Shown: positions 1-64,000, counted from the stretch's first letter. The stretch is 64,000 bases of DNA from Gammaproteobacteria bacterium (GCA_022823625.1 JAJEHQ010000006.1:62001-126000); one strand, 5' to 3'. Numbers and translations: made by a program. The notes: generated from the sequence alone by a model not told the origin.

Positions 1-123
1 CATGTTTGGCTCAATGTTAATCGCACGTCTGTAGGTCTTGTCGATGTGCATGATGTCCGATGGACAGATGTCAACGCAGTGGCCACAGCCATCACAACGC
101 GTCATGTATACAAAAGTTGGCAT
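1..123 (-). CDS. aprB: APS reductase beta subunit AprB (5' part only)
   Basis: Iron-sulfur subunit of dissimilatory adenylylsulfate (APS) reductase. In sulfur oxidisers the AprAB complex runs towards APS, joining sulfite and AMP in the cytoplasm and passing two electrons to the membrane. Only the first 41 codons lie in the window; the ATG is at 123 and the gene runs off the left edge. The N-terminus shows the ferredoxin-type cluster motif C10-x2-C13-x2-C16-x3-C20-P, and the opening MPTFVYMT is typical of AprB. The gene aprM lies 85 bp upstream on the same strand, which is the aprM-aprB-aprA order of sulfur-oxidising bacteria, so aprA is expected just outside the window. Family assignment is firm; the oxidative direction is inferred from aprM. 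Confidence 0.93.
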   Translation of the reverse strand, partial: MPTFVYMTRCDGCGHCVDICPSDIMHIDKTYRRAINIEPNM

Positions 124-208
124 AGTAAATTGTTAACTCAAACTAGATTGTCGTAAATTATTGATTCGGTGCAACTTCACTAGTTGCAAAAATGAAAACC
201 AAGCACGT

Positions 209-1003
209 TCAGTAATGACGCGGTAACTCTCTTTTGATGCCAAGACCAAACTTGGCCGGAGCATCTGCTGGAGGTGGTAGATTAGCTCGCGAGCCATCGG
301 CATCGGCCATGCGATTTTGGTATGCGGCAGCTGGTTTAAAGAACATGTGTGCGAATTTGGACCATGGAACACCACCAAACAGGATAAGCGTGGCGACGAT
401 AAACAGAAGAAAAAACAACCAGGCTAGAAAACCAACTCCCATGTTCTGAAAGAATGACCAAATCAATGCGAAAGTCGTGCTCGCTAAGAGAGACACCACG
501 AACAGATCAGCCGGTATAAATCGAAATGGAGAATAACCTTCTGCTGCCACGTCCACCCGAATGAAAAACCAAAACCAATAACCCCCAACGCAGACCAGAA
601 ACGCGCCTAAATGCCATAGCAGTGGATATACGACAGGTGTGCTGGACGCAGGTTCGCTGAAGCAAAATATCATGATGCCGGTTGTAACTAAAAACACTAC
701 AAAACCATACATAGTCAGAAGGTGAGCGACGCGGCGACGGTTATTGCAGAATTCACCGGATGCAAGAACATCATGGGCTGCCGTTGCGCAAACGATTTTA
801 AACTTTTCGCCTCCTCCAACTTCGTGAATACTGTCAGATTTCGATTTCTTCATGTTTTCAAAGAAATACTTTGCACTTTTCTTGTGGATTACGTCAAAAA
901 TAGTTCCAACTATAACCAGGATGATCATAACGACAACAAATGTCTTCATGGCTGCAAGTGGAATCGTTACCGCAATGTCATTAAATGGATTGTTTAGCAA
1001 CAT
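209..1003 (-). CDS. aprM: APS reductase membrane anchor AprM
   Basis: Integral membrane protein of 264 residues that links AprAB to the quinone pool in many sulfur-oxidising bacteria; others use the QmoABC complex instead. About five hydrophobic segments are visible, near residues 19-36, 96-115, 128-148, 165-184 and 190-211. A basic loop lies after the first, and a soluble tail rich in Pro and Ala follows residue 225. The gene sits directly upstream of aprB on the same strand, and this context is the strongest support. The ATG at 1003 is preceded by a weak purine-rich stretch (GAAGAGAGA). A competing small reading frame overlaps the first 23 bases and is not accepted. No unusual breaks are seen. 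Confidence 0.88.
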   Translation of the reverse strand: MLLNNPFNDIAVTIPLAAMKTFVVVMIILVIVGTIFDVIHKKSAKYFFENMKKSKSDSIHEVGGGEKFKIVCATAAHDVLASGEFCNNRRRVAHLLTMYGFVVFLVTTGIMIFCFSEPASSTPVVYPLLWHLGAFLVCVGGYWFWFFIRVDVAAEGYSPFRFIPADLFVVSLLASTTFALIWSFFQNMGVGFLAWLFFLLFIVATLILFGGVPWSKFAHMFFKPAAAYQNRMADADGSRANLPPPADAPAKFGLGIKRELPRHY

Positions 1004-1532
1004 ACAAGTGATATCTCTCTTCTAGGTATGGGGCAGGCGGATTGAATCCGAACTGTCGAAACATTTTAATTGAAATTTGCATCGATGCAAATAGTAAAGG
1101 GTCGGTGAGGTACTTTCTATGGAACCTTGTTCCGATCACAGTGAAACTTTTCACCACACCCAGATCAACCATGGCCAGTTCATTCAAAATGTTTCAGAAA
1201 GATCTGTCAGCTTGGCAAATTCAGGCTACGTGGCGCGCCTAGGAGAAAGACGACTACCTCTTGGCACAAATCTACCTATTGCCAGTCTTTAATGATGAAA
1301 CAACAGCAGTAAAGGCCAACAACTTGATTGAAGTCAATTGAGAAGTGTATTTGACAAGCGCTTCTGAAACTTCGCAGTCAAGCGATACCGCCTTCGGGAA
1401 TTTATCGCATTCTTGGTTTCGTAGCCTTTATCTCGTAAGTGGTTGAAATTGGCGACGGCAATAGGGCAATAGAATGCTACCGCTGAATTCAATAAAACTG
1501 ATTCCACCACAAGAGTTCGTCAACACACTGAT
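1004..1532. other. Intergenic region upstream of the apr operon
   Basis: About 530 bp without a convincing gene. It should hold the promoter of the aprMBA operon, but I see no clear -35/-10 pair on the minus strand. A 68-codon frame at 981-1187 starts with TTG, lacks a ribosome binding site and overlaps aprM; it is treated as chance. No tRNA, long repeat or strong hairpin was recognised. Confidence 0.5.
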
Positions 1533-2438
1533 TTAGAATTCAACTGCTGAATCGTATGGTGGAATCTTTACTCGGCGCGCATCGAATTCACCTTTGGCAA
1601 CAACACTTTCGATATGAGTAGCAATTTCTTGCATTGGTGCAAACCACACATCTGCTCGATCTAGAACTCGTTCTAAAAACTGTGTAACAGTATCCCATCG
1701 CGATAGGCGCCCTGTAACAAACGGGTGGCATACAGGCACCCACAATCCACCATACTTATAAGCTGCCTCAAACTCCTGCTCGAAAATTTCCCAACCAGCA
1801 CGAGGTGAGCGAATCGGCATCATATAGTCAAGGTCCATTGACTGTACCCACTGTGGCCAATCATCAAGCCCCCAGTGCGATGGCAACTCAACCAATTTGC
1901 CTTTATCTGATTCGATAATGTACGGTACATCGTCTCCCATTAGTGACGCATCGTAGCGAAAACCGCGCTCAATCAGGAGATCAGCCGAATGATTTGAGAA
2001 ATTGTATAGCGGAGCTCTCCACCCCCGCGGCCTCTTGCCTGTCATTTCTACAAAAACGGTAATGGCACGATCCATCCACATTGCTTGTTCATCCTGGCTT
2101 TGAGGGACAGGGTTTTCGTGCATGTACCCATGATGCCCAATTTCATTTCCGCCTTCCAGAATTGTGTCAACCGCTTGCGGATATGTTTCCATACACCAAC
2201 CTGGTATAAAAAAAGTTTGTCGAATACCCAACATTCTGTAAGTTTCAACGATTCTCGGAACAGCAATATGCGGCCCATACTGTTGTGATGAAATTGCCGA
2301 TACGCGACGGAACCCGTCCTTTGGATGTTCAAGATGAATCAAACTGTCAGCATCCATATCAAATGTAATACAGCAAGCACATTTAGCGCCATTAGGCCAT
2401 GGCACGGGGTTCTGAATCATTGACTGATAAAAAGGCAT
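1533..2438 (-). CDS. Polysaccharide deacetylase family protein (NodB-like hydrolase)
   Basis: A 301-residue metal-dependent hydrolase of the NodB/polysaccharide deacetylase superfamily. It resembles the cytosolic branch that includes PuuE-type allantoinases and amide hydrolases more than cell-wall enzymes. Visible motifs are TFDMDAD (residues 25-31, catalytic and metal-binding Asp), the zinc motif H103-x3-H107 in EIGHHGYMHE, RGWRAP (138-143), and a late VCHPF with His at about 238. There is no signal peptide, so it acts in the cytoplasm. The ATG at 2438 has an AGGAGG at 2445-2450; a GTG one codon upstream is too close to that site. The start overlaps the stop of a decayed ABC permease, so it was probably once the last gene of a transport operon. 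Substrate unknown; an amide or imide of an imported nucleobase-like compound is a guess. Confidence 0.8.
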   Translation of the reverse strand: MPFYQSMIQNPVPWPNGAKCACCITFDMDADSLIHLEHPKDGFRRVSAISSQQYGPHIAVPRIVETYRMLGIRQTFFIPGWCMETYPQAVDTILEGGNEIGHHGYMHENPVPQSQDEQAMWMDRAITVFVEMTGKRPRGWRAPLYNFSNHSADLLIERGFRYDASLMGDDVPYIIESDKGKLVELPSHWGLDDWPQWVQSMDLDYMMPIRSPRAGWEIFEQEFEAAYKYGGLWVPVCHPFVTGRLSRWDTVTQFLERVLDRADVWFAPMQEIATHIESVVAKGEFDARRVKIPPYDSAVEF

Positions 2439-2939
2439 CACTTACCTCCTCTTTCAAATCGGATTACAATCGCCACTGCTGGACGGACTTTTCCTGCAAA
2501 CCAAACCAAAGCTAGGAAAAAACCACAAATGAGACCATTGAAAACAACTGGTTAGGTATATCTGGGCGATTAAATTGCAATCTCAATTACACTGAATCTG
2601 AAAAACAAAATATTGGCATGCAAGTAAGGCACCAACCGGATTCCATCGGCAAAGTTTCAATGTTGCAAGCGCAATAAAACCTTTACCGGCACTCAAGTGT
2701 TCTGTAAATTCAAACACTTGAGAAATAATCAAAAAGCAGCCTCCCAAGCCCGCGACTGCACAATTGGGCAACGCTGCAATGATTTGAACTTTACGAACAC
2801 TCCACACTACACTATCGGCTGCAGCCGGATAATCGCCAATCGCCTTTAATCCCGAGACCCAAGGCATCTTAAATATAAACAACCAAGTCAGTGGTACCAA
2901 CACATACATTAAATTATTCAGTGAGTCCTGCTCCTTTCA
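2438..2939 (-). pseudogene. Remnant of a BMP/nucleoside-type ABC transporter permease
   Basis: Decayed 3' half of an inner-membrane permease of the COG1079/COG4603 type (YufQ-like, nucleoside or simple-sugar importers). The frame at 2583-2939 contains recognisable family blocks in order: VPLTWLFIF, GLKAIGDYPAAADS, AGLGGCFLIISQ, FTEHLSAGKGFIALA and RWNPVGALLA. It then hits a stop at 2583. The expected C-terminus continues in another frame near 2440-2545 (ALVWFAGKVRPAVA, then RFERGGK and a stop). The 5' half of the gene is missing. The terminal TGA overlaps the ATG of the deacetylase gene, a fossil of translational coupling. No other transporter subunits are visible. The frame breaks could in principle be sequencing errors, but the missing N-terminal half argues for true decay. 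Confidence 0.78.
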
Positions 2940-3126
2940 AAGGTTATCTAGGATAGCAATCACCTTACGCGACATGTTAAATTTACTATCGAAATGAAAT
3001 GCGAAACTCTCAAGACAGTAAAGATAAGTGTACCGATCGGCACACAACAGAATTCGATATTGGCTACTATGAAATTCAGCAGAACTGAATATGCAGCAAG
3101 ATTAGAAGCTTGTGGATCCTGTCAAT

Positions 3127-3540
3127 CTAGACGACAAAATTTTCCAGAGGCTGAATGTCACTTACATCAGTGTTCGCATTCGCAACGTCGTAGTTGATCT
3201 GCATATTGAGCCAAAATTGAGGTGTTGATCCAAAAAAACGGGAAAGACGCATAGCGGTATCAACAGTCACCGGGGATGTTTCTTCAATAAGTCGTTCGAT
3301 GTGGGTAGGCGGCACACCGATGTGTATCGCAAGTTCACGTGCGCTCATCTCGAGTGGTTCAAGAAATTCCAACAGTAAGATTTCACCTGGGTGACAAGGT
3401 TGCTTTAGCATTGTCATATTCGTAATCCGAGTGGTAATCTTCCGCTTTGCCACATCGAATATTTCTACAGGAAAGCCTTTTTTCGGGTGGCCATCTAATA
3501 CCGATAAAATAAACTTGCCCTTTGTAGACTTTATCATCAA
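3127..3540 (-). CDS. higA: HigA-family antitoxin, apparently fused to a HigB N-terminal fragment
   Basis: Residues 44-137 are a clear HigA antitoxin: HPGEILLLEFLEPL (50-63), a Cro/CI-type helix-turn-helix around 66-87, then the family signature AMRLSRFFGSTPQFWLNMQINYD in segments between 96 and 118. HigA binds and neutralises the HigB ribosome-dependent mRNA interferase and represses its own promoter. The frame continues upstream for 43 codons without a stop. That part (MIKSTKGK through VAKRKI) resembles the first 35 residues of HigB toxins (MIKSF..., then VARRKL). The simplest reading is that a central deletion removed most of higB and joined its start to higA, leaving a toxin-less antitoxin. 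If translation instead starts at the internal ATG at 3411, the product is an ordinary 94-residue HigA. No intact higB is present nearby. Confidence 0.72.
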   Translation of the reverse strand: MMIKSTKGKFILSVLDGHPKKGFPVEIFDVAKRKITTRITNMTMLKQPCHPGEILLLEFLEPLEMSARELAIHIGVPPTHIERLIEETSPVTVDTAMRLSRFFGSTPQFWLNMQINYDVANANTDVSDIQPLENFVV

Positions 3541-3659
3541 ATAGATTGTATCTTTTTGTGATTTGTTATCGGCTCAGTTTGTTACAGTTTGCGGAACGTT
3601 GCCTTCGATTGTGTCATTTCATCGCTATCCATTGAATTCGATTCAGGGGTGGGTAGGAC

Positions 3660-3685
3660 TTGTCCAGATTAGTTGATTTGGACAA
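3660..3685 (-). terminator. Hairpin downstream of ssrA (weak terminator candidate)
   Basis: Seven-base perfect inverted repeat, TTGTCCA and TGGACAA, around a 12-base loop, 19 bases past the 3' end of the tmRNA gene on the minus strand. No U-run follows, so it may be a processing or 3'-end structure rather than an intrinsic terminator. Confidence 0.3.
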
Positions 3686-3704
3686 TAGTGCCGATTCTTA
3701 CCTA

Positions 3705-4070
3705 TGGTGGAGGTGGCGGGAATTGAACCCGCGTCCGTGAGCCCTCTGCGCGCTGGCGACTACATGCTTAGTCTACCCATTAGTACGGTCATACCCTGTC
3801 CGAGTAAACAGTCCTGAGTACGACGGTCTCGAATGCCGAAGCATCAAATTCACTGACAGGAGTACGAGACAATCCCTATCAACTAGTCTGAAATTATTTG
3901 ACCCCGTTTCTTACCATTCAGACATGGAAATCACGAGGCTCAGCGGTCAAGCCGCCAAGGCGTAGTTGTCGTCGTTGGCAACTAATTTTTTGCAGACAGT
4001 TTAACGAGGCACCTGCACCTCGACATGCTCCAACGGTTTTGTGACCCGCGTCGAAACCAAGATCACCCCC
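3705..4070 (-). ncRNA. ssrA: tmRNA (transfer-messenger RNA)
   Basis: Rescues stalled ribosomes together with SmpB by adding a degradation tag. The tRNA-like ends match: 5' GGGGGUG (from 4070) pairs with CACCUCC next to the encoded ACCA end at 3705, with the G-U wobble at the third pair that is also seen in Escherichia coli. The T-arm reads GGGTTCAATTCCCGCC. The internal frame, after AAAAATTAGTT, encodes the tag ANDDNYALAA followed by TGA, one residue different from the common ANDENYALAA. It is a one-piece tmRNA of 366 nt with encoded CCA. smpB lies 123 bp upstream on the same strand. ssrA 3' ends are frequent island integration sites, and the region beyond it here is full of broken genes. Confidence 0.95.
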
Positions 4071-4088
4071 AATTTTTAGCCAACTGTT

Positions 4089-4117
4089 ACTATAGTGCCA
4101 TTGCCTCCCGATTTAAA
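4089..4117 (-). promoter_or_regulatory. Candidate sigma-70 promoter of ssrA
   Basis: On the minus strand, TTTAAA (4117-4112) and TATAGT (4094-4089) are separated by 17 bases. The -10 box ends 18 bases before the mature tmRNA 5' end, which fits a short leader removed by RNase P. Consensus match is 4/6 and 5/6. Confidence 0.45.
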
Positions 4118-4193
4118 CCAATTGTTGCTCAATTGCAACACACTCGCCTCGATCTTGCAATTGCCTGTTGCGATATTGCGACTAATTCGTCGT

Positions 4194-4670
4194 TTATTTT
4201 AGTCGGGATAAATCTCTGTCTCGATCTCGCTCAATATCCCTAGCCTTGATCGCAGCACGCTTATCGTACTGCTTCTTTCCTTTGGCCAGTGCGAATTCCA
4301 ATTTGACTCTGCTATCACTCCAATAAAGACGAGTCGGAATCAGAGAATACCCTTTCCTTTCAACTGAACCGATTAGTCGGTTAATTTCTACCCTATGTAG
4401 AAGCAGCTTACGACTTCGCGTGGGATTCACTACTTCGTGAGTAGACGTTGTAGCATCCGGCGAGATATGAGCGCCGATCAAAAACAACTCACCGCCATTC
4501 GGAGAAATATAACTTTCTTTGAGATTCGCTCGATTCGCCCGCATACTCTTAACTTCCCAGCCATGAAGAACAATGCCTGCTTCATAGCGCTCTTCGAGAT
4601 GATAATCATGGGAAGCCTTTCTATTCGTCGCAATATTGTGATCTGAATTTTGCTTCTTTTTTTTATTCAC
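4194..4670 (-). CDS. smpB: SsrA-binding protein SmpB
   Basis: Small basic RNA-binding protein (158 residues) that binds the tRNA-like domain of tmRNA and brings it to stalled ribosomes. Family landmarks are IATNRKASHDYH near residue 13, ERYEAGIVLHGWEVKSMR near 27-44, a LKESYI block, and the basic tail from KGKKQYDKRAAIKARD to the end, which enters the mRNA channel. Length is normal. The start is GTG at 4670. It lies 11 bp downstream of the homocysteine methyltransferase gene on the same strand and 123 bp upstream of ssrA, so protein and RNA partner are adjacent. Confidence 0.96.
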   Translation of the reverse strand: MNKKKKQNSDHNIATNRKASHDYHLEERYEAGIVLHGWEVKSMRANRANLKESYISPNGGELFLIGAHISPDATTSTHEVVNPTRSRKLLLHRVEINRLIGSVERKGYSLIPTRLYWSDSRVKLEFALAKGKKQYDKRAAIKARDIERDRDRDLSRLK

Positions 4671-4681
4671 TCGCCTAACCT

Positions 4682-5686
4682 TTACCTTGAGCGACGTCTC
4701 GAACTTCGTTTACGGGTGGTTTTCACAGGGGTTGTGTCAAACACTTCACCGAGCTTTTCCTCGATGTCTGCCATCGTTGGCTTTCGCATTGGCTTGTATT
4801 GATCAAGACTTGTTCGCATTTTTCGGACATGATCATATTTTGTACCGCAACAGCCACCTATAATCGTTGCACCGGTACTTCTTGCAATTTGGGCATAAAG
4901 GTACATCTGCTCTGGTGTTGCGGTATAACGAATCTGTGTACCCTCCCAGACAGGGATACCACAATTGGCCTTTGCGATATAGTGAAACATATTCGGATAT
5001 GCGTTTGACATCTCAAGTGTTGCAGCAACAGTCTGAGCGGGACCAACCCCACAATTCGAACCGATTGCAAAGGGCTGCACGTCCATCTCAAGACAAATTT
5101 CTACAAATTCAGCTGGGCTGATTCCCATCATGGTTCGACCATTCGTGTCGAAGCTACCACAAGCTGCAAATGGTAATTTGGTCGCCGCTGCACCTGTTGT
5201 CGCAGCAATCAGTTCTTCTCGCGATGAAATAGTTTCAATCCATAAAAGATCGCATCCTCCGCGCTCCAATGCCAGTGCCTGCTCGGTAAAGGCTTGAACC
5301 GCAACATCCTGTTCTACGGTTCCGACTGGCTCAATCAATTCTCCTAAAGGCCCCATCGATCCTGCCACAAATACATCTCTGTCAGCTTGGTCCGCAGCAT
5401 TGCGTGCAATTTCCGCTGCTTTCTCATTCAATTCAGAAACCCGATCCTCACTGCCGTGCAGTTTCAATCGCATGGCATTGCAGCCAAAGGTGTTTGTCAG
5501 AATTACATCAGACCCAGCTTCAACAAATCCACTATTCAATTCCAACACTCGATCTGGATAATCGGCATTCCAAAGTTCCGGGGCATCTCCCGAAACCAGA
5601 CCCATGTCAAACAGATTGGTGCCTGTTGCACCATCCATCAACAGGCTATTCATCTCACCGAGTGCGGTCAAGAATGATTTACTCAC
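4682..5686 (-). CDS. Homocysteine S-methyltransferase family (betaine-homocysteine methyltransferase-like)
   Basis: Zinc-dependent methyltransferase of 334 residues that makes methionine by moving a methyl group to homocysteine. The (betaalpha)8 fold opens with DGATGT (18-23). Zinc ligands are C212 in GSNCGVG and C279-C280 in IIGGCCGT. The protein is a stand-alone homocysteine-binding module, without the folate and cobalamin domains of MetH. A Ser/Arg-rich basic tail (RKRSSRRRSR) is unusual. The GTG start at 5686 is preceded by GGAGGG. The methyl donor (glycine betaine, S-methylmethionine or dimethylsulfoniopropionate) cannot be told from sequence; betaine is most likely from overall similarity. 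It is probably co-transcribed with smpB. Confidence 0.82.
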   Translation of the reverse strand: MSKSFLTALGEMNSLLMDGATGTNLFDMGLVSGDAPELWNADYPDRVLELNSGFVEAGSDVILTNTFGCNAMRLKLHGSEDRVSELNEKAAEIARNAADQADRDVFVAGSMGPLGELIEPVGTVEQDVAVQAFTEQALALERGGCDLLWIETISSREELIAATTGAAATKLPFAACGSFDTNGRTMMGISPAEFVEICLEMDVQPFAIGSNCGVGPAQTVAATLEMSNAYPNMFHYIAKANCGIPVWEGTQIRYTATPEQMYLYAQIARSTGATIIGGCCGTKYDHVRKMRTSLDQYKPMRKPTMADIEEKLGEVFDTTPVKTTRKRSSRRRSR

Positions 5687-5893
5687 TGTTCATAACCCTC
5701 CGACGTTTACCTATGTCATTGATATTACGTCAAGTAAATTAGTATTTTTTTTCGAATAAATTGAATTATTCAACGCCAGTATTTACTGTTTCATCAATTT
5801 TCCGATAAACAAAGCAATGGCTATAATTCACTTAACTGGCGAAAAGTTCGATATATACAGACGGACTGTTGCCATTGATTGACGAACAAATTC

Positions 5894-6298
5894 ATGAACT
5901 TTCGACTGTTGAATTCAGCGCTTTTGACGCTATTGTGTCTGCTTCCTCTGCAAGCGTTCAGCGCCACGCAATTGATGATGTTTAACTCCGATTATTGTAC
6001 TTGGTGTCATAAATGGGAGGAAGATATAGGCGGGATCTACCACTTGACACCCGAATCCTGCCAAGCTCCGCTGGAGCGGTATGATTTTGACAGCGGCGAG
6101 TATCCTGAATCCCTCACCATGGCGGAACCAGTCATTTATACCCCGACATTCGTGCTGTTTCACAATCAACAGGAAGTTGGACGCATTACTGGATACCCAG
6201 GGCCTGATTTTTTTTGGATTGAACTTGATGACCTCATTCAGTCCAACCTTTCGGAACCGATTCGACTGTCAAACTCTCAGAACTGCAGTCAGTCCTGA
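5894..6298 (+). CDS. SoxS-like periplasmic thioredoxin-fold protein
   Basis: A 134-residue secreted thioredoxin-fold protein. The first 24 residues form a signal peptide (MNFRLLNSALLTLLCLL, cleavage near AFSA). The active site is C35-T-W-C38 in SDYCTWCHKW, followed by EEDIGGIYHLTPESCQAPLER. The cis-Pro region is YTPTFVLF and the end reads VGRITGYPGPDFFW. These blocks match the SoxS family, which keeps SoxYZ reduced and active during thiosulfate oxidation. The ATG at 5894 is preferred over a TTG at 5879 because it leads directly into the signal peptide. No other sox gene is in the window, so its partner must be elsewhere or different. It is transcribed towards ratA with an 8 bp gap and divergently from the methyltransferase gene. 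Confidence 0.8.
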   Translation: MNFRLLNSALLTLLCLLPLQAFSATQLMMFNSDYCTWCHKWEEDIGGIYHLTPESCQAPLERYDFDSGEYPESLTMAEPVIYTPTFVLFHNQQEVGRITGYPGPDFFWIELDDLIQSNLSEPIRLSNSQNCSQS

Positions 6299-6306
6299 TT
6301 TGAGAT

Positions 6307-6783
6307 ATGCACCCTTTTTCTTCGTCAGGAACGACTTACAGTCATACGTCAATCGTCGACTTATCTTGCGAAGATATGTTTCATATCGTAAATGATGTCG
6401 AGTCCTATCCTGAATTTATCAGTTTCTGCAACGCCGGTAGACTGGATCAGATGCATGCAGACGGATATACAGCAAGTATCGAATTTCATATAGGTAAGTT
6501 TAGTAAACACATCACAACTCGCAATTTCGTTTTACCGTATTCATCCGTTTCAATGAAACTGGTTTCAGGCCCATTCAAGCGAATGAACGGCACATGGACC
6601 TTTTCAGAGCTTGGGAAGAATAAGTGCCAAGTCAACCTGGAAGTAGAGTACGAATTTTCAAATCGAGCAACCGCGCTTGCATTAGGCCCATTTACTAAAA
6701 CCCTGCCAAAAGTAATGCTTGAAAGTTTTAAAAGTGAAGCCAGACGCAGATACAAGAATCAGCAATTGGCAAATCGGAATTGA
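6307..6783 (+). CDS. ratA: RatA/Coq10-family SRPBCC protein
   Basis: START-like lipid-binding protein (158 residues) of the RatA/COQ10 family. Homologues bind ubiquinone and help respiration; the E. coli member was also described as blocking 70S ribosome formation. The usual early block is DMFHIVNDVESYPEFISFC (residues 23-41), followed by GTWTFSELGKNKCQVNLEVEYEF near 95-117 and an amphipathic C-terminal helix. It overlaps nothing and is followed 10 bp later by rnfH, the classic ratA-rnfH pair near smpB. It could start at a later codon, since the first 10 residues are not conserved. Confidence 0.9.
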   Translation: MHPFSSSGTTYSHTSIVDLSCEDMFHIVNDVESYPEFISFCNAGRLDQMHADGYTASIEFHIGKFSKHITTRNFVLPYSSVSMKLVSGPFKRMNGTWTFSELGKNKCQVNLEVEYEFSNRATALALGPFTKTLPKVMLESFKSEARRRYKNQQLANRN

Positions 6784-6793
6784 AAATTCAAAG

Positions 6794-7108
6794 ATGAAAA
6801 GATCAACTCATCTTGAAACTGACGGCACACACATTTCGGTCGAAGTCGTTTTTGCAGGAGAATCCAGGCAGAAAATTATTCACCTTAGGCTACCGGGACA
6901 AATAACCGCACGACAAGCAGTTAATCAGGCTAATCTCTGCAACGACTTCCCGGAGTTTGACTTTGCTTCAGCCCCGCTTGGAATCTTCGGAAGAAAAGTT
7001 CCAGACAACTACCTGCTTGCTGATCAGGACCGGGTTGAAATTTACCGTCCCCTACAACAGACACCTCAGGAAACCCGGCGTCAACGCGTGAAACAAGCAA
7101 GGAAATGA
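6794..7108 (+). CDS. rnfH: RnfH family ubiquitin-like-fold protein
   Basis: Small protein of 104 residues with the beta-grasp RnfH/UPF0125 fold. Seen are the VEVVFAGESRQKIIHLRLPG strand-turn, the helix AROUND ARQAVNQAN, FDFASAPLGIFGRKVPDN in the middle, the closing DRVEIYRPL, and a basic tail (RRQRVKQARK). The role is unsettled; it is named after an rnf operon in Rhodobacter and is almost always next to ratA in Gammaproteobacteria. The ATG at 6794 is preferred; an upstream in-frame ATG at 6719 would overlap ratA and add an unconserved 25-residue leader. Confidence 0.9.
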   Translation: MKRSTHLETDGTHISVEVVFAGESRQKIIHLRLPGQITARQAVNQANLCNDFPEFDFASAPLGIFGRKVPDNYLLADQDRVEIYRPLQQTPQETRRQRVKQARK

Positions 7109-7126
7109 GCTGACCAAGAATAGAGA

Positions 7127-8770
7127 TCAACCATTTTCTTCTATATGACGGACGCGCAACTCGTTCCGCTTTACTTTACCGGTAGTGGTTAAGGGCAGAT
7201 CATCGATATACTCAATCATCCTTGGGTACTCATAGGCTGCCAATCGCTGTTTGACAGAGTTCTGAATGTTATTTGTAAGTGACTCAGACGGCACTTCACC
7301 TGATTTCAGGACGACATATGCCTTAATCGCTTCACCTCGCAACTCATCGGGTACGCCAATTACTGCGACTTGCGCGATGGATGGATGCTTAATGAGACAG
7401 TCTTCAATTTCTCCAGGCCCAATCCTGTATCCAGCACTCGAAATTACATCATCCTTGCGGCCCACAAACCAAATGTATCCCTCATCATCTTTATAGCCCA
7501 TATCGCCTGTTGCCCACCACTGACCAATGAACTTATCACGGGTGGCTTTTTCGTTCTTCCAATAACCGGTTACCATAACCGGATCATCGCGATCCGCAGC
7601 CAGCTCACCGATTTCACCCACGGGTAAAGCTGTTCCATTTTCATCAACCGGTTCGACTCGATGGCCAGGATAACTCTTGCCAATTGATCCAGGTCGGACT
7701 TCCATGACTTCTGCACAATTTCCGCAAATGTAATTGAATTCGGTCTGTGCCCACATTTCATTGATTTCAATTCCGAAAGCTTCCTTTCCCCAAAAGAAAA
7801 GTTCAGATCCGAGTGATTCTCCGGCTGACATGATTGTGCGCATTTGAATATCAAAATTTTGTCTGAAATCTCCCAACTGACGCAGCATTTTTAGCGCAGT
7901 TGGTGGGATAAACCCATTTCGAACCTGGTACTTTTCCATTAGATGACAGGCTTTTTCGGCATCGAACTTACCGCCATCATAACCAAGTACTGGCATCCCA
8001 TAGTAGAGCGAAGGAATCAAAGCATCTAGCAATCCGCCGGTCCATGCCCAGTCAGCCGGTGTCCAGAAAAGATCATTTTCCTGAGGAAAGAAATTGTGAG
8101 ACATTTCAAACCCGGTTAAATTGCCGATTAGACAGCGATGGGGAGCAAGCGCACCTTTTGGTGGCCCAGTCGTTCCGGACGTATAAACAAGATAGGCTGG
8201 ATCTTCTGAAAGTGTGTTGACGATTTCAAAGCAGTCACTCGCCCTTTCAAGCAAACTCCAAAATCCGCTTTCGCTATCGCAATCAATGATTGTTTCAAGT
8301 GCTGGCAACTCATCACGTATGGATTCAATCAAGTCAACGTGTACAGAATCCGTAATCACCACCTTAGTGCCGCTGTTATTCAAACGGTAGCCTACCGCTT
8401 CCGGACCAAACAGTACAGAGAGTGGAAGCGCGATTGCGCCAAGTTTATAAATTGCGAAGTGGCTGATAACAGTCTCTGAACGTTGCGGGAGAACAATGCC
8501 AACGCGGTCTCCCTTTTCAACCCCATAATGCTGCAAGACATTAGCAAGCTGATTTGACAGTCGCTTTAGACCCGAAAATGTGAATTGGCTCGTCTCACCC
8601 GCTTTGTTTTCACAGTAAATTGCAATTGAATTACCTGAATGCTCGGCGTGTCGGTCGCAAGCCATATGAGCGATATTGAAATGCTGAGGAATTTGCCACC
8701 GAAATCGCTCATAAATTTCATCCCAATTACCCCATTCCGGTTTTATCAATCTAAGTCTATCGTAGTTCAT
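7127..8770 (-). CDS. Acyl-CoA synthetase (AMP-forming, AcsA/medium-chain type)
   Basis: Adenylate-forming ligase of 547 residues that activates a carboxylic acid with ATP and CoA. The P-loop is YTSGTTGPPKG (196-206). WTPADWAWTGGL follows, then MWAQTEFNYICGN, the ATP-binding ATGDMGYKDDEG, and the C-terminal catalytic lysine in LPLTTTGKVKRNEL. The pattern matches the acetyl/butyryl/benzoyl-CoA synthetase-like group that is shorter than true acetate Acs. The ATG overlaps the stop of the transhydrogenase gene (TAATG at 8770), so the two are translationally coupled. Substrate unknown; a short-chain or hydroxy acid linked to the transhydrogenase product is a reasonable guess. It converges with rnfH. 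Confidence 0.85.
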   Translation of the reverse strand: MNYDRLRLIKPEWGNWDEIYERFRWQIPQHFNIAHMACDRHAEHSGNSIAIYCENKAGETSQFTFSGLKRLSNQLANVLQHYGVEKGDRVGIVLPQRSETVISHFAIYKLGAIALPLSVLFGPEAVGYRLNNSGTKVVITDSVHVDLIESIRDELPALETIIDCDSESGFWSLLERASDCFEIVNTLSEDPAYLVYTSGTTGPPKGALAPHRCLIGNLTGFEMSHNFFPQENDLFWTPADWAWTGGLLDALIPSLYYGMPVLGYDGGKFDAEKACHLMEKYQVRNGFIPPTALKMLRQLGDFRQNFDIQMRTIMSAGESLGSELFFWGKEAFGIEINEMWAQTEFNYICGNCAEVMEVRPGSIGKSYPGHRVEPVDENGTALPVGEIGELAADRDDPVMVTGYWKNEKATRDKFIGQWWATGDMGYKDDEGYIWFVGRKDDVISSAGYRIGPGEIEDCLIKHPSIAQVAVIGVPDELRGEAIKAYVVLKSGEVPSESLTNNIQNSVKQRLAAYEYPRMIEYIDDLPLTTTGKVKRNELRVRHIEENG

Positions 8771-10074
8771 TACCAGTACCGAAAGGCTTGAGTGTACATA
8801 TTTTCCAGATCTTCTTCAGACACTTCGCACGGAGCATTACTCAACAGACGCTGTTGCATAAAGGCTCCTTGAGCCAGCTGTCCGATGTCATTCTCGTCAT
8901 AGCCAACTTCTGAAATCCCATTTGGAATTCCAGTGGCTTCCATCATAGTCTGTAGATGTTGACCCAGTGCTTCACCTGCCTCTAGTTCAGTCGCACCACC
9001 AACTTCGGCTGACAGCAGTTTGGCACCTTCCAAATGTCGCCACGGACAGGATGCTGCGGTAAACCGAAAAGCAGCTGGAGCATTAACTACGACAGAAATT
9101 CCGTGCGGAACCAGTGGGTGGTTCGAAGGATAACCTTCTGGACAATAGTCCTTCACCAGTCCTGCGACCGAATAGGACATCCCATGTGGGATGTGAACAC
9201 CGCTATTGCCAAACGCTATCCCTGCGAGTGTTGCAGCCAGCATCATGCCATGACGCGCTTCTGTATCACTGGCATCCTCAACGGCTCGAACCAAGTACTT
9301 ACCGGTTAACCAAAGTGCCTGTCGGCAGCCCATGTCACTGTACGGATTGGCTCCCTGACTCAGTGGGCGTACACCATTTGCGGGTCGCTTTCGTTCAGTA
9401 TAGGGCTTCGCTGTATATGACTCCAACGCGTGACACAAAACATCAAACCCGCTTGCAGCAACTACGTTCGCTGGTAAAGATTCTGTTGTATTGGGATCGA
9501 CAACAGCTCGTGTTGGCTTTAGTTTTGAAGAAGCAATTCCTGTCTTGACGCGTTTTTCGAGAAAATCAAATACCGCAATCCCCGTACACTCGCTTCCAGT
9601 TCCCGAAGTTGTTGGACAGGCAATATGAGGCGTTAACTGACCAGGAACGGGTAATCCTTCACCTACCGGTGCGTTCACATAGTCTAAAAATTCAGCAGGA
9701 TAAGTACTGTATAGATTCGCTGCCTTGCAGGTATCAATGACTGAGCCGCCACCAATCGAAATAAATCCATCAAACCGTCCATCGATTGCAAATCGTGTTG
9801 CTTCCTTAAACGAGCTGTCTGTTGGTTCGATGCTGACCTCGTCGTAGATATCGTACTCAATTCCTGCCCCGCGAAGACCTTGTATAGCGGAATCTACGAG
9901 TTCCAAATTCTTAACAACTGAGTCAGTAAACAGTGCAACTCGTGTCATCCCGAGTTCTGTCGCATCGAAATGCAACTCCTCAAGTGCACCAGGGCCATAT
10001 TTGATCGAACTGAAATCTACCGCAAAAACGGACTCGTGCCCCGCTGCAAACTGATAATGATGACAGCAGCCCAT
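8770..10074 (-). CDS. Hydroxyacid-oxoacid transhydrogenase (iron-type alcohol dehydrogenase family)
   Basis: Group III metal-dependent alcohol dehydrogenase, 434 residues, of the HOT/ADHFE1 subgroup. HOT oxidises 4-hydroxybutyrate to succinate semialdehyde while reducing 2-oxoglutarate to D-2-hydroxyglutarate, with tightly bound NAD. Landmarks are the N-terminal Cys/His-rich opening [30 protein letters not shown] (106-120), PTTSGTGSE (154-162), and the metal ligands D211 and H215 in [12 protein letters not shown] plus H294 and H297 in [15 protein letters not shown]. The insertion [24 protein letters not shown] in segments around 224-247 is typical of HOT. It is translationally coupled to the downstream acyl-CoA synthetase. 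The actual hydroxyacid used in this organism is inferred from the family only. Confidence 0.85.
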
Positions 10075-10106
10075 TAAAAGTCAGCCCACAGCGTATTTAC
10101 TTGAAT

Positions 10107-11877
<1,771 letters not shown>

Positions 11878-11881
<4 letters not shown>

Positions 11882-12438
11882 TCCACATCTCCCAATATAA
11901 AAAACTCTCCTGCACTCCAAACTCCAAAGTGTCGGCCAATGTCGCTGACACGTTCGGTCCCGAGTTCCACCAGTTGATAATAGACATTGCGGGCAATCAG
12001 TCCCTGCAATCCGTCTCTCACTTCAATATAGGGTGACGGCTCACCTTCGTTAGTAAACGCCACCCAGATTCGATGATCTGCATCGGCAAGGATAATGTCG
12101 TCAGTTCGAGTTCGAAAATACAGGTTCTGATGCTCACCCTGTCCCTGTTCATCGACTTGAACTACCAGGAACGGCGCATCTTCTACTTGAATACGAAGCT
12201 TTTCCACGGGAGTTACAAGGTAATGCTCTCCATCATCGTCCTTGCGCAAAACAGTCGAAAATAACCGAACCAATCGCTGTCGACCAATCGGTGAACCCAT
12301 GTAGAACCAGGTGCCGTCACGAGCAATCCTGATATCAATGTCACCACAAAATTCAGGATTCCATTTATGTACAGGTGGCAAACCTTTTTTCGAAATCTGA
12401 GCGGCCAGGCTCATCGGGTCTGATGTTGCTTCACTCAT
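11878..12438 (-). CDS. DUF1285 family protein
   Basis: Conserved protein of 186 residues with unknown function, recognised by the DUF1285 core: GLPPVHKWNPEFCGDIDIRI, then DGTWFYMGSPIGRQRLVRLFSTVLRKDDDG in segments from about residue 20 to 70, EKLRIQVEDAPF and IWVAFTNEGEPSPYIEVRDGL. No signal peptide or membrane segment. ATG codons at 12438 and 12444 are both possible; the first ends a short GAAGA-type site at a good distance. It overlaps the end of the thioesterase gene by 8 bp and the start of the CoA-binding gene by 4 bp, so it is the middle gene of a tight operon. The fold resembles metal-binding cupin-like proteins, but no activity is claimed. Confidence 0.85.
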
Positions 12439-12826
12439 GGTCATTCTTCGGTACTGGTCTTGGTCGGCCGTTTTGGTCAATTGCAACGAATGTGAAACGT
12501 CCCTCTGTAACTTTTTCCACTTCACCGCTTGAGCGACGACTGACCCAAGTTTCAACTTTAACTGCAATTGAAGTCGTTCCGATTCTTAGTGTTGAGCAGT
12601 AACAACTGACGACATCGCCTACATAAACCGGAAGATGAAAAGTCATTGCATCGACAGCGACGGTGGCAACTCGCCCTTTGGCGACTTCATAAGCATGTAT
12701 ACCGCCCGCAATATCCATCTGGGACATAATCCATCCACCAAAAATATCGCCACTCGGATTGGCATTCGCTGGCATCGCCACAGTACGAAGCGATGCTTGT
12801 TTCCTATTTGAGGCTAGAGAACTCAA
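12431..12826 (-). CDS. Acyl-CoA thioesterase, YciA-like hot-dog fold
   Basis: Hot-dog thioesterase of 131 residues that hydrolyses acyl-CoA to free acid and CoA. The YciA pattern is clear: LRTVAMPANANPSGDIFGGWIMSQMD in segments (residues 13-38), with the catalytic region around GDIFGGW, then GRVATVAVDAMTFHLPVYVGDVV, and the TEGRFTFVAID strand. The reading frame starts with TTG at 12826; this matches the family N-terminus better than the internal ATG at residue 18, which would remove a conserved strand. It is the first gene of the operon with DUF1285, the CoA-binding protein and metY. Confidence 0.88.
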   Translation of the reverse strand: MSSLASNRKQASLRTVAMPANANPSGDIFGGWIMSQMDIAGGIHAYEVAKGRVATVAVDAMTFHLPVYVGDVVSCYCSTLRIGTTSIAVKVETWVSRRSSGEVEKVTEGRFTFVAIDQNGRPRPVPKNDHE

Positions 12827-13226
12827 TCTAACTTAGAACACTGTAAATTGGGCAACCACATATCTTAAAACTGTTGTGACAGAATGCGAACAAATTGGCT
12901 TAAGCGCTGTACCTTCCGTCGGTTAATTTCACACAGAATTCAAATCTACCGGTACTTCTGTAAAATTTTAATTTAACACTTGAATCAACAGCTTGGAGAA
13001 TCTGCTCAAACCCCTTTTTAATTTGTTAAATTAAATGTATAGATGCAACAGGCATAACTACATTAGATCGAAATGCGGTTGCTGTTGAGCTCCAATAGTC
13101 AATAGACTATACACAAACACCTGATATTTTTTGATCTGTTCTTACCCAGTCCACAGTGGTCAACTGCGATCAATAAAGATGGGATTTAATTGGACGGGCA
13201 GCCCTTTCGTGAGAAATACGACATCT
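12827..13226. other. AT-rich intergenic region between the thioesterase and PaaK-like genes
   Basis: 400 bp without a gene on either strand. It is notably A+T-rich and should contain the promoter of the thioesterase-metY operon (minus strand) and the 3' end of the Liv operon. An AT palindrome, TTTAATTT and AAATTAAA around a 3-base loop, lies at 13017-13035. No RNA gene or clear terminator is recognised. Confidence 0.5.
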
Positions 13227-14465
13227 TCAGTCATATGTTCTGGCATCGTGAATTACAACACCATCTTTAGGTAACGAACCTGGCGCTTCAAAGCTGACAT
13301 CTGCTCGCAACTTACAGATTTCTCGGGCTGCTTTGGCGATTTTTTGCTGTAGTTCTTCTGAATGATCAGTAGATTCACACTTCAAATGCATTTGATCCTG
13401 GTGATTTTCGCTGCTGATGATCAACCTAGCTCTAGAAACCTCTGGGAACCGCTTCACAATCTCAGCTATCTGTGTCGGCTGCACAAACATACCACGTACT
13501 TTGGTTGTCTGATCAGCGCGTCCCATCCAGCCCTTAATTCTCGTGTTGGTACGACCGCAAGGGCTCTGACCGTCCATTACCATAGACAAGTCTCCGGTTG
13601 CAAATCGAACCAGTGGATAGTCGGGATTAAATACGGTAACTACAATTTCACCGACCTCACCCGGTGCGACTGGATCGCCGGTACCCGGTTGAACAATCTC
13701 AACAATCACACCTTCGTCCAGAATCAATCCTTCCATAGCTTCTGATTCATAAGCAATCAAACCGACATCAGCTGTTGCGTAAGCTTGCAGCAACTGAACA
13801 CCTCGATCCCTGATATCTTCTCTAAGAGAAGGAGGCAAAGCCTCACCGGATACCAACCCCCTTTCCAAAGAAGAAAGATCAGCACCCGACTCAACTCCAG
13901 CATCCAGAATGATCTTCAAAAAAGATGGGGTGCCTGTATAGGCTTGAGGTCGCAGTGCTGCTATTGCCTGAACCTGCAATTCGGTTTGCCCGACGCCTGC
14001 CGCGAAAACCGCACAGCCCAACTCACCAATGGCGCTTTCCAGCATCATGCCAGCCGGTGAGAAATGATATGAAAAAGTATTATGAACCAGCATACCCTTG
14101 CGCATTCCAGCAGCGAACAGTGCCCGACATAGGCGCCATCCATCTGGGCGACTGGTCTGAGGCTCATAAATCGGGCCTGGTGAAGCAAAGATACGCACTA
14201 GATTATCCGGATCATACGCTGCCAAACCTCCAAACGGCGGTTGTTCTTTTTGCAGTCGACTTAGATCGGATTTTCTGACAAGTGGCAGAGTTGCTAATGC
14301 TTCGCGCGAATTAATCGACTCAAGATCAAATTCTGCCAGTTGCTGTCCAAAGAAAGGCGCTTTAGATGCCGCGTGAATCAGCTGCCCCGGAAGTGCTGCA
14401 AAAAGTTCCTGCTCTCGCAATTCGGAATCACGGACTTCCAGGGAATCGTAAAATTCAGTTGCCAT
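13227..14465 (-). CDS. Phenylacetate-CoA ligase-like adenylate-forming enzyme (PaaK family)
   Basis: AMP-forming ligase of 412 residues in the PaaK/phenylacetyl-CoA ligase family. Seen are LPLVRKSDL near residue 61, IFASPGPIYEP (the divergent P-loop region), NTFSYHFSPAG, GTPSFLKIIL, VSGEALPPSLRE, the adenine-site tyrosine/acid region VQLLQAYATADVG, VRFATGDLSMV and the C-terminal LPKDGVV. PaaK enzymes activate aromatic acids such as phenylacetate. It is the last gene of the faa1-like/livGHMKF/paaK run on the minus strand, 108 bp after livF, so it probably activates the imported compound or its breakdown product. Aromatic substrate is inferred from family and context. Confidence 0.82.
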   Translation of the reverse strand: MATEFYDSLEVRDSELREQELFAALPGQLIHAASKAPFFGQQLAEFDLESINSREALATLPLVRKSDLSRLQKEQPPFGGLAAYDPDNLVRIFASPGPIYEPQTSRPDGWRLCRALFAAGMRKGMLVHNTFSYHFSPAGMMLESAIGELGCAVFAAGVGQTELQVQAIAALRPQAYTGTPSFLKIILDAGVESGADLSSLERGLVSGEALPPSLREDIRDRGVQLLQAYATADVGLIAYESEAMEGLILDEGVIVEIVQPGTGDPVAPGEVGEIVVTVFNPDYPLVRFATGDLSMVMDGQSPCGRTNTRIKGWMGRADQTTKVRGMFVQPTQIAEIVKRFPEVSRARLIISSENHQDQMHLKCESTDHSEELQQKIAKAAREICKLRADVSFEAPGSLPKDGVVIHDARTYD

Positions 14466-14573
14466 GAGGGTGTTGCGACGCTGGATTTACAGAATTGTTC
14501 GTCGACTTGAATCGCAGTTGATCACAAATGATCAAAGTTGAGACTGAAACGTCATCAACTTGTGGGAATAAAC

Positions 14574-15410
14574 TTATGCCAGCCAGCGCTTTCGCCGCCG
14601 GTAGTGTTTAACGTTTCGGAAGCTCTTTCGTTTTTCACCGCTTACGCCGAGATAAAACTCTTTTACATCTTCATTCTGTAGCAGGTCTGAAGCATTACCA
14701 TCCATCACAACTCGGCCATTTTCAAGAATGTAACCGTATTGAGAATAGCGAAGCGCCATATTCGTATTCTGTTCAGCAAGCAAAATGGTCACATGTTCGT
14801 TTTCGTTGAGCCTTTTGATGATCTCAAAGATTTCCTCTACCAGCGTTGGTGCCAGTCCCATGGAAGGCTCATCCAGCAAAATAACCGATGGTTTCGCCAT
14901 CAATGCTCTGCCCACTGCTGTCATCTGCTGTTCACCACCAGAAATATACCCGGCAACACCATTTCTTCGCACTTTAAGCCGCGGAAAATAACTGTAGACC
15001 AGTTCAAGATCTGCCTGGATGGCTGCGCGTCCGTCCCTGCGGGTATACGCACCCGTCAGCAGGTTTTCCTCGACTGTAAGGTGCTCAAAACAATGTCGCC
15101 CTTCCATCACCTGTGTAACGCCTCGAACCACCAAATCAGATGGTGTGAGAGCATCAACGCGCTCGCCACGATAAATGATCGAACCTTTCGTCACTTCGCC
15201 ACGCTCAGCGCGCAACAGGTTGGAGATTGCTTTGAGGGTTGTTGTTTTGCCTGCGCCATTGGCTCCGAGAAGGGCAATAACGCCCCTCTCGGGAACCTCT
15301 AATGACACGCCTTTCAGAACGAGAATAACCCGGTCATAAATGACCTCAATGTTATTGACACTGATTATCGCTTCGCCGTTTGTGCTTGACGATTGTGTTG
15401 GCTCGTTCAC
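14574..15410 (-). CDS. livF: Branched-chain-type ABC transporter ATP-binding protein LivF
   Basis: ATPase subunit of 278 residues of a Liv-type importer. Walker A is GANGAGKTT (49-57), the ABC signature is ISGGEQQM (156-163) and Walker B is VILLDEP (176-182), followed by SMGLAP. LLAEQNTNMALRYS holds the switch region. The last 20 residues are strongly basic (segments KRKSF and HYRRRKRW), longer than usual for LivF. The start is GTG at 15410. It acts at the inner membrane with LivG, LivH, LivM and the binding protein. Imported substrate is unknown; Liv systems carry amino acids, amides, urea or aromatic acids. Confidence 0.92.
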   Translation of the reverse strand: MNEPTQSSSTNGEAIISVNNIEVIYDRVILVLKGVSLEVPERGVIALLGANGAGKTTTLKAISNLLRAERGEVTKGSIIYRGERVDALTPSDLVVRGVTQVMEGRHCFEHLTVEENLLTGAYTRRDGRAAIQADLELVYSYFPRLKVRRNGVAGYISGGEQQMTAVGRALMAKPSVILLDEPSMGLAPTLVEEIFEIIKRLNENEHVTILLAEQNTNMALRYSQYGYILENGRVVMDGNASDLLQNEDVKEFYLGVSGEKRKSFRNVKHYRRRKRWLA

Positions 15411-15442
15411 GAATAGACCTTATTGTGTAAAAATTTACGGTA

Positions 15443-16789
15443 TTAACCGCAATCTGATCCCATGTCCATACCGCTACGTGGAGTAATTCCTTTCTCCGAT
15501 GCATAGGCCATTGAACTGTCCATAATCATCGGGTCGACAAGGGACTTATCAGTTTCAATCCAGTCGGTTATTTCAACCCACTTGGAACCATCCCAGCGGC
15601 TGAATTTTACTGGACCGCCACCTTCGTGATCGGCGCAAGTAATTGTCAGTGGCGCCATCAAGCCATCCACGCCGAGTTCCTTGATACGTTCCGCGCTGAT
15701 GCTCAGATTTTCAAGCCCCCATCGCATCTCTTCACCAGACAGTACTTTCGCACCGAATTTAGCCTGTGCAGCACGGATCGCCTCTACAGTTACAATTCCG
15801 GCCACAATTCCACGGTTGTAGTAAATCGTTCCGACGCGTTGTGGAGAAATATTTCCTTGCCCCGCACCGTGAACGACATCCAGAATGTTTTCAATGAGTG
15901 GGAAATCTGAACCTGATGGATGGAATCCGGCCGAAACGTAACCAACCGCTGCCTTACCAGCAGGAATCACGTCTTCTTCCGCACCGCTCCACCAGACTCC
16001 AACAATTCTGTCAGCTGGGAATCCGACCCGAGCCGCTTCTTTCAACGCTGTTGGATTCATGACGCCCCAACCTCTCAGGATCACCCAATCGGGCTTGTAA
16101 CGGCGGGCAATGTCAAGCCACGCGGCTTTCTGATCTAGTCCGGGATGTGCCACCGGGTAGTGCTTAATTTCGAAACCATATTTTTCTGCTTGTACTCCCA
16201 GAATTGGTATGGTTTCCTTGCCGTAGCTACTTTCGTGGTGAAGGTTGGCAATTTTCTTGCCCTTGAGGGCATCCATTCCGCCTTCCTGCGCGCCAATGAA
16301 CTTAATCTTTGCGGTGTTCTGGCTCCAGTAATTTGTGATTAGCGGGAATACCCACGGAAAGACTTTACCGTTTGTGGCGTCGGTTCGGCCATAACCCATC
16401 GAAATCACCGGAATTTTGTCAGCAGTCGCCCGCTCAATCAAGCGATATGTAATTCCAGTGCTGAGTGGATGTACGACAGTCGCGCCGTGCTCGCCTTGAT
16501 TCTTCAGACGTTCGTAGCACTCAACTCCTCGGTCGGAGTTGTATGCGGTCTCACATTCTTCCCAAACCATCTTGACGCCACCGACACCACCATCGGTGAG
16601 ATTCAAATAAGCCAAGTAATCTTCAAATCCGCCGAAGAAGCCGGATCCACCAGCAGCATATGGCCCGGTTCGGTAGACGAGCATGGGGATAAACTGTTCC
16701 ATTTCCTGAGCTTTCGAGACCGTAAATGGAACCACAGCTACAATCGTCGCTACGGACAACAGCACAATGGTTTTGAGTTTCTTTTTCAT
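15443..16789 (-). CDS. livK: Periplasmic substrate-binding protein of a Liv-type ABC importer
   Basis: Type I periplasmic binding protein of 448 residues. The first 27 residues form a signal peptide (KKKLKTIVLL then a hydrophobic core, cleavage near SKAQE). The mature protein begins with the ligand-domain strand FIPMLVYRTGPYAAGG, then CETAYNSDRGVECYE, AHPGLDQKAAWLDI and PDWVILRGWGVMNP. Four or more cysteines are present, including a C-terminal one. The ATG at 16789 has GGGAGGT eight bases upstream; a longer frame reaching 16903 has no such site. It is larger than LivK (about 370 residues) and resembles binding proteins found with acyl-CoA synthetases and PaaK, which suggests an aromatic or fatty ligand rather than leucine. 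Confidence 0.88.
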   Translation of the reverse strand: MKKKLKTIVLLSVATIVAVVPFTVSKAQEMEQFIPMLVYRTGPYAAGGSGFFGGFEDYLAYLNLTDGGVGGVKMVWEECETAYNSDRGVECYERLKNQGEHGATVVHPLSTGITYRLIERATADKIPVISMGYGRTDATNGKVFPWVFPLITNYWSQNTAKIKFIGAQEGGMDALKGKKIANLHHESSYGKETIPILGVQAEKYGFEIKHYPVAHPGLDQKAAWLDIARRYKPDWVILRGWGVMNPTALKEAARVGFPADRIVGVWWSGAEEDVIPAGKAAVGYVSAGFHPSGSDFPLIENILDVVHGAGQGNISPQRVGTIYYNRGIVAGIVTVEAIRAAQAKFGAKVLSGEEMRWGLENLSISAERIKELGVDGLMAPLTITCADHEGGGPVKFSRWDGSKWVEITDWIETDKSLVDPMIMDSSMAYASEKGITPRSGMDMGSDCG

Positions 16790-16903
16790 AGTATTTACCT
16801 CCCACATGAGTGGAAATGTTAAAAAGTGGTAACAGAATAATATGTTAGCATTGCAACATTGTGAATGTATAAAAAATTGGTAATCTAGCGAATTCGTCTT
16901 CAA

Positions 16904-18031
16904 TTAGTAGGGAAACGGCCACTGTCGAAGTTTTTCCTTGATGATCTGCCACATTCGTGCAAATCCAAGCGGCTCAACAGCCAGGAAGAATACGATCGTT
17001 CCACCATAGACGATCAGTTCCAAGTTCGCCAGTGCAGCGCCCGAAAGAGTCCCCTCTCCCAAATTAGAAGCCACAATATTTAGAAACGGTGGTAATAGCA
17101 CGATAAAAGCTGCCCCCAGAAACGAGCCCATAATCGAACCCAGCCCGCCAATAATAATCATGAATAGAATCGTAAATGAGCGGATCAGATCGAAGGCTTC
17201 AGTATCTGCGTTACCCACATATGTGAACACATAGAGGGCTCCAGCAACTCCGCAGTAAAAAGAACTGATTGCGAAAGCGAGGAGTTTTGTCTTTAGCGGT
17301 CGTATACCAATAATTTCAGCAGCAATATCAAAATCGCGAATTGCCATCCAAGCTCTTCCGGTCATACCGCGCACAAGGTTCTTGGCCAGTAGTGCCAGAA
17401 CCACCACTACAGAAAGTGTCAAAATGTACTTTGCTTCCGGAGTGGCATTCGGACCGGAGACAATAACGTCAATCGGCGCCAGGAAATCCAATGGTCCACC
17501 TTCATGTGCCAGGGACCCGAATAGTGTCTGCGTTGGTGCCGACGCGACTCCCGCGGGATCATAGTTCGTAAACCAGCCGACGTGATCGAAAATCCAAAGC
17601 AAGAAGAACTGTGATGCCAAAGTTGCAACGGCCAGATAAAAACCTTTGATTCGAAGCGATGGAATTCCAAATATCACACCAACCGCCGCTGCCATCAATC
17701 CCGCTAGAATAAAGTCAATCACCAGGGGAATTTCGGGCAGACGCAGCACCAGGTTATAGCAACCGAATGCGCCTACAGCCATAAAGCCACCAGTTCCCAA
17801 TGACACTTGACCAGCATAACCTGTCAACAGGTTCAGCCCCAGTGCGGCTAGTCCAAAAACCAATAACTGTGTCAAAATTGGTCCCATCAGATACTGACTG
17901 CCAGACAACGGCGGCCAGATAAATGCGATCAATAGAATTATGATGACCCCGATTCTGTCATTCGTCAGCGGGAAAATAGCTTGGTCAGCTGGATAACTGG
18001 ACTTGTACTGTCCGACTTCCCTATAAAACAT
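16904..18031 (-). CDS. livM: Liv-type ABC transporter permease LivM
   Basis: Inner-membrane permease of 375 residues with about ten hydrophobic segments. Family hallmarks are LGLNLLTGYAGQVSLGTGGFMAVGA in segments around residues 83-107, SLRIKGFYLAVATLA, the EAA-like cytoplasmic loop GRAWMAIRDFDIAAEIIGI and the end block FTILFMIIIGGLGSIMGSFLGA. The first 27 residues are soluble and not conserved. It lies between livH and the binding-protein gene, with 18 bp to livH. The 114 bp gap to the binding-protein gene may allow separate expression of the latter. Confidence 0.92.
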   Translation of the reverse strand: MFYREVGQYKSSYPADQAIFPLTNDRIGVIIILLIAFIWPPLSGSQYLMGPILTQLLVFGLAALGLNLLTGYAGQVSLGTGGFMAVGAFGCYNLVLRLPEIPLVIDFILAGLMAAAVGVIFGIPSLRIKGFYLAVATLASQFFLLWIFDHVGWFTNYDPAGVASAPTQTLFGSLAHEGGPLDFLAPIDVIVSGPNATPEAKYILTLSVVVVLALLAKNLVRGMTGRAWMAIRDFDIAAEIIGIRPLKTKLLAFAISSFYCGVAGALYVFTYVGNADTEAFDLIRSFTILFMIIIGGLGSIMGSFLGAAFIVLLPPFLNIVASNLGEGTLSGAALANLELIVYGGTIVFFLAVEPLGFARMWQIIKEKLRQWPFPY

Positions 18032-18049
18032 TTACTACTTCCCCGAACA

Positions 18050-19270
18050 CTACACTCGTTCAATGATTTTTTCGCCAAACAGGCCCTGAGGACGGAACAT
18101 CAAGAAGAACATTCCCAGCATGTAAGGCGTCCAGTTCTCTGTACCGCCACCAAAATAAGGAAGCCCAACAAAGACTTCAAAAAGTTTTTCAGTTGCACCG
18201 ACGATCAATCCTCCAATAATTGCCCCAGGAATGGAAGTAAATCCACCGATGATGATGACTGGCAAAGCCTTGAACGCCAATAGCGCAATGCTGAACTGCA
18301 CGCCAAGTTTTGATCCCCACATGAGTCCGGCGACCAGTGCCACAATGCCAGCGGCAGCCCATACCACCGCCCAAATGTTTTTTAATGGAATTCCAACGCT
18401 CAACGCTGCCTGGTGGTCGTCAGCAACCGCTCTAAGCGCCCGACCGACACGAGTCTTTTGGAAAAAGATTGCCAGCGCGGTAACCAAAATTGCCGCAATT
18501 AATCCCGCATAAAGGTCGAACTGGCTGAGATACAACCCGCCGACTTCAAAGGGAATATCAGGTATGCCGATGTCCAGAGCATGAACGTCTGCATCCCACA
18601 CACCCTGCGCAACACCTTCAATGACATAGTTGAGACCAATGGTCGCCATGAACAGAATGATTGGCTCCTGATTGACCATGGGTCGAAGCACAATTCTTTC
18701 GATAGCGATTGCAAGACCGATCACCACAACCAGCGTCACCGCAAAGGCCCGATAGGTGACCGCTCCATCGGTAATCAGCGCAACAACCGCCAATCCCAGC
18801 AAGACGCCGACTGCCCACTTAGGTGATTGAACCCCCGTGGTCAGCATCAGGAACAGAAGCATTGTCACAAACACCGCTCGCCACATGTTCTGGCCACCAT
18901 CTACAAAAAGCGCCAACACCAGCAATACAAGAGCAGCAACAAAAAGTGGCACTCGGGGTAAATACTTGTCTGAAAACTGTTTGACTGCCGTACCCGCCGT
19001 TTTGTAGTGATGCAGAAACAGCATCACAGCAGAGACGCCCGCCAGGCCGATGGCCAACCAACCGGTCCACATCCAAAAATCCCCGGTGACTTCAGTCAAA
19101 AGAACAAAAGTCAGCGCACCGAACAACACCAGCGCTCCCTGAGCAAAGTTGAAGATTGAAGAAGCCTTGAAGATCAAGACCAGACCGAGCGCTACCAGGG
19201 AATACATGATCCCGGACAGTAGGCCGCCAACCAAAACCTCAACGAAAAATAAAAAATCTACTAAATCCAT
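18050..19270 (-). CDS. livH: Liv-type ABC transporter permease LivH with extra membrane segments
   Basis: Inner-membrane permease of 406 residues; LivH proteins are usually about 290-310. The start is typical (GIMYSLVALGLVLIFKASSIFNFAQGALVLFG in segments, residues 20-51), and the family resumes at AIERIVLRPM (189-198) through ATIGLNYVIEGVAQ, RALRAVADDHQAALSVGI and LPVIIIGGFTSIPGAIIGG to the end. Residues about 87-175 are additional and contain roughly three hydrophobic stretches (near 108-123, 131-144 and 153-168). The frame is open throughout, so the insertion looks genuine. It pairs with LivM to form the membrane channel. Start ATG at 19270; livG ends 19 bp upstream. Confidence 0.9.
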   Translation of the reverse strand: MDLVDFLFFVEVLVGGLLSGIMYSLVALGLVLIFKASSIFNFAQGALVLFGALTFVLLTEVTGDFWMWTGWLAIGLAGVSAVMLFLHHYKTAGTAVKQFSDKYLPRVPLFVAALVLLVLALFVDGGQNMWRAVFVTMLLFLMLTTGVQSPKWAVGVLLGLAVVALITDGAVTYRAFAVTLVVVIGLAIAIERIVLRPMVNQEPIILFMATIGLNYVIEGVAQGVWDADVHALDIGIPDIPFEVGGLYLSQFDLYAGLIAAILVTALAIFFQKTRVGRALRAVADDHQAALSVGIPLKNIWAVVWAAAGIVALVAGLMWGSKLGVQFSIALLAFKALPVIIIGGFTSIPGAIIGGLIVGATEKLFEVFVGLPYFGGGTENWTPYMLGMFFLMFRPQGLFGEKIIERV

Positions 19271-19289
19271 ACTGATTTACTCTAAGTTA

Positions 19290-20102
19290 TCAGTGTTCAC
19301 CCAGATAGGCACGTATCACATCTTTATTCGTGCGCACCTCATCCGGCACACCATAGGCGATTCGCTCACCATGGTCGAGTACCACTACGTGATCGGAAAT
19401 ATCCATGACCACCCCCATATCGTGTTCAATGAGTACGACAGTCGTACCGAATTCGTCGTTGACATCCAGCACGAATCGAGCCATGTCTTCCTTTTCTTCG
19501 AGATTCATTCCTGCCATTGGCTCATCGAGCAACAGAATCTTTGGCTCCATCGCAAGGGCCCGTCCCAATTCAACACGCTTCTGTAAGCCGTAAGGCAACT
19601 TTCCAACTGGGGTTTTTCGAATGCTCTGGATTTCCAGAAAATCGATAATTCCTTCAACAAACTCCCGCTGCGCCACTTCCTGGTCCCGGGCAGGATAATA
19701 CAGAGCTTCGCTGAGAAAGTTGCTTTTTACCTTGACGATCCTTCCAGTCATGATGTTGTCCAGTGTGGACATCCCTTTGAACAGAGCAATATTCTGAAAT
19801 GTACGAGCAAATCCCATTCTCGCAACCCGCTCGGGTGATGCCGAAGTTCGGTCAACTCCTTCAAACTTGATCGTGCCAGCACTGGCTTTGTAAAACCCAC
19901 TGATTACGTTCAGCATTGAAGTCTTCCCGGCACCGTTAGGACCGATGATTGAGAATATTTCGCCTTCATACACCGAGAAGCCTACATCCTGCAAAGCCTT
20001 GACTCCTCCAAAGCTGACGAAAACTCCATCAACCTCGAGAATGAGTTCCTTAAATTCCCGAACGCGTTCGGTTTCGTGTGCTTGCGAAGCTCCAGTTTCC
20101 AT
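19290..20102 (-). CDS. livG: Branched-chain-type ABC transporter ATP-binding protein LivG
   Basis: ATPase subunit of 270 residues. After an unusual charged leader (about 18 residues) comes LILEVDGVFVSFGGVKALQDV, Walker A GPNGAGKT (54-61), the LivG-specific GFARTFQNIALFKGMSTLDNI segment, the signature LPYGLQKRVELGRAL, Walker B ILLLDEPMAGMN and the switch histidine in VVLIEHDMGVVMDISD. LivG forms the ATPase pair with LivF. It begins 9 bp after the acyl-CoA synthetase gene stops and 19 bp before livH, so all are one transcript. Confidence 0.92.
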   Translation of the reverse strand: METGASQAHETERVREFKELILEVDGVFVSFGGVKALQDVGFSVYEGEIFSIIGPNGAGKTSMLNVISGFYKASAGTIKFEGVDRTSASPERVARMGFARTFQNIALFKGMSTLDNIMTGRIVKVKSNFLSEALYYPARDQEVAQREFVEGIIDFLEIQSIRKTPVGKLPYGLQKRVELGRALAMEPKILLLDEPMAGMNLEEKEDMARFVLDVNDEFGTTVVLIEHDMGVVMDISDHVVVLDHGERIAYGVPDEVRTNKDVIRAYLGEH

Positions 20103-20111
20103 CGGATCTTA

Positions 20112-22061
20112 CTACCCGGTTTTTTTCATGTGATCAAAGACTTGGGCGTTCTGAATCTCAAGGTCAGCAATCATCATGCCCTTTCGCCCATCTTCAAACG
20201 TCACTTCGTTCTCTATATGACCGCGATTGACATCAGAGTACAGTGCGTCAATCAGACTCCCATACCGGTCCAATACGATTCTGCGACGAACCTTTCTTGT
20301 ACGCGTCAATTCACCATCATCGGCATCAAGTTCCTTGTGCAAAATCAAAAACCGCTTGATTTGTGATCCGGCAATTTCGCTGTCTTTTGCGAGATCCGTA
20401 TTTGTCTGCTCTATGCAATTTCTGATCATTTCATAGACTTCAGGATGTGCCGCCAACTCCTGGTAACTGGCATAGGCGACGTTCTTGCGTTCAGCCCAGT
20501 TACCTACGGCTTCCAAGTCAATATTGATAAATGCGCTAACATGGTCCTGATTGTCTCCAAAAGTAACTGCCTCCCGGATCTGCGGAAAAAACTTGAGCTT
20601 GTTCTCAAGGAATTTAGGTGCAAACAGTGTACCGTCATTCAACCGACCAACATCTTTGACGCGATCGATGATTTTCAGGTGACCGGCGTCATCAAAATAC
20701 CCCGCATCGCCCGTAAATACCCAGCCATCGCCGGTACGTGTTTCCAAAGTCGCCTCAGGATTCTTGTAGTAACTCTGAAAAACTCCGGGGCTTTTATACT
20801 GAACCTCACCAGCCTCTGAAATTCGAACTTCAACATCTGGAAACGGAATGCCACAAGTATCAGGTTTGACATCATTGTCTTTCTGAACAGTGATATACAC
20901 CGACGCTTCAGTCTGACCGTAAAGCTGTTTGACGTTTATTCCAAGCGAACGGAAAAATTCAAATATTTCCGGTCCAATCGCTTCACCTGCAGTGTAAGCA
21001 ATCCGTACCTTGCTGAAACCCATGGTATTTTTTAGCGGCCCAAAAACCAGGATGTCACCGATCAGATAGAGAAGCCGGTCAATCAATCCAACAGATTCTT
21101 TTTGCAGAATCTGAATTCCGCAGCGTTTGGATACGCGGATGAAGTAGTCAAACATTTTTCGCTTGAACCAACTCGCATCTTCCATGCGTACTAATACGGT
21201 TGTCAAAATGTTCTCAAAAATTCTGGGTGGACTGAAAAAATAGGTTGGACCGATTTCCTGCATATCATGCATGACGGTCGCACCACTCTCCGGACAACTG
21301 ACGCAGAATCCAGCAACATAAGACTGCGCATAGGAAAAAATGTGGTCGCCAACCCAAGCCATCGGCAGGTACGCCATACACTCTTCTTTTTCCGTCAGTT
21401 TGTCAAAGTCAAGCGAATTGATGACCGTGATCAAGATGTTCTCATAGGTCAGAATGACACCCTTGGGATATCCGGTCGTACCTGAGGTATACAAAATAAC
21501 CGAAATATCGCGCGCATTACCTTTATCGATTTCCGCTTCAAGGTAGGTTGGGTTTTCACTTTCGAATTTTTGGCCTTCCTGAATCAGACTGTCATAACTT
21601 TCCAGATGGTCAACCGAATAATGTCGCATGCCACGCGGGTCGTCATAAAAAATGAACTCAAGTTTTGGGCAACGATTTGATATCTCCAACAGTTTGTCAA
21701 CCTGCTCCTGATCCTCAACCAGAGCAAATCGAACATCAGCGTGGTTTATGACATACTCCATCTCCTGAGCAACCGAGTCCTGATACAGTGGCACTGGAAT
21801 TCCGCCAAGTGATTGCGCAGCAGCCATGCCCCAGTAGAGTCGCGGTCGATTGTCCCCGATAATGGCGAGTTTGTCCCCTCGTCGAAATCCTGAAGCGGCC
21901 AGTCCACAGGCTAAACTTCTGACCTCTTCAACAACCTGAGACCAAGTCCAGGTCTGCCAGATTCCAAAATCCTTTTCTCGAATTGCCGGGCGGTCGGGTG
22001 TGGTCTGCTTTCGGTTTAACAGCAGTTTGGGAAATGTATCTAATTTGGGATCTAATTTCAT
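20112..22061 (-). CDS. Long-chain acyl-CoA synthetase (FAA1/COG1022 type)
   Basis: AMP-forming acyl-CoA synthetase of 649 residues, COG1022 class. P-loop YTSGTTGYPKG (191-201), then CMAYLPMAWVGDHIF, the binding-pocket strand SKVRIAYTAGEAIGPE, LYGQTEASVYITV, GWVFTGDAGYFDDAGHLKIIDRVKD and, near the end, the lysine-bearing LTRTRKVRRRIVL. It is the first gene of the transporter operon. Homologues with livGHMKF and paaK are a recurrent proteobacterial arrangement. The substrate may be the acid imported by the Liv system. A 185 bp gap separates it from the HIT gene, presumably with the operon promoter. Confidence 0.88.
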   Translation of the reverse strand: MKLDPKLDTFPKLLLNRKQTTPDRPAIREKDFGIWQTWTWSQVVEEVRSLACGLAASGFRRGDKLAIIGDNRPRLYWGMAAAQSLGGIPVPLYQDSVAQEMEYVINHADVRFALVEDQEQVDKLLEISNRCPKLEFIFYDDPRGMRHYSVDHLESYDSLIQEGQKFESENPTYLEAEIDKGNARDISVILYTSGTTGYPKGVILTYENILITVINSLDFDKLTEKEECMAYLPMAWVGDHIFSYAQSYVAGFCVSCPESGATVMHDMQEIGPTYFFSPPRIFENILTTVLVRMEDASWFKRKMFDYFIRVSKRCGIQILQKESVGLIDRLLYLIGDILVFGPLKNTMGFSKVRIAYTAGEAIGPEIFEFFRSLGINVKQLYGQTEASVYITVQKDNDVKPDTCGIPFPDVEVRISEAGEVQYKSPGVFQSYYKNPEATLETRTGDGWVFTGDAGYFDDAGHLKIIDRVKDVGRLNDGTLFAPKFLENKLKFFPQIREAVTFGDNQDHVSAFINIDLEAVGNWAERKNVAYASYQELAAHPEVYEMIRNCIEQTNTDLAKDSEIAGSQIKRFLILHKELDADDGELTRTRKVRRRIVLDRYGSLIDALYSDVNRGHIENEVTFEDGRKGMMIADLEIQNAQVFDHMKKTG

Positions 22062-22246
22062 TTTTGCTCTGAATTGGCAGCAATTCTCTATTGGAAGTGT
22101 GCCAGCAGGAAATCACAAAAGGTATTAGTTTATCCGAATTGACTGCTATTTTGAACCAATTTATTTATTTTGCCGTTCTAGCTCTGAAGGAAGTCAGCTG
22201 TCCTCATTCCTCTGAAATGCGTGTTTATTCTCCAGCCCGCAATTCC

Positions 22247-22669
22247 TTACTGTAATTCACGAACGATTCGCTGCGCGGCTGACCGAATCTGATCCGGATT
22301 TCCAGGATTCAACTTCCAGTTGATCTTGAGATCGTCTCCCAAAGTTCGCGGAATTATGTGCACGTGAAAATGCAGTACTGATTGTGCCGCACCTTTGCCG
22401 TTTGCCTGCACAAAACTGACACCATCGGGAACCAGAGCCTTGCTTATCGCAGTAGCGACTCGCTTGGCAGTCGCCGATACCTCAGCAAGTTGATCATCAG
22501 GTACTTCATAAAGATTCTGCCAGTGCTGTTTTGGAATGATCAATGTATGTCCGTAAACGACTGGATTTATGTCCATGAATGCGAGGGTGTTGGCATCCTC
22601 ATAAACTGGCATACTACCAATCTCACCCGCCACAATTTTGCAAAAAATACACTCTGAATCGAAACTCAT
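22247..22669 (-). CDS. HIT family nucleotide-binding protein
   Basis: Histidine triad protein of 140 residues. The triad is H100-F-H102-V-H104 in VLHFHVHIIPR, with the N-terminal CIFCKIVAGEI (8-18) and the YGHTLIIPKQHW block. Such proteins hydrolyse dinucleotide polyphosphates or adenosine phosphoramidates, or act as FHIT/HinT-type signalling hydrolases. The two cysteines C7/C10-like positions in CIFC may bind zinc, as in many HinT proteins. Downstream of queA by 26 bp on the same strand; start ATG at 22669 with GAGG upstream. Confidence 0.9.
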   Translation of the reverse strand: MSFDSECIFCKIVAGEIGSMPVYEDANTLAFMDINPVVYGHTLIIPKQHWQNLYEVPDDQLAEVSATAKRVATAISKALVPDGVSFVQANGKGAAQSVLHFHVHIIPRTLGDDLKINWKLNPGNPDQIRSAAQRIVRELQ

Positions 22670-22695
22670 AATGAATCCTCAAACTTGAACCAGTT

Positions 22696-23757
22696 TCATA
22701 ACTGGGAAGCACGGTCAATAATCATGGCATCCCCGTAACTGTAAAACCGAAATTGTTGTGCAACAGCATGTCGATAGGCAGTCATCACCCGATTTAATCC
22801 ACCAAAAGCACAAACCAGCATCAACAGCGTTGATTGCGGCAGATGAAAATTAGTGATGAGCGCGTCGATCACCCGGAAATTAAATCCCGGTTTAATGAAC
22901 AGGTCAGTTTCTCCCTCATACGGCTGCAATATTCTTTTCTGCGCCGCTGTCTCAAGTACTCTGACTGTGGTCGTTCCAATCGCAATCACACGCCTTCGCT
23001 GAGCTCTTGCCCGAAAAACCGCGTCGCAGACCTCCTGCGAAACATGGCAGCGCTCACTGTGCAGCCGATGTCGGAACACATCTGCATCGCGCACGGGAGC
23101 AAACGTTCCAGCACCGACATGCAAAGTTACAAACTGAATTTCCACACCGGTAGTTTTGAGTTGCTGAATTAGAGTTTTACTGAAATGAAGACCTGCTGTT
23201 GGCGCTGCAACTGATCCATCATGCCGGGCATAAACTGTCTGATACCGACCCTGATCTTCAGATTCGATCGGACGGTTGATGTACGGCGGAAGGGGTACTG
23301 AACCGCATTGATCAATCATCGATTGAATGCTCACTCCCGGTTCGGTTTGCAAAACAAACAAATCTCGATTGCGACCAACTATGGTCAGTTTAATTGTGTC
23401 ATCTACAAATATTGAATCATCAATCCGCAACGGTCGGCGGGCTTTTAGTTGAGCCTGCATCTGACTCTCATGTTCCACTCTTTCAACCAGTATTTCCACC
23501 CGACCGCCGGTTGATTTACGCGCCGCCAATCTGGCAGGAATGACTTTGCTATCATTGCAGATCAATAGATCGCCTGGCTTTAGGAGTTGACCGAGTTCAG
23601 AAAATCGTATCTCAGTCAAGCCTGCCTGGTGGCTACCAACGACCAGCAACCGACTTTCGCTGCGTTCGTTTGCAGGATACTGGGCTATCAGCCTATCGGG
23701 GAGGTGAAAATCAAACTGGCTGAGTTGGAGACTGCTGTGCGACTGAAATTCCTGCAC
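22696..23757 (-). CDS. queA: S-adenosylmethionine:tRNA ribosyltransferase-isomerase QueA
   Basis: Makes epoxyqueuosine in tRNA by moving the ribosyl group of SAM onto preQ1 at the wobble base. Blocks seen: FDFHLPDRLIAQYPANERSESRLLVV in segments near the start, DLLICNDSKVIPARL, GGRVEILVER, the PAPTAGLHFSKTL substrate site, VTLHVGAGTFAPV, GTTTVRVLE and TDLFIKPGFNFRVIDALITNFHLPQSTLL in segments. The start is uncertain. A GTG at 23757 gives 353 residues, the normal size, and lies just past the sulfurtransferase stop; an ATG at 23805 gives 369 residues and overlaps that gene. No tgt is in the window. Confidence 0.92.
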   Translation of the reverse strand: MQEFQSHSSLQLSQFDFHLPDRLIAQYPANERSESRLLVVGSHQAGLTEIRFSELGQLLKPGDLLICNDSKVIPARLAARKSTGGRVEILVERVEHESQMQAQLKARRPLRIDDSIFVDDTIKLTIVGRNRDLFVLQTEPGVSIQSMIDQCGSVPLPPYINRPIESEDQGRYQTVYARHDGSVAAPTAGLHFSKTLIQQLKTTGVEIQFVTLHVGAGTFAPVRDADVFRHRLHSERCHVSQEVCDAVFRARAQRRRVIAIGTTTVRVLETAAQKRILQPYEGETDLFIKPGFNFRVIDALITNFHLPQSTLLMLVCAFGGLNRVMTAYRHAVAQQFRFYSYGDAMIIDRASQL

Positions 23758-23759
23758 AA

Positions 23760-24599
23760 TCAATTCGACATCGGGCTGTCCGGATGAAGCGCCCATTCGG
23801 TCCATGATCCATCATACATGCGAAGTCCGACCTGGCGAACCTGGTATATGGCCAATAGAATAATTGCTGCGGTTACCCCGGACCCACATGTGCTCACAAT
23901 CTGCTGATCTTTGTCAACCGAAAGAGAACCAAGCAGCTCTGTAATCGCACCCGGACCTTTCATGGTGCCATCTTCATTAAGTACATCACCGTAGTACATA
24001 TTAGCACTGCCTGGAATATGACCGCCTCGCAAACCCGGACGCGGTTCCGGTTCAGTACCATTGAAGCGTCCGGGTGATCGGGCATCGACTACGGCAACTG
24101 AGCTATCTGACAACGAGCCCACAACTCCTTCGCGTGAAATGATCGCATCAACTAAATTTTGACTTCGGTAAGTTGTGTTTTTAATTTCGTGTGTATCTTC
24201 GGCTAGATCTCCCCCAGCATTTTTCCACGCTTGAAGACCACCATCCAGAACGTTAATTTTTTCATGTCCAAATGCTCGAAAAATCCACCATGCTCGGGCA
24301 GATGCAACAAAATTTCCACGGTCATAAGCAATAACACGGTCTTGCGCAGATATTCCGAGGCCTCCAACCGCCTCTTCAAATATCGCCTGAGTCGGAAATA
24401 CGTGGGGCAGACTGATTGAAGTATCAGCAATTTTGTCTATATCGAAATAGACAGCACCGGGGATGTGCTCCAGTAAATACGTCTCATACGCATTGTTGGG
24501 TACATTTGGCATGTACCATGTCGCATCTATAAATCGAACATTAGAATCACTTTGCAGAGCGAGCGCATCAGCAGCAGAAATTAACGGATCTGAAAACAT
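23760..24599 (-). CDS. Sulfurtransferase, 3-mercaptopyruvate sulfurtransferase/rhodanese type
   Basis: Two-domain rhodanese-fold enzyme of 279 residues. The inactive N-domain includes FIDATWYMPN and HIPGAVYFDID, with VIAYDRGNFVASARAWW. The active C-domain holds VAVVDARSPGRFNG and the active cysteine loop CGSGVTA (238-244). A CGSGVT-type loop favours mercaptopyruvate over thiosulfate as sulfur donor. The product is a sulfane-sulfur carrier, in line with an organism rich in sulfur metabolism. The ATG at 24599 is preceded by GAGGGG. The gene ends 2 bp before the preferred queA start. Confidence 0.88.
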   Translation of the reverse strand: MFSDPLISAADALALQSDSNVRFIDATWYMPNVPNNAYETYLLEHIPGAVYFDIDKIADTSISLPHVFPTQAIFEEAVGGLGISAQDRVIAYDRGNFVASARAWWIFRAFGHEKINVLDGGLQAWKNAGGDLAEDTHEIKNTTYRSQNLVDAIISREGVVGSLSDSSVAVVDARSPGRFNGTEPEPRPGLRGGHIPGSANMYYGDVLNEDGTMKGPGAITELLGSLSVDKDQQIVSTCGSGVTAAIILLAIYQVRQVGLRMYDGSWTEWALHPDSPMSN

Positions 24600-24635
24600 A
24601 AAACCCCTCGAATAGTCACAGGTGATCGCAATATT

Positions 24636-25979
24636 TTAAGCGGGGCTGGTTACCTGCGCCTCTATTTTTCGGTACCATATGGCGAGAAGCAAACCGCGCG
24701 CCAACATGAATGCCATCACTCCAAGCCAAAGACCGTGATTGCCAAAGAGATAAGAACCGGGGAATGCAACGACAAAGAACAGCACCATTGATATTATCAG
24801 GCAGTTTCTCATTTCAGCTGTTCGAGTCATTCCAATGTAGACGCCATCATATAGAAACGGCCAAACACAGAAAAATGGCGCAATGATGAGCCAAATCAGA
24901 TACTCGGCAGCTGTCTCCTGAACAGTATCAATTCCAGTCATCAACCCAATAACAAAGTTCCCGAATAACAGATATACCAGACAAAAACAAAGTGCAACGA
25001 TGATGGACCACAACAGTGTAACCGCAACGGTGCGATTCAGTCGGGCACGATCTTTGGCACCATACGCATTTCCAGCCAATGCTTCAGCAGCGTGTGCAAA
25101 GCCGTCCAACCCGAAAGCCAGGAAATGCAAAAGGTGCATGAGTACCGCATTGGCCGCCAACACCAAGTCACTCTGCCTGGCACTCGCCCACATAAAGTAA
25201 ATGAATACGATTTCGAGACACAGCGTCCGTAGCAGGATATTGACGTTAACCTGCACCAGTTGCACCAGCTTGTCCCGCCGCAAGATTTGAAATTCAGCCA
25301 TCCTTGCCGGCGACATACGAAGTAGATTCCAGCAAATTCCCAATCCCACCAATGCAGTTGTAACTTCACTGATCACTGTTGCAGCAGCAACACCGGACAC
25401 TCCCCAACCGAAGGCCATAACAAACAGCAAGTCTAGAATGATGTTCATACCATTCAACAACAACTGCAGGATTAGTGCGGTTCGCATACGCTGCAGGCCG
25501 AATAGCATTCCCAGAATGACGAGGTTGAACATCGCAAAAACAGCGCCCCAGACTCGAATGCCATAGTATTCAAGCGCATGAGACTCAACCTGTTCACTTG
25601 CTTCGAAAAACCAGAAAATCACGGATCCAATTGGCGCCTGCAGCACTATGACCAGCCCACCGACACTCAGGGCAACCACCAGGCTTCGAATGAACGCTGC
25701 GCCTATCTCTGTTTGATCGTTGGCACCGTAGCTTTGCGCTACGAATCCAGTGGTTCCCATTCGCAGAAATCCCACCAGCCAATATATTGTGCTGAAAATC
25801 AGTGCGCCCAACGCCACAGCACCGATGTAGGCAGGGTCGGGCAGATGCCCAACGACCGCGGTGTCAACCGCACCTGCAAGCGGCAAGCTGAGATTGGCAA
25901 TTATCACCGGCCAGGTGAGATGCAACACCCGACGATGCAGATCGTAATTGCCTTTGTAGTCCAGAATTTGTTTAATCAC
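24636..25979 (-). CDS. MATE family efflux transporter (DinF-like)
   Basis: Inner-membrane multidrug and toxin extrusion antiporter of 447 residues with about twelve hydrophobic segments. Family landmarks are the opening VLHLTWPVIIANLSLPLAGAVDTAVVGHL in segments (residues 19-47), YIGAVALGALIFSTIYWLVGFLRMGTTGFVAQSYGA, and the middle repeat GLDGFAHAAEALAGNAYGA. The DinF sub-branch is suggested by LDGFAHAAEALAG. It exports organic cations or drugs in exchange for protons or sodium. The start is GTG at 25979; no regulator is adjacent. An antisense open frame over its 5' part is a shadow. Confidence 0.9.
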   Translation of the reverse strand: MIKQILDYKGNYDLHRRVLHLTWPVIIANLSLPLAGAVDTAVVGHLPDPAYIGAVALGALIFSTIYWLVGFLRMGTTGFVAQSYGANDQTEIGAAFIRSLVVALSVGGLVIVLQAPIGSVIFWFFEASEQVESHALEYYGIRVWGAVFAMFNLVILGMLFGLQRMRTALILQLLLNGMNIILDLLFVMAFGWGVSGVAAATVISEVTTALVGLGICWNLLRMSPARMAEFQILRRDKLVQLVQVNVNILLRTLCLEIVFIYFMWASARQSDLVLAANAVLMHLLHFLAFGLDGFAHAAEALAGNAYGAKDRARLNRTVAVTLLWSIIVALCFCLVYLLFGNFVIGLMTGIDTVQETAAEYLIWLIIAPFFCVWPFLYDGVYIGMTRTAEMRNCLIISMVLFFVVAFPGSYLFGNHGLWLGVMAFMLARGLLLAIWYRKIEAQVTSPA

Positions 25980-26079
25980 TTGGAATCGATCTCTTCAATC
26001 AGGTGGATCCGTTCAAGTATCGGTCGGGCGAGTCACTGTAGTGCTGATGTAAAATTATGCAACGCCAAAAATCTCTCTA

Positions 26080-26166
26080 GCCGGGATGGCGAAATTGGCA
26101 GACGCGCCGGACTCAAAATCCGGTGGTGGAGACACCGTGAGAGTTCGAGTCTCTCTCCCGGCACCA
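26080..26166 (+). tRNA. tRNA-Leu (CAA)
   Basis: 87-nt gene with encoded CCA. Acceptor GCCGGGA pairs with TCCCGGC (26156-26162). The anticodon stem CCGGA/TCCGG encloses CTCAAAA, giving anticodon CAA. A long variable arm follows (GGTGGAGACACC), as expected of tRNA-Leu. The T-arm is GAGAGTTCGAGTCTCTC. Confidence 0.97.
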
Positions 26167-26185
26167 AACCCATTCGCAACTCGAG

Positions 26186-26761
26186 ATGAAATTTCTATTT
26201 GACCTTCTGCCGCTAATTCTGTTTTTCGCGGCATACAAGATGTATGACATTTTTGTCGCTACAGGAGTGGCGATTGCTGCGTCATTCTTTCAGATCGGCG
26301 CATTCTGGCTGAAGCACCGTCGGTTCGAAACCATGCACGTAATTACGCTGGCTGCGCTGGTGATTTTTGGCGGCATGACAATTCTTCTGCGCGACCCACT
26401 TTTTATCAAATGGAAGACAACGATAGTCAACTGGATCTTCGCCGCAATTATCCTTTATTCACAATTTTTTACGAAACGCTCAGTGTCCGAGATTCTGTTC
26501 GGCGATAAAGCGCAAATTAAACTGCCACGTAAAGCCTGGCGATTGTTCAACATGAATTGGGGAATTTTCTTTCTGTTCATTGGCGCGCTGAACATTTATG
26601 TGGCGTTTTACTACGGACTGCATCTTGACGAAGCCACCCGCGAAGAAATCTGGGTGAACTTCAAAGTATTTGGAGTGATTGCACTGACGATTGTCTTTAC
26701 GATCGTTCAGATTTTCTTAATGGCGCGATTTGTCAAAGAAGAAGAAGGCGAAAATATCTAA
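26186..26761 (+). CDS. yciB: Septation/inner-membrane protein YciB
   Basis: Inner-membrane protein of 191 residues from the YciB (IspA, intracellular septation A) family, five predicted membrane segments. The start MKFLFDLLPLILFFAAYK is family-typical, followed by HRRFETMHVITLAAL, DPLFIKWKTTIVNWIFAA, LPRKAWRLFNMNWGIFFLFIGALN and the end VKFG-like block WVNFKVFGVIALTI. YciB interacts with cell-division and elongation proteins and affects envelope integrity. It starts 19 bp after tRNA-Leu, so the two may share a transcript. Length is normal. Confidence 0.93.
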   Translation: MKFLFDLLPLILFFAAYKMYDIFVATGVAIAASFFQIGAFWLKHRRFETMHVITLAALVIFGGMTILLRDPLFIKWKTTIVNWIFAAIILYSQFFTKRSVSEILFGDKAQIKLPRKAWRLFNMNWGIFFLFIGALNIYVAFYYGLHLDEATREEIWVNFKVFGVIALTIVFTIVQIFLMARFVKEEEGENI

Positions 26762-26853
26762 GCTACATCGGCAATTGCTTCATCCTTCATCGACATTCAC
26801 GAATCCCTTAATCTCCTGAATTCATGAAGGAAAAATCGGCTCAGCCTTAAAGA

Positions 26854-29553
26854 TCAACTTGCCGCTTCGACTGCAGGCCTGACAGCCAGGCTGTTCAGGA
26901 CATACCGCAGAATTCCCTTGCTTTCAAAGTACTCCCATTCTCTGGGGGTTTCGATTCGCACAATTACTCGGAAGATTTGATGTGAACCATCATTTCGGAT
27001 TGCAACGACTTCGACCAATTTAGCGCCTTTTTCAATGCCTCTGATGTGGTAAACATCTTCACCCGTCAATCCGAGGGAGTTGCGCGTGTCACCGTCTTGG
27101 AACCTTAGTGGCAAAATACCCATTCCAAGTAAGTTGGAGCGATGAATTCTTTCATAGCTTTCTGCAATGACTGCACGGATACCAAGCAGCAGTGGACCCT
27201 TCGCAGCCCAGTCCCGTGATGAACCAGAGCCGTATTCTTTACCTGCAATGACGATCAGAGGAACGCGATCCGATCGGTAACGATTCGCCGCATCGAAAAT
27301 GGACATGACTTCACCGGAAGGCATATGGCGGGTCCAGCCACCTTCGGTTCCGGGTGCAATTTCATTTCTGAGTCTAACGTTAGCAAAAGTGCCGCGCATC
27401 ATGATTTCGTGATTGCCTCGCCGTGAACCATAGGAGTTGAAGTCTGCTTGACTCACACCCTTATCAATCAAATACTGTCCGGCAGGACTGGTCGGCATAA
27501 TCGCCCCAGCTGGTGAGATATGGTCAGTCGTAATGCTGTCACCTAGCAAAGCGATTGCTCTCGCACCCTGTATGTCGCCAATCTGATGGCGTTGAGCTGG
27601 TTTGACCATATCGTCGAAGTAAGGTGCTTTTCGAATGTACGTAGAAGACTCATCCCAGTTGTACTGACTGGATTGCTCTACCGGAATTTTTGCCCACTGG
27701 TCATCACCTTTGAACACATCAAGGTACTTTGACTGAAACAACTCGCTGGTCACAAAGCTGTCAATCACACGATTTATTTCTTCCGTACTGGGCCAAACGT
27801 CGCGTAGAAAAACGTCTTCACCATTACTTCCCGTACCAATCGGGTCGTTGTAGAGATCAACGCACATCGACCCGGCCAACGCGTAAGCGACAACCAGAGG
27901 TGGCGAAGCTAGAAAATTCATTTTCACCGCAGCATGAACCCGACCTTCAAAATTGCGATTACCAGACAGTATCGAACTGACAATCAATTCACCTTCCTTG
28001 ATTCCGTCAGCAACAGGAACTGGCAAGGGTCCACTATTACCAATACAAGTTGTGCATCCATACCCGACCACTGAAAATCCGATCTGCTCCAGCGGCTTAA
28101 GCAATCCCGAGCGTTCAAGGTACTCAGTAACCACCTGCGAGCCTGGAGCCAGTGAGGTTTTGACCCAAGGTTTGGTCTTCAAACCAAGCCTTACAGCATT
28201 CTGCGCCAGTAGTCCAGCGGCGACGATGACAGCCGGATTTGATGTATTGGTGCAACTCGTTATCGCCGCAACCACAATGTCTCCATCAGAAAGATCTATC
28301 GACTGATGGTCTAGATCAACAGCAACCGAATTAGTCGCGGATTCCTTACCGCGAACTTGGGACAGGTGCTGCGACACCTGACTCTTGGCATCCTTCAGCA
28401 GCAAGCGGTCCTGTGGCCGTTTCGGACCGGCAATACTGGGTTGAACATCTGCCAAGTTCAGTTCAACAATTTCGTTAAATCGGATGTCGTCACCACTGTA
28501 CCCGCGCTCCCTGAACATGCCCTGATGCCGGGCATATGCCTCCACCAGATTAACTGATCTTTCAGACCGGCCAGTCAGACGCAAATAGTCGAGCGTGCTC
28601 GCATCAATTGGAAAAATTCCGCATGTTGCTCCATACTCCGGCGCCATGTTGGAAATAGTTGCCTGGTCTGATACGGACAAATGATCCAGTCCATCACCGA
28701 AAAATTCAACGAATTTTCCAACCACTCCATGCTTTCGCAACATCTGCACAACTGTCAGAACCAGATCGGTGGCAGTCGCCCCTTCCGGTAAAGAGCCGCG
28801 CAGCCGACAGCCAACCACTCTTGGGAATAGCATCGCAATGGACTGACCCAGCATTGCAGCTTCAGCTTCGATACCTCCAACTCCCCAACCTAATACGCCA
28901 ATACCATTGATCATGGTTGTGTGGGAATCAGTGCCCACCACAGTATCAGGAAAAGCCTGCAAAGCTCCGTTTTCCGGTTTTTCAGATACCACCGATGCGA
29001 GGTATTCAAGATTGACCTGATGCACAATCCCTGTCGATGGAGGTACGACACTGAATTGTGCAAAGGAGTTTTGACCCCATCGCAGAAACGTATAGCGTTC
29101 AGAATTTCGACGATATTCCAAAATGGCATTGAGGTCGACTGCGTTGCTGGCGCCAAAGTGATCGACCATCACCGAGTGATCAATCACGAGGTCTGTTCGA
29201 ATCACCGGATTGATCGCTTTGGGGTCATAACCCATTGCTGCCAAGGCATCGCGCATGGCTGCCAAATCGACAATCGCCGGCACCCCGGTAAAATCCTGCA
29301 TAAGCACCCGTGAAGGTGAAAATCCGATTTCAATATCTGGCGGGTTGTCTTCTTGCCACTTTGCAACAGTCAGAATCTGATCTTCTGTTACATCAATACC
29401 ATTCTCGTGTCGCAGCAAATTTTCAAGCAGAACTTTCAGTGAATAAGGCAGAGATTGAATATCAAAGTTCTGAGCGAGTCGTTCCAGTGAATAAATTTCG
29501 TAGGAATGTTTGCTGACTTCAAGTGTCGTTCGGGTATCAAACGTATTTGACAT
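26854..29553 (-). CDS. acnA: Aconitate hydratase A
   Basis: TCA-cycle enzyme of 899 residues that interconverts citrate and isocitrate through cis-aconitate, using a [4Fe-4S] cluster held by C434 (SCTNTSNP), C500 and C503 (YGCTTCIGNSG). Other landmarks are LMQDFTGVPAIVDLAAMR near residue 84-101, VGTDSHTTMINGIGVLGWGVGGIEAEA in segments (207-232) and the C-terminal swivel domain with GDSITTDHISPAG, SRRGNHEIMMRGTFAN and AGKEYGSGSSRDWAAKGP. Full-length, AcnA/IRP type. It stands alone, with a 321 bp upstream region that contains a strong hairpin. The presence of aconitase fits a full or near-full TCA cycle. Confidence 0.97.
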   Translation of the reverse strand: MSNTFDTRTTLEVSKHSYEIYSLERLAQNFDIQSLPYSLKVLLENLLRHENGIDVTEDQILTVAKWQEDNPPDIEIGFSPSRVLMQDFTGVPAIVDLAAMRDALAAMGYDPKAINPVIRTDLVIDHSVMVDHFGASNAVDLNAILEYRRNSERYTFLRWGQNSFAQFSVVPPSTGIVHQVNLEYLASVVSEKPENGALQAFPDTVVGTDSHTTMINGIGVLGWGVGGIEAEAAMLGQSIAMLFPRVVGCRLRGSLPEGATATDLVLTVVQMLRKHGVVGKFVEFFGDGLDHLSVSDQATISNMAPEYGATCGIFPIDASTLDYLRLTGRSERSVNLVEAYARHQGMFRERGYSGDDIRFNEIVELNLADVQPSIAGPKRPQDRLLLKDAKSQVSQHLSQVRGKESATNSVAVDLDHQSIDLSDGDIVVAAITSCTNTSNPAVIVAAGLLAQNAVRLGLKTKPWVKTSLAPGSQVVTEYLERSGLLKPLEQIGFSVVGYGCTTCIGNSGPLPVPVADGIKEGELIVSSILSGNRNFEGRVHAAVKMNFLASPPLVVAYALAGSMCVDLYNDPIGTGSNGEDVFLRDVWPSTEEINRVIDSFVTSELFQSKYLDVFKGDDQWAKIPVEQSSQYNWDESSTYIRKAPYFDDMVKPAQRHQIGDIQGARAIALLGDSITTDHISPAGAIMPTSPAGQYLIDKGVSQADFNSYGSRRGNHEIMMRGTFANVRLRNEIAPGTEGGWTRHMPSGEVMSIFDAANRYRSDRVPLIVIAGKEYGSGSSRDWAAKGPLLLGIRAVIAESYERIHRSNLLGMGILPLRFQDGDTRNSLGLTGEDVYHIRGIEKGAKLVEVVAIRNDGSHQIFRVIVRIETPREWEYFESKGILRYVLNSLAVRPAVEAAS

Positions 29554-29874
29554 CTGTCATGTACACCATTTCAAGTGTTGATTGATGGAAGGATAGCGCG
29601 ACGATCAAGACCTTCGACTGTAGAACCGAGGTCCGTTCGCCTGTGGCTTTAGGCATTTAAGTGCACCGCATCCTGTATGCGAACAGGATGCGGTGATACA
29701 GCTTGGTTCAGACAGCGAATTAATCAATGCTAATCGAGACCGTCTTATGCTTGTTCGATTTTCAGGGTATGGTCAACTGCAGAATGGCATTCACACTATT
29801 CGTTGATAACGCTTTGAAATCGCCAGTATGTTGCAGTGCATTATATTGGAAGACATTGAAAGGATTCGCTCTGT
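29554..29874. other. Intergenic region between acnA and ligA
   Basis: 321 bp holding no convincing gene. On the minus strand it runs from the ligA stop to the acnA start, so it should carry the end of the smc-zipA-ligA transcript and the acnA promoter. The main visible structure is the 13-bp stem at 29664-29695. A 70-codon plus-strand frame at 29727-29939 overlaps ligA and has no ribosome binding site. Confidence 0.5.
29664..29695 (-). promoter_or_regulatory. Perfect 13-bp hairpin upstream of acnA
   Basis: CACCGCATCCTGT and ACAGGATGCGGTG form a perfect stem around the loop ATGCGA. It lies 180 bases past the ligA stop and 111 bases before the acnA start. No U-run follows on either strand, so an intrinsic terminator is doubtful; a protein-binding or RNA-stability element is possible. 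Confidence 0.45.
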
Positions 29875-33607
<3,733 letters not shown>

Positions 33608-33608
<1 letters not shown>

Positions 33609-36600
33609 TACGCTGCGAACTCCTGAGCTTCCAACAATTCAACGGAAAGCACTCTTGAAACGTTAGGTTCTGGCATTGTTATGCCAATCAGTGAATCAAC
33701 TGATTCCATCGTAATCTTGTTATGGGTAATAACAATCATTTGCGTATTGTCTGACAGGGCATGCAGGCTGTAACACAATCGATGGACATTCTCATCATCA
33801 AGTGGTGCATCAATTTCGTCCAGCAGGCAAACCGGGGACGGATTCAGTTGAAATAATGACAGGATAAGCGCTACTGCGGTTAACGCTTTCTCTCCTCCCG
33901 ACAGTGCCTGGATGTTGTCTATGCGCTTGCCCTTCGGACGAGCATAAATTTTTAATCCGGCATTATTCGGATATTCGCCAATCAGTTCGAGGTGTCCACT
34001 ACCACCACCAAATAGTGAGGGAAGCAGTCTTTGAAACTCAGAATTTACAAAACTAAAGGTTTCGTTAAACCTGTCTCGCGACTCTTTGTCAATTTTCCTG
34101 ATCGTCTGCTGCAACGTTTCCATCGCACGCATCAGATCATTATATTGTTCGTCCATATAGGACTTACGTTCGATTTCCTGCTCATACTGTTCGACTGCAA
34201 CCAGATTGACTGAGCCTATACTTTCGATACGCTTTTCAAGCCTTTCATATTTTGCTGTTGCCTCTTCATTGTCGAAGCTATCATCCAAGCTCGCTGCAAC
34301 TGTTTCAGCATCCGACTTTCGATCCGTAATTTTTTGTTTAAGTTCTTCAGACTGCGCACTTAGTCTGCCAAGTTCAATGTTTTGCTGCTGTAAATTCTGG
34401 TTGATTTCTTCCACACCAAACTGATTCTGGACACGTGATTCGTCTAGTTTGCGGCGTCGAACTTCTGCTTCCTCAATCTGATTCCTCACTTGAGCTAATT
34501 TTGAATCGACAGTTTTTCTCTTGGAAACCAGCTCATCCAGACTCACTTGCAGGGATTCGGTGGGATCACCTGTAGAGGCAAGTTTCACTTCAAGAGATTC
34601 CAATTCGGAACGCATTTCAGACACGCGTTGTTCAAGATCTGATAGCGAGGATTCAGCGAGATTTTGGTTGGCAATGAAGTTTTGTGCCTGAAGTTCCAGC
34701 TGATAGCACTTGTGAACAGTTTCACTGACAGAATCGTGCATCGCTTTCAAATTTTGTGAATATGCCTTCGACTGCATCAGCTGAGCTTCTCTTTGCTGCT
34801 CCGCAGTGGCAAGTGCTTCAGTTTCGGTCTGCAAATGACGCTGCAGTGCAGTCTGTTCAGTTTCCAGGCTCAGTCGAGCATCGCTTAGGAGCTGCTTTCG
34901 ATCGTCCAAATCAGCGAGCTTTGTGACGGTCTGAAGGCGCTGAACTTCAGACTCATTCAGTTTTGTACGAATTTTCTCAAGTTCATCAATTTTGGTTATT
35001 AGATAGCTGCGCTTTTGACCAAGCTTGAGTTCAAGATCTGAAACCTGAATTCGCAATGTGTCGATCTGGTTTTTTTTCGCTTCCTCAATTGCATCGAATC
35101 CCACTACCTGCTCTCTCAAATCATGAATCAGGCTGGCGGTTTCGAGTCTTCCCGTTGACTGATCATCTTCAATTGCAGGTGCAAACCAGTTGATGCCTAC
35201 CATCGAACCATCCGCAGTGACAACACATTCGTTGGTACTTAGCTGACCTTTCATCGACATGGCACTCGTCAAAGTGTCTGCTGTGTAGACACCTGCCAGC
35301 AATTTTTCTGCACGCTGATTCGGACTTTTAACATGCCGGGCGAGGCTATCGAACGGCAGTTCCAAATCCGAATCGACACCCCCATTAACAAAGTACTGTG
35401 GCGTTGAAAATTTCTGACTGTCTACAGCACTCATTACTACTGAAAGATCGTCAACACAAAATGCACCCAACTTTTCTCCAAGCACGCGATCGACGGCTCT
35501 TTCCCATCCATCTGATACAGTTACGGTTGTGTACAACTCCTTTGAATCGGCCAATTGATTGTCCTCAAGCCAATTCGAAAATTCTTCATCATCTTCAGTC
35601 GGGGTTGCACCGAGACTTCTTTCGAGAGCGGCTAGTTGAACCCGTGTATCCCGGGCACTTTCCCTTAAGCTCTCCAACTCAACGGCATATTGATCAATCT
35701 GTGTTCGTCGCTCGGACAGGTCAGATTCCATCTGTTGAATTTGCGCCTTCAACTTGTCGCATTCGACTACAACACCATCCATCTCCTGATGAGACGAATC
35801 CGCTACAAACTTAGAAGATACGTCCTCAAGCCGTGAGCTTTCTTCGGTTACTGATTCAAACGATTCGATAGTCGCAGTTAAATTATTTCGATTCTCTGTC
35901 AATGCTGAAAATGCCGATTCGCGTCGCCGTACCGCTTCGATGACCTGCTGTTCCAGTTTCTCAGCCAAAACCTGATTCTCAGACTGCTGGCTTTCTTCCT
36001 GATTCAGTTTTGATTGTTCCGTTTGCAGGATTTCCCTGGCACTACTCAATTGGGCCAGAACCCGCTCATGCTCCATGGCTGCAGACTTGGCCTTGTCTCG
36101 CTGGCTGACGATCGCTCGTTCGGTTTCTCCAATTTGAATTGATTTCGCACGAATTTCGTCCTTGGTGCGATCAATTTCTTCAGCGCATTCCTTAATACGT
36201 CGGTCGAAATCTGAAATATCTGCATTGATTCGGAACTGCTCCATTTGAACATCAGTCAATGTTGACTCCAGACTAAGTCTGTGCTGACGTGCCTTTTCCA
36301 AATCCACCTCAACTGCCCGAACACCTGCAGTGCGCTTTTCGAGTTCCAGGACCAGCTTCGATTTGGAAGCATTCATTTCAGAAACCTGGTGGTTCATTTC
36401 CTGCCATGCATAGGCCAGTAACTGAATTTTGAGACTATCCAGCCGCTCCTTATTTGAGGTATACCTGCGTGCCTGATCAGCCTGGTATTTGAGTTGTCGA
36501 ATGCGCTTTTCTATTTCGAGGCGCATGTCATTCAAGCGTTCGAGGTTGTCCTCAACTCGATTTAACTTCAAAAGCGTTTCGTGTCGTTTTTCTCGAAATT

Positions 36601-37114
36601 TTGACACACCGGAGGCTTCTTCAATAAACTCACTCAGGATTTCCGGCTTGCCTTCAACAATTCGGCTGATCATGCCCTGCTCAATAATGGAATAGGAGCG
36701 TGGTCCAAAGCCAGTTCCAAGAAACAGCTCTCTGACATCGCGGCGGCGCGCGCGGGTACCATTGATGAAATACTCAGATATGCCGTCTCGCGTGACCGAT
36801 CGTCTGATCGAAATTTCAGCATATTTTTCCCACTGCCCGCTACATTGACTGAGTGAATTGTCAAACAGCAACTCGACACTGGCCTGACCCGCCGGTTTAC
36901 GCTGTGCAGACCCATTGAAGATGACGTCATCCAATGTTCCGCCGCGCAGGCTCTTGGCAGAAGACTCACCAATGACCCAGCGCATTGCATCAATGATGTT
37001 TGATTTACCCGATCCATTCGGGCCAACGATGCCGCTCAGAGACCTCGGTACGTGAATCGTAACCGGGTCAGCAAATGACTTAAATCCCGCAATCTTGATG
37101 CTTATGAGGTGCAA
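33608..37114 (-). CDS. smc: Chromosome segregation ATPase SMC
   Basis: Structural maintenance of chromosomes protein, 1168 residues. The head has Walker A GPNGSGKS (31-38) and AMRWVIGE. Long coiled coils flank a flexible hinge with VGINWFAPAIEDDQ and VDRVLGEKLGAF near residues 540-650. The C-terminal head has the signature NIQALSGGEKALTAVAL and Walker B PVCLLDEIDAPLDD. It organises and segregates the chromosome with ScpA/ScpB. The start is TTG at 37114, set by the conserved IAGFKSFADPV at residues 8-18. It is the first gene of smc-zipA-ligA; this organism has SMC rather than MukB. Confidence 0.96.
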
Positions 37115-37220
37115 GTACTACGTCCCCTATTTTACGGTTCGTTGAAACTCAAATTCACACCAGTACGAAGGAGCAAATTCAAAAATTTGCGTTCACGACG
37201 CAAAATTTTTCCTCTTCCTA

Positions 37221-37826
37221 TCAGTCATGTGGAATGGTATTTTTCAACGAAGGTCGTTCGCAGACAGACTGGTGCCAAGCTTCTAAATTCGAGCGACCTT
37301 CCCGCCAATTCTCCATGCTAAATCGGAAATCGAGATAGTCTAGTGCGCAGGCGATTGTCAACTGACCGATCTGAAATCCGCCTGATAGTTGATCTGAATT
37401 TCTTTCAAGAACATCGAGTGTCCGTTCGGTCGCAGCCTTACACCGATCCTTGAATACTGGAGATTGCTGCTCCTCGGGACGCCGGCTTTCCATAACCCGG
37501 CCCACAGACGCATCCAGAATTCCGTCTCCAACTGCCTGAAGTCGCAAAGCAGTCCAACGGGACACGCCACTTGGCGGAAATAGTCTTGGTGTCGTCCCCA
37601 GACTATCAAGATATTCACAGATCACAGGCGAATCAAATAACACCTCACCATTTTCAAGTACCAAGGCAGGTACCTTGCCAAGTGGATTTTCCTGACTCAA
37701 ATCAGTATCTGGCGCAAATGGATTAGTCATCACGTTCTCAACGTGGTTTTCCAAGCCACACTCGATAATCGTTGCAGAGACTTTACGAACAAATGGAGAT
37801 GTCGTTGAATAACGCAATTTCAGCAT
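37221..37826 (-). CDS. Glutathione S-transferase family protein
   Basis: Thioredoxin-like plus all-helical GST fold, 201 residues. The N-domain runs LRYSTTSPFVRKVSATIIECGLE in segments (residues 3-25), where S8-P-F-V is the likely catalytic serine/glutathione region, followed by NPLGKVPALVLENGEVLFDSPVICEYLD with cis-Pro and the DSPVI glutathione site. The C-domain contains FQIGQLTIACALDYLDFRF, the conserved hydrophobic core of proteobacterial GSTs. The physiological substrate is unknown. The 171 bp between its start and the dksA start should hold divergent promoters. The gene lies downstream of nothing on its own strand. Confidence 0.88.
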   Translation of the reverse strand: MLKLRYSTTSPFVRKVSATIIECGLENHVENVMTNPFAPDTDLSQENPLGKVPALVLENGEVLFDSPVICEYLDSLGTTPRLFPPSGVSRWTALRLQAVGDGILDASVGRVMESRRPEEQQSPVFKDRCKAATERTLDVLERNSDQLSGGFQIGQLTIACALDYLDFRFSMENWREGRSNLEAWHQSVCERPSLKNTIPHD

Positions 37827-37997
37827 GGGAAGTTACTCTTGAAATGAAGTGAGGTGTAGCCCTTGATTGACGAATGCCAATCTATATCTTGCAAAAATTG
37901 GGCAAATGTGGTACAAAAGCCGTTTTCCAAACTCGGAATAAAAATTAACGACACGACTTTTTTTCGGTCACTATATTTTACAAAGCAACACACCAAA

Positions 37998-38441
37998 ATG
38001 GTTGAAAATTTATTTAATTCTGATTCTGATACAGACGCATTGAGCTTTGTACCATATTCTCCTGGAAAGAATGAGAAGTACATGAGCAAGAAGCAACGAG
38101 AACACTTCATGCGCATTCTTACGGATTGGCGCCAGAGTTTACTAGACGAGTCCACTCGTACAGTGACAACATTACAGGATGAAACAATCAACCATCCAGA
38201 CCCAACTGATCGGGCGAGTCAAGAAGCCGATATGTCTATAGAGTTGCGTAATCGAGACCGGGAACGGCGTCTGATTCGAAAGATAGAAGAATCAATTGCA
38301 CGGCTTGAAGCCCACAATTACGGATTCTGTGAAAGTTGTGGCGTGGAAATTGGACTCGGGAGGCTGGAAGCACGGCCAACCGCGACTCTGTGCCTGGACT
38401 GTAAAACGCTAGATGAAATGAAAGAGCGTCGAATGTACTAG
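37998..38441 (+). CDS. dksA: RNA polymerase-binding transcription factor DksA
   Basis: Stringent-response cofactor of 147 residues that binds the RNA polymerase secondary channel and works with ppGpp. The coiled-coil tip motif DPTDRASQEAD carries the two functional aspartates. The zinc finger is C-E-S-C near residue 112 and C-L-D-C near 133 (CESCG and CLDCK). The N-terminus VENLFNSDSDTD... KNEKYMSKKQREHF matches DksA. A longer frame from 37863 is open but its first 45 residues are not DksA-like; the ATG at 37998 gives the family's normal size. All four zinc cysteines are present, so it is canonical rather than a Cys-poor paralogue. Confidence 0.93.
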   Translation: MVENLFNSDSDTDALSFVPYSPGKNEKYMSKKQREHFMRILTDWRQSLLDESTRTVTTLQDETINHPDPTDRASQEADMSIELRNRDRERRLIRKIEESIARLEAHNYGFCESCGVEIGLGRLEARPTATLCLDCKTLDEMKERRMY

Positions 38442-38501
38442 TGTGCCATTCGCTCTGTGGCAACCAACAATCCCGCATCTAAACACCACGTCATAGGACA
38501 A

Positions 38502-39281
38502 TTACCAATACCTGCACGGGGGTGGAATCGCCGGCAGCGGGTATTCTTCGGAATACGATGCCGAAACAAAGTAAAGTCCATCGGCCGGTGCGGTAATACC
38601 TGCGAGAGTTCGATCTTTCTGCTCAAGCACCTGTCGAGCCCAGTCTGTGTCCTGATCGCCACATCCTATCGACAACAGGACTCCAACGAAATTTCTGACC
38701 ATATGGTGCAAAAATCCACTGGCCTCGACATCGAACCAGAACCAATTGTCTGCCTGTCCAACATCTAACGTTGTCACTGTTTTAACTGGCACTTTGTTCC
38801 GGCAGCGCGATGAACGAAACGCACTGAAGTCGTGTGTGCCAATCAATGATGAGGCAGCTTTCCTCATGCGTTCTAGGTCTAAAGAGCGCGGAAACCAGCT
38901 GATGCGCTTCGCCAGATAGCTGGGACGAACCCGACGATTTAGCAGCACATAACGATACCTGCGACTCACAGCGCTGAAACGCGCATGAAAATTTTGGTCC
39001 ACCTCTTTGGTCCAGAGCAGGCTTGAACCAACTGGAAGTTTGGTATTAACACCCATGACCCAATTGAACTCCCTTCGCTGGCTGTCAGTTTCAAAGTGAA
39101 AGATTTGTCCACAGGCATGTACCCCAGTATCAGTACGCCCGGCACAATGTACTCGGACCGGATGATCCGCAATATCTGTCAGCGCACTTTCGATGGCTGC
39201 CTGGACTGTTGGCTGACCGTGCTGAATTTGCCAGCCGCAAAATCGGGAACCGTCATATTCGATACAGCCAGCAATTTTCAT
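38502..39281 (-). CDS. truA: tRNA pseudouridine synthase TruA
   Basis: Makes pseudouridines 38-40 in the anticodon stem of many tRNAs. The protein is 259 residues. The catalytic aspartate is D51 in GRTDTGVHACGQ. Other blocks are EYDGSRFCGWQ near the start, RRYRYVLLNR, HDFSAFRSSRCRNK, FDVEASGFLHHMVRNFVGVL and the C-terminal APADGLYFVSASY. It converges with dksA with a 60 bp gap. In many gammaproteobacteria truA follows fimV and precedes trpF-trpB-trpA; here trpBA is nearby but on the opposite strand. Confidence 0.95.
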   Translation of the reverse strand: MKIAGCIEYDGSRFCGWQIQHGQPTVQAAIESALTDIADHPVRVHCAGRTDTGVHACGQIFHFETDSQRREFNWVMGVNTKLPVGSSLLWTKEVDQNFHARFSAVSRRYRYVLLNRRVRPSYLAKRISWFPRSLDLERMRKAASSLIGTHDFSAFRSSRCRNKVPVKTVTTLDVGQADNWFWFDVEASGFLHHMVRNFVGVLLSIGCGDQDTDWARQVLEQKDRTLAGITAPADGLYFVSASYSEEYPLPAIPPPCRYW

Positions 39282-39329
39282 TTGTTTTGAGGTACTTTCG
39301 AGCAGGTTAATTTTGGCTTTGAGTTGGCT

Positions 39330-39345
39330 GAGTGTTTACACTCAC
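39330..39345. promoter_or_regulatory. Operator-like palindrome between truA and trpB
   Basis: TGAGTGTTTACACTCA has seven-base arms around a two-base centre. It lies about 50 bp upstream of truA and 205 bp upstream of trpB. It does not resemble the TrpR operator. Possible binding site for an unknown regulator. Confidence 0.3.
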
Positions 39346-39497
39346 TCTCAGTTTCGAAATCCGAATTCTTTGGTTCCTTTAATCCCAATTGCGTAAACAT
39401 TTTGGCAACACTTCACTGAAGCCATCAGTTCAACCGCTGGATGTCGATTAATTTGAACAGATCAGACTGAACATAATTTTTCGCAACTTCTACTGAA

Positions 39498-39525
39498 TTT
39501 CAGCAAACTATGGATTAAGTATAAT
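39498..39525 (+). promoter_or_regulatory. Candidate promoter of trpBA
   Basis: TTTCAG (39498-39503) and a perfect TATAAT (39520-39525) are 16 bases apart, ending 25 bases before the trpB start. The -35 match is weak. This gives a short leader with no room for a trp attenuator. Confidence 0.4.
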
Positions 39526-39550
39526 CACTGCCACTTTTCATGTAGTCGCG

Positions 39551-40786
39551 GTGGTACCTTTGAATTCAAACATTAATTCAGAAACTGACTCATTTCGGTC
39601 AGGTCCCGACGAAACCGGTCATTTCGGCATTTATGGTGGCCGATTTGTCGCAGAAACACTGATGCCGCTGATACTGAACGTTGAAAAAGCCTACCGTGCG
39701 GCAAGCAATGACCCCGAATTCCAAAGTGAGTTTGATTACTACGCCGAACACTACATCGGTCGACCTAGTCCACTCTACCATGCCGCTCGACTGAGCGAGC
39801 ATCTTGGCGGCCCCAAAATCTACTTCAAACGAGATGAACTGAATCATACCGGCGCGCACAAAATCAACAACACGCTTGGGCAAATCTTGCTCGCGCGGCG
39901 GATGAAAAAAACTCGCATCATTGCTGAAACTGGTGCCGGGCAACACGGTGTTGCAACAGCAACAGTGTGTGCGCTGTTCGATCTTCCTTGTGTGGTTTAC
40001 ATGGGTGAAACCGATATTGAACGTCAAGCTCCTAATGTGTTCCGAATGAAATTGCTGGGTGCCGAAGTGATACCCGTAACCTCAGGAACCGGCACACTCA
40101 AAGATGCCATGAACGAAGCGCTACGCGACTGGGTGGCAAATGTTGACACCACTTTTTACATTATCGGGACTGTCGCCGGGCCCCACCCCTATCCGGAAAT
40201 GGTGCGAAACTTTCAAAGTGTGATTGGAAACGAAACTCGTGAGCAGATTCTGGAAGCCGAAAACCGGTTACCGGACTGTTTAGTGGCCTGTATTGGCGGC
40301 GGTTCAAACGCCATGGGGCTTTTCCATCCATTTCTTGATCATCCAGATATCCAAATTATTGGCGTGGAAGCAGCTGGCCTAGGTATTGAAACGGGTAAAC
40401 ACGCTGCCTCGATTACAGGTGGACAACCGGGCGTGTTACACGGCAATCGAACTTATTTGCTACAAACGGACGACGGTCAAATAATTGATGCCCATTCAAT
40501 CTCAGCAGGGCTTGACTATCCGGGCATTGGACCAGAGCACTCCTGGTTACATGAATCTGGCCGGGTTTCTTACGTTTCCGTCACCGATCAGGAAGCACTG
40601 GAAGCATTTCAGCTGTGCTGTCAGACTGAAGGAATCATTCCGGCATTGGAACCCGCTCACGCACTGGCACATGTCATGAAAATCTCAAAACAGTTCGATC
40701 CCAGTCAGATCCTGGTAATGAACATGTGTGGTCGCGGAGACAAAGACGTATTTTCGGTGGCTGAAGCTTTGGGGACAAAGCTGTGA
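39551..40786 (+). CDS. trpB: Tryptophan synthase beta subunit
   Basis: Condenses indole with serine to tryptophan using PLP; 411 residues. The PLP lysine is K104 in [13 protein letters not shown], with GRPSPLYHA upstream. [18 protein letters not shown]-like [16 protein letters not shown], the phosphate-binding GGGSNAMG and the EPAHALAH region follow. GTG at 39551 is used; TTG at 39560 has a GGTGG-type site and is also possible. trpA overlaps by 4 bp, the usual coupled pair. No trpF is adjacent. Confidence 0.97.
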
Positions 40787-41622
40787 ACGATAGTAATCTG
40801 TCTGACACCAGGATAACGCGCTGTTTTGCCAATCTCGCGAAACAGAATCGTAAGGCTTTTGTTGCCTTTCTTACCGGCGGTGATCCGGATTACCAGACTA
40901 GCAAACAACTGGTATCAGGGCTGCCAGCAGCCGGTGTGGATCTAATTGAAATTGGCATGCCATTTTCTGACCCGATGGCCGATGGCCCGTCCATTCAGGT
41001 TTCTAGTCAGAGAGCTCTCAGAAACGGAATGACTCTGGTAAAGACTCTTGATTTGGTGAGGGAGTTTAGAAAGACTGATGATGCAACCCCAATCGTTCTG
41101 ATGGGCTATTACAACCCCATCTACCGATATGGCGCACATCATTTTGTACAAGAGTGCGCCGAAATTGGCGTCGACGGTTTGATTATTGTTGATTTACCGC
41201 CCGAAGAGGATAAGGAACTTTGCGAGCCAGCTCTGACCGCAGGCCTGCACTGGGTCCGATTGGTCACCCCTTCCACTGATGATGACCGAATTGATGCAGT
41301 GCTTCACAACGTCAGCGGGTTTGTGTACTACATTTCAGTATTGGGTGTAACGGGCACTCGAAGGGCCATGGCAGACCATATTGAGGTGGCTGTCTCGCGT
41401 CTTCGAAAATATACCAGTCTACCAATCGCGGTAGGTTTTGGGATAAAGACTCCAGAGCATGCAAAAGCCGTTGCAGAACATGCCGATGGAATTGTGGTTG
41501 GTTCTGCCATTGTTGACATGGTCAAAGCCAATCTCGACGAAAGTGGCAAACCCAATGCAGAGCTTGTCGATCGCGTTCATGATTTTGTGCGCGATATAGC
41601 CAAAGGTGTTGAAAACGCCTAA
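40783..41622 (+). CDS. trpA: Tryptophan synthase alpha subunit
   Basis: Cleaves indole-3-glycerol phosphate to indole and glyceraldehyde-3-phosphate; indole is passed through a tunnel to TrpB. The protein is 279 residues. The catalytic region is [16 protein letters not shown], with Glu in IEIG and Asp in [38 protein letters not shown] and the phosphate loop [13 protein letters not shown] are present. The start is GTG inside the trpB stop region. It converges with the FimV-like gene, 15 bp apart. Confidence 0.97.
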
Positions 41623-41637
41623 AACAACGACTGCTAG

Positions 41638-42498
41638 TCAGGCTTCCGACGATTTGTCTAGCCGTTTGAGGTAATTGAGCGCCATCTTTCTTTCGCTGAC
41701 GTTTCCGCATACCAAGATTTCGACAGCCAATGATTTCACCTGATCGATTTCACCCATTTCAAACGCAATGCGAACCAGGTCTAGCAATGTTTTCACATTT
41801 CCAAATTCAGTCATTGGTCCTAGCAGCTCTTGGAGTGAATCAGCATCAATCTCAAACACGTTTGATGGTTGAGGCACAACCTCTTCCGGATATCTGTCAG
41901 GAGAAATCAGGCGTCCTAATTCCGCAGCGTGACGACAGATTTCTTTGTCAGCATTAAGGCCATCGGGAAAAATTTCTTCCACCAGCGATTCATAGGCCGC
42001 GGCATCATTGCGAGTGGCACGGCAGGCTAACGAATAAATTATTGCTCCGATATCGTTTGGCTGTTTACTGCGCTTACCCAGCAAGACCTTTTCCGCACCG
42101 GGAATGTCTCCATCACGCAAATGCTGTATGACACTGACGGGTGCTACTTTATCAGCCCAGGCGATTGTTTCAGCTAGTTTTTGCTGCTGTTCTTGCGCAT
42201 TTTTTGCATCTTGATGCACGGCTTTGGGAGGGCTTGGCTTTGGTTCTGACTTCTTCGGAGAGACGAGTGTCAATTCAAACAAAGCCAACCCTGAAGTGAG
42301 CACAAATAGCGCTCCGAAAAAAACCAAAGCAACAATCAGTAACCAAACGACACGCGCTGATGGGTCCTGTTCACTGCGCTGGACAACCCATTCCCAAAAG
42401 TCCTTGAGGTGCTCACCCTCTATTTGGGTGGCTTCCAGCAGCAGGTAAGAGAATGTCTGCTGTAAAGCCGAGACTAATGAGGTCAGTTCGAATTCCAA
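41638..42498 (-). CDS. Short FimV-like membrane protein
   Basis: Protein of 286 residues with one membrane segment at about 49-72 (VVWLLIVALVFFGALF) and a charged, Gln/Lys-rich linker. Its C-terminus (KTLLDLVRIAFEMGEIDQV to ALNYLKRLDK) matches the TPR-like C-terminal domain of FimV/HubP proteins. Gene position next to asd, and near truA, is where fimV normally sits. The N-terminal periplasmic domain and LysM found in 700-900 residue FimV are absent. HubP/FimV organises cell poles and type IV pili, so a reduced polar scaffold is a reasonable inference. The start is TTG at 42498. The assignment rests on the C-terminal block, the single membrane segment and synteny. Confidence 0.68.
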   Translation of the reverse strand: MEFELTSLVSALQQTFSYLLLEATQIEGEHLKDFWEWVVQRSEQDPSARVVWLLIVALVFFGALFVLTSGLALFELTLVSPKKSEPKPSPPKAVHQDAKNAQEQQQKLAETIAWADKVAPVSVIQHLRDGDIPGAEKVLLGKRSKQPNDIGAIIYSLACRATRNDAAAYESLVEEIFPDGLNADKEICRHAAELGRLISPDRYPEEVVPQPSNVFEIDADSLQELLGPMTEFGNVKTLLDLVRIAFEMGEIDQVKSLAVEILVCGNVSERKMALNYLKRLDKSSEA

Positions 42499-42658
42499 TT
42501 GTTCTTACGATACTGAGAATCAAATCTTTGTTGATTCAACCGAATTGCTTTCCAAATAGGTATTTTAGATTCTGACCTCATTCAACCAAAATTTGTTGAT
42601 CGTTCCTGTTTGGAACATCCGTACCTGGTGCAGCAACGCTGCAAATTAATAGGCAGAG

Positions 42659-43675
42659 CTAGACTGTACCGTTGATTAGGTACTCTGCAATTTGAATACT
42701 GTTTAAGGCGCCACCTTTCCTGACATTGTCAGAAACGATCCACAGATTCAGGCCCAAGTCATGGGAGATGTCTTCTCGAATGCGACCGACAAATACATCA
42801 TCCCGATTCGCAGCCTCAGTGACTGCTGTTGGATATAACAATGCCTGCGGATCATCTACAACAGTGACACCTTTAGCTTGCTGCAGCAACTCACGTGCGT
42901 CTGATGCAGTCAGTTTGTTCCGTGTTTCAATGTGAACCGCTTCCGAATGGCCGAAAAATACGGGTATCCGGACAGTGGTCGGATTCACCCGAATGGACTC
43001 GTCTCTCAACAGCTTTCGAGTTTCCCACACCATTTTCATTTCTTCCTTGGAATATCCATTCTCCTGAAAAACGTCAATATGTGGAATCGCATTGAACGCA
43101 ATCTGCCGAGGCGCAACCTCTGATTCAATTGGCTTGCCATTCAAAAGCGCAGCTGACTGATTGGCCAGTTCATGCACAGCGGATCGCCCGGCTCCTGAAA
43201 CTGACTGATAAGTGCACACGTTTATCCTTTCTATTCCAACAGCATCATAAATTGGCTTGAGCGCGACAACCATCTGAATCGTTGAACAATTAGGATTCGC
43301 GATGAGATGGTCTTTTTCGGTCAATACATCTGCATTCACTTCGGGGACCACTAACGGAATTTCAGGCTCATACCGAAATCTTGATGTATTGTCAATGACG
43401 GTACAACCTTGTTCCACAGCCCTTCGTGCATAAACCTCCGAAACACTTGCACCTGCGGAGAACAGTCCGTACTGTACACGCGAAAAATCGAATTCTGACA
43501 ACAAGCCGATCTTTACTGACTGGTCGCGAAATTGCAGTGTCGATCCCGCGGATCGCTCACTACCCAAAGGATAAATACTTCTGATCGGAAATTCCCGTTC
43601 TTCCAGTATGGACATCATCGCTTCACCGATCATTCCCGATGCTCCAACCACTGCTACATCAAATGTTTCCCGCAT
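42659..43675 (-). CDS. asd: Aspartate-semialdehyde dehydrogenase
   Basis: NADP-dependent second step of the aspartate pathway to Lys, Thr and Met; 338 residues. Dinucleotide loop VVGASGMIGE (9-18). The catalytic cysteine is C130 in NPNCSTIQ, with SVSGAGRSAVHEL after it and the histidine in IPVFFGHSEAVHIE. NVRKGGALNSIQIAE ends the protein. It works with lysC (60.4-61.6 kb). It lies 31 bp downstream of leuB and 160 bp upstream of the FimV-like gene, as in many gammaproteobacteria. Confidence 0.96.
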   Translation of the reverse strand: MRETFDVAVVGASGMIGEAMMSILEEREFPIRSIYPLGSERSAGSTLQFRDQSVKIGLLSEFDFSRVQYGLFSAGASVSEVYARRAVEQGCTVIDNTSRFRYEPEIPLVVPEVNADVLTEKDHLIANPNCSTIQMVVALKPIYDAVGIERINVCTYQSVSGAGRSAVHELANQSAALLNGKPIESEVAPRQIAFNAIPHIDVFQENGYSKEEMKMVWETRKLLRDESIRVNPTTVRIPVFFGHSEAVHIETRNKLTASDARELLQQAKGVTVVDDPQALLYPTAVTEAANRDDVFVGRIREDISHDLGLNLWIVSDNVRKGGALNSIQIAEYLINGTV

Positions 43676-43706
43676 AACAGGCCTTCCTGTTTCCTCTAAA
43701 TGATCT

Positions 43707-44795
43707 TCAATTCAATCGCTGTTTTAACTCACTCAGAACTTCTGTTCCCATCCGTTCCGTGCCAACTTCTTCGGCACCTGCAAAGTATATATCAGGCGTT
43801 CGCAATCCCCGCTCAATCACACTCTCAACAGACTGTTCTACAAGATCGGCCAAATTATCTTCTTTCATGGTATAGCGCAGCAGCATCGCCAACGACAGGA
43901 TCATTGCCATCGGATTGGCCTTGTCCTCTCCGGCAATATCCGGGGCAGTACCGTGAACCGGTTCGTAGAGTCCTTTCTGATTGTTGTCCAGTGAAGCAGA
44001 CGGCAACATTCCAATTGATCCGGTTAACATCGCGGAGATATCTGAGAGAATGTCGCCAAACATATTTGTCGTAACAATGACATCAAACTGTTTGGGATCT
44101 CGAACGAGCTGCATCGCAGCGTTGTCAACCAGCATGTGAGTCAATTCAACGTCTGGATATTCCGTTCCAACTTCAGTGACCACCTCTCGCCAAAACTCCG
44201 TTGTTTCCAGCACATTCGCTTTGTCAATTGAACACACCCGATTACCCCGTTGACGGGCGATATTGAAAGCAACATGAGCGATTCTTATCACTTCATCATC
44301 ATGGTAAATCAAGGTGTTTATTCCGCGACGACGACCGGAATCCAGCGTTTCCACACCCCTTGGTTCACCAAAATAGATGCCTCCTGTCAGCTCCCGAATG
44401 ATCAGAATATTCAGCCCTGCAACAATTTCGTCTTTCAGCGATGACGACGACGCTAGAGACGGAAACAGAATCGCTGGCCTAAGATTTGCGAACAGGTCCA
44501 ATTCACGACGCAGCCGCAGGAGTGCCGTTTCAGGCCGTTCTGATCTTGGTAAATTATCCCATTTCGGGCCACCGGCAGCACCAAACAGAATGGCATCACA
44601 AGCTTTTGCCATAGACAATGTCGAATCAGGAAGCGAGTGCCCCGTCTTATCATAAGCTGCACCTCCCAGGTCTGCATACTCCAAATTTACATCCAGACTG
44701 GCTGCATCGCGCAAATGCTCAATCACGCGAACAGCCTGGGAAACGATTTCAGGGCCAATCCCGTCTCCGGGGATCACCAATATATTTGTCGTCAT
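43707..44795 (-). CDS. leuB: 3-Isopropylmalate dehydrogenase
   Basis: NAD-dependent oxidative decarboxylase in leucine synthesis; 362 residues. GDGIGPEIV (10-18), the substrate-binding arginines in [30 protein letters not shown], the Tyr-bearing region [18 protein letters not shown] and the metal aspartates in [17 protein letters not shown] are all seen. [21 protein letters not shown] is the NAD-binding end. Transcribed with asd on the minus strand; leuC and leuD are not in the window. Confidence 0.97.
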
Positions 44796-44920
44796 CTGAT
44801 TGACTCCTTGAGAAAGAAACGTTTGCTAAAATTTAAAGTTGACAGGAATGCTAATCGCCGAAATGAAACGAAAAAAAAACAGCGCATATCGACACGACGT
44901 CTGCCAACTTTAGAAATCTG

Positions 44921-45304
44921 GTGATTTCCTTGTCCGATTCAGTTGGACAGCACCAGATTTCAGTTGTTCGCGACGCCATGCATCCGAACGCGCTGATTTC
45001 ATCTGAAGCCGTGCATTATGAACTGGTTAAGAAGATTTTTCGAGATATTTATCGGGCGAATCGCTGTTACCACCTCAATGCGACCGTTGACTGCCATAAA
45101 ACCTTTGACGTGCTTGGTAAGATTCACGCTGAACTCGTCGATTCAGAAAAAACTGATGTGGATCAGATTGGACTGTTACAGAACATAGGTGAAGCGACTC
45201 GAAAATTTTTTGAAGCTCACAACTCCTGCCCATCCAATCAGACCTCTGAATCAAATAATTCTCCGGTCACGCCGTTAGGCACAGTTGTGAGTCTGATACG
45301 TTAA
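44921..45304 (+). CDS. Hypothetical protein of 127 residues
   Basis: I do not recognise the family. The frame opens with GTG at 44921 and also offers an ATG at 44978. It is hydrophilic with mixed charge, no membrane segment, two cysteines near residues 49 and 58 (NRCYHLN, VDCHK) and one near the end. The segment [20 protein letters not shown] looks helical. It is divergent from leuB (125 bp gap) and convergent with aroC, sharing the palindromic stop TTAA. A real gene is likely because it fills the gap without competing frames, but no function is proposed. Confidence 0.5.
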
Positions 45305-46464
45305 TCTTCTCCTGTCGCTTCAAATTCACCACCAGCCAGTTCCGATCGCTCAGTTTCTGATGGTTCGTCCGTTTCACCCGGAATAACTGGCGCCGGCGGT
45401 ATCACATCGGCATTTTGACCACGATGTCTGAGTGCATGATCCATCAACACCAAAGCAAGCATCGCTTCGGCGATTGGAGCAGCTCGCAAACCGACACACG
45501 GATCATGCCTTCCCGTCACTGAAATACTAACAGGCTCACCACTCACGTTCACCGTTCGTCCAGGCAATACAATACTCGAAGTTGGTTTGAATGCCACGTT
45601 TACGACAATTGGCTGACCAGTGGAAATGCCACCGACAATGCCGCCTGAATTATTTGATAAAAATCCCGTGGGCTCTAATTCGTCGCGATAGTCTGATCCT
45701 TTCATTGTGGCACTCTGAAATCCCGCACCAATTTCAACGCCTTTAGCTGCGTTGATGCCCATCATGGCCGAAGCGATGTCCGCATCCAGACGGGAATAAA
45801 CCGGTTCGCCCCAACCCACTGGAACATTTTCTGCTACTGCTGTCACCACCGCGCCGACAGAGTCCCCAGCACGGCGCAACTCGTCAATATACTCTCCAAG
45901 CCGTTCGACCCCAGATTGATCCGGCCAGAAAAACGGATTTCTTTCTACCGATTCCCAGTTGTGGGACTCTGGTTTAATAGAACCAATCTGTGATACACAA
46001 CCGCGAATCTCTACACTGTAGCGCTCGCGCAGATATTTCTTTGCAATGGCTCCTGCTGCAACCCGAAGTGCGGTCTCCCGAGCCGATGAACGCCCACCGC
46101 CTCGATAATCTCTGATGCCGTACTTTTGCAGATAGGTGTAATCTGCATGTCCAGGACGAAACCGGTCGGCAATTGCAGAATAATCCCGTGAACGCTGCTG
46201 GGTATTTCGAATCAACAGGCCAATCGGTGTGCCCGTGGTTCGATTCTCAAACACACCGGATAGAATCTCTACCTCGTCAGACTCCCGCCGCTGTGTCGTG
46301 TAACGGGAACTGCCAGGTTTGCGTCTATCGAGTTCCGGCTGAATATCAGCCACCGTCAACTCCATGCCCGGCGGACAGCCGTCCACAACACATCCAAGCG
46401 CTGCTCCGTGACTCTCGCCGAAAGTGGTTAGAACAAACAGTTTTCCAAACGAATTTCCTGACAT
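45301..46464 (-). CDS. aroC: Chorismate synthase
   Basis: Last shikimate-pathway step, converting EPSP to chorismate with reduced FMN; 387 residues. [18 protein letters not shown] (near 16-33), [15 protein letters not shown] with basic substrate-binding residues, the FMN-site [34 protein letters not shown] and [21 protein letters not shown] at the end are the family blocks. A C-terminal tail of about 30 acidic residues beyond the normal end is unconserved. It supplies chorismate for the tryptophan genes located 5 kb away. Confidence 0.97.
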
Positions 46465-46491
46465 CAGTTAAATATCCCGAACACCTTGTCG

Positions 46492-46767
46492 TCAGGCTGA
46501 GTCTATCACTGCGATCAGTGGGTAAATTGGAACAATGAGTCGCAACTGGTTGACTTGAGGTATGACCTGCAATCCCTCTCGGTCAGAAAACTCTCCGCTC
46601 CCTTGCAAAACCGTTAACAACATCTGCAGACTTTTGGCCATCGCTTCAAATACACCAGAATAATCATAGAGTTCGTCATCCAGGTCTTCTTGTGCACTCA
46701 AGGACAATTCCTCAATTTCAAATTTAGCCTGCTCGAGCAAATTTCTAAGCTTCGAATCCGTTCTCAC
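46492..46767 (-). CDS. Hypothetical protein of 91 residues
   Basis: Small acidic, helix-rich protein of unknown family. It starts with GTG at 46767 and lies 22 bp downstream of dcd and 27 bp upstream of aroC on the same strand, so it would be an operon member. The sequence from LRNLLEQAKFEIEEL to MAKSLQMLLTVLQG suggests two amphipathic helices; the end (QLRLIVPIYPLIAVIDSA) is hydrophobic. No motif recognised. Confidence 0.5.
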   Translation of the reverse strand: MRTDSKLRNLLEQAKFEIEELSLSAQEDLDDELYDYSGVFEAMAKSLQMLLTVLQGSGEFSDREGLQVIPQVNQLRLIVPIYPLIAVIDSA

Positions 46768-46789
46768 AGGATGCCATCGACAGCCTTCG

Positions 46790-47356
46790 CTAAGTTATAG
46801 GTAGCGTAACACCAGTCTGCCCCTGATACTTACCTTTTCTATCTCGATACGAAGTTTCGCAAGGCTCAGAGGCTTCAAAAAAAATAACTTGCGCCACACC
46901 CTCATTGGCGTAAATTTTTGCAGGGAGCGGTGTTGTATTCGAAAATTCAAGTGTAGCGTACCCTTCCCACTCCGGCTCAAATGGTGTTACATTGACGATG
47001 ATGCCACATCGGGCATAGGTCGACTTTCCGAGGCAGACGGTCAGCACATTACGCGGAATTCGAAAATACTCAACGGTCCTAGCCAAAACAAAAGAGTTTG
47101 GCGGTATAACGCAGACATCACCGTAAAAGTCGACGAAGCTGGATTCGGAAAATTCTTTAGGATCGACGATGGCAGTACGTATGTTTGTGAAAATCTTAAA
47201 CTCGTTTGAGCAACGAATGTCATATCCATAGCTCGACGTACCATAGGAAATTACCCGGTTACCGTCATTTTGACTGACTTGCTGAGGGACAAAAGGCTCA
47301 ATCATGCCGTGCTTTTCCGCCATTTCACGGATCCATTGATCTGATTTAATTGACAC
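46790..47356 (-). CDS. dcd: dCTP deaminase
   Basis: Homotrimeric enzyme of 188 residues converting dCTP to dUTP for thymidylate synthesis. [11 protein letters not shown] at the start is family-specific. [29 protein letters not shown], the [23 protein letters not shown] block with the catalytic glutamate and [19 protein letters not shown]-like strand are seen, ending in the flexible [12 protein letters not shown]. The start is GTG at 47356, 14 bp after mrp; mrp-dcd opposite metG is a widespread gammaproteobacterial arrangement. Confidence 0.96.
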
Positions 47357-47370
47357 GACTGTGTTCCACT

Positions 47371-48462
47371 TCAGGTGTTTTGAATGACAATCGATGGGAA
47401 ATCGCTGGTGAAATCCTTCTTCTGTTGAGAGAGTCGGGCTGCGGCTGTACGGGCAATCTTGCGGTAGATTTGTGCTATTTCGCCATCGGGTTCATTAACT
47501 ACCGTTGGTCTGCCGCGATCTGCATCGCGTCTGATTCTTATATCAAGCGGTACCCCGCCAAGGTAGCTGACCCCGTATTCCTCGGCCATCCGCTGACCTC
47601 CTCCTTCACCAAAAATATGTTCCTGATGTCCACATTGGCTGCAAATGTAAGTGCTCATGTTCTCAACGACACCAAGCACTTCAATTTCAACTTTCTCGAA
47701 CATTCGATACGCTTTCCGAGCATCCAGCAGTGCAATATCCTGTGGTGTAGTCACGATTACTGCGCCACTCACCGGTACACGCTGGGCAAGTGTCAGCTGC
47801 GTGTCGCCTGTGCCAGGTGGCAGGTCAATCACAAGGTAATCCAAGTCGGTCCATGCGGTTTGTTTGAGCAACTGCTCAAGTGCCTGAGTAACCATGGGAC
47901 CTCGCCATATCATCGGCGTCTCCTCTTCGATCAAAAACCCAATTGACATGGTCTGGAGATGATAACTGAATACCGGCTGCATTGACTTACCATCCTTGGA
48001 TTGTGGCTTGCCCCGCACCCCCATCATTCGCGGCTGACTCGGGCCGTAAATATCTGCATCCAGAATGCCGACTTGCGCACCCTCCGACGACAGTGCCAGT
48101 GCCAGGTTTGCAGAAACAGTGGACTTCCCGACACCACCCTTGCCAGAAGCCACCGCGATCATGTTTTTTACATTCGGGATTGGCGAAACACCCTTTTGTA
48201 CAGAATGTGAGGATATCTTGTTGCTGACAGACACTTCAATATTCGAAACGCCATCAATACCATCAAGTCGGCCTTCTATTTCAGCACGAATATCAGGAAT
48301 GCAACTCTTGGCTGGGTAACCCAATTCAAGCGTCACCTTTACCCGCTGATCATCAACCAGAATTTCCTTGATCTTTCGGTCATCCACCAGCGAGGTTTCC
48401 GAATGAGGATCTTGAATCGTCTGCAATGCTGATTCAATATCGGATTTGGTTACAGTTGTCAT
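47371..48462 (-). CDS. mrp: Mrp/ApbC iron-sulfur carrier P-loop ATPase
   Basis: Iron-sulfur cluster carrier of the Mrp/NBP35 family, 363 residues. An N-terminal MIP18/DUF59-type domain (about 1-85) precedes the deviant Walker A GKGGVGKS (107-114), followed by [13 protein letters not shown], the switch [12 protein letters not shown] and [14 protein letters not shown]. The cluster-binding CSQC in [14 protein letters not shown] lies near residue 272. It transfers [4Fe-4S] clusters to apoproteins such as aconitase and the ferredoxins in this window. It diverges from metG across a 258 bp region. Confidence 0.94.
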
Positions 48463-48650
48463 AAAGGTTGCTCGAATTCTAAGGGGTTAAACCGCTGCAT
48501 GACGATCGAATTCGCCTGCACACTGACTGGAAAGAAATAAAATAACAGCAGAACGCTAAACTGCGTACCGGTAAACACTTTCAGTATCTGACTGGTGCGC
48601 ATATTTTAGCATACCGCGAAATAACTGCTTGATGGTGACAGAGGTCAAAG

Positions 48651-48667
48651 GAATTGCTGAGCAATTC
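48651..48667. promoter_or_regulatory. 17-bp palindrome between mrp and metG
   Basis: GAATTGCTGAGCAATTC, perfect eight-base arms around one base, 53 bases before metG. Looks like a dimer-binding operator or a short hairpin in the metG leader; the regulator is unknown. Confidence 0.3.
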
Positions 48668-48720
48668 ATTTGATCGCTGGTTCAACCAACATCCCCATGA
48701 TCTAAACAAGGTTATCTGAA

Positions 48721-50709
48721 ATGCACAGAAAAATTCTTGTCACGAGCGCTTTGCCATACGCAAATGGCCCGATTCATCTCGGGCACATGGTTGAGTACAT
48801 CCAGACAGATATTTGGGTTCGATTTCAGAGAATGAATGGCAATCTGTGTTATTTTGTGTGCGCAGACGATGCACACGGCACACCGATTATGCTACGTGCC
48901 AGAAGTGAAAATCTCACACCTGAACAGTTGATTCAGCACTATCAGGAAGCCCATGAGAAAGATTTTGCTGACTTCAATATTTCTTTCGATAACTACCACT
49001 CTACTCACTCTCCCGAGAATCGGGAACTTGCTGAGTACATCTACCTGCAACTGAAAAAAGGTGGTCATATCCGTCGAAAGGTGATTAACCAGGCTTACGA
49101 CCCGGGTGAACAAATTTTCTTGCCCGACAGATTTGTCAAGGGAACCTGCCCGCGCTGCGGTGCTGAAGACCAATATGGCGACAGCTGTGAGAAATGCGGT
49201 GCAACCTATGCACCTTCCGACCTGAAAAATCCGGTTTCGGTGCTTTCCGGTCTACCACCCGAACAGCGTGAATCTGAACATTTGTTTGTGTGTTTAAGCA
49301 ACTTTACTGACATGCTGCAAGACTGGGTTGGCAATGAAGTTTCACAAAGTGAGGCTCGCAACAAACTGAAAGAATGGTTTGATGTGGGCTTGGCGGACTG
49401 GGATATTTCTCGTGATGCCCCTTATTTCGGATTCCAGATTCCTGAAGAAAAGGACAAATATTTTTACGTTTGGCTGGATGCTCCCATCGGCTATATGGCC
49501 AGTTTCAAGAATTTCTGCGATCGTGAAGGCATTGATTTCGATGCCTTCTGGAAAGATGAGGAGCAGACTGAACTTTACAACTTTATCGGTAAGGACATTT
49601 TGTATTTTCATACCTTGTTTTGGCCAGCCATGCTTCATGGTGCCGGGTTTCGCAGACCGACCGATGTCTACTCGCATGGCTTTCTGACCGTCAATGGCAA
49701 GAAAATGTCTAAGTCCCGCGGAACTTTCATCATGGCCCGCACTTATCTAGATCATCTGAACCCGGAATATCTGAGATATTACTACGCCGCTAAGCTGAAC
49801 GAAAAAATTGAGGACCTTGACCTTAATCTTGAGGATTTCGTTCAGCGCATTAATTCGGATTTGGTTGGAAAAGTTGTCAATATCGCCAGTCGCTGCGCGA
49901 AGTTCATATCAAACCGGTTTGAAGGCAGACTCAGCACCGAACTGGATCACCCTGAACTCTATCAAGAACTTGCAGATGCGCTTTCTTCCATCTCAGAATC
50001 CTATGAGAACCGCGCTTTCAGCAAGGCGATGAGGAAGATTATGGCTCTTGCCGACAAAGCCAATCAGTATGTCAATGATGCTCAACCATGGGTTATAGCG
50101 AAAGATCCCGAACAGGTGAATCGGTTGCACAATGTGTGTACGCAAGGTATCAATATGTTTCGCGTACTTGTTTACTATCTGGCACCTGTGGTGCCGGACT
50201 TGGCTCGTCGCAGTGGTGAATTCTTGAATGATTCGATGGATCAGTTTGAAAAAGCTCAAACTCCATTGCTTGATCATCAGATTTCACCGTATGTCCACCT
50301 GATGACACGGATTCAACAAAAGGATGTCGATGCAATGATTGATCAATCCATGGAAAAGGAAGCGACCCTTGACACGAGTCATGACAACATTATTTCTATA
50401 GAAGACTTTGCCAAGATTGATCTTCGTACCGCGTTAATTATTGAAGCATCGGATGTTGAGGATTCAAACAAACTGATTCGCCTGAAGGTTGATCTCGGTA
50501 CTGAAACCAGGCAGGTTTTTGCTGGAATCAAAGGATTTTATTCACCAGAGGAATTAGTCGGAAGGAAGGTTGTGGTTGTGCGTAACCTTAAACCGAGGAA
50601 AATGAAATTCGGCACTTCAGAAGGTATGATTCTGGCAGCGGGTGATGATGATGGTCTGTGGCTTATCGACCCCGGCGAGCAGGTCGGTCTTGGTGTACCA
50701 GTCAATTGA
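48721..50709 (+). CDS. metG: Methionyl-tRNA synthetase
   Basis: Charges tRNA-Met; 662 residues. Class I HIGH motif HLGH (19-22, after ALPYANGPI), a zinc knuckle with CPRCG and CEKCG (about 142-159), the KMSKS motif in [10 protein letters not shown], and a C-terminal tRNA-binding OB domain ([13 protein letters not shown] onward, ending GLGVPVN) that mediates dimerisation. Full-length and canonical. The rnfB-like gene follows 8 bp later. Confidence 0.97.
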
Positions 50710-50717
50710 GCCCACGT

Positions 50718-51365
50718 ATGAATCCAGATTTAACCGTCTCAGACATCGACCAGTGTTTGCCGCAGACACAGTGCACGGTTTGTGGCTATCCGAGTTGTAT
50801 TGAATACGCCAATGCTTTGTTTAACAACGAAGCACAGATCAATCGTTGTCCTCCGGGTGGCGCAGTTACCTTATCCGCGCTGGCAAGTCAATTAAATCAT
50901 CCAGAAATTCCACTGGCGGATGACTGTGCCCCTTACACGGGTCGCTTCATCGCCGAAATTATTGAATCGGAGTGCATTGGATGCACCCTTTGCATTGAAC
51001 CTTGTCCTGTCGATGCCATCGTTGGGGCATCACGCCAGATGCACAGCGTATTGGCTGATGATTGTACTGGCTGCGAGTTGTGTCTCAAATTTTGCCCAGT
51101 CGATTGTATCGTAATGGTCAAGCATTCCGATCAGCGGAAAGGTGAAACCTGGCCTGAATTTTTGGATTCAGAAGTATCCCGCTGGAGACATCTCGCAGCA
51201 CATCATCGTTTGCGGATGCAAACTCAGCAAGATTCATCCGATGTTGCCCAACATGAAGAAATAAAGCAGGAAATTCGAAAGGCAGTAAATCGCGAGCGAA
51301 CAAAGCGGTGGAAGTCAAAAAAGCGCGTCACACGTCTTTCACACTCTCAAGCATCAAATAAATGA
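50718..51365 (+). CDS. RnfB-like soluble ferredoxin protein
   Basis: Iron-sulfur electron carrier of 215 residues. An Fe-S domain with C19-x2-C22-x4-C27 and C44 (CTVCGYPSC, RCPPGG) is followed by two [4Fe-4S] ferredoxin motifs, CIGCTLCIEPCPVD and CTGCELCLKFCPVD. The RnfB membrane anchor is absent and the tail is basic. No rnfACDGE genes are in the window, while nth overlaps its end (ATGA at 51362), which recalls the rnf-nth junction of other gammaproteobacteria. It may be an electron donor to enzymes such as the radical SAM protein nearby; this is inference. The ATG at 50718 is used; the longer frame overlaps metG. Confidence 0.85.
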   Translation: MNPDLTVSDIDQCLPQTQCTVCGYPSCIEYANALFNNEAQINRCPPGGAVTLSALASQLNHPEIPLADDCAPYTGRFIAEIIESECIGCTLCIEPCPVDAIVGASRQMHSVLADDCTGCELCLKFCPVDCIVMVKHSDQRKGETWPEFLDSEVSRWRHLAAHHRLRMQTQQDSSDVAQHEEIKQEIRKAVNRERTKRWKSKKRVTRLSHSQASNK

Positions 51366-52021
51366 ATGCCAAAAAAAGATTCGAAATCTTTACAAGGCTA
51401 AAGGCCGCCAATCCGAATCCAACCACCGAACTGAATTACCGTAGCAACTTTGAGCTGCTGATCGCGGTCGTACTTTCCGCCCAGTCAACCGACAAGGCCG
51501 TTAATCTGGCTACCAGCAAGCTGTTTTCCGCAGCACCTGATCCTCAATCAATGCTGGACCTGGGCATTGATGGACTCCGTGAAATGATTAAGTCAATTGG
51601 TCTATTCAACAGCAAGGCCAAGAATATTCTCAGCTTGTGCAAAATTTTGATCGATAAACACGATGGAAATATTCCATCCAATCGAGTCGATCTGGAAGCG
51701 CTGCCCGGGGTGGGACGAAAAACTGCAAATGTCATTTTGAATACCGCATTTGGTCAACCAACCATCGCGGTTGATACACATATCTTTCGAATTTCAAATC
51801 GAATTGGTCTGGCACCGGGCAAGAATGTCATAGAAGTGGAACAGAATTTGTTGAAATGGGTACCAAAGGAGTTTTTGGTTGATGCCCACCACTGGCTGAT
51901 TCTTCACGGTCGGTACACCTGCACTGCAAAAAAGCCAAATTGCAACTCATGCGGCATTTACGACTTGTGTGAATTTTCTGAAAAGCAGGAATATGCTGAC
52001 ATACAACTTCAAAAGGCATAA
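51362..52021 (+). CDS. nth: Endonuclease III
   Basis: Base-excision DNA glycosylase/AP lyase for oxidised pyrimidines; 219 residues. The helix-hairpin-helix with the catalytic lysine is LPGVGRKTANV, the catalytic aspartate is in VDTHIFR, and the [4Fe-4S] loop is C-x6-C-x2-C-x5-C (CTAKKPNC, NSC, IYDLC). The start ATG overlaps the rnfB-like stop. Normal length. Confidence 0.96.
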   Translation: MNAKKRFEIFTRLKAANPNPTTELNYRSNFELLIAVVLSAQSTDKAVNLATSKLFSAAPDPQSMLDLGIDGLREMIKSIGLFNSKAKNILSLCKILIDKHDGNIPSNRVDLEALPGVGRKTANVILNTAFGQPTIAVDTHIFRISNRIGLAPGKNVIEVEQNLLKWVPKEFLVDAHHWLILHGRYTCTAKKPNCNSCGIYDLCEFSEKQEYADIQLQKA

Positions 52022-52031
52022 AGGCTAGAGA

Positions 52032-52469
52032 ATGACGACTGAAACCAATGAACGTCAGTTCCTGTTTGACGTTTGGAACAAAGTTCAGAACAAAGAAAAG
52101 CTCAATGCTACGGAAAAGATGATCAGCAAAATCATCGAAATGCACCCAGAAGTGGACAGCGTGCTATCAAATCCTGAAGTTTTTGCCGATCATCAATTTG
52201 ACTTTGATGAACCGGACCCTTTTTCTCACCTTGGTCTGCATGCCATCGTAATGGAAATGGTGAGCAATGACTCACCAAGCGGACTTCGCTCCATCTATGA
52301 TCATCGCGTAAACCAAAGAGGAGATAAACACGAGGCTCAACACGACCTGATGCTGGCTGTATTTGACTGGCTGGTCGTCAATGCGGAAGATGAAACGTAT
52401 GAGCAACAGGAAGGACAGTTTATCGCCCAACTGCGTGAACAATTCAGTCAGCCAGTCCCTGACAACTGA
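52032..52469 (+). CDS. DUF1841 family protein
   Basis: Conserved proteobacterial protein of 145 residues with unknown role. The family core is FSHLGLHAIVMEMVSND through GLRSIYDHRV and then HEAQHDLMLAVFDWL, with several histidines that could bind metal. It lies 10 bp after nth, its usual neighbour in gammaproteobacteria. It ends in a short hairpin (ATCACC/GGTGAT at 52469-52486), without a U-run. No signal peptide. Confidence 0.85.
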   Translation: MTTETNERQFLFDVWNKVQNKEKLNATEKMISKIIEMHPEVDSVLSNPEVFADHQFDFDEPDPFSHLGLHAIVMEMVSNDSPSGLRSIYDHRVNQRGDKHEAQHDLMLAVFDWLVVNAEDETYEQQEGQFIAQLREQFSQPVPDN

Positions 52470-52651
52470 TCACCAAAGTAGGTGATACCAGTCTCTATTC
52501 AGCGCCTTTGTCACAAGCTGCGCTTATCATATCTATTCTTTTCAATCCTGGTGGATTGTTTGAAACAAATCTGACACATTGCAAGTCAAAGTAAGTCACC
52601 CGCTTGTAGGGGTATTATTTTTTTATTCAGCAACTTTTGGAGGACTGACTT

Positions 52652-52912
52652 ATGAAGTCACAGAAACTTCTTCTCGCTACAGCGATTAGCGGTGCAATCG
52701 CTCTCGGCACATTGACCCTTTCAACCGTCGCCAATGCGGAGGAAGAAAAGGAGAAATGCTATGGCGTAGCCAAAGCCGGACACAATGACTGTCAAACCGC
52801 CAACAGCTCATGCGCTGGCACTTCAACCATGGATGATCAGAGCGATGCATTTGTTCTTCTTCCCAAGGGGTTGTGCGGAAAACTCGCCGGCGGCAGTTTA
52901 GAATCTTCGTAG
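52652..52912 (+). CDS. bufA: Bufferin precursor, DUF2282 family
   Basis: Secreted metallophore-type precursor peptide of 86 residues. Residues 1-29 are a Sec signal peptide (KSQKLLLATAISG, cleavage near VANA). The mature part has four cysteines at 36, 47, 54 and 75 in the DUF2282 pattern EKCYGVAKAGHNDCQ, NSSCAGTS, DAFVLLPKGLCGKLAGG. Such peptides (BufA; GigP in Cupriavidus) have cysteines converted to thio-oxazoles by the MNIO enzyme and bind copper in the periplasm. GGAGG at 52639-52643 is an excellent ribosome site. First gene of the buf operon; 182 bp lie between it and DUF1841. Copper binding is from the family, not shown here. Confidence 0.9.
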   Translation: MKSQKLLLATAISGAIALGTLTLSTVANAEEEKEKCYGVAKAGHNDCQTANSSCAGTSTMDDQSDAFVLLPKGLCGKLAGGSLESS

Positions 52913-52948
52913 TAGAATTCCTGCAATTTTTCGATTAATTGCTTTGAG

Positions 52949-53800
52949 ATGGTTACGCGCCCGATTTCAGCTGATTCCGTTGGAATCGGGTTGCGTGCCG
53001 ATCACTGCGAATATGTCGCAGCCAATAGGCCGTCAGTAGACTGGTTCGAAGTCCACAGTGAAAATTACTTCGGACGAGGTGGCGCTCCTCACGACTGGTT
53101 AACACAAATCCGTCAAAACTACAACCTCAGCTTTCATGGCGTTGGGCTTTCACTGGGTTCAACAGACGACCTGAATGTAAAACACCTGGAAAGGCTCAAG
53201 GAAATAATTGACATTTACGAGCCGGGTCTGGTGTCAGAACACTTGTCGTGGAGTTCAATTGATGGAATCTACCTTCACGACCTTTTACCACTGCCATTCA
53301 CAAAAGAAACGATTTCACATCTCGCAGGTCGCATCGGGCGGGTTCAGGACACGTTAGGTCGCACAATCCTAGTCGAAAATGCGTCGACCTATCTTGAGTT
53401 CTCGCATTCCGAAATGAGTGAATGGGAGTTCATAAACGAAATCACCCGCCTAAGTGGATGTCAATTATTGCTTGACATCAATAACGTATATGTAAATGCC
53501 TGCAATCACCAGTTTGACCCGATTGAATTTCTTTCCGAGATATCACCGAGCATAGTCGGTGAAATTCACTTGGCAGGACACACCGTGAAGAATTTGCCGG
53601 AAGGTACGATTCGTATTGACACTCATGACCAGAGAGTCTGCGACGAAGTCTGGAATCTATACGAAACCGTTGCAAATCGCTTTAACACAGCACCCACTCT
53701 GATTGAATGGGATAAGGACCTACCGGAATTCTCCGTTCTGATGGATGAAGCAAATATTGCGAGAAGCTACCGTCAGGAGACGCAAAGTGCAGCTGCGTGA
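52949..53800 (+). CDS. bufB: MNIO (DUF692) peptide-modifying enzyme BufB
   Basis: Multinuclear non-heme iron-dependent oxidative enzyme with a TIM-barrel fold, 283 residues. It modifies cysteines in the partner peptide in the cytoplasm before export. Conserved metal-site blocks: VDWFEVHSENYFG (near 27-39), FHGVGLSLGS, LVSEHLSWSS, ILVENASTYLEF, LLLDINNVYVNACNH and VGEIHLAGH, with the expected His, Asp and Glu residues present. It starts 36 bp after bufA, with no strong ribosome site (GAG before ATG). The end overlaps bufC by 14 bp. The reaction is known from family members; here it is inferred. Confidence 0.9.
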   Translation: MVTRPISADSVGIGLRADHCEYVAANRPSVDWFEVHSENYFGRGGAPHDWLTQIRQNYNLSFHGVGLSLGSTDDLNVKHLERLKEIIDIYEPGLVSEHLSWSSIDGIYLHDLLPLPFTKETISHLAGRIGRVQDTLGRTILVENASTYLEFSHSEMSEWEFINEITRLSGCQLLLDINNVYVNACNHQFDPIEFLSEISPSIVGEIHLAGHTVKNLPEGTIRIDTHDQRVCDEVWNLYETVANRFNTAPTLIEWDKDLPEFSVLMDEANIARSYRQETQSAAA

Positions 53801-54575
53801 ATTGCAGAGTCAATTTAGTGCTGAGATTCTTTGCGGAGAAAATTCAAGCGTACAAACACTTGTTGAACAGCGCGGTTTTCAAGCCACACAGCGAATTAAT
53901 ATTTACCGGAATAACATCTTTGCAACCCTGACTGATACTCTAGCCAACATATTTCCTGTGAGCTGCGCAATGGTTGGTGAAGAGTTCTTCAAATCAATGG
54001 CGCAAATCTATACTCGATCCCATACACCTGACAGCGGGAATCTGCATGATTTTGGTGAACACCTGCCGTCATTAATTGAGTCCATGCCGGAACTCAGCAA
54101 CTATCCGTATTTATCTGCACTCGCCGAAATTGACTGGGCTTGCCATCGAGCGTTTCACTCGGCATCAGCGACTGCTCTTGACATCAGCAGTCTGAGTGAT
54201 TTTTCACCCGACAACTACGAAGACCTTCAGTTTGAATTTCACCCTTCAATACACACAATCAAGTCCAAATTTTCGATATTTGATATTTGGGAATTCGCGA
54301 CGTCGAATGGCCACGCTGACACCATACCGGACATTAAGTCTGAAGGACAACAAGTTCTGATTCATCGCTCAAAAAGTGGTGTAAAAGTCGTAAACATCGA
54401 AGACGATCTATTTCAAATGATCAATTTTCTCCGCGAACATGAAACGCTCGGAGCGACTATTACCTCAATTCTGGAATTAAATCCCGAATACAATTTGAAA
54501 GAAGGATTGAATCGCCTGTTTTCGTTTGGTGCAGTATCCACAATTACGGTTAAGCGTAGATTCGTTCATCAATAA
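53787..54575 (+). CDS. bufC: BufC, DUF2063 MNIO-partner protein
   Basis: DUF2063 (putative DNA-binding-like) partner of the DUF692 enzyme, 262 residues; it binds the leader or precursor so that BufB can act on it. The family start LRELQSQFSAEI is followed by INIYRNNIFATLTDTLANIFPVSCAMVGEEFF, then NLHDFGEHLPSLI and LSALAEIDWACHRAFHSA. The GTG at 53787 with AGGAG seven bases upstream is chosen over an ATG at 53745. It overlaps bufB by 14 bp in another frame, implying coupled translation. Confidence 0.86.
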   Translation: MQLRELQSQFSAEILCGENSSVQTLVEQRGFQATQRINIYRNNIFATLTDTLANIFPVSCAMVGEEFFKSMAQIYTRSHTPDSGNLHDFGEHLPSLIESMPELSNYPYLSALAEIDWACHRAFHSASATALDISSLSDFSPDNYEDLQFEFHPSIHTIKSKFSIFDIWEFATSNGHADTIPDIKSEGQQVLIHRSKSGVKVVNIEDDLFQMINFLREHETLGATITSILELNPEYNLKEGLNRLFSFGAVSTITVKRRFVHQ

Positions 54576-54602
54576 TTCTACTTCTCGGTCCAGGAAGAAC
54601 TT

Positions 54603-55043
54603 ATGGCTGCAATCATTCAACTTTATCGAAAAATACTCTGTCTGCTAAATTGTGGGGCACCGATTGCCGATCTGTTGGTACGACTTTGGATAGCAAATGT
54701 CTTTTGGAAATCTGGACTGACCAAAATAGCCAACATAGATACCACAATGTATCTCTTTGAATACGAATACGCTGTGCCGATTGTGCCATTTGAATTGGCA
54801 GCTTACATGGCGATATTTGCGGAACTGGTCTTTCCGGTGCTTTTGGTTCTTGGGCTTGCGACTCGAGCGACTGCCGGAGCACTTTTTATATTCAATGCCA
54901 TGGCTGTTATTTCGTACCCGTCATTGAATCCCGCTGGGATTGTTCAGCACCAAGTGTGGGGCATCATGCTGTTGATCCCGCTGTTTCATGGAGCCGGGGC
55001 CATTTCACTTGACCACTTCATAAACAAGCGGTTTCCCAAGTAG
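54603..55043 (+). CDS. DoxX family membrane protein of the buf operon
   Basis: Small membrane protein of 146 residues with about four hydrophobic helices (near 19-37, 65-84, 88-104 and 116-132). The DoxX opening is LVRLWIANVFWKSGLTKI, followed by PFELAAYMAIFAELVFPVLLVLGLATR and WGIMLLIPLFHGAGAISLDHF. DoxX members occur with DUF2282 operons (GigT in the gold-induced gig operon), possibly for redox or quinone-linked steps. It starts 27 bp after bufC and its stop overlaps the next start by one base. Role in metallopeptide export or redox balance is unproven. Confidence 0.85.
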   Translation: MAAIIQLYRKILCLLNCGAPIADLLVRLWIANVFWKSGLTKIANIDTTMYLFEYEYAVPIVPFELAAYMAIFAELVFPVLLVLGLATRATAGALFIFNAMAVISYPSLNPAGIVQHQVWGIMLLIPLFHGAGAISLDHFINKRFPK

Positions 55044-56086
55044 TGACTTCAATGGACGTGCTTAACGACACCATACCTGTCGTATCTGACACATTCAGTG
55101 ATCTGTCGCTAGATTCCAGCAGTTCAATCAAACGCTGGAATTTTTTCTCAACACTCCATGAAAATGGAATCAGAGGGCTAACGCGCGCCAAAATTCGTGA
55201 AGTTCAGGTCAATCTAGGCAAACTCTGTAATCAGGCGTGTAATCACTGTCACGTAGATGCAGGTCCTAATCGGACTGAAATCATGACTTGGGAAGTCATG
55301 GAAAAAATTGCCCGCTGGTGTGTCGATAACCAAGTCGAATCAGTCGATGTAACCGGTGGAGCACCGGAGCTCAACCCGAATTTCAGACGTTTCGTCAATA
55401 CCTGTCTCCAGAACAACATGTTAGTTACCTCGCGATGCAACCTGACAGTGTTGCTGGTTGATGGGCAAGAAGACCTCGCCGCCTGGTATACCAAGCGTGG
55501 AGTGAAACTGATCTGCTCGCTGCCCTGTTATTCCAAGGACAATCTCGAGCAGCAACGTGGTAAAGGTACATTTGGACAGAGTATCAGTGCCCTGCAAATT
55601 TTGAACAAGCACGGCTATGGCATCAATCCAAACCTTGAACTAGACCTCGTCTATAACCCCAATGGAGCTTTTCTGCCGCCGGCTCAGGATTCGTTGGAAG
55701 CAACTTATAAAATTCGTCTTGAAGAAGATTTCGGTATTCATTTCAACCGACTTTACACGCTTACGAATTTACCGATTAGCCGCTTCCGACACTATCTGAA
55801 ACGAACCGGGGAATATGAAAGCTACATGAACCTTCTGCAGGAAAAATTCAATCCACAGACAGTGCCAAATCTGATGTGTCGGCACATCATCAGTGTAGAC
55901 TGGTTAGGGAGAATCTACGACTGTGACTTCAATCAGATGCTGGATATTCCAGCCGGCTGGCACAAGCCTAGATATCTGTGGGAACAAGATCTTCATCAGT
56001 TCACGAATGACCGTATTGCAGTCGATTCCCATTGCTTTGGTTGTACAGCTGGCGCGGGAAGCAGTTGCGGTGGTTCACTCGCGTGA
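55043..56086 (+). CDS. Radical SAM protein of the ArsS (arsenosugar biosynthesis) family
   Basis: Radical SAM enzyme of 347 residues. The cluster motif is C62-x3-C66-x2-C69 in GKLCNQACNHCHVDAGPNRTE. After it come VDVTGGAPELNPNFR, LVTSRCNLTVLL, and the Cys-rich C-terminus MCRHIISVDWLGRIYDCDFNQML and HCFGCTAGAGSSCGGSL. This is the pattern of ArsS, which makes dimethylarsenosugar from SAM and arsenite-derived substrates, usually with ArsM. No arsM, arsR or arsB gene is in the window. The GTG at 55043 overlaps the doxX stop; an ATG three codons on is also possible. Coupling to doxX suggests it belongs to the buf operon, perhaps as a further modifier of the peptide or a linked metalloid-detoxification step. 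Confidence 0.85.
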   Translation: MTSMDVLNDTIPVVSDTFSDLSLDSSSSIKRWNFFSTLHENGIRGLTRAKIREVQVNLGKLCNQACNHCHVDAGPNRTEIMTWEVMEKIARWCVDNQVESVDVTGGAPELNPNFRRFVNTCLQNNMLVTSRCNLTVLLVDGQEDLAAWYTKRGVKLICSLPCYSKDNLEQQRGKGTFGQSISALQILNKHGYGINPNLELDLVYNPNGAFLPPAQDSLEATYKIRLEEDFGIHFNRLYTLTNLPISRFRHYLKRTGEYESYMNLLQEKFNPQTVPNLMCRHIISVDWLGRIYDCDFNQMLDIPAGWHKPRYLWEQDLHQFTNDRIAVDSHCFGCTAGAGSSCGGSLA

Positions 56087-56095
56087 CTTTTTGAG

Positions 56096-56836
56096 CTATT
56101 TGGCCAATCGCTGTCGATACGCCTCAAAAGCAACCACGCCAACCGCAACTGAAACGTTCAGACTTGAAATTTTGCCTCGCATTGGTATGCAGGCGAGCTG
56201 ATCACATCTCTTTCTGGTTCCAACCCGCATTCCAGTCTCTTCCGTGCCGAATACCAGTACACATTTTTCCGACAAATCTAGTTCGTAGACAGAATCGGTC
56301 GCGTCTCCTTCGAGTCCCACAACAAAGTAATCCTGCGACTTCAACTCATCCAGCGTACGAATGAGATTTGATGCACGGTAAATCGGGGTGGTTTCCACCG
56401 CACCTGCCGCAGTTCGGGAAACAGTCGCTGTAAGCGCGCAGCCGCGACTTCGGGGTAGAATCACGCCTCCCACTCCGGCAGCGTTGGCACTTCGAAAGCA
56501 TGCGCCAAGATTACGCGGATCCAAAATTCCATCCAAAGCAACAAGCAGATTTGAATCCTGTAGCGTACCAAGCCATTCAGATAAACTCTTACCGTGCGAA
56601 TCACCGACTCGAAAATGGCTGAGAATAATAACCCCCTGATGTTTGTTTCCTTCAGAGATCTCAGCCAGATCACTGTTTGGCAAACGTTTGATCTTGATCC
56701 CGCGACTTCTTGCAATTTGCTCAATTTCCCGCAAGCGACGATCTTGTCGCTTAGCGCTCAATAACACCGTTTCAATATCGTCTGCCCGGTTTTTCAACAT
56801 CGCGATGGCGACATGTATGCCGTAGTGTTTTTGCAT
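56096..56836 (-). CDS. rlmB: 23S rRNA (guanosine-2'-O)-methyltransferase RlmB
   Basis: SPOUT-family methyltransferase for Gm2251 in 23S rRNA, 246 residues. The N-terminal substrate domain opens with YGIHVAIAML. SPOUT motifs are LDGILDPRNLGACFRSANAAGVGGVILP in segments, LVFGTEETGMR and CIPMRGKISSLNVSVAVGVVAFE, forming the SAM knot. It follows the RNase R-like gene on the same strand by 101 bp, the classical rnr-rlmB pair, and converges with the ArsS-type gene. Confidence 0.95.
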   Translation of the reverse strand: MQKHYGIHVAIAMLKNRADDIETVLLSAKRQDRRLREIEQIARSRGIKIKRLPNSDLAEISEGNKHQGVIILSHFRVGDSHGKSLSEWLGTLQDSNLLVALDGILDPRNLGACFRSANAAGVGGVILPRSRGCALTATVSRTAAGAVETTPIYRASNLIRTLDELKSQDYFVVGLEGDATDSVYELDLSEKCVLVFGTEETGMRVGTRKRCDQLACIPMRGKISSLNVSVAVGVVAFEAYRQRLAK

Positions 56837-56937
56837 TTTTTGAATTACTTTAGATACGTTGTTGATTCAGTTCGGTTCGCGGTGCCGGGTGTTTACTAAG
56901 TCCTGATTATGAAAGCCATCAACACAGGAAATTATCG

Positions 56938-58884
56938 TCAAGCCAGTTCAAAATTAACGTGTCCCAACTCAGGATCGGCACCCGCGACTCTGACTTTCAA
57001 ACTGTCACCAATGCTGAAACGCTTACCAGTACGGTCGCTGACCAAATTTCTTGACGACTCTTCATAAGTGAAATACTCATGCCCTAAATCGGATACATGA
57101 ATCATACCGTCAACAAAGGGTGAATCCAATTGAACAAATACTCCAAAACGTCTGCAATCGGTAACTACCGCATCAAACCTCTCTCCTACACGTGATTTCA
57201 TCAGCTCTGCCTTAAGCCAACTTTCAGCATCCCTCGCACAGCTCTCTGCGCGACGCTCTGTTCGGGAGCTCTGCTCTGCGACTGACGTGAGTACCGGTTC
57301 TTCAGGATTATCTCCGGTGTCATTCAGTACACGTTTAATCATCCGGTGAACGACCAAGTCCGGGTATCTTCGAATCGGTGAAGTGAAGTGCGTATATTCG
57401 GGGTAATTCAATGCGAAGTGAGAACTGATCCTTGAAGAGTAAATTGCCATTTCCAAGCTACGCAGAAGGTGAATCTGGAATGCAGAATACAGCGTAGGGC
57501 TCTGCTTTCTGAACTGCTCAGTTACAACCTGGTAATGTACCAATGTCGATTCTGAGGTCAATTTATTTCTCAAACCACTGTCGGACAGCATTTGATTGAT
57601 GAATTGCAGATTAGACTCTTTCGGTGGACCATGAACCCGATACAATCCAGCATCCGAATAATGTGCAGCGATAAAATTTGCCGCACATGTATTTGCCGCA
57701 AGCATTGCCTCTTCTATCAAACTGTGAGACAGATACTTCTGGTCTTTGGAGACATCTGCCACCGCCCCTGAGGAATCAAAATTAATACTCAGCGCCGGTA
57801 TATCCAAATTCAATGCACCTCTCGCTTTTCTCGCCTCCATAAATGTTTCGTGCAGATCAAACAATCGCTGAATGCTATTTGAAACTTCGTCGGTCCGCGT
57901 CCCGTTAATTGCCGAATTTCCTACTTCTTCGTAAGTCAACCTCGCCCGAGACCTAATCACAGCTTCGTAAAATTGATAGGAATCCACCGTTCCATTTGCA
58001 CTGACAGCCATTTCACAGACCAGTGCCAGTCGATCCAAGTCGGGTTTCAGCGAGCACGCTTCACTAGAGAGCTCAGGTGGAAGCATCGGTACGGATTGAC
58101 AAGGAAAATAAATCGATGCGCCTCTTTTCAAAGCTTCAGCATCGAGCAAAGTTCCAGGTTTGACGTAGTGAGCGACATCGGCAATTGCAACCCACAATCG
58201 ATATCCGTCATGCTCTGTGCGTTCACAGTAAACAGCATCATCATGATCTCTGGCTTCTACTGGGTCAATGGTCACGAAGGCCAGATCCCTTAAATCTCTA
58301 CGGTTGACCACCTCACTTTCCGTGCAGACCAAAGCGACATCGTCCAGATCAGTTTTCATGCGCTTTGGCCAATTCTCCCGAATTCCGAATCTGGTCAGAG
58401 CAACTGCCGCTGCCACATCACACTGATTGTCCAAAATTTGATCGATCGAACTAAGTTCCCAAACAACGCCACGGCGCGGTCGTGTAGGCCGTTGTTTCAA
58501 AGTCGCAACCACATATTGACCGTGATCTATTGCCTGCAGATTCTCAGAAGTTTCAACCCTACCAGGTACAAATAAACCGATAGGCTCCAAAGAATGTGTC
58601 AAGCGCGACATTTTGTGTCTGACACGCAGGACAACCTGACATACTCCGCGAGACTCTACACTTAATGACTCAGGACTGATTTGGATCAATTCTTTGTGTA
58701 ATCCGTGTGAGCCAGACACCCGATCCCCTGGCAGTAATACAGGACAATCCATAGCGGAAAACTTCAACAACTCCCCGTCATCTTTTCTTAACCAAATTTG
58801 ACGAATGCTAGCATATTCAACGGTCGCGCAAGTCCGTTTGGGCCGCATTTTGGCGCGAGATTTTCGGCCGCTCTGCTTCTTCAT
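56938..58884 (-). CDS. rnr: RNase R family 3'-5' exoribonuclease, short form
   Basis: RNB-family exoribonuclease of 648 residues. The catalytic block is TIDPVEARDHDDAVYC with aspartates at 207, 213, 215 and 216. Next come VADVAHYVKPG, YFPCQSVPMLPPELSSEACSLKPDLDRLAL, the YRVHGPP loop, the HFTSPIRRYPDLVVHR block, and a C-terminal S1 domain (VVTDCRRFGVFVQL). RNase R is usually about 750-810 residues; the N-terminal helix-turn-helix and one cold-shock domain are missing, replaced by a basic leader of 18 residues. Its neighbour rlmB marks it as RNase R rather than RNase II, which would also fit the size. Start ATG at 58884. Confidence 0.87.
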   Translation of the reverse strand: MKKQSGRKSRAKMRPKRTCATVEYASIRQIWLRKDDGELLKFSAMDCPVLLPGDRVSGSHGLHKELIQISPESLSVESRGVCQVVLRVRHKMSRLTHSLEPIGLFVPGRVETSENLQAIDHGQYVVATLKQRPTRPRRGVVWELSSIDQILDNQCDVAAAVALTRFGIRENWPKRMKTDLDDVALVCTESEVVNRRDLRDLAFVTIDPVEARDHDDAVYCERTEHDGYRLWVAIADVAHYVKPGTLLDAEALKRGASIYFPCQSVPMLPPELSSEACSLKPDLDRLALVCEMAVSANGTVDSYQFYEAVIRSRARLTYEEVGNSAINGTRTDEVSNSIQRLFDLHETFMEARKARGALNLDIPALSINFDSSGAVADVSKDQKYLSHSLIEEAMLAANTCAANFIAAHYSDAGLYRVHGPPKESNLQFINQMLSDSGLRNKLTSESTLVHYQVVTEQFRKQSPTLYSAFQIHLLRSLEMAIYSSRISSHFALNYPEYTHFTSPIRRYPDLVVHRMIKRVLNDTGDNPEEPVLTSVAEQSSRTERRAESCARDAESWLKAELMKSRVGERFDAVVTDCRRFGVFVQLDSPFVDGMIHVSDLGHEYFTYEESSRNLVSDRTGKRFSIGDSLKVRVAGADPELGHVNFELA

Positions 58885-58947
58885 CTATGTTTGTAAAATT
58901 GAGATGCCCTTCGACTGTCTGCCAAAGACCGGATGTTGTATCAGAGT

Positions 58948-59688
58948 TTAATGGTCGGGCTCAACCGGATCAAGGCAATCGGGATTGTTGTATGCCGGAT
59001 AGTTAATGCGAGTGGATATTGGATCCGCCGTCATTTGTTCTTCTGGATATGGAACAGCCAACTGCAACGCCAATTGACTATTACTGCCCATCCAGTCACC
59101 CCAGTTCTCTGGGTCAAGGATAACTGGCATTCGAAAATTTGAATTATGAATCTTTTCCATCAGCGCGTTTGCCTTCGTTGTCACAATCGTGCACGACAAA
59201 AACATTGAGCCGTCCTCTGTCCGACCGCGCTCCCAAAGACCAGCAAATGCCATAATGGGCTGTTCAGAGTGGTAGATGTGCCACGGTTGCTTACGCTTCT
59301 GACCTTCAACAATTTGCCATTCGTAAAAGCCAGTGGCAGGAATCAGACATCGTTGCGCTTTCTTCCATGCGTTTCGGTAACTAGGTTTGGAAGTCATCGA
59401 TTCGCTTCTTGCGTTGGCTGTCGAGAACTTCGGCACCTCTGAACCCGCCCAAAATGGAATTAAAGGCCAAATCGCGCTTTGCAAAAGGAGTTGATTTTCA
59501 GAACCTAACCGAACAACCGGAATTTTGGTCAAACCTTCGTCATCAGCCGTCTCGACAACGGTTTGTTTCACCGATGGGCTGATGTTGTAAGACTTGGAAA
59601 ACGACTCAATTTGAACGTTTTCGTTCAAAATGTCGAATGTCGTCATCAACGCATCCGCATCAGTGAGGATGTTGAAGCGTCCACACAT
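58948..59688 (-). CDS. SRAP domain protein (YedK/HMCES family)
   Basis: Protects cells by forming a covalent thiazolidine link to abasic sites in single-stranded DNA. The protein is 246 residues. The catalytic Cys2 follows the initiator Met (MCGRF). The other active-site residues are N35 (YNISPS), E123 (GFYEW) and H181. Canonical members have His followed within one residue by RMP (for example IHDRMP); here the sequence is IHNSNFRMPVIL, so about three residues are inserted between H181 and R186. All key residues are still present. The gene stands next to the tRNA-Arg gene and is probably monocistronic. Confidence 0.92.
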   Translation of the reverse strand: MCGRFNILTDADALMTTFDILNENVQIESFSKSYNISPSVKQTVVETADDEGLTKIPVVRLGSENQLLLQSAIWPLIPFWAGSEVPKFSTANARSESMTSKPSYRNAWKKAQRCLIPATGFYEWQIVEGQKRKQPWHIYHSEQPIMAFAGLWERGRTEDGSMFLSCTIVTTKANALMEKIHNSNFRMPVILDPENWGDWMGSNSQLALQLAVPYPEEQMTADPISTRINYPAYNNPDCLDPVEPDH

Positions 59689-59712
59689 GATGATGAATTC
59701 ACTGATTGAATT

Positions 59713-59790
59713 TGGCGCGCCCGGAGGGATTCGAACCCCCGACTCCCAGATTCGTAGTCTGGTACTCTAATCCAGCTGAGCTACGGGCGC
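59713..59790 (-). tRNA. tRNA-Arg (ACG)
   Basis: Encoded CCA (59713-59715). Acceptor GCGCCCG pairs with CGGGCGC. The anticodon loop CTACGAA gives anticodon ACG, read as inosine after editing, for CGU/CGC/CGA codons. T-arm GGGGGTTCGAATCCCTC. The D-loop carries one base more than the E. coli version. Confidence 0.96.
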
Positions 59791-59838
59791 ATTTTCAAGG
59801 CAGAGTAATTCTTTAATCCATTCATCCAAATTCTGCCT

Positions 59839-59927
59839 TGGCGGAGAGGGTGGGATTCGAACCCACGATGGGGGTTGCCCATACTCCCTTAGCAGGGGAG
59901 CGCCTTCAGCCGCTCGGCCACCTCTCC
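59839..59927 (-). tRNA. tRNA-Ser (GCU)
   Basis: Encoded CCA (59839-59841). Acceptor GGAGAGG pairs with CCTCTCC. Anticodon stem CTCCC/GGGAG around CTGCTAA gives anticodon GCU for AGC/AGU. A long variable arm (TATGGGCAACCCCCAT) is present as expected of tRNA-Ser. It follows csrA and precedes tRNA-Arg, a conserved gammaproteobacterial order. Confidence 0.97.
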
Positions 59928-59993
59928 GGTAATGATGATGACTGATCATAGCTTCAATGAAATCAATGTCAGCCAGAGAAAAATCACCGGCAT

Positions 59994-60176
59994 TTACTCT
60001 TCTTCTTGCGCCTTTTCACTTTGTATGCGTTCGTAAATCTCTTCACGATACACACTGACACTTTTAGGAGCATCAATACCCAAACGAACCTGATTCCCTT
60101 TAGTTCCGAGAATTGTGACAGTAATATCGCCGTCAATTTTTACGGATTCTCCAATCCTTCTTGTCAAAATTAACAC
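59994..60176 (-). CDS. csrA: Carbon storage regulator CsrA
   Basis: RNA-binding post-transcriptional regulator, 60 residues, that binds GGA motifs in mRNA leaders. The fold signature is [34 protein letters not shown] in segments, with the functional R44-like region in [13 protein letters not shown]. The acidic tail EKAQEEE is typical. The start is GTG at 60176 with a perfect AGGAGG at 60187-60192. A TATAAT on the minus strand at 60317-60312, about 140 bp upstream, could be its promoter. CsrA often controls metabolism switches and motility. Confidence 0.96.
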
Positions 60177-60385
60177 AAGTTAAAAACCTCCTAGCGTTGC
60201 AGAACTGTCCGTAGAACTACTCTGCAATTTGTCCAAAAAAACCAATCCTTCGATGAACCGGAGTTAGTAATCCAGCCTAACTTCGTTGGTCGGATGTGAC
60301 CAAACCTAGTAATTATATGGTGAGAAGAATGCATTATGTTGTTGCCCCACAATTCGAACTACATAAACCAATAACCATGCAGATT

Positions 60386-61648
60386 TCAGCTGCGGAATAG
60401 ACTCTGTGGGCCTGATTCTTCAATGGATTCGTGTTCTTCACTCAGCCCAAACGCATTATGTAGTGCTCTGACACCGAGTTCTACATATTTTTCTTCTACG
60501 ATAACAGAAATTTTAATTTCAGATGTTGAAATCATCTGAATGTTAATGCCTTCTTCAGCCAATACGCGAAACATTGTCGTTGCGACACCTGAATGTGAAC
60601 GCATTCCAACACCGACTAGAGAGATTTTGGCGATGTCATCCGCACCAACAATATCCTGAGCACCTATTTGAGGAACAATATCTCTCAAAATACGCAAACT
60701 GTTTTGAAATTCTGTTCGATCCACCGTAAAAGTCAGATCGGTGTTGTTGTCACTTCCTACATTCTGAATAATCATGTCAACATTGATTTGTGCGTCAGCG
60801 ATAGGCCCAAATACTTTGGATGCAATTCCAGGTCGATCTGGGACGTTTTTGATAGTTAATTTCGCCTCGTTTACGTTGTAGGCAACACCCGTAATTTTGG
60901 GTTGTTCCATTCGATTTTCCTCCGAAGTGATCAAAGTCCCCGACACATCGCGAAATGATGACAGGACGTGTATGGGTACACCGTACTTGTAAGCAAATTC
61001 CACTGCGCGGATCTGTAGTACCTTTGCACCCGAACTCGATAGTTCCAGCATTTCTTCAGCTGTGATTCTGGAAAGAACGCGGGCATCTGGAACAATCCTA
61101 GGGTCTGCCGTCAACACACCATCCACATCGGTGTAAATCCGGCAGACTGATGCCGACAGTGCTGCAGCTAAAGCGACTGCGGTTGTATCCGAACCGCCAC
61201 GACCCAATGTGGTAATGTCGCCATTTGTATTTACACCCTGGAATCCAGCAACCACAACAATGGTCCCTGACTCCAGATTGCTCAATATCTTATCGCGATC
61301 AATATGCTCGACACGCGCCTTACCATGCATGGTGCTGGTCTGAATCGGAACCTGCAAGCCAGTATAGGATCGGGCACTATAACCCTCGCGTTCTAAGGCC
61401 ATACAGAGAAGGCCTATTGTTACTTGTTCACCAGTACTCATCACAACATCCAGTTCCCTGGTCGAGGGCTCAGGTGAAACTTGATGAGCTAACTGAATCA
61501 ATCGATTGGTTTCACCTTGCATGGCAGATAGCACAACAACTACGCGATAACCATCCTCAACCGTGCGAATCACCCGATTTGCAACTCGGTTGATTTTTTC
61601 AACTGTGCCGACAGATGAACCACCGAACTTTTCGATAACAATATCCAT
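60386..61648 (-). CDS. lysC: Aspartate kinase
   Basis: First step of the aspartate pathway (Lys, Thr, Met); 420 residues. The kinase domain starts VIEKFGGSSVG with the catalytic lysine, and includes GFQGVNTNGDITTLGRGGSDTTA in segments and YTDVDGVLTADPRIVPDA. Two ACT domains follow (TIKNVPDRPGIASKVFGP and SLVGVGMRSHSGVATTMF), for feedback inhibition by lysine and/or threonine. It is a monofunctional kinase of the alpha-beta internal-start type. It lies 71 bp after alaS and 209 bp before csrA. Confidence 0.97.
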   Translation of the reverse strand: MDIVIEKFGGSSVGTVEKINRVANRVIRTVEDGYRVVVVLSAMQGETNRLIQLAHQVSPEPSTRELDVVMSTGEQVTIGLLCMALEREGYSARSYTGLQVPIQTSTMHGKARVEHIDRDKILSNLESGTIVVVAGFQGVNTNGDITTLGRGGSDTTAVALAAALSASVCRIYTDVDGVLTADPRIVPDARVLSRITAEEMLELSSSGAKVLQIRAVEFAYKYGVPIHVLSSFRDVSGTLITSEENRMEQPKITGVAYNVNEAKLTIKNVPDRPGIASKVFGPIADAQINVDMIIQNVGSDNNTDLTFTVDRTEFQNSLRILRDIVPQIGAQDIVGADDIAKISLVGVGMRSHSGVATTMFRVLAEEGINIQMISTSEIKISVIVEEKYVELGVRALHNAFGLSEEHESIEESGPQSLFRS

Positions 61649-61719
61649 GTTTATCGTTTTGAACCTGGATTAATCAGTAATCAGAATTTTGTGTGAAGTG
61701 CGGCAGCGGGATTGCGAAT

Positions 61720-64000
61720 TCAGGCAATGACGGTTGATACAGCTTCAAGCGCTGCATCAAGCTTGTCTCCTTCCGCACCCCCACCTTGCGCAAGATGTGC
61801 TTTCCCTCCACCTTTGCCACCGACGATCGGCGTAATTTTTCCAATGATGTCGCCAGCATGAAGACGGTCAAGCCAGTCTTCTGAAACAGAGCAAATCAAT
61901 GTCGCTTTGCCCTTATTCAAAGAGCCCAATACGATCACCCCAGAATCGAGCTTCTGCTGCAGCGATGAAAGGATGTTTCGCAAATCACGTACATCAGTAT
62001 CATCGTGTCGACGTACCAATAGCGGAATGTCTCCAATCTTTTCCACCGAAAGAGTACCATCATCACCACCGCGTGTCGCCAACTGCGCCTTAAGTTCGGA
62101 AATTTGCCGCTCAAACAATCGATTGTTTTTCAAAACTTGTGCGACTGAATCTCGCAATTCACCCACGCCAGTATGCATCAGACGCGCAACTTCGGAAAGC
62201 TTCCGCGATTCTGCCTGCATCAACTCAATCGCCTGAGTACCAGTCAAAGCCTCGATGCGACGAATACCAGAAGCAATGCTGGACTCGTCAACAATCTTGA
62301 ACAGTCCTATATCGCCAGTACGATCAACGTGGGTACCACCACACAGTTCAAGTGAATAGTCTCCCATTGCAACAACGCGTACTCTTGCATCATACTTTTC
62401 ACCAAATAGTGCTGCGGCACCTTTGGCCTTCGCCGCCTCCAAGTCCATCAGTTCTTTCGTAACGGAATAGTTCTGGCGGATCGAATCGTTCACCTCGCGT
62501 TCGATTTTCTCCAACTCCTCACCACTCAGTGCAGAATCATGTGCGAAATCAAAACGTAGCCGGTCCGGAGCAACCAGAGAACCTTTTTGCTGAACGTGCG
62601 AACCTAGATTGTTCATTAATGCTGAGTGCAAAAGATGCGTAGCTGAATGATTGTTCATCGTCGAATAGCGAAGCTCCTCATCAACCTCAGCTGAAACTGT
62701 ATCGCCAACATGAAACTCACCCTTAACAACACTGCCGATGTGTCCGATTACCTTACCTGATACATATTGCGTGTCGTCCACTCGAAATTCACTGCCGTTG
62801 ATCACAATGATCCCCTTGTCACCGACCTGACCACCGCTCTCGGCATAAAAAGGTGTGGATTCAAGGATCAGTGTTGCCTTGTCACCCTCAGTCACAGCAG
62901 TTTCATGGTTGCCATCGACAATGATTGCAGCAATATCACTTTCTTCCTTAATGGATTGGTAGCCGCTGAACTGGACCTCAATGTCCAGATTAGGAGATTT
63001 CGAATCAAGCACCTCAAATTTGCTTGCCTGCTTGGCTCTGTTACGCTGCTCCTGCATGCACTGCTCAAACCCTTCGTTATCCACAGTGAGATTCATTTCT
63101 CGTAGAAAATCTGCAGTCAAGTCCAAAGGAAACCCATATGTGTCATACAACCGAAAAGCCACATCACCCGGCAGTACGGTGCCACTTAGGCCAGCAAGTT
63201 CCCGATCGAGTATCTTGAGTCCCTGGTTCAGGGTTCTGGCAAAGCGTTCCTCCTCTTTCAGCAGTACGCGCTCAACCTTATCTCTTGCATTTGGCAGTTC
63301 GGGGTAAGCATCGCCCATCTGCTCAACCAGAGAGCCAGTTAATCGATGAAAAAAAGGCTCCTTGCAACCGAGTTGATATCCATGACGAATTGCCCGTCTG
63401 ATTATCCGACGCAACACATAACCGCGGCCTTCATTGGATGGTGTCACGCCATCCGTGATTAGAAATGCTGCTGAACGTATGTGGTCCGCAATGACTCTCA
63501 ACGATTTGCTGTCATGACTGTCGCAGCCAACCGAACTCGCCGCATCGTGAATCAACGCGCTGAAAAGATCGATGTCATAATTACTGTACACACCCTGCAT
63601 AACAGTCGAGATTCTTTCAAGCCCCATCCCAGTGTCGACCGACGGTTTCGGTAGAGGTGTCAAACTTCCATCAGCAAGACGCTCATATTGCATGAAGACA
63701 AGGTTCCACAATTCGACATAGCGGTCCCCATCCTGTTCTGGCGTACCTGGAGGACCACCTTCGATGTCAGGCCCATGGTCATAGAAAATCTCAGAACACG
63801 GACCACAAGGCCCAGTGTCGCCCATCGCCCAAAAGTTGTCAGAAGTTGATATGCGTGTAAATCGCTCAGCCGGTATGCCAATTTGATTGAGCCATACATC
63901 AGCCGCTTCATCATCTTCGGTAAATACAGTAACCCATAGGCGATCTTCCGGCAGCTTAAATCCGCGAATCAGCAAATCCCAAGCGAAATGAATGGCGTCG
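61720..64000 (-). CDS. alaS: Alanyl-tRNA synthetase (5' end outside the window)
   Basis: Charges tRNA-Ala and edits misacylated Ser and Gly. The frame continues off the right edge; the N-terminal ~110 residues are missing. Present are the class II catalytic core WAMGDTGPCGPCSEIFYDHG, VFMQYERLADGSL and GRGYVLRRIIRRAIRHG, then the editing domain with NNHSATHLLHSAL and the zinc site CGGTHVDRTGDI, and the C-terminal C-Ala domain with KGGGKAHLAQGGG. An internal LLIRG codon at 63975 is not the true start. Order alaS-lysC-csrA is conserved in gammaproteobacteria. Confidence 0.97.
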   Translation of the reverse strand, partial: DAIHFAWDLLIRGFKLPEDRLWVTVFTEDDEAADVWLNQIGIPAERFTRISTSDNFWAMGDTGPCGPCSEIFYDHGPDIEGGPPGTPEQDGDRYVELWNLVFMQYERLADGSLTPLPKPSVDTGMGLERISTVMQGVYSNYDIDLFSALIHDAASSVGCDSHDSKSLRVIADHIRSAAFLITDGVTPSNEGRGYVLRRIIRRAIRHGYQLGCKEPFFHRLTGSLVEQMGDAYPELPNARDKVERVLLKEEERFARTLNQGLKILDRELAGLSGTVLPGDVAFRLYDTYGFPLDLTADFLREMNLTVDNEGFEQCMQEQRNRAKQASKFEVLDSKSPNLDIEVQFSGYQSIKEESDIAAIIVDGNHETAVTEGDKATLILESTPFYAESGGQVGDKGIIVINGSEFRVDDTQYVSGKVIGHIGSVVKGEFHVGDTVSAEVDEELRYSTMNNHSATHLLHSALMNNLGSHVQQKGSLVAPDRLRFDFAHDSALSGEELEKIEREVNDSIRQNYSVTKELMDLEAAKAKGAAALFGEKYDARVRVVAMGDYSLELCGGTHVDRTGDIGLFKIVDESSIASGIRRIEALTGTQAIELMQAESRKLSEVARLMHTGVGELRDSVAQVLKNNRLFERQISELKAQLATRGGDDGTLSVEKIGDIPLLVRRHDDTDVRDLRNILSSLQQKLDSGVIVLGSLNKGKATLICSVSEDWLDRLHAGDIIGKITPIVGGKGGGKAHLAQGGGAEGDKLDAALEAVSTVIA

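Follow-up and report, generated by a model that had tools for sequence, protein, structure and literature searches.

The Locus Carries a Bufferin Operon and a Radical SAM Gene

In the window, a stretch of 64,000 nucleotides from a genome of the order containing Arenicella (G000; 3.18 Mb, 44 contigs, 97% complete), we identified five genes that lie head to tail on the plus strand (Table 1). An earlier note, made from the sequence alone, had placed five such genes here, and HMM searches recovered each of them at its position and in its family. Upstream lie nth and a DUF1841 gene, together with an rsxB-like ferredoxin gene, and the convergent rlmB bounds the unit downstream.

Table 1. Genes of the bufferin-radical SAM locus and its neighbors, with window positions.
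Gene	Product	Position	Strand	Evidence and remarks
nth	Endonuclease III, part of the conserved locus backbone	51362..52021	+	TIGR01083, 279.5 bits; syntenic in clade-B loci
	DUF1841 protein, conserved neighbor upstream	52032..52469	+	PF08897, 96 bits; same place in other families too
bufA	Buf1-type (DUF2282) bufferin precursor, 86 aa	52652..52912	+	PF10048, 80.9 bits (cut-off 22.4)
bufB	MNIO (DUF692) bufferin maturase, 283 aa	52949..53800	+	NF050167 (BufB), 386.7 bits (cut-off 310); PF05114, 356 bits
bufC	DUF2063 partner protein, GTG start	53787..54575	+	PF09836, 75.7 bits (over cut-off)
doxX	DoxX/HvfX-type membrane protein, 146 aa	54603..55043	+	PF07681, 64.4 bits (over cut-off)
	Radical SAM protein, ArsS family, subfamily B, GTG start	55043..56086	+	TIGR04167, 426 bits (cut-off 300); DUF3641, 185 bits
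rlmB	Convergent downstream neighbor	56096..56836	-	TIGR00186, 202 bits (cut-off 160)

The first four genes had been taken for a bufferin operon, and they form a complete Buf1-type set by HMM: a four-cysteine DUF2282 precursor, a BufB-type MNIO, and DUF2063 and DoxX genes. The N-terminus of BufA resembles a signal peptide as judged by eye, and its four cysteines align with those of the precursors of relatives. The bufB product is homologous to PDB 3bww. The bufC product scored below the cut-off of the HvfC model, as did the DoxX product against the HvfX model NF050144 (60 bits, cut-off 80). The longest frame of bufC opens at an ATG at 53745; the GTG at 53787 yields the 14-bp overlap with bufB that the earlier note had described, and this start is supported by the same 14-base overlap in G044-G046, which belong to the same genus.

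Gene order (precursor, MNIO, DUF2063, DoxX) and the four-cysteine secreted precursor are shared with the Buf1 operons of Caulobacter and Cupriavidus (gig; PMC12452194). Unlike those operons, the cassette in the window has no adjoining sigma/anti-sigma genes and is followed by an ArsS-family gene. By analogy, BufB together with BufC would convert the cysteines of the secreted precursor into thio-oxazoles, giving a peptide that buffers periplasmic copper, with DoxX as an accessory protein. The survey that defines the bufferin core as precursor, MNIO, DUF2063 and DoxX mentions neither ArsS nor DUF3641 (PMC12452194), and no literature tying bufferin to either was found in the open-access full texts searched. 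The operon is of a known kind; its neighborhood is unusual, old and, on the evidence of those texts, unremarked.

The TIGR04167 match of the radical SAM protein is full length (positions 2-303 of 303) and the protein carries the cluster motif CNQACNHC. With the GTG at 55043 as start, the gene overlaps doxX by one base, as had been claimed; an alternative in-frame ATG nine bases inward (55052) would instead leave an 8-base gap. Weak scans revealed neither a terminator-like site in the doxX-radical SAM junction nor a sigma-70-like site 5' of the radical SAM start. Nearly all linked genomes have a gap of -1 to 84 bases between the two genes, with a spacing typical of translational coupling (-1, -4/-1) in much of the window's genus and fewer than 85 bases in the other families. 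Transcription from the bufferin promoter probably runs on into the radical SAM gene in the window's genus.

The Adjacency Recurs in Many Genomes

Gene neighborhoods were surveyed in 109 genomes of the order and in 369 genomes of the class, the latter spread evenly over families. Within the order, a radical SAM protein over the cut-off was found in 80 genomes, an MNIO in 48 and a DUF2282 gene in 44. The bufferin and radical SAM genes are directly linked in at least 23 of the 109 order genomes, representing five families (f1, f3, f6, f7 and f10), and an identical arrangement occurs outside the order in at least three genomes of family f122 (G334, G218 and G432). The earlier note had raised the case that ArsS adjoins the bufferin genes in this genome only; instead the adjacency recurs in many genomes, and the shared gene order rules out chance or a single-genome event. 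The arrangement was not seen in the loci examined in the remaining class genomes, among the matches listed. In f125 an MNIO gene lies about 4 kb from the radical SAM gene on the opposite strand, and in G176 a bufferin cluster lies about 3 kb downstream of it.

In G475 (Acidiferrobacterales), an MNIO cassette of the EGKCG/oxazolin type stands at the same site, flanked by DUF1841 and the radical SAM gene; its precursor belongs to another family than that of the window, and its MNIO is more distant. Besides an EGKCG-repeat precursor, an MNIO and a DUF2063 gene, this cassette (L260:1570-8400, L374) includes an additional gene resembling glutamate synthase and has a different DoxX.

The Radical SAM Gene Co-occurs With Glycosyltransferases

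Over the 369 class genomes, the radical SAM gene and the glycosyltransferase TIGR04283 occur together in 176, the radical SAM gene alone in 7, the glycosyltransferase alone in 16 and neither in 170 (phi 0.88), against 121, 62, 100 and 86 genomes, in the same order, for the radical SAM gene and MNIO (phi 0.13); within the order the coefficients are 0.71 and 0.24, respectively, and at both levels they are uncorrected for phylogeny. In family f9 the radical SAM gene is present in 22 of 24 genomes and MNIO in only 2, and 20 genomes keep the radical SAM gene in place without the bufferin genes. Elsewhere in the class its usual neighbors are TIGR04283, TIGR04282 and often an ArsM-like methyltransferase; in G190, G474 and G475 both glycosyltransferase genes lie directly behind it. 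The window's own genome encodes TIGR04282 (152.8 bits) and TIGR04283 (222.9 bits) proteins, both over the cut-off. Their genes adjoin each other near argG on contig C13 (L235:6598-7935), and the radical SAM gene is on another contig.

The strong association with TIGR04283, the low one with MNIO and the persistence of the gene where bufferin genes are missing speak against the radical SAM enzyme as part of the bufferin system, and the functional coupling that the earlier note had proposed is mostly not supported. Our main reading, to which we assign a probability of roughly two in three, is that a Buf1-type bufferin operon stands in front of an ArsS-lineage radical SAM gene that functions independently, the two being adjacent by ancient synteny. 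Together with TIGR04283 and TIGR04282, the two glycosyltransferases not linked to it, the radical SAM enzyme would serve a pathway of the arsenosugar type, whose exact product is presumptive. Close and even overlapping genes can thus mislead, as the fifth gene of an apparent operon follows another pathway across genomes.

History of the Locus and a Subfamily of ArsS-Type Enzymes

The radical SAM tree consists of two fully supported halves, clade A, linked to ArsM or glycosyltransferases, and clade B, at the nth locus. The protein of the window falls in clade B, which comprises 57 sequences, 25 of them bufferin-linked. The linked sequences are scattered over clade B and call for only about four changes, on a backbone that is poorly resolved. 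The linked MNIOs are likewise coherent, and the adjacency is old and vertically inherited. The tree of the TIGR04283 proteins (GT83) mirrors the A/B split, with 24 of the 25 sequences of B-type genomes together; G021 has an A-type radical SAM protein and an A-side GT83, though its family is otherwise B.

Of the clade-B loci, 49 have 5.5 kb or more of upstream sequence; the nth/FIST block is kept in 45 of these and MNIO in 23. The position of the radical SAM gene is therefore firmer with housekeeping neighbors, for which a joint function is unlikely, than with the bufferin genes, which points to block synteny. The ancestral block would have read metG-rsxB-nth-FIST-DUF1841-bufferin cassette-radical SAM gene. 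In the simplest account of its history, the cassette was present early in clade B and was then lost several times, the radical SAM gene staying put each time: such losses would have been complete in f9, would have affected just the radical SAM locus in f2 and in some of f12, and would have spared only DoxX in G190 and G474. In the latter two genomes (L371 and L373), DoxX directly precedes the radical SAM gene without precursor, MNIO or DUF2063, as a remnant or as a DoxX-radical SAM pair. Many families carry a FIST-domain gene in the interval from nth to the bufferin cassette or to the radical SAM gene (e.g., L101 3275-4483 and relatives). Against full independence counts that the linkage seems to be about as old as clade B itself and more conserved than that of a random neighbor need be. 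The different MNIO cassette at the same spot in G475 could also hint at a real link to the radical SAM gene.

The cysteines of the CxxxCxxC motif and of DUF3641 (C62, C66, C69, C279, C294, C331, C334 and C342) are fixed in both clades, and clade B is set off from clade A by C158, W148, Y149, H250 and R254. Cys158 (window positions 55514-55516) lies four residues before Cys162, giving CSLPC versus ASLPC, and is found in 96% of clade B and 0% of clade A. It also occurs in Binatota, Deltaproteobacteria and others, including two deltaproteobacterial loci (L321 and L336) in which it is found together with ArsM and both glycosyltransferases. As a mark of bufferin linkage Cys158 was ruled out, since unlinked clade-B enzymes carry it equally, and so do enzymes of other phyla. 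In the Gammaproteobacteria sampled, the clade-B subfamily is confined to the nth/bufferin locus lineage and looks undescribed. The radical SAM protein of the window is like ArsS/TIGR04167 proteins in its whole-length match over the cut-off, its DUF3641 domain, its cluster cysteines and the co-occurrence with TIGR04282 and TIGR04283; unlike the usual ArsS, it belongs to subfamily B with Cys158, ArsM is undetected in its genome, the glycosyltransferases are on another contig and its gene lies behind a bufferin cassette.

A Possible Metal-Stress Unit and the Undetected ArsM

The bufferin operon and the radical SAM gene are possibly co-regulated by thiophilic-metal stress. Two functionally independent systems would then be held in one regulated transcript, induced by copper or gold and by arsenic, an explanation that we consider tentative and rather unlikely. 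It draws on the coupling-type spacing in much of the genus, the gaps below 85 bases elsewhere, the junction in which no terminator was seen, the conservation of the adjacency across two lineages, and the metal-induced bufferin clusters known as gig operons (PMC12452194). It is at odds with the repeated loss of the adjacency while the radical SAM gene stays, and with the absence of ArsM from most of the genomes. A shared transcript that joins copper and arsenic handling is possible, as the earlier note had suggested for the pair.

In G000, 97% complete, the canonical ArsM profile gave no match, and the best match to a second model, NF008823, was partial at 71.5 bits (cut-off 263), so that "arsenic handling" itself is uncertain. 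The canonical profile matches 18 of the 109 order genomes, none of which is bufferin-linked at the radical SAM locus; about ten more are recovered by a broader model. ArsM was not found in 17 of the 22 other linked genomes, and in 51 order genomes the radical SAM gene and TIGR04283 are present and ArsM was not detected. Such co-occurrence with TIGR04283 and no detectable ArsM, seen in most genomes including G000, looks undescribed. An ArsM-like match in G021 (C14:24054-24719, 210 bits) contains one in-frame TGA and is a possible selenoprotein or a broken gene.

Since ArsM is undetected, the "arsenosugar" label for the clade-B product is carried over from the family. Bacteria with an "arsenosugar" radical SAM enzyme and a glycosyltransferase, and no detectable ArsM, pose a puzzle: they either use arsenic methylated by neighbors or make something else. 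That the clade-B enzyme and the two glycosyltransferases make a product other than an arsenosugar, as the 51 genomes and the deep split of clade B, with its own residues, from the ArsM-linked clade would suggest, we regard as unlikely. The clade-B enzymes retain the DUF3641 motif and every cluster cysteine, neighbors could supply methylated arsenic or an unrecognized methyltransferase could act, and the occurrence of C158 in the deltaproteobacterial loci with ArsM and both glycosyltransferases favors ArsS-like chemistry in clade B. It is more doubtful still that the product is ArsM-independent (some other metalloid or thiol compound with an adenosyl or sugar link) and that the long-standing placement behind the bufferin genes reflects a joint metal-stress response.

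The Radical SAM Enzyme and the Bufferin Peptide

The earlier note had also offered a second modification of the bufferin peptide by the radical SAM enzyme, which we consider very improbable. The adjacency and close spacing in at least 23 order genomes and at least three of f122 would fit it, and radical SAM enzymes that form thio(seleno)oxazoles are known from work cited in PMC12668002. In a comparison of the predicted fold, SPASM-type peptide maturases rank first (SkfB, Z 19.3; SuiB, 18.3), but BlsE (17.5), viperin and MoaA (both about 15) follow closely; radical SAM/SPASM proteins in general share this fold, and the comparison is not discriminating. Every match of the protein to NCBIfam peptide-maturase models was partial and far below the cut-off, and a sequence search against solved structures returned only weak partial matches, to YydG/EpeE. 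Against the proposal stand the phi of only 0.13 with MNIO over the class, the 20 f9 genomes that keep the radical SAM gene without any MNIO, and bufferin clusters elsewhere that are complete without it (PMC12452194). Moreover, only four sites, all conservative, consistently tell linked clade-B enzymes from unlinked ones. The disordered residues 1-30 leave no space for a fused RRE; this is weak evidence, since an RRE might act in trans via BufC.

An additional modification site in the precursor was considered and rejected: in an alignment of the linked precursors, no conserved cysteine or motif was seen beyond the usual four Buf1 cysteines. In G047 (L097, 4551 and 5357), tandem, nearly identical DUF2282 precursors lie ahead of the MNIO gene. 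Tandem DUF2282 precursors also occur in G001 (L150) and most f2 genomes, away from the radical SAM locus, together with MNIO frames of 534-585 aa that are apparently fused to DUF2063.
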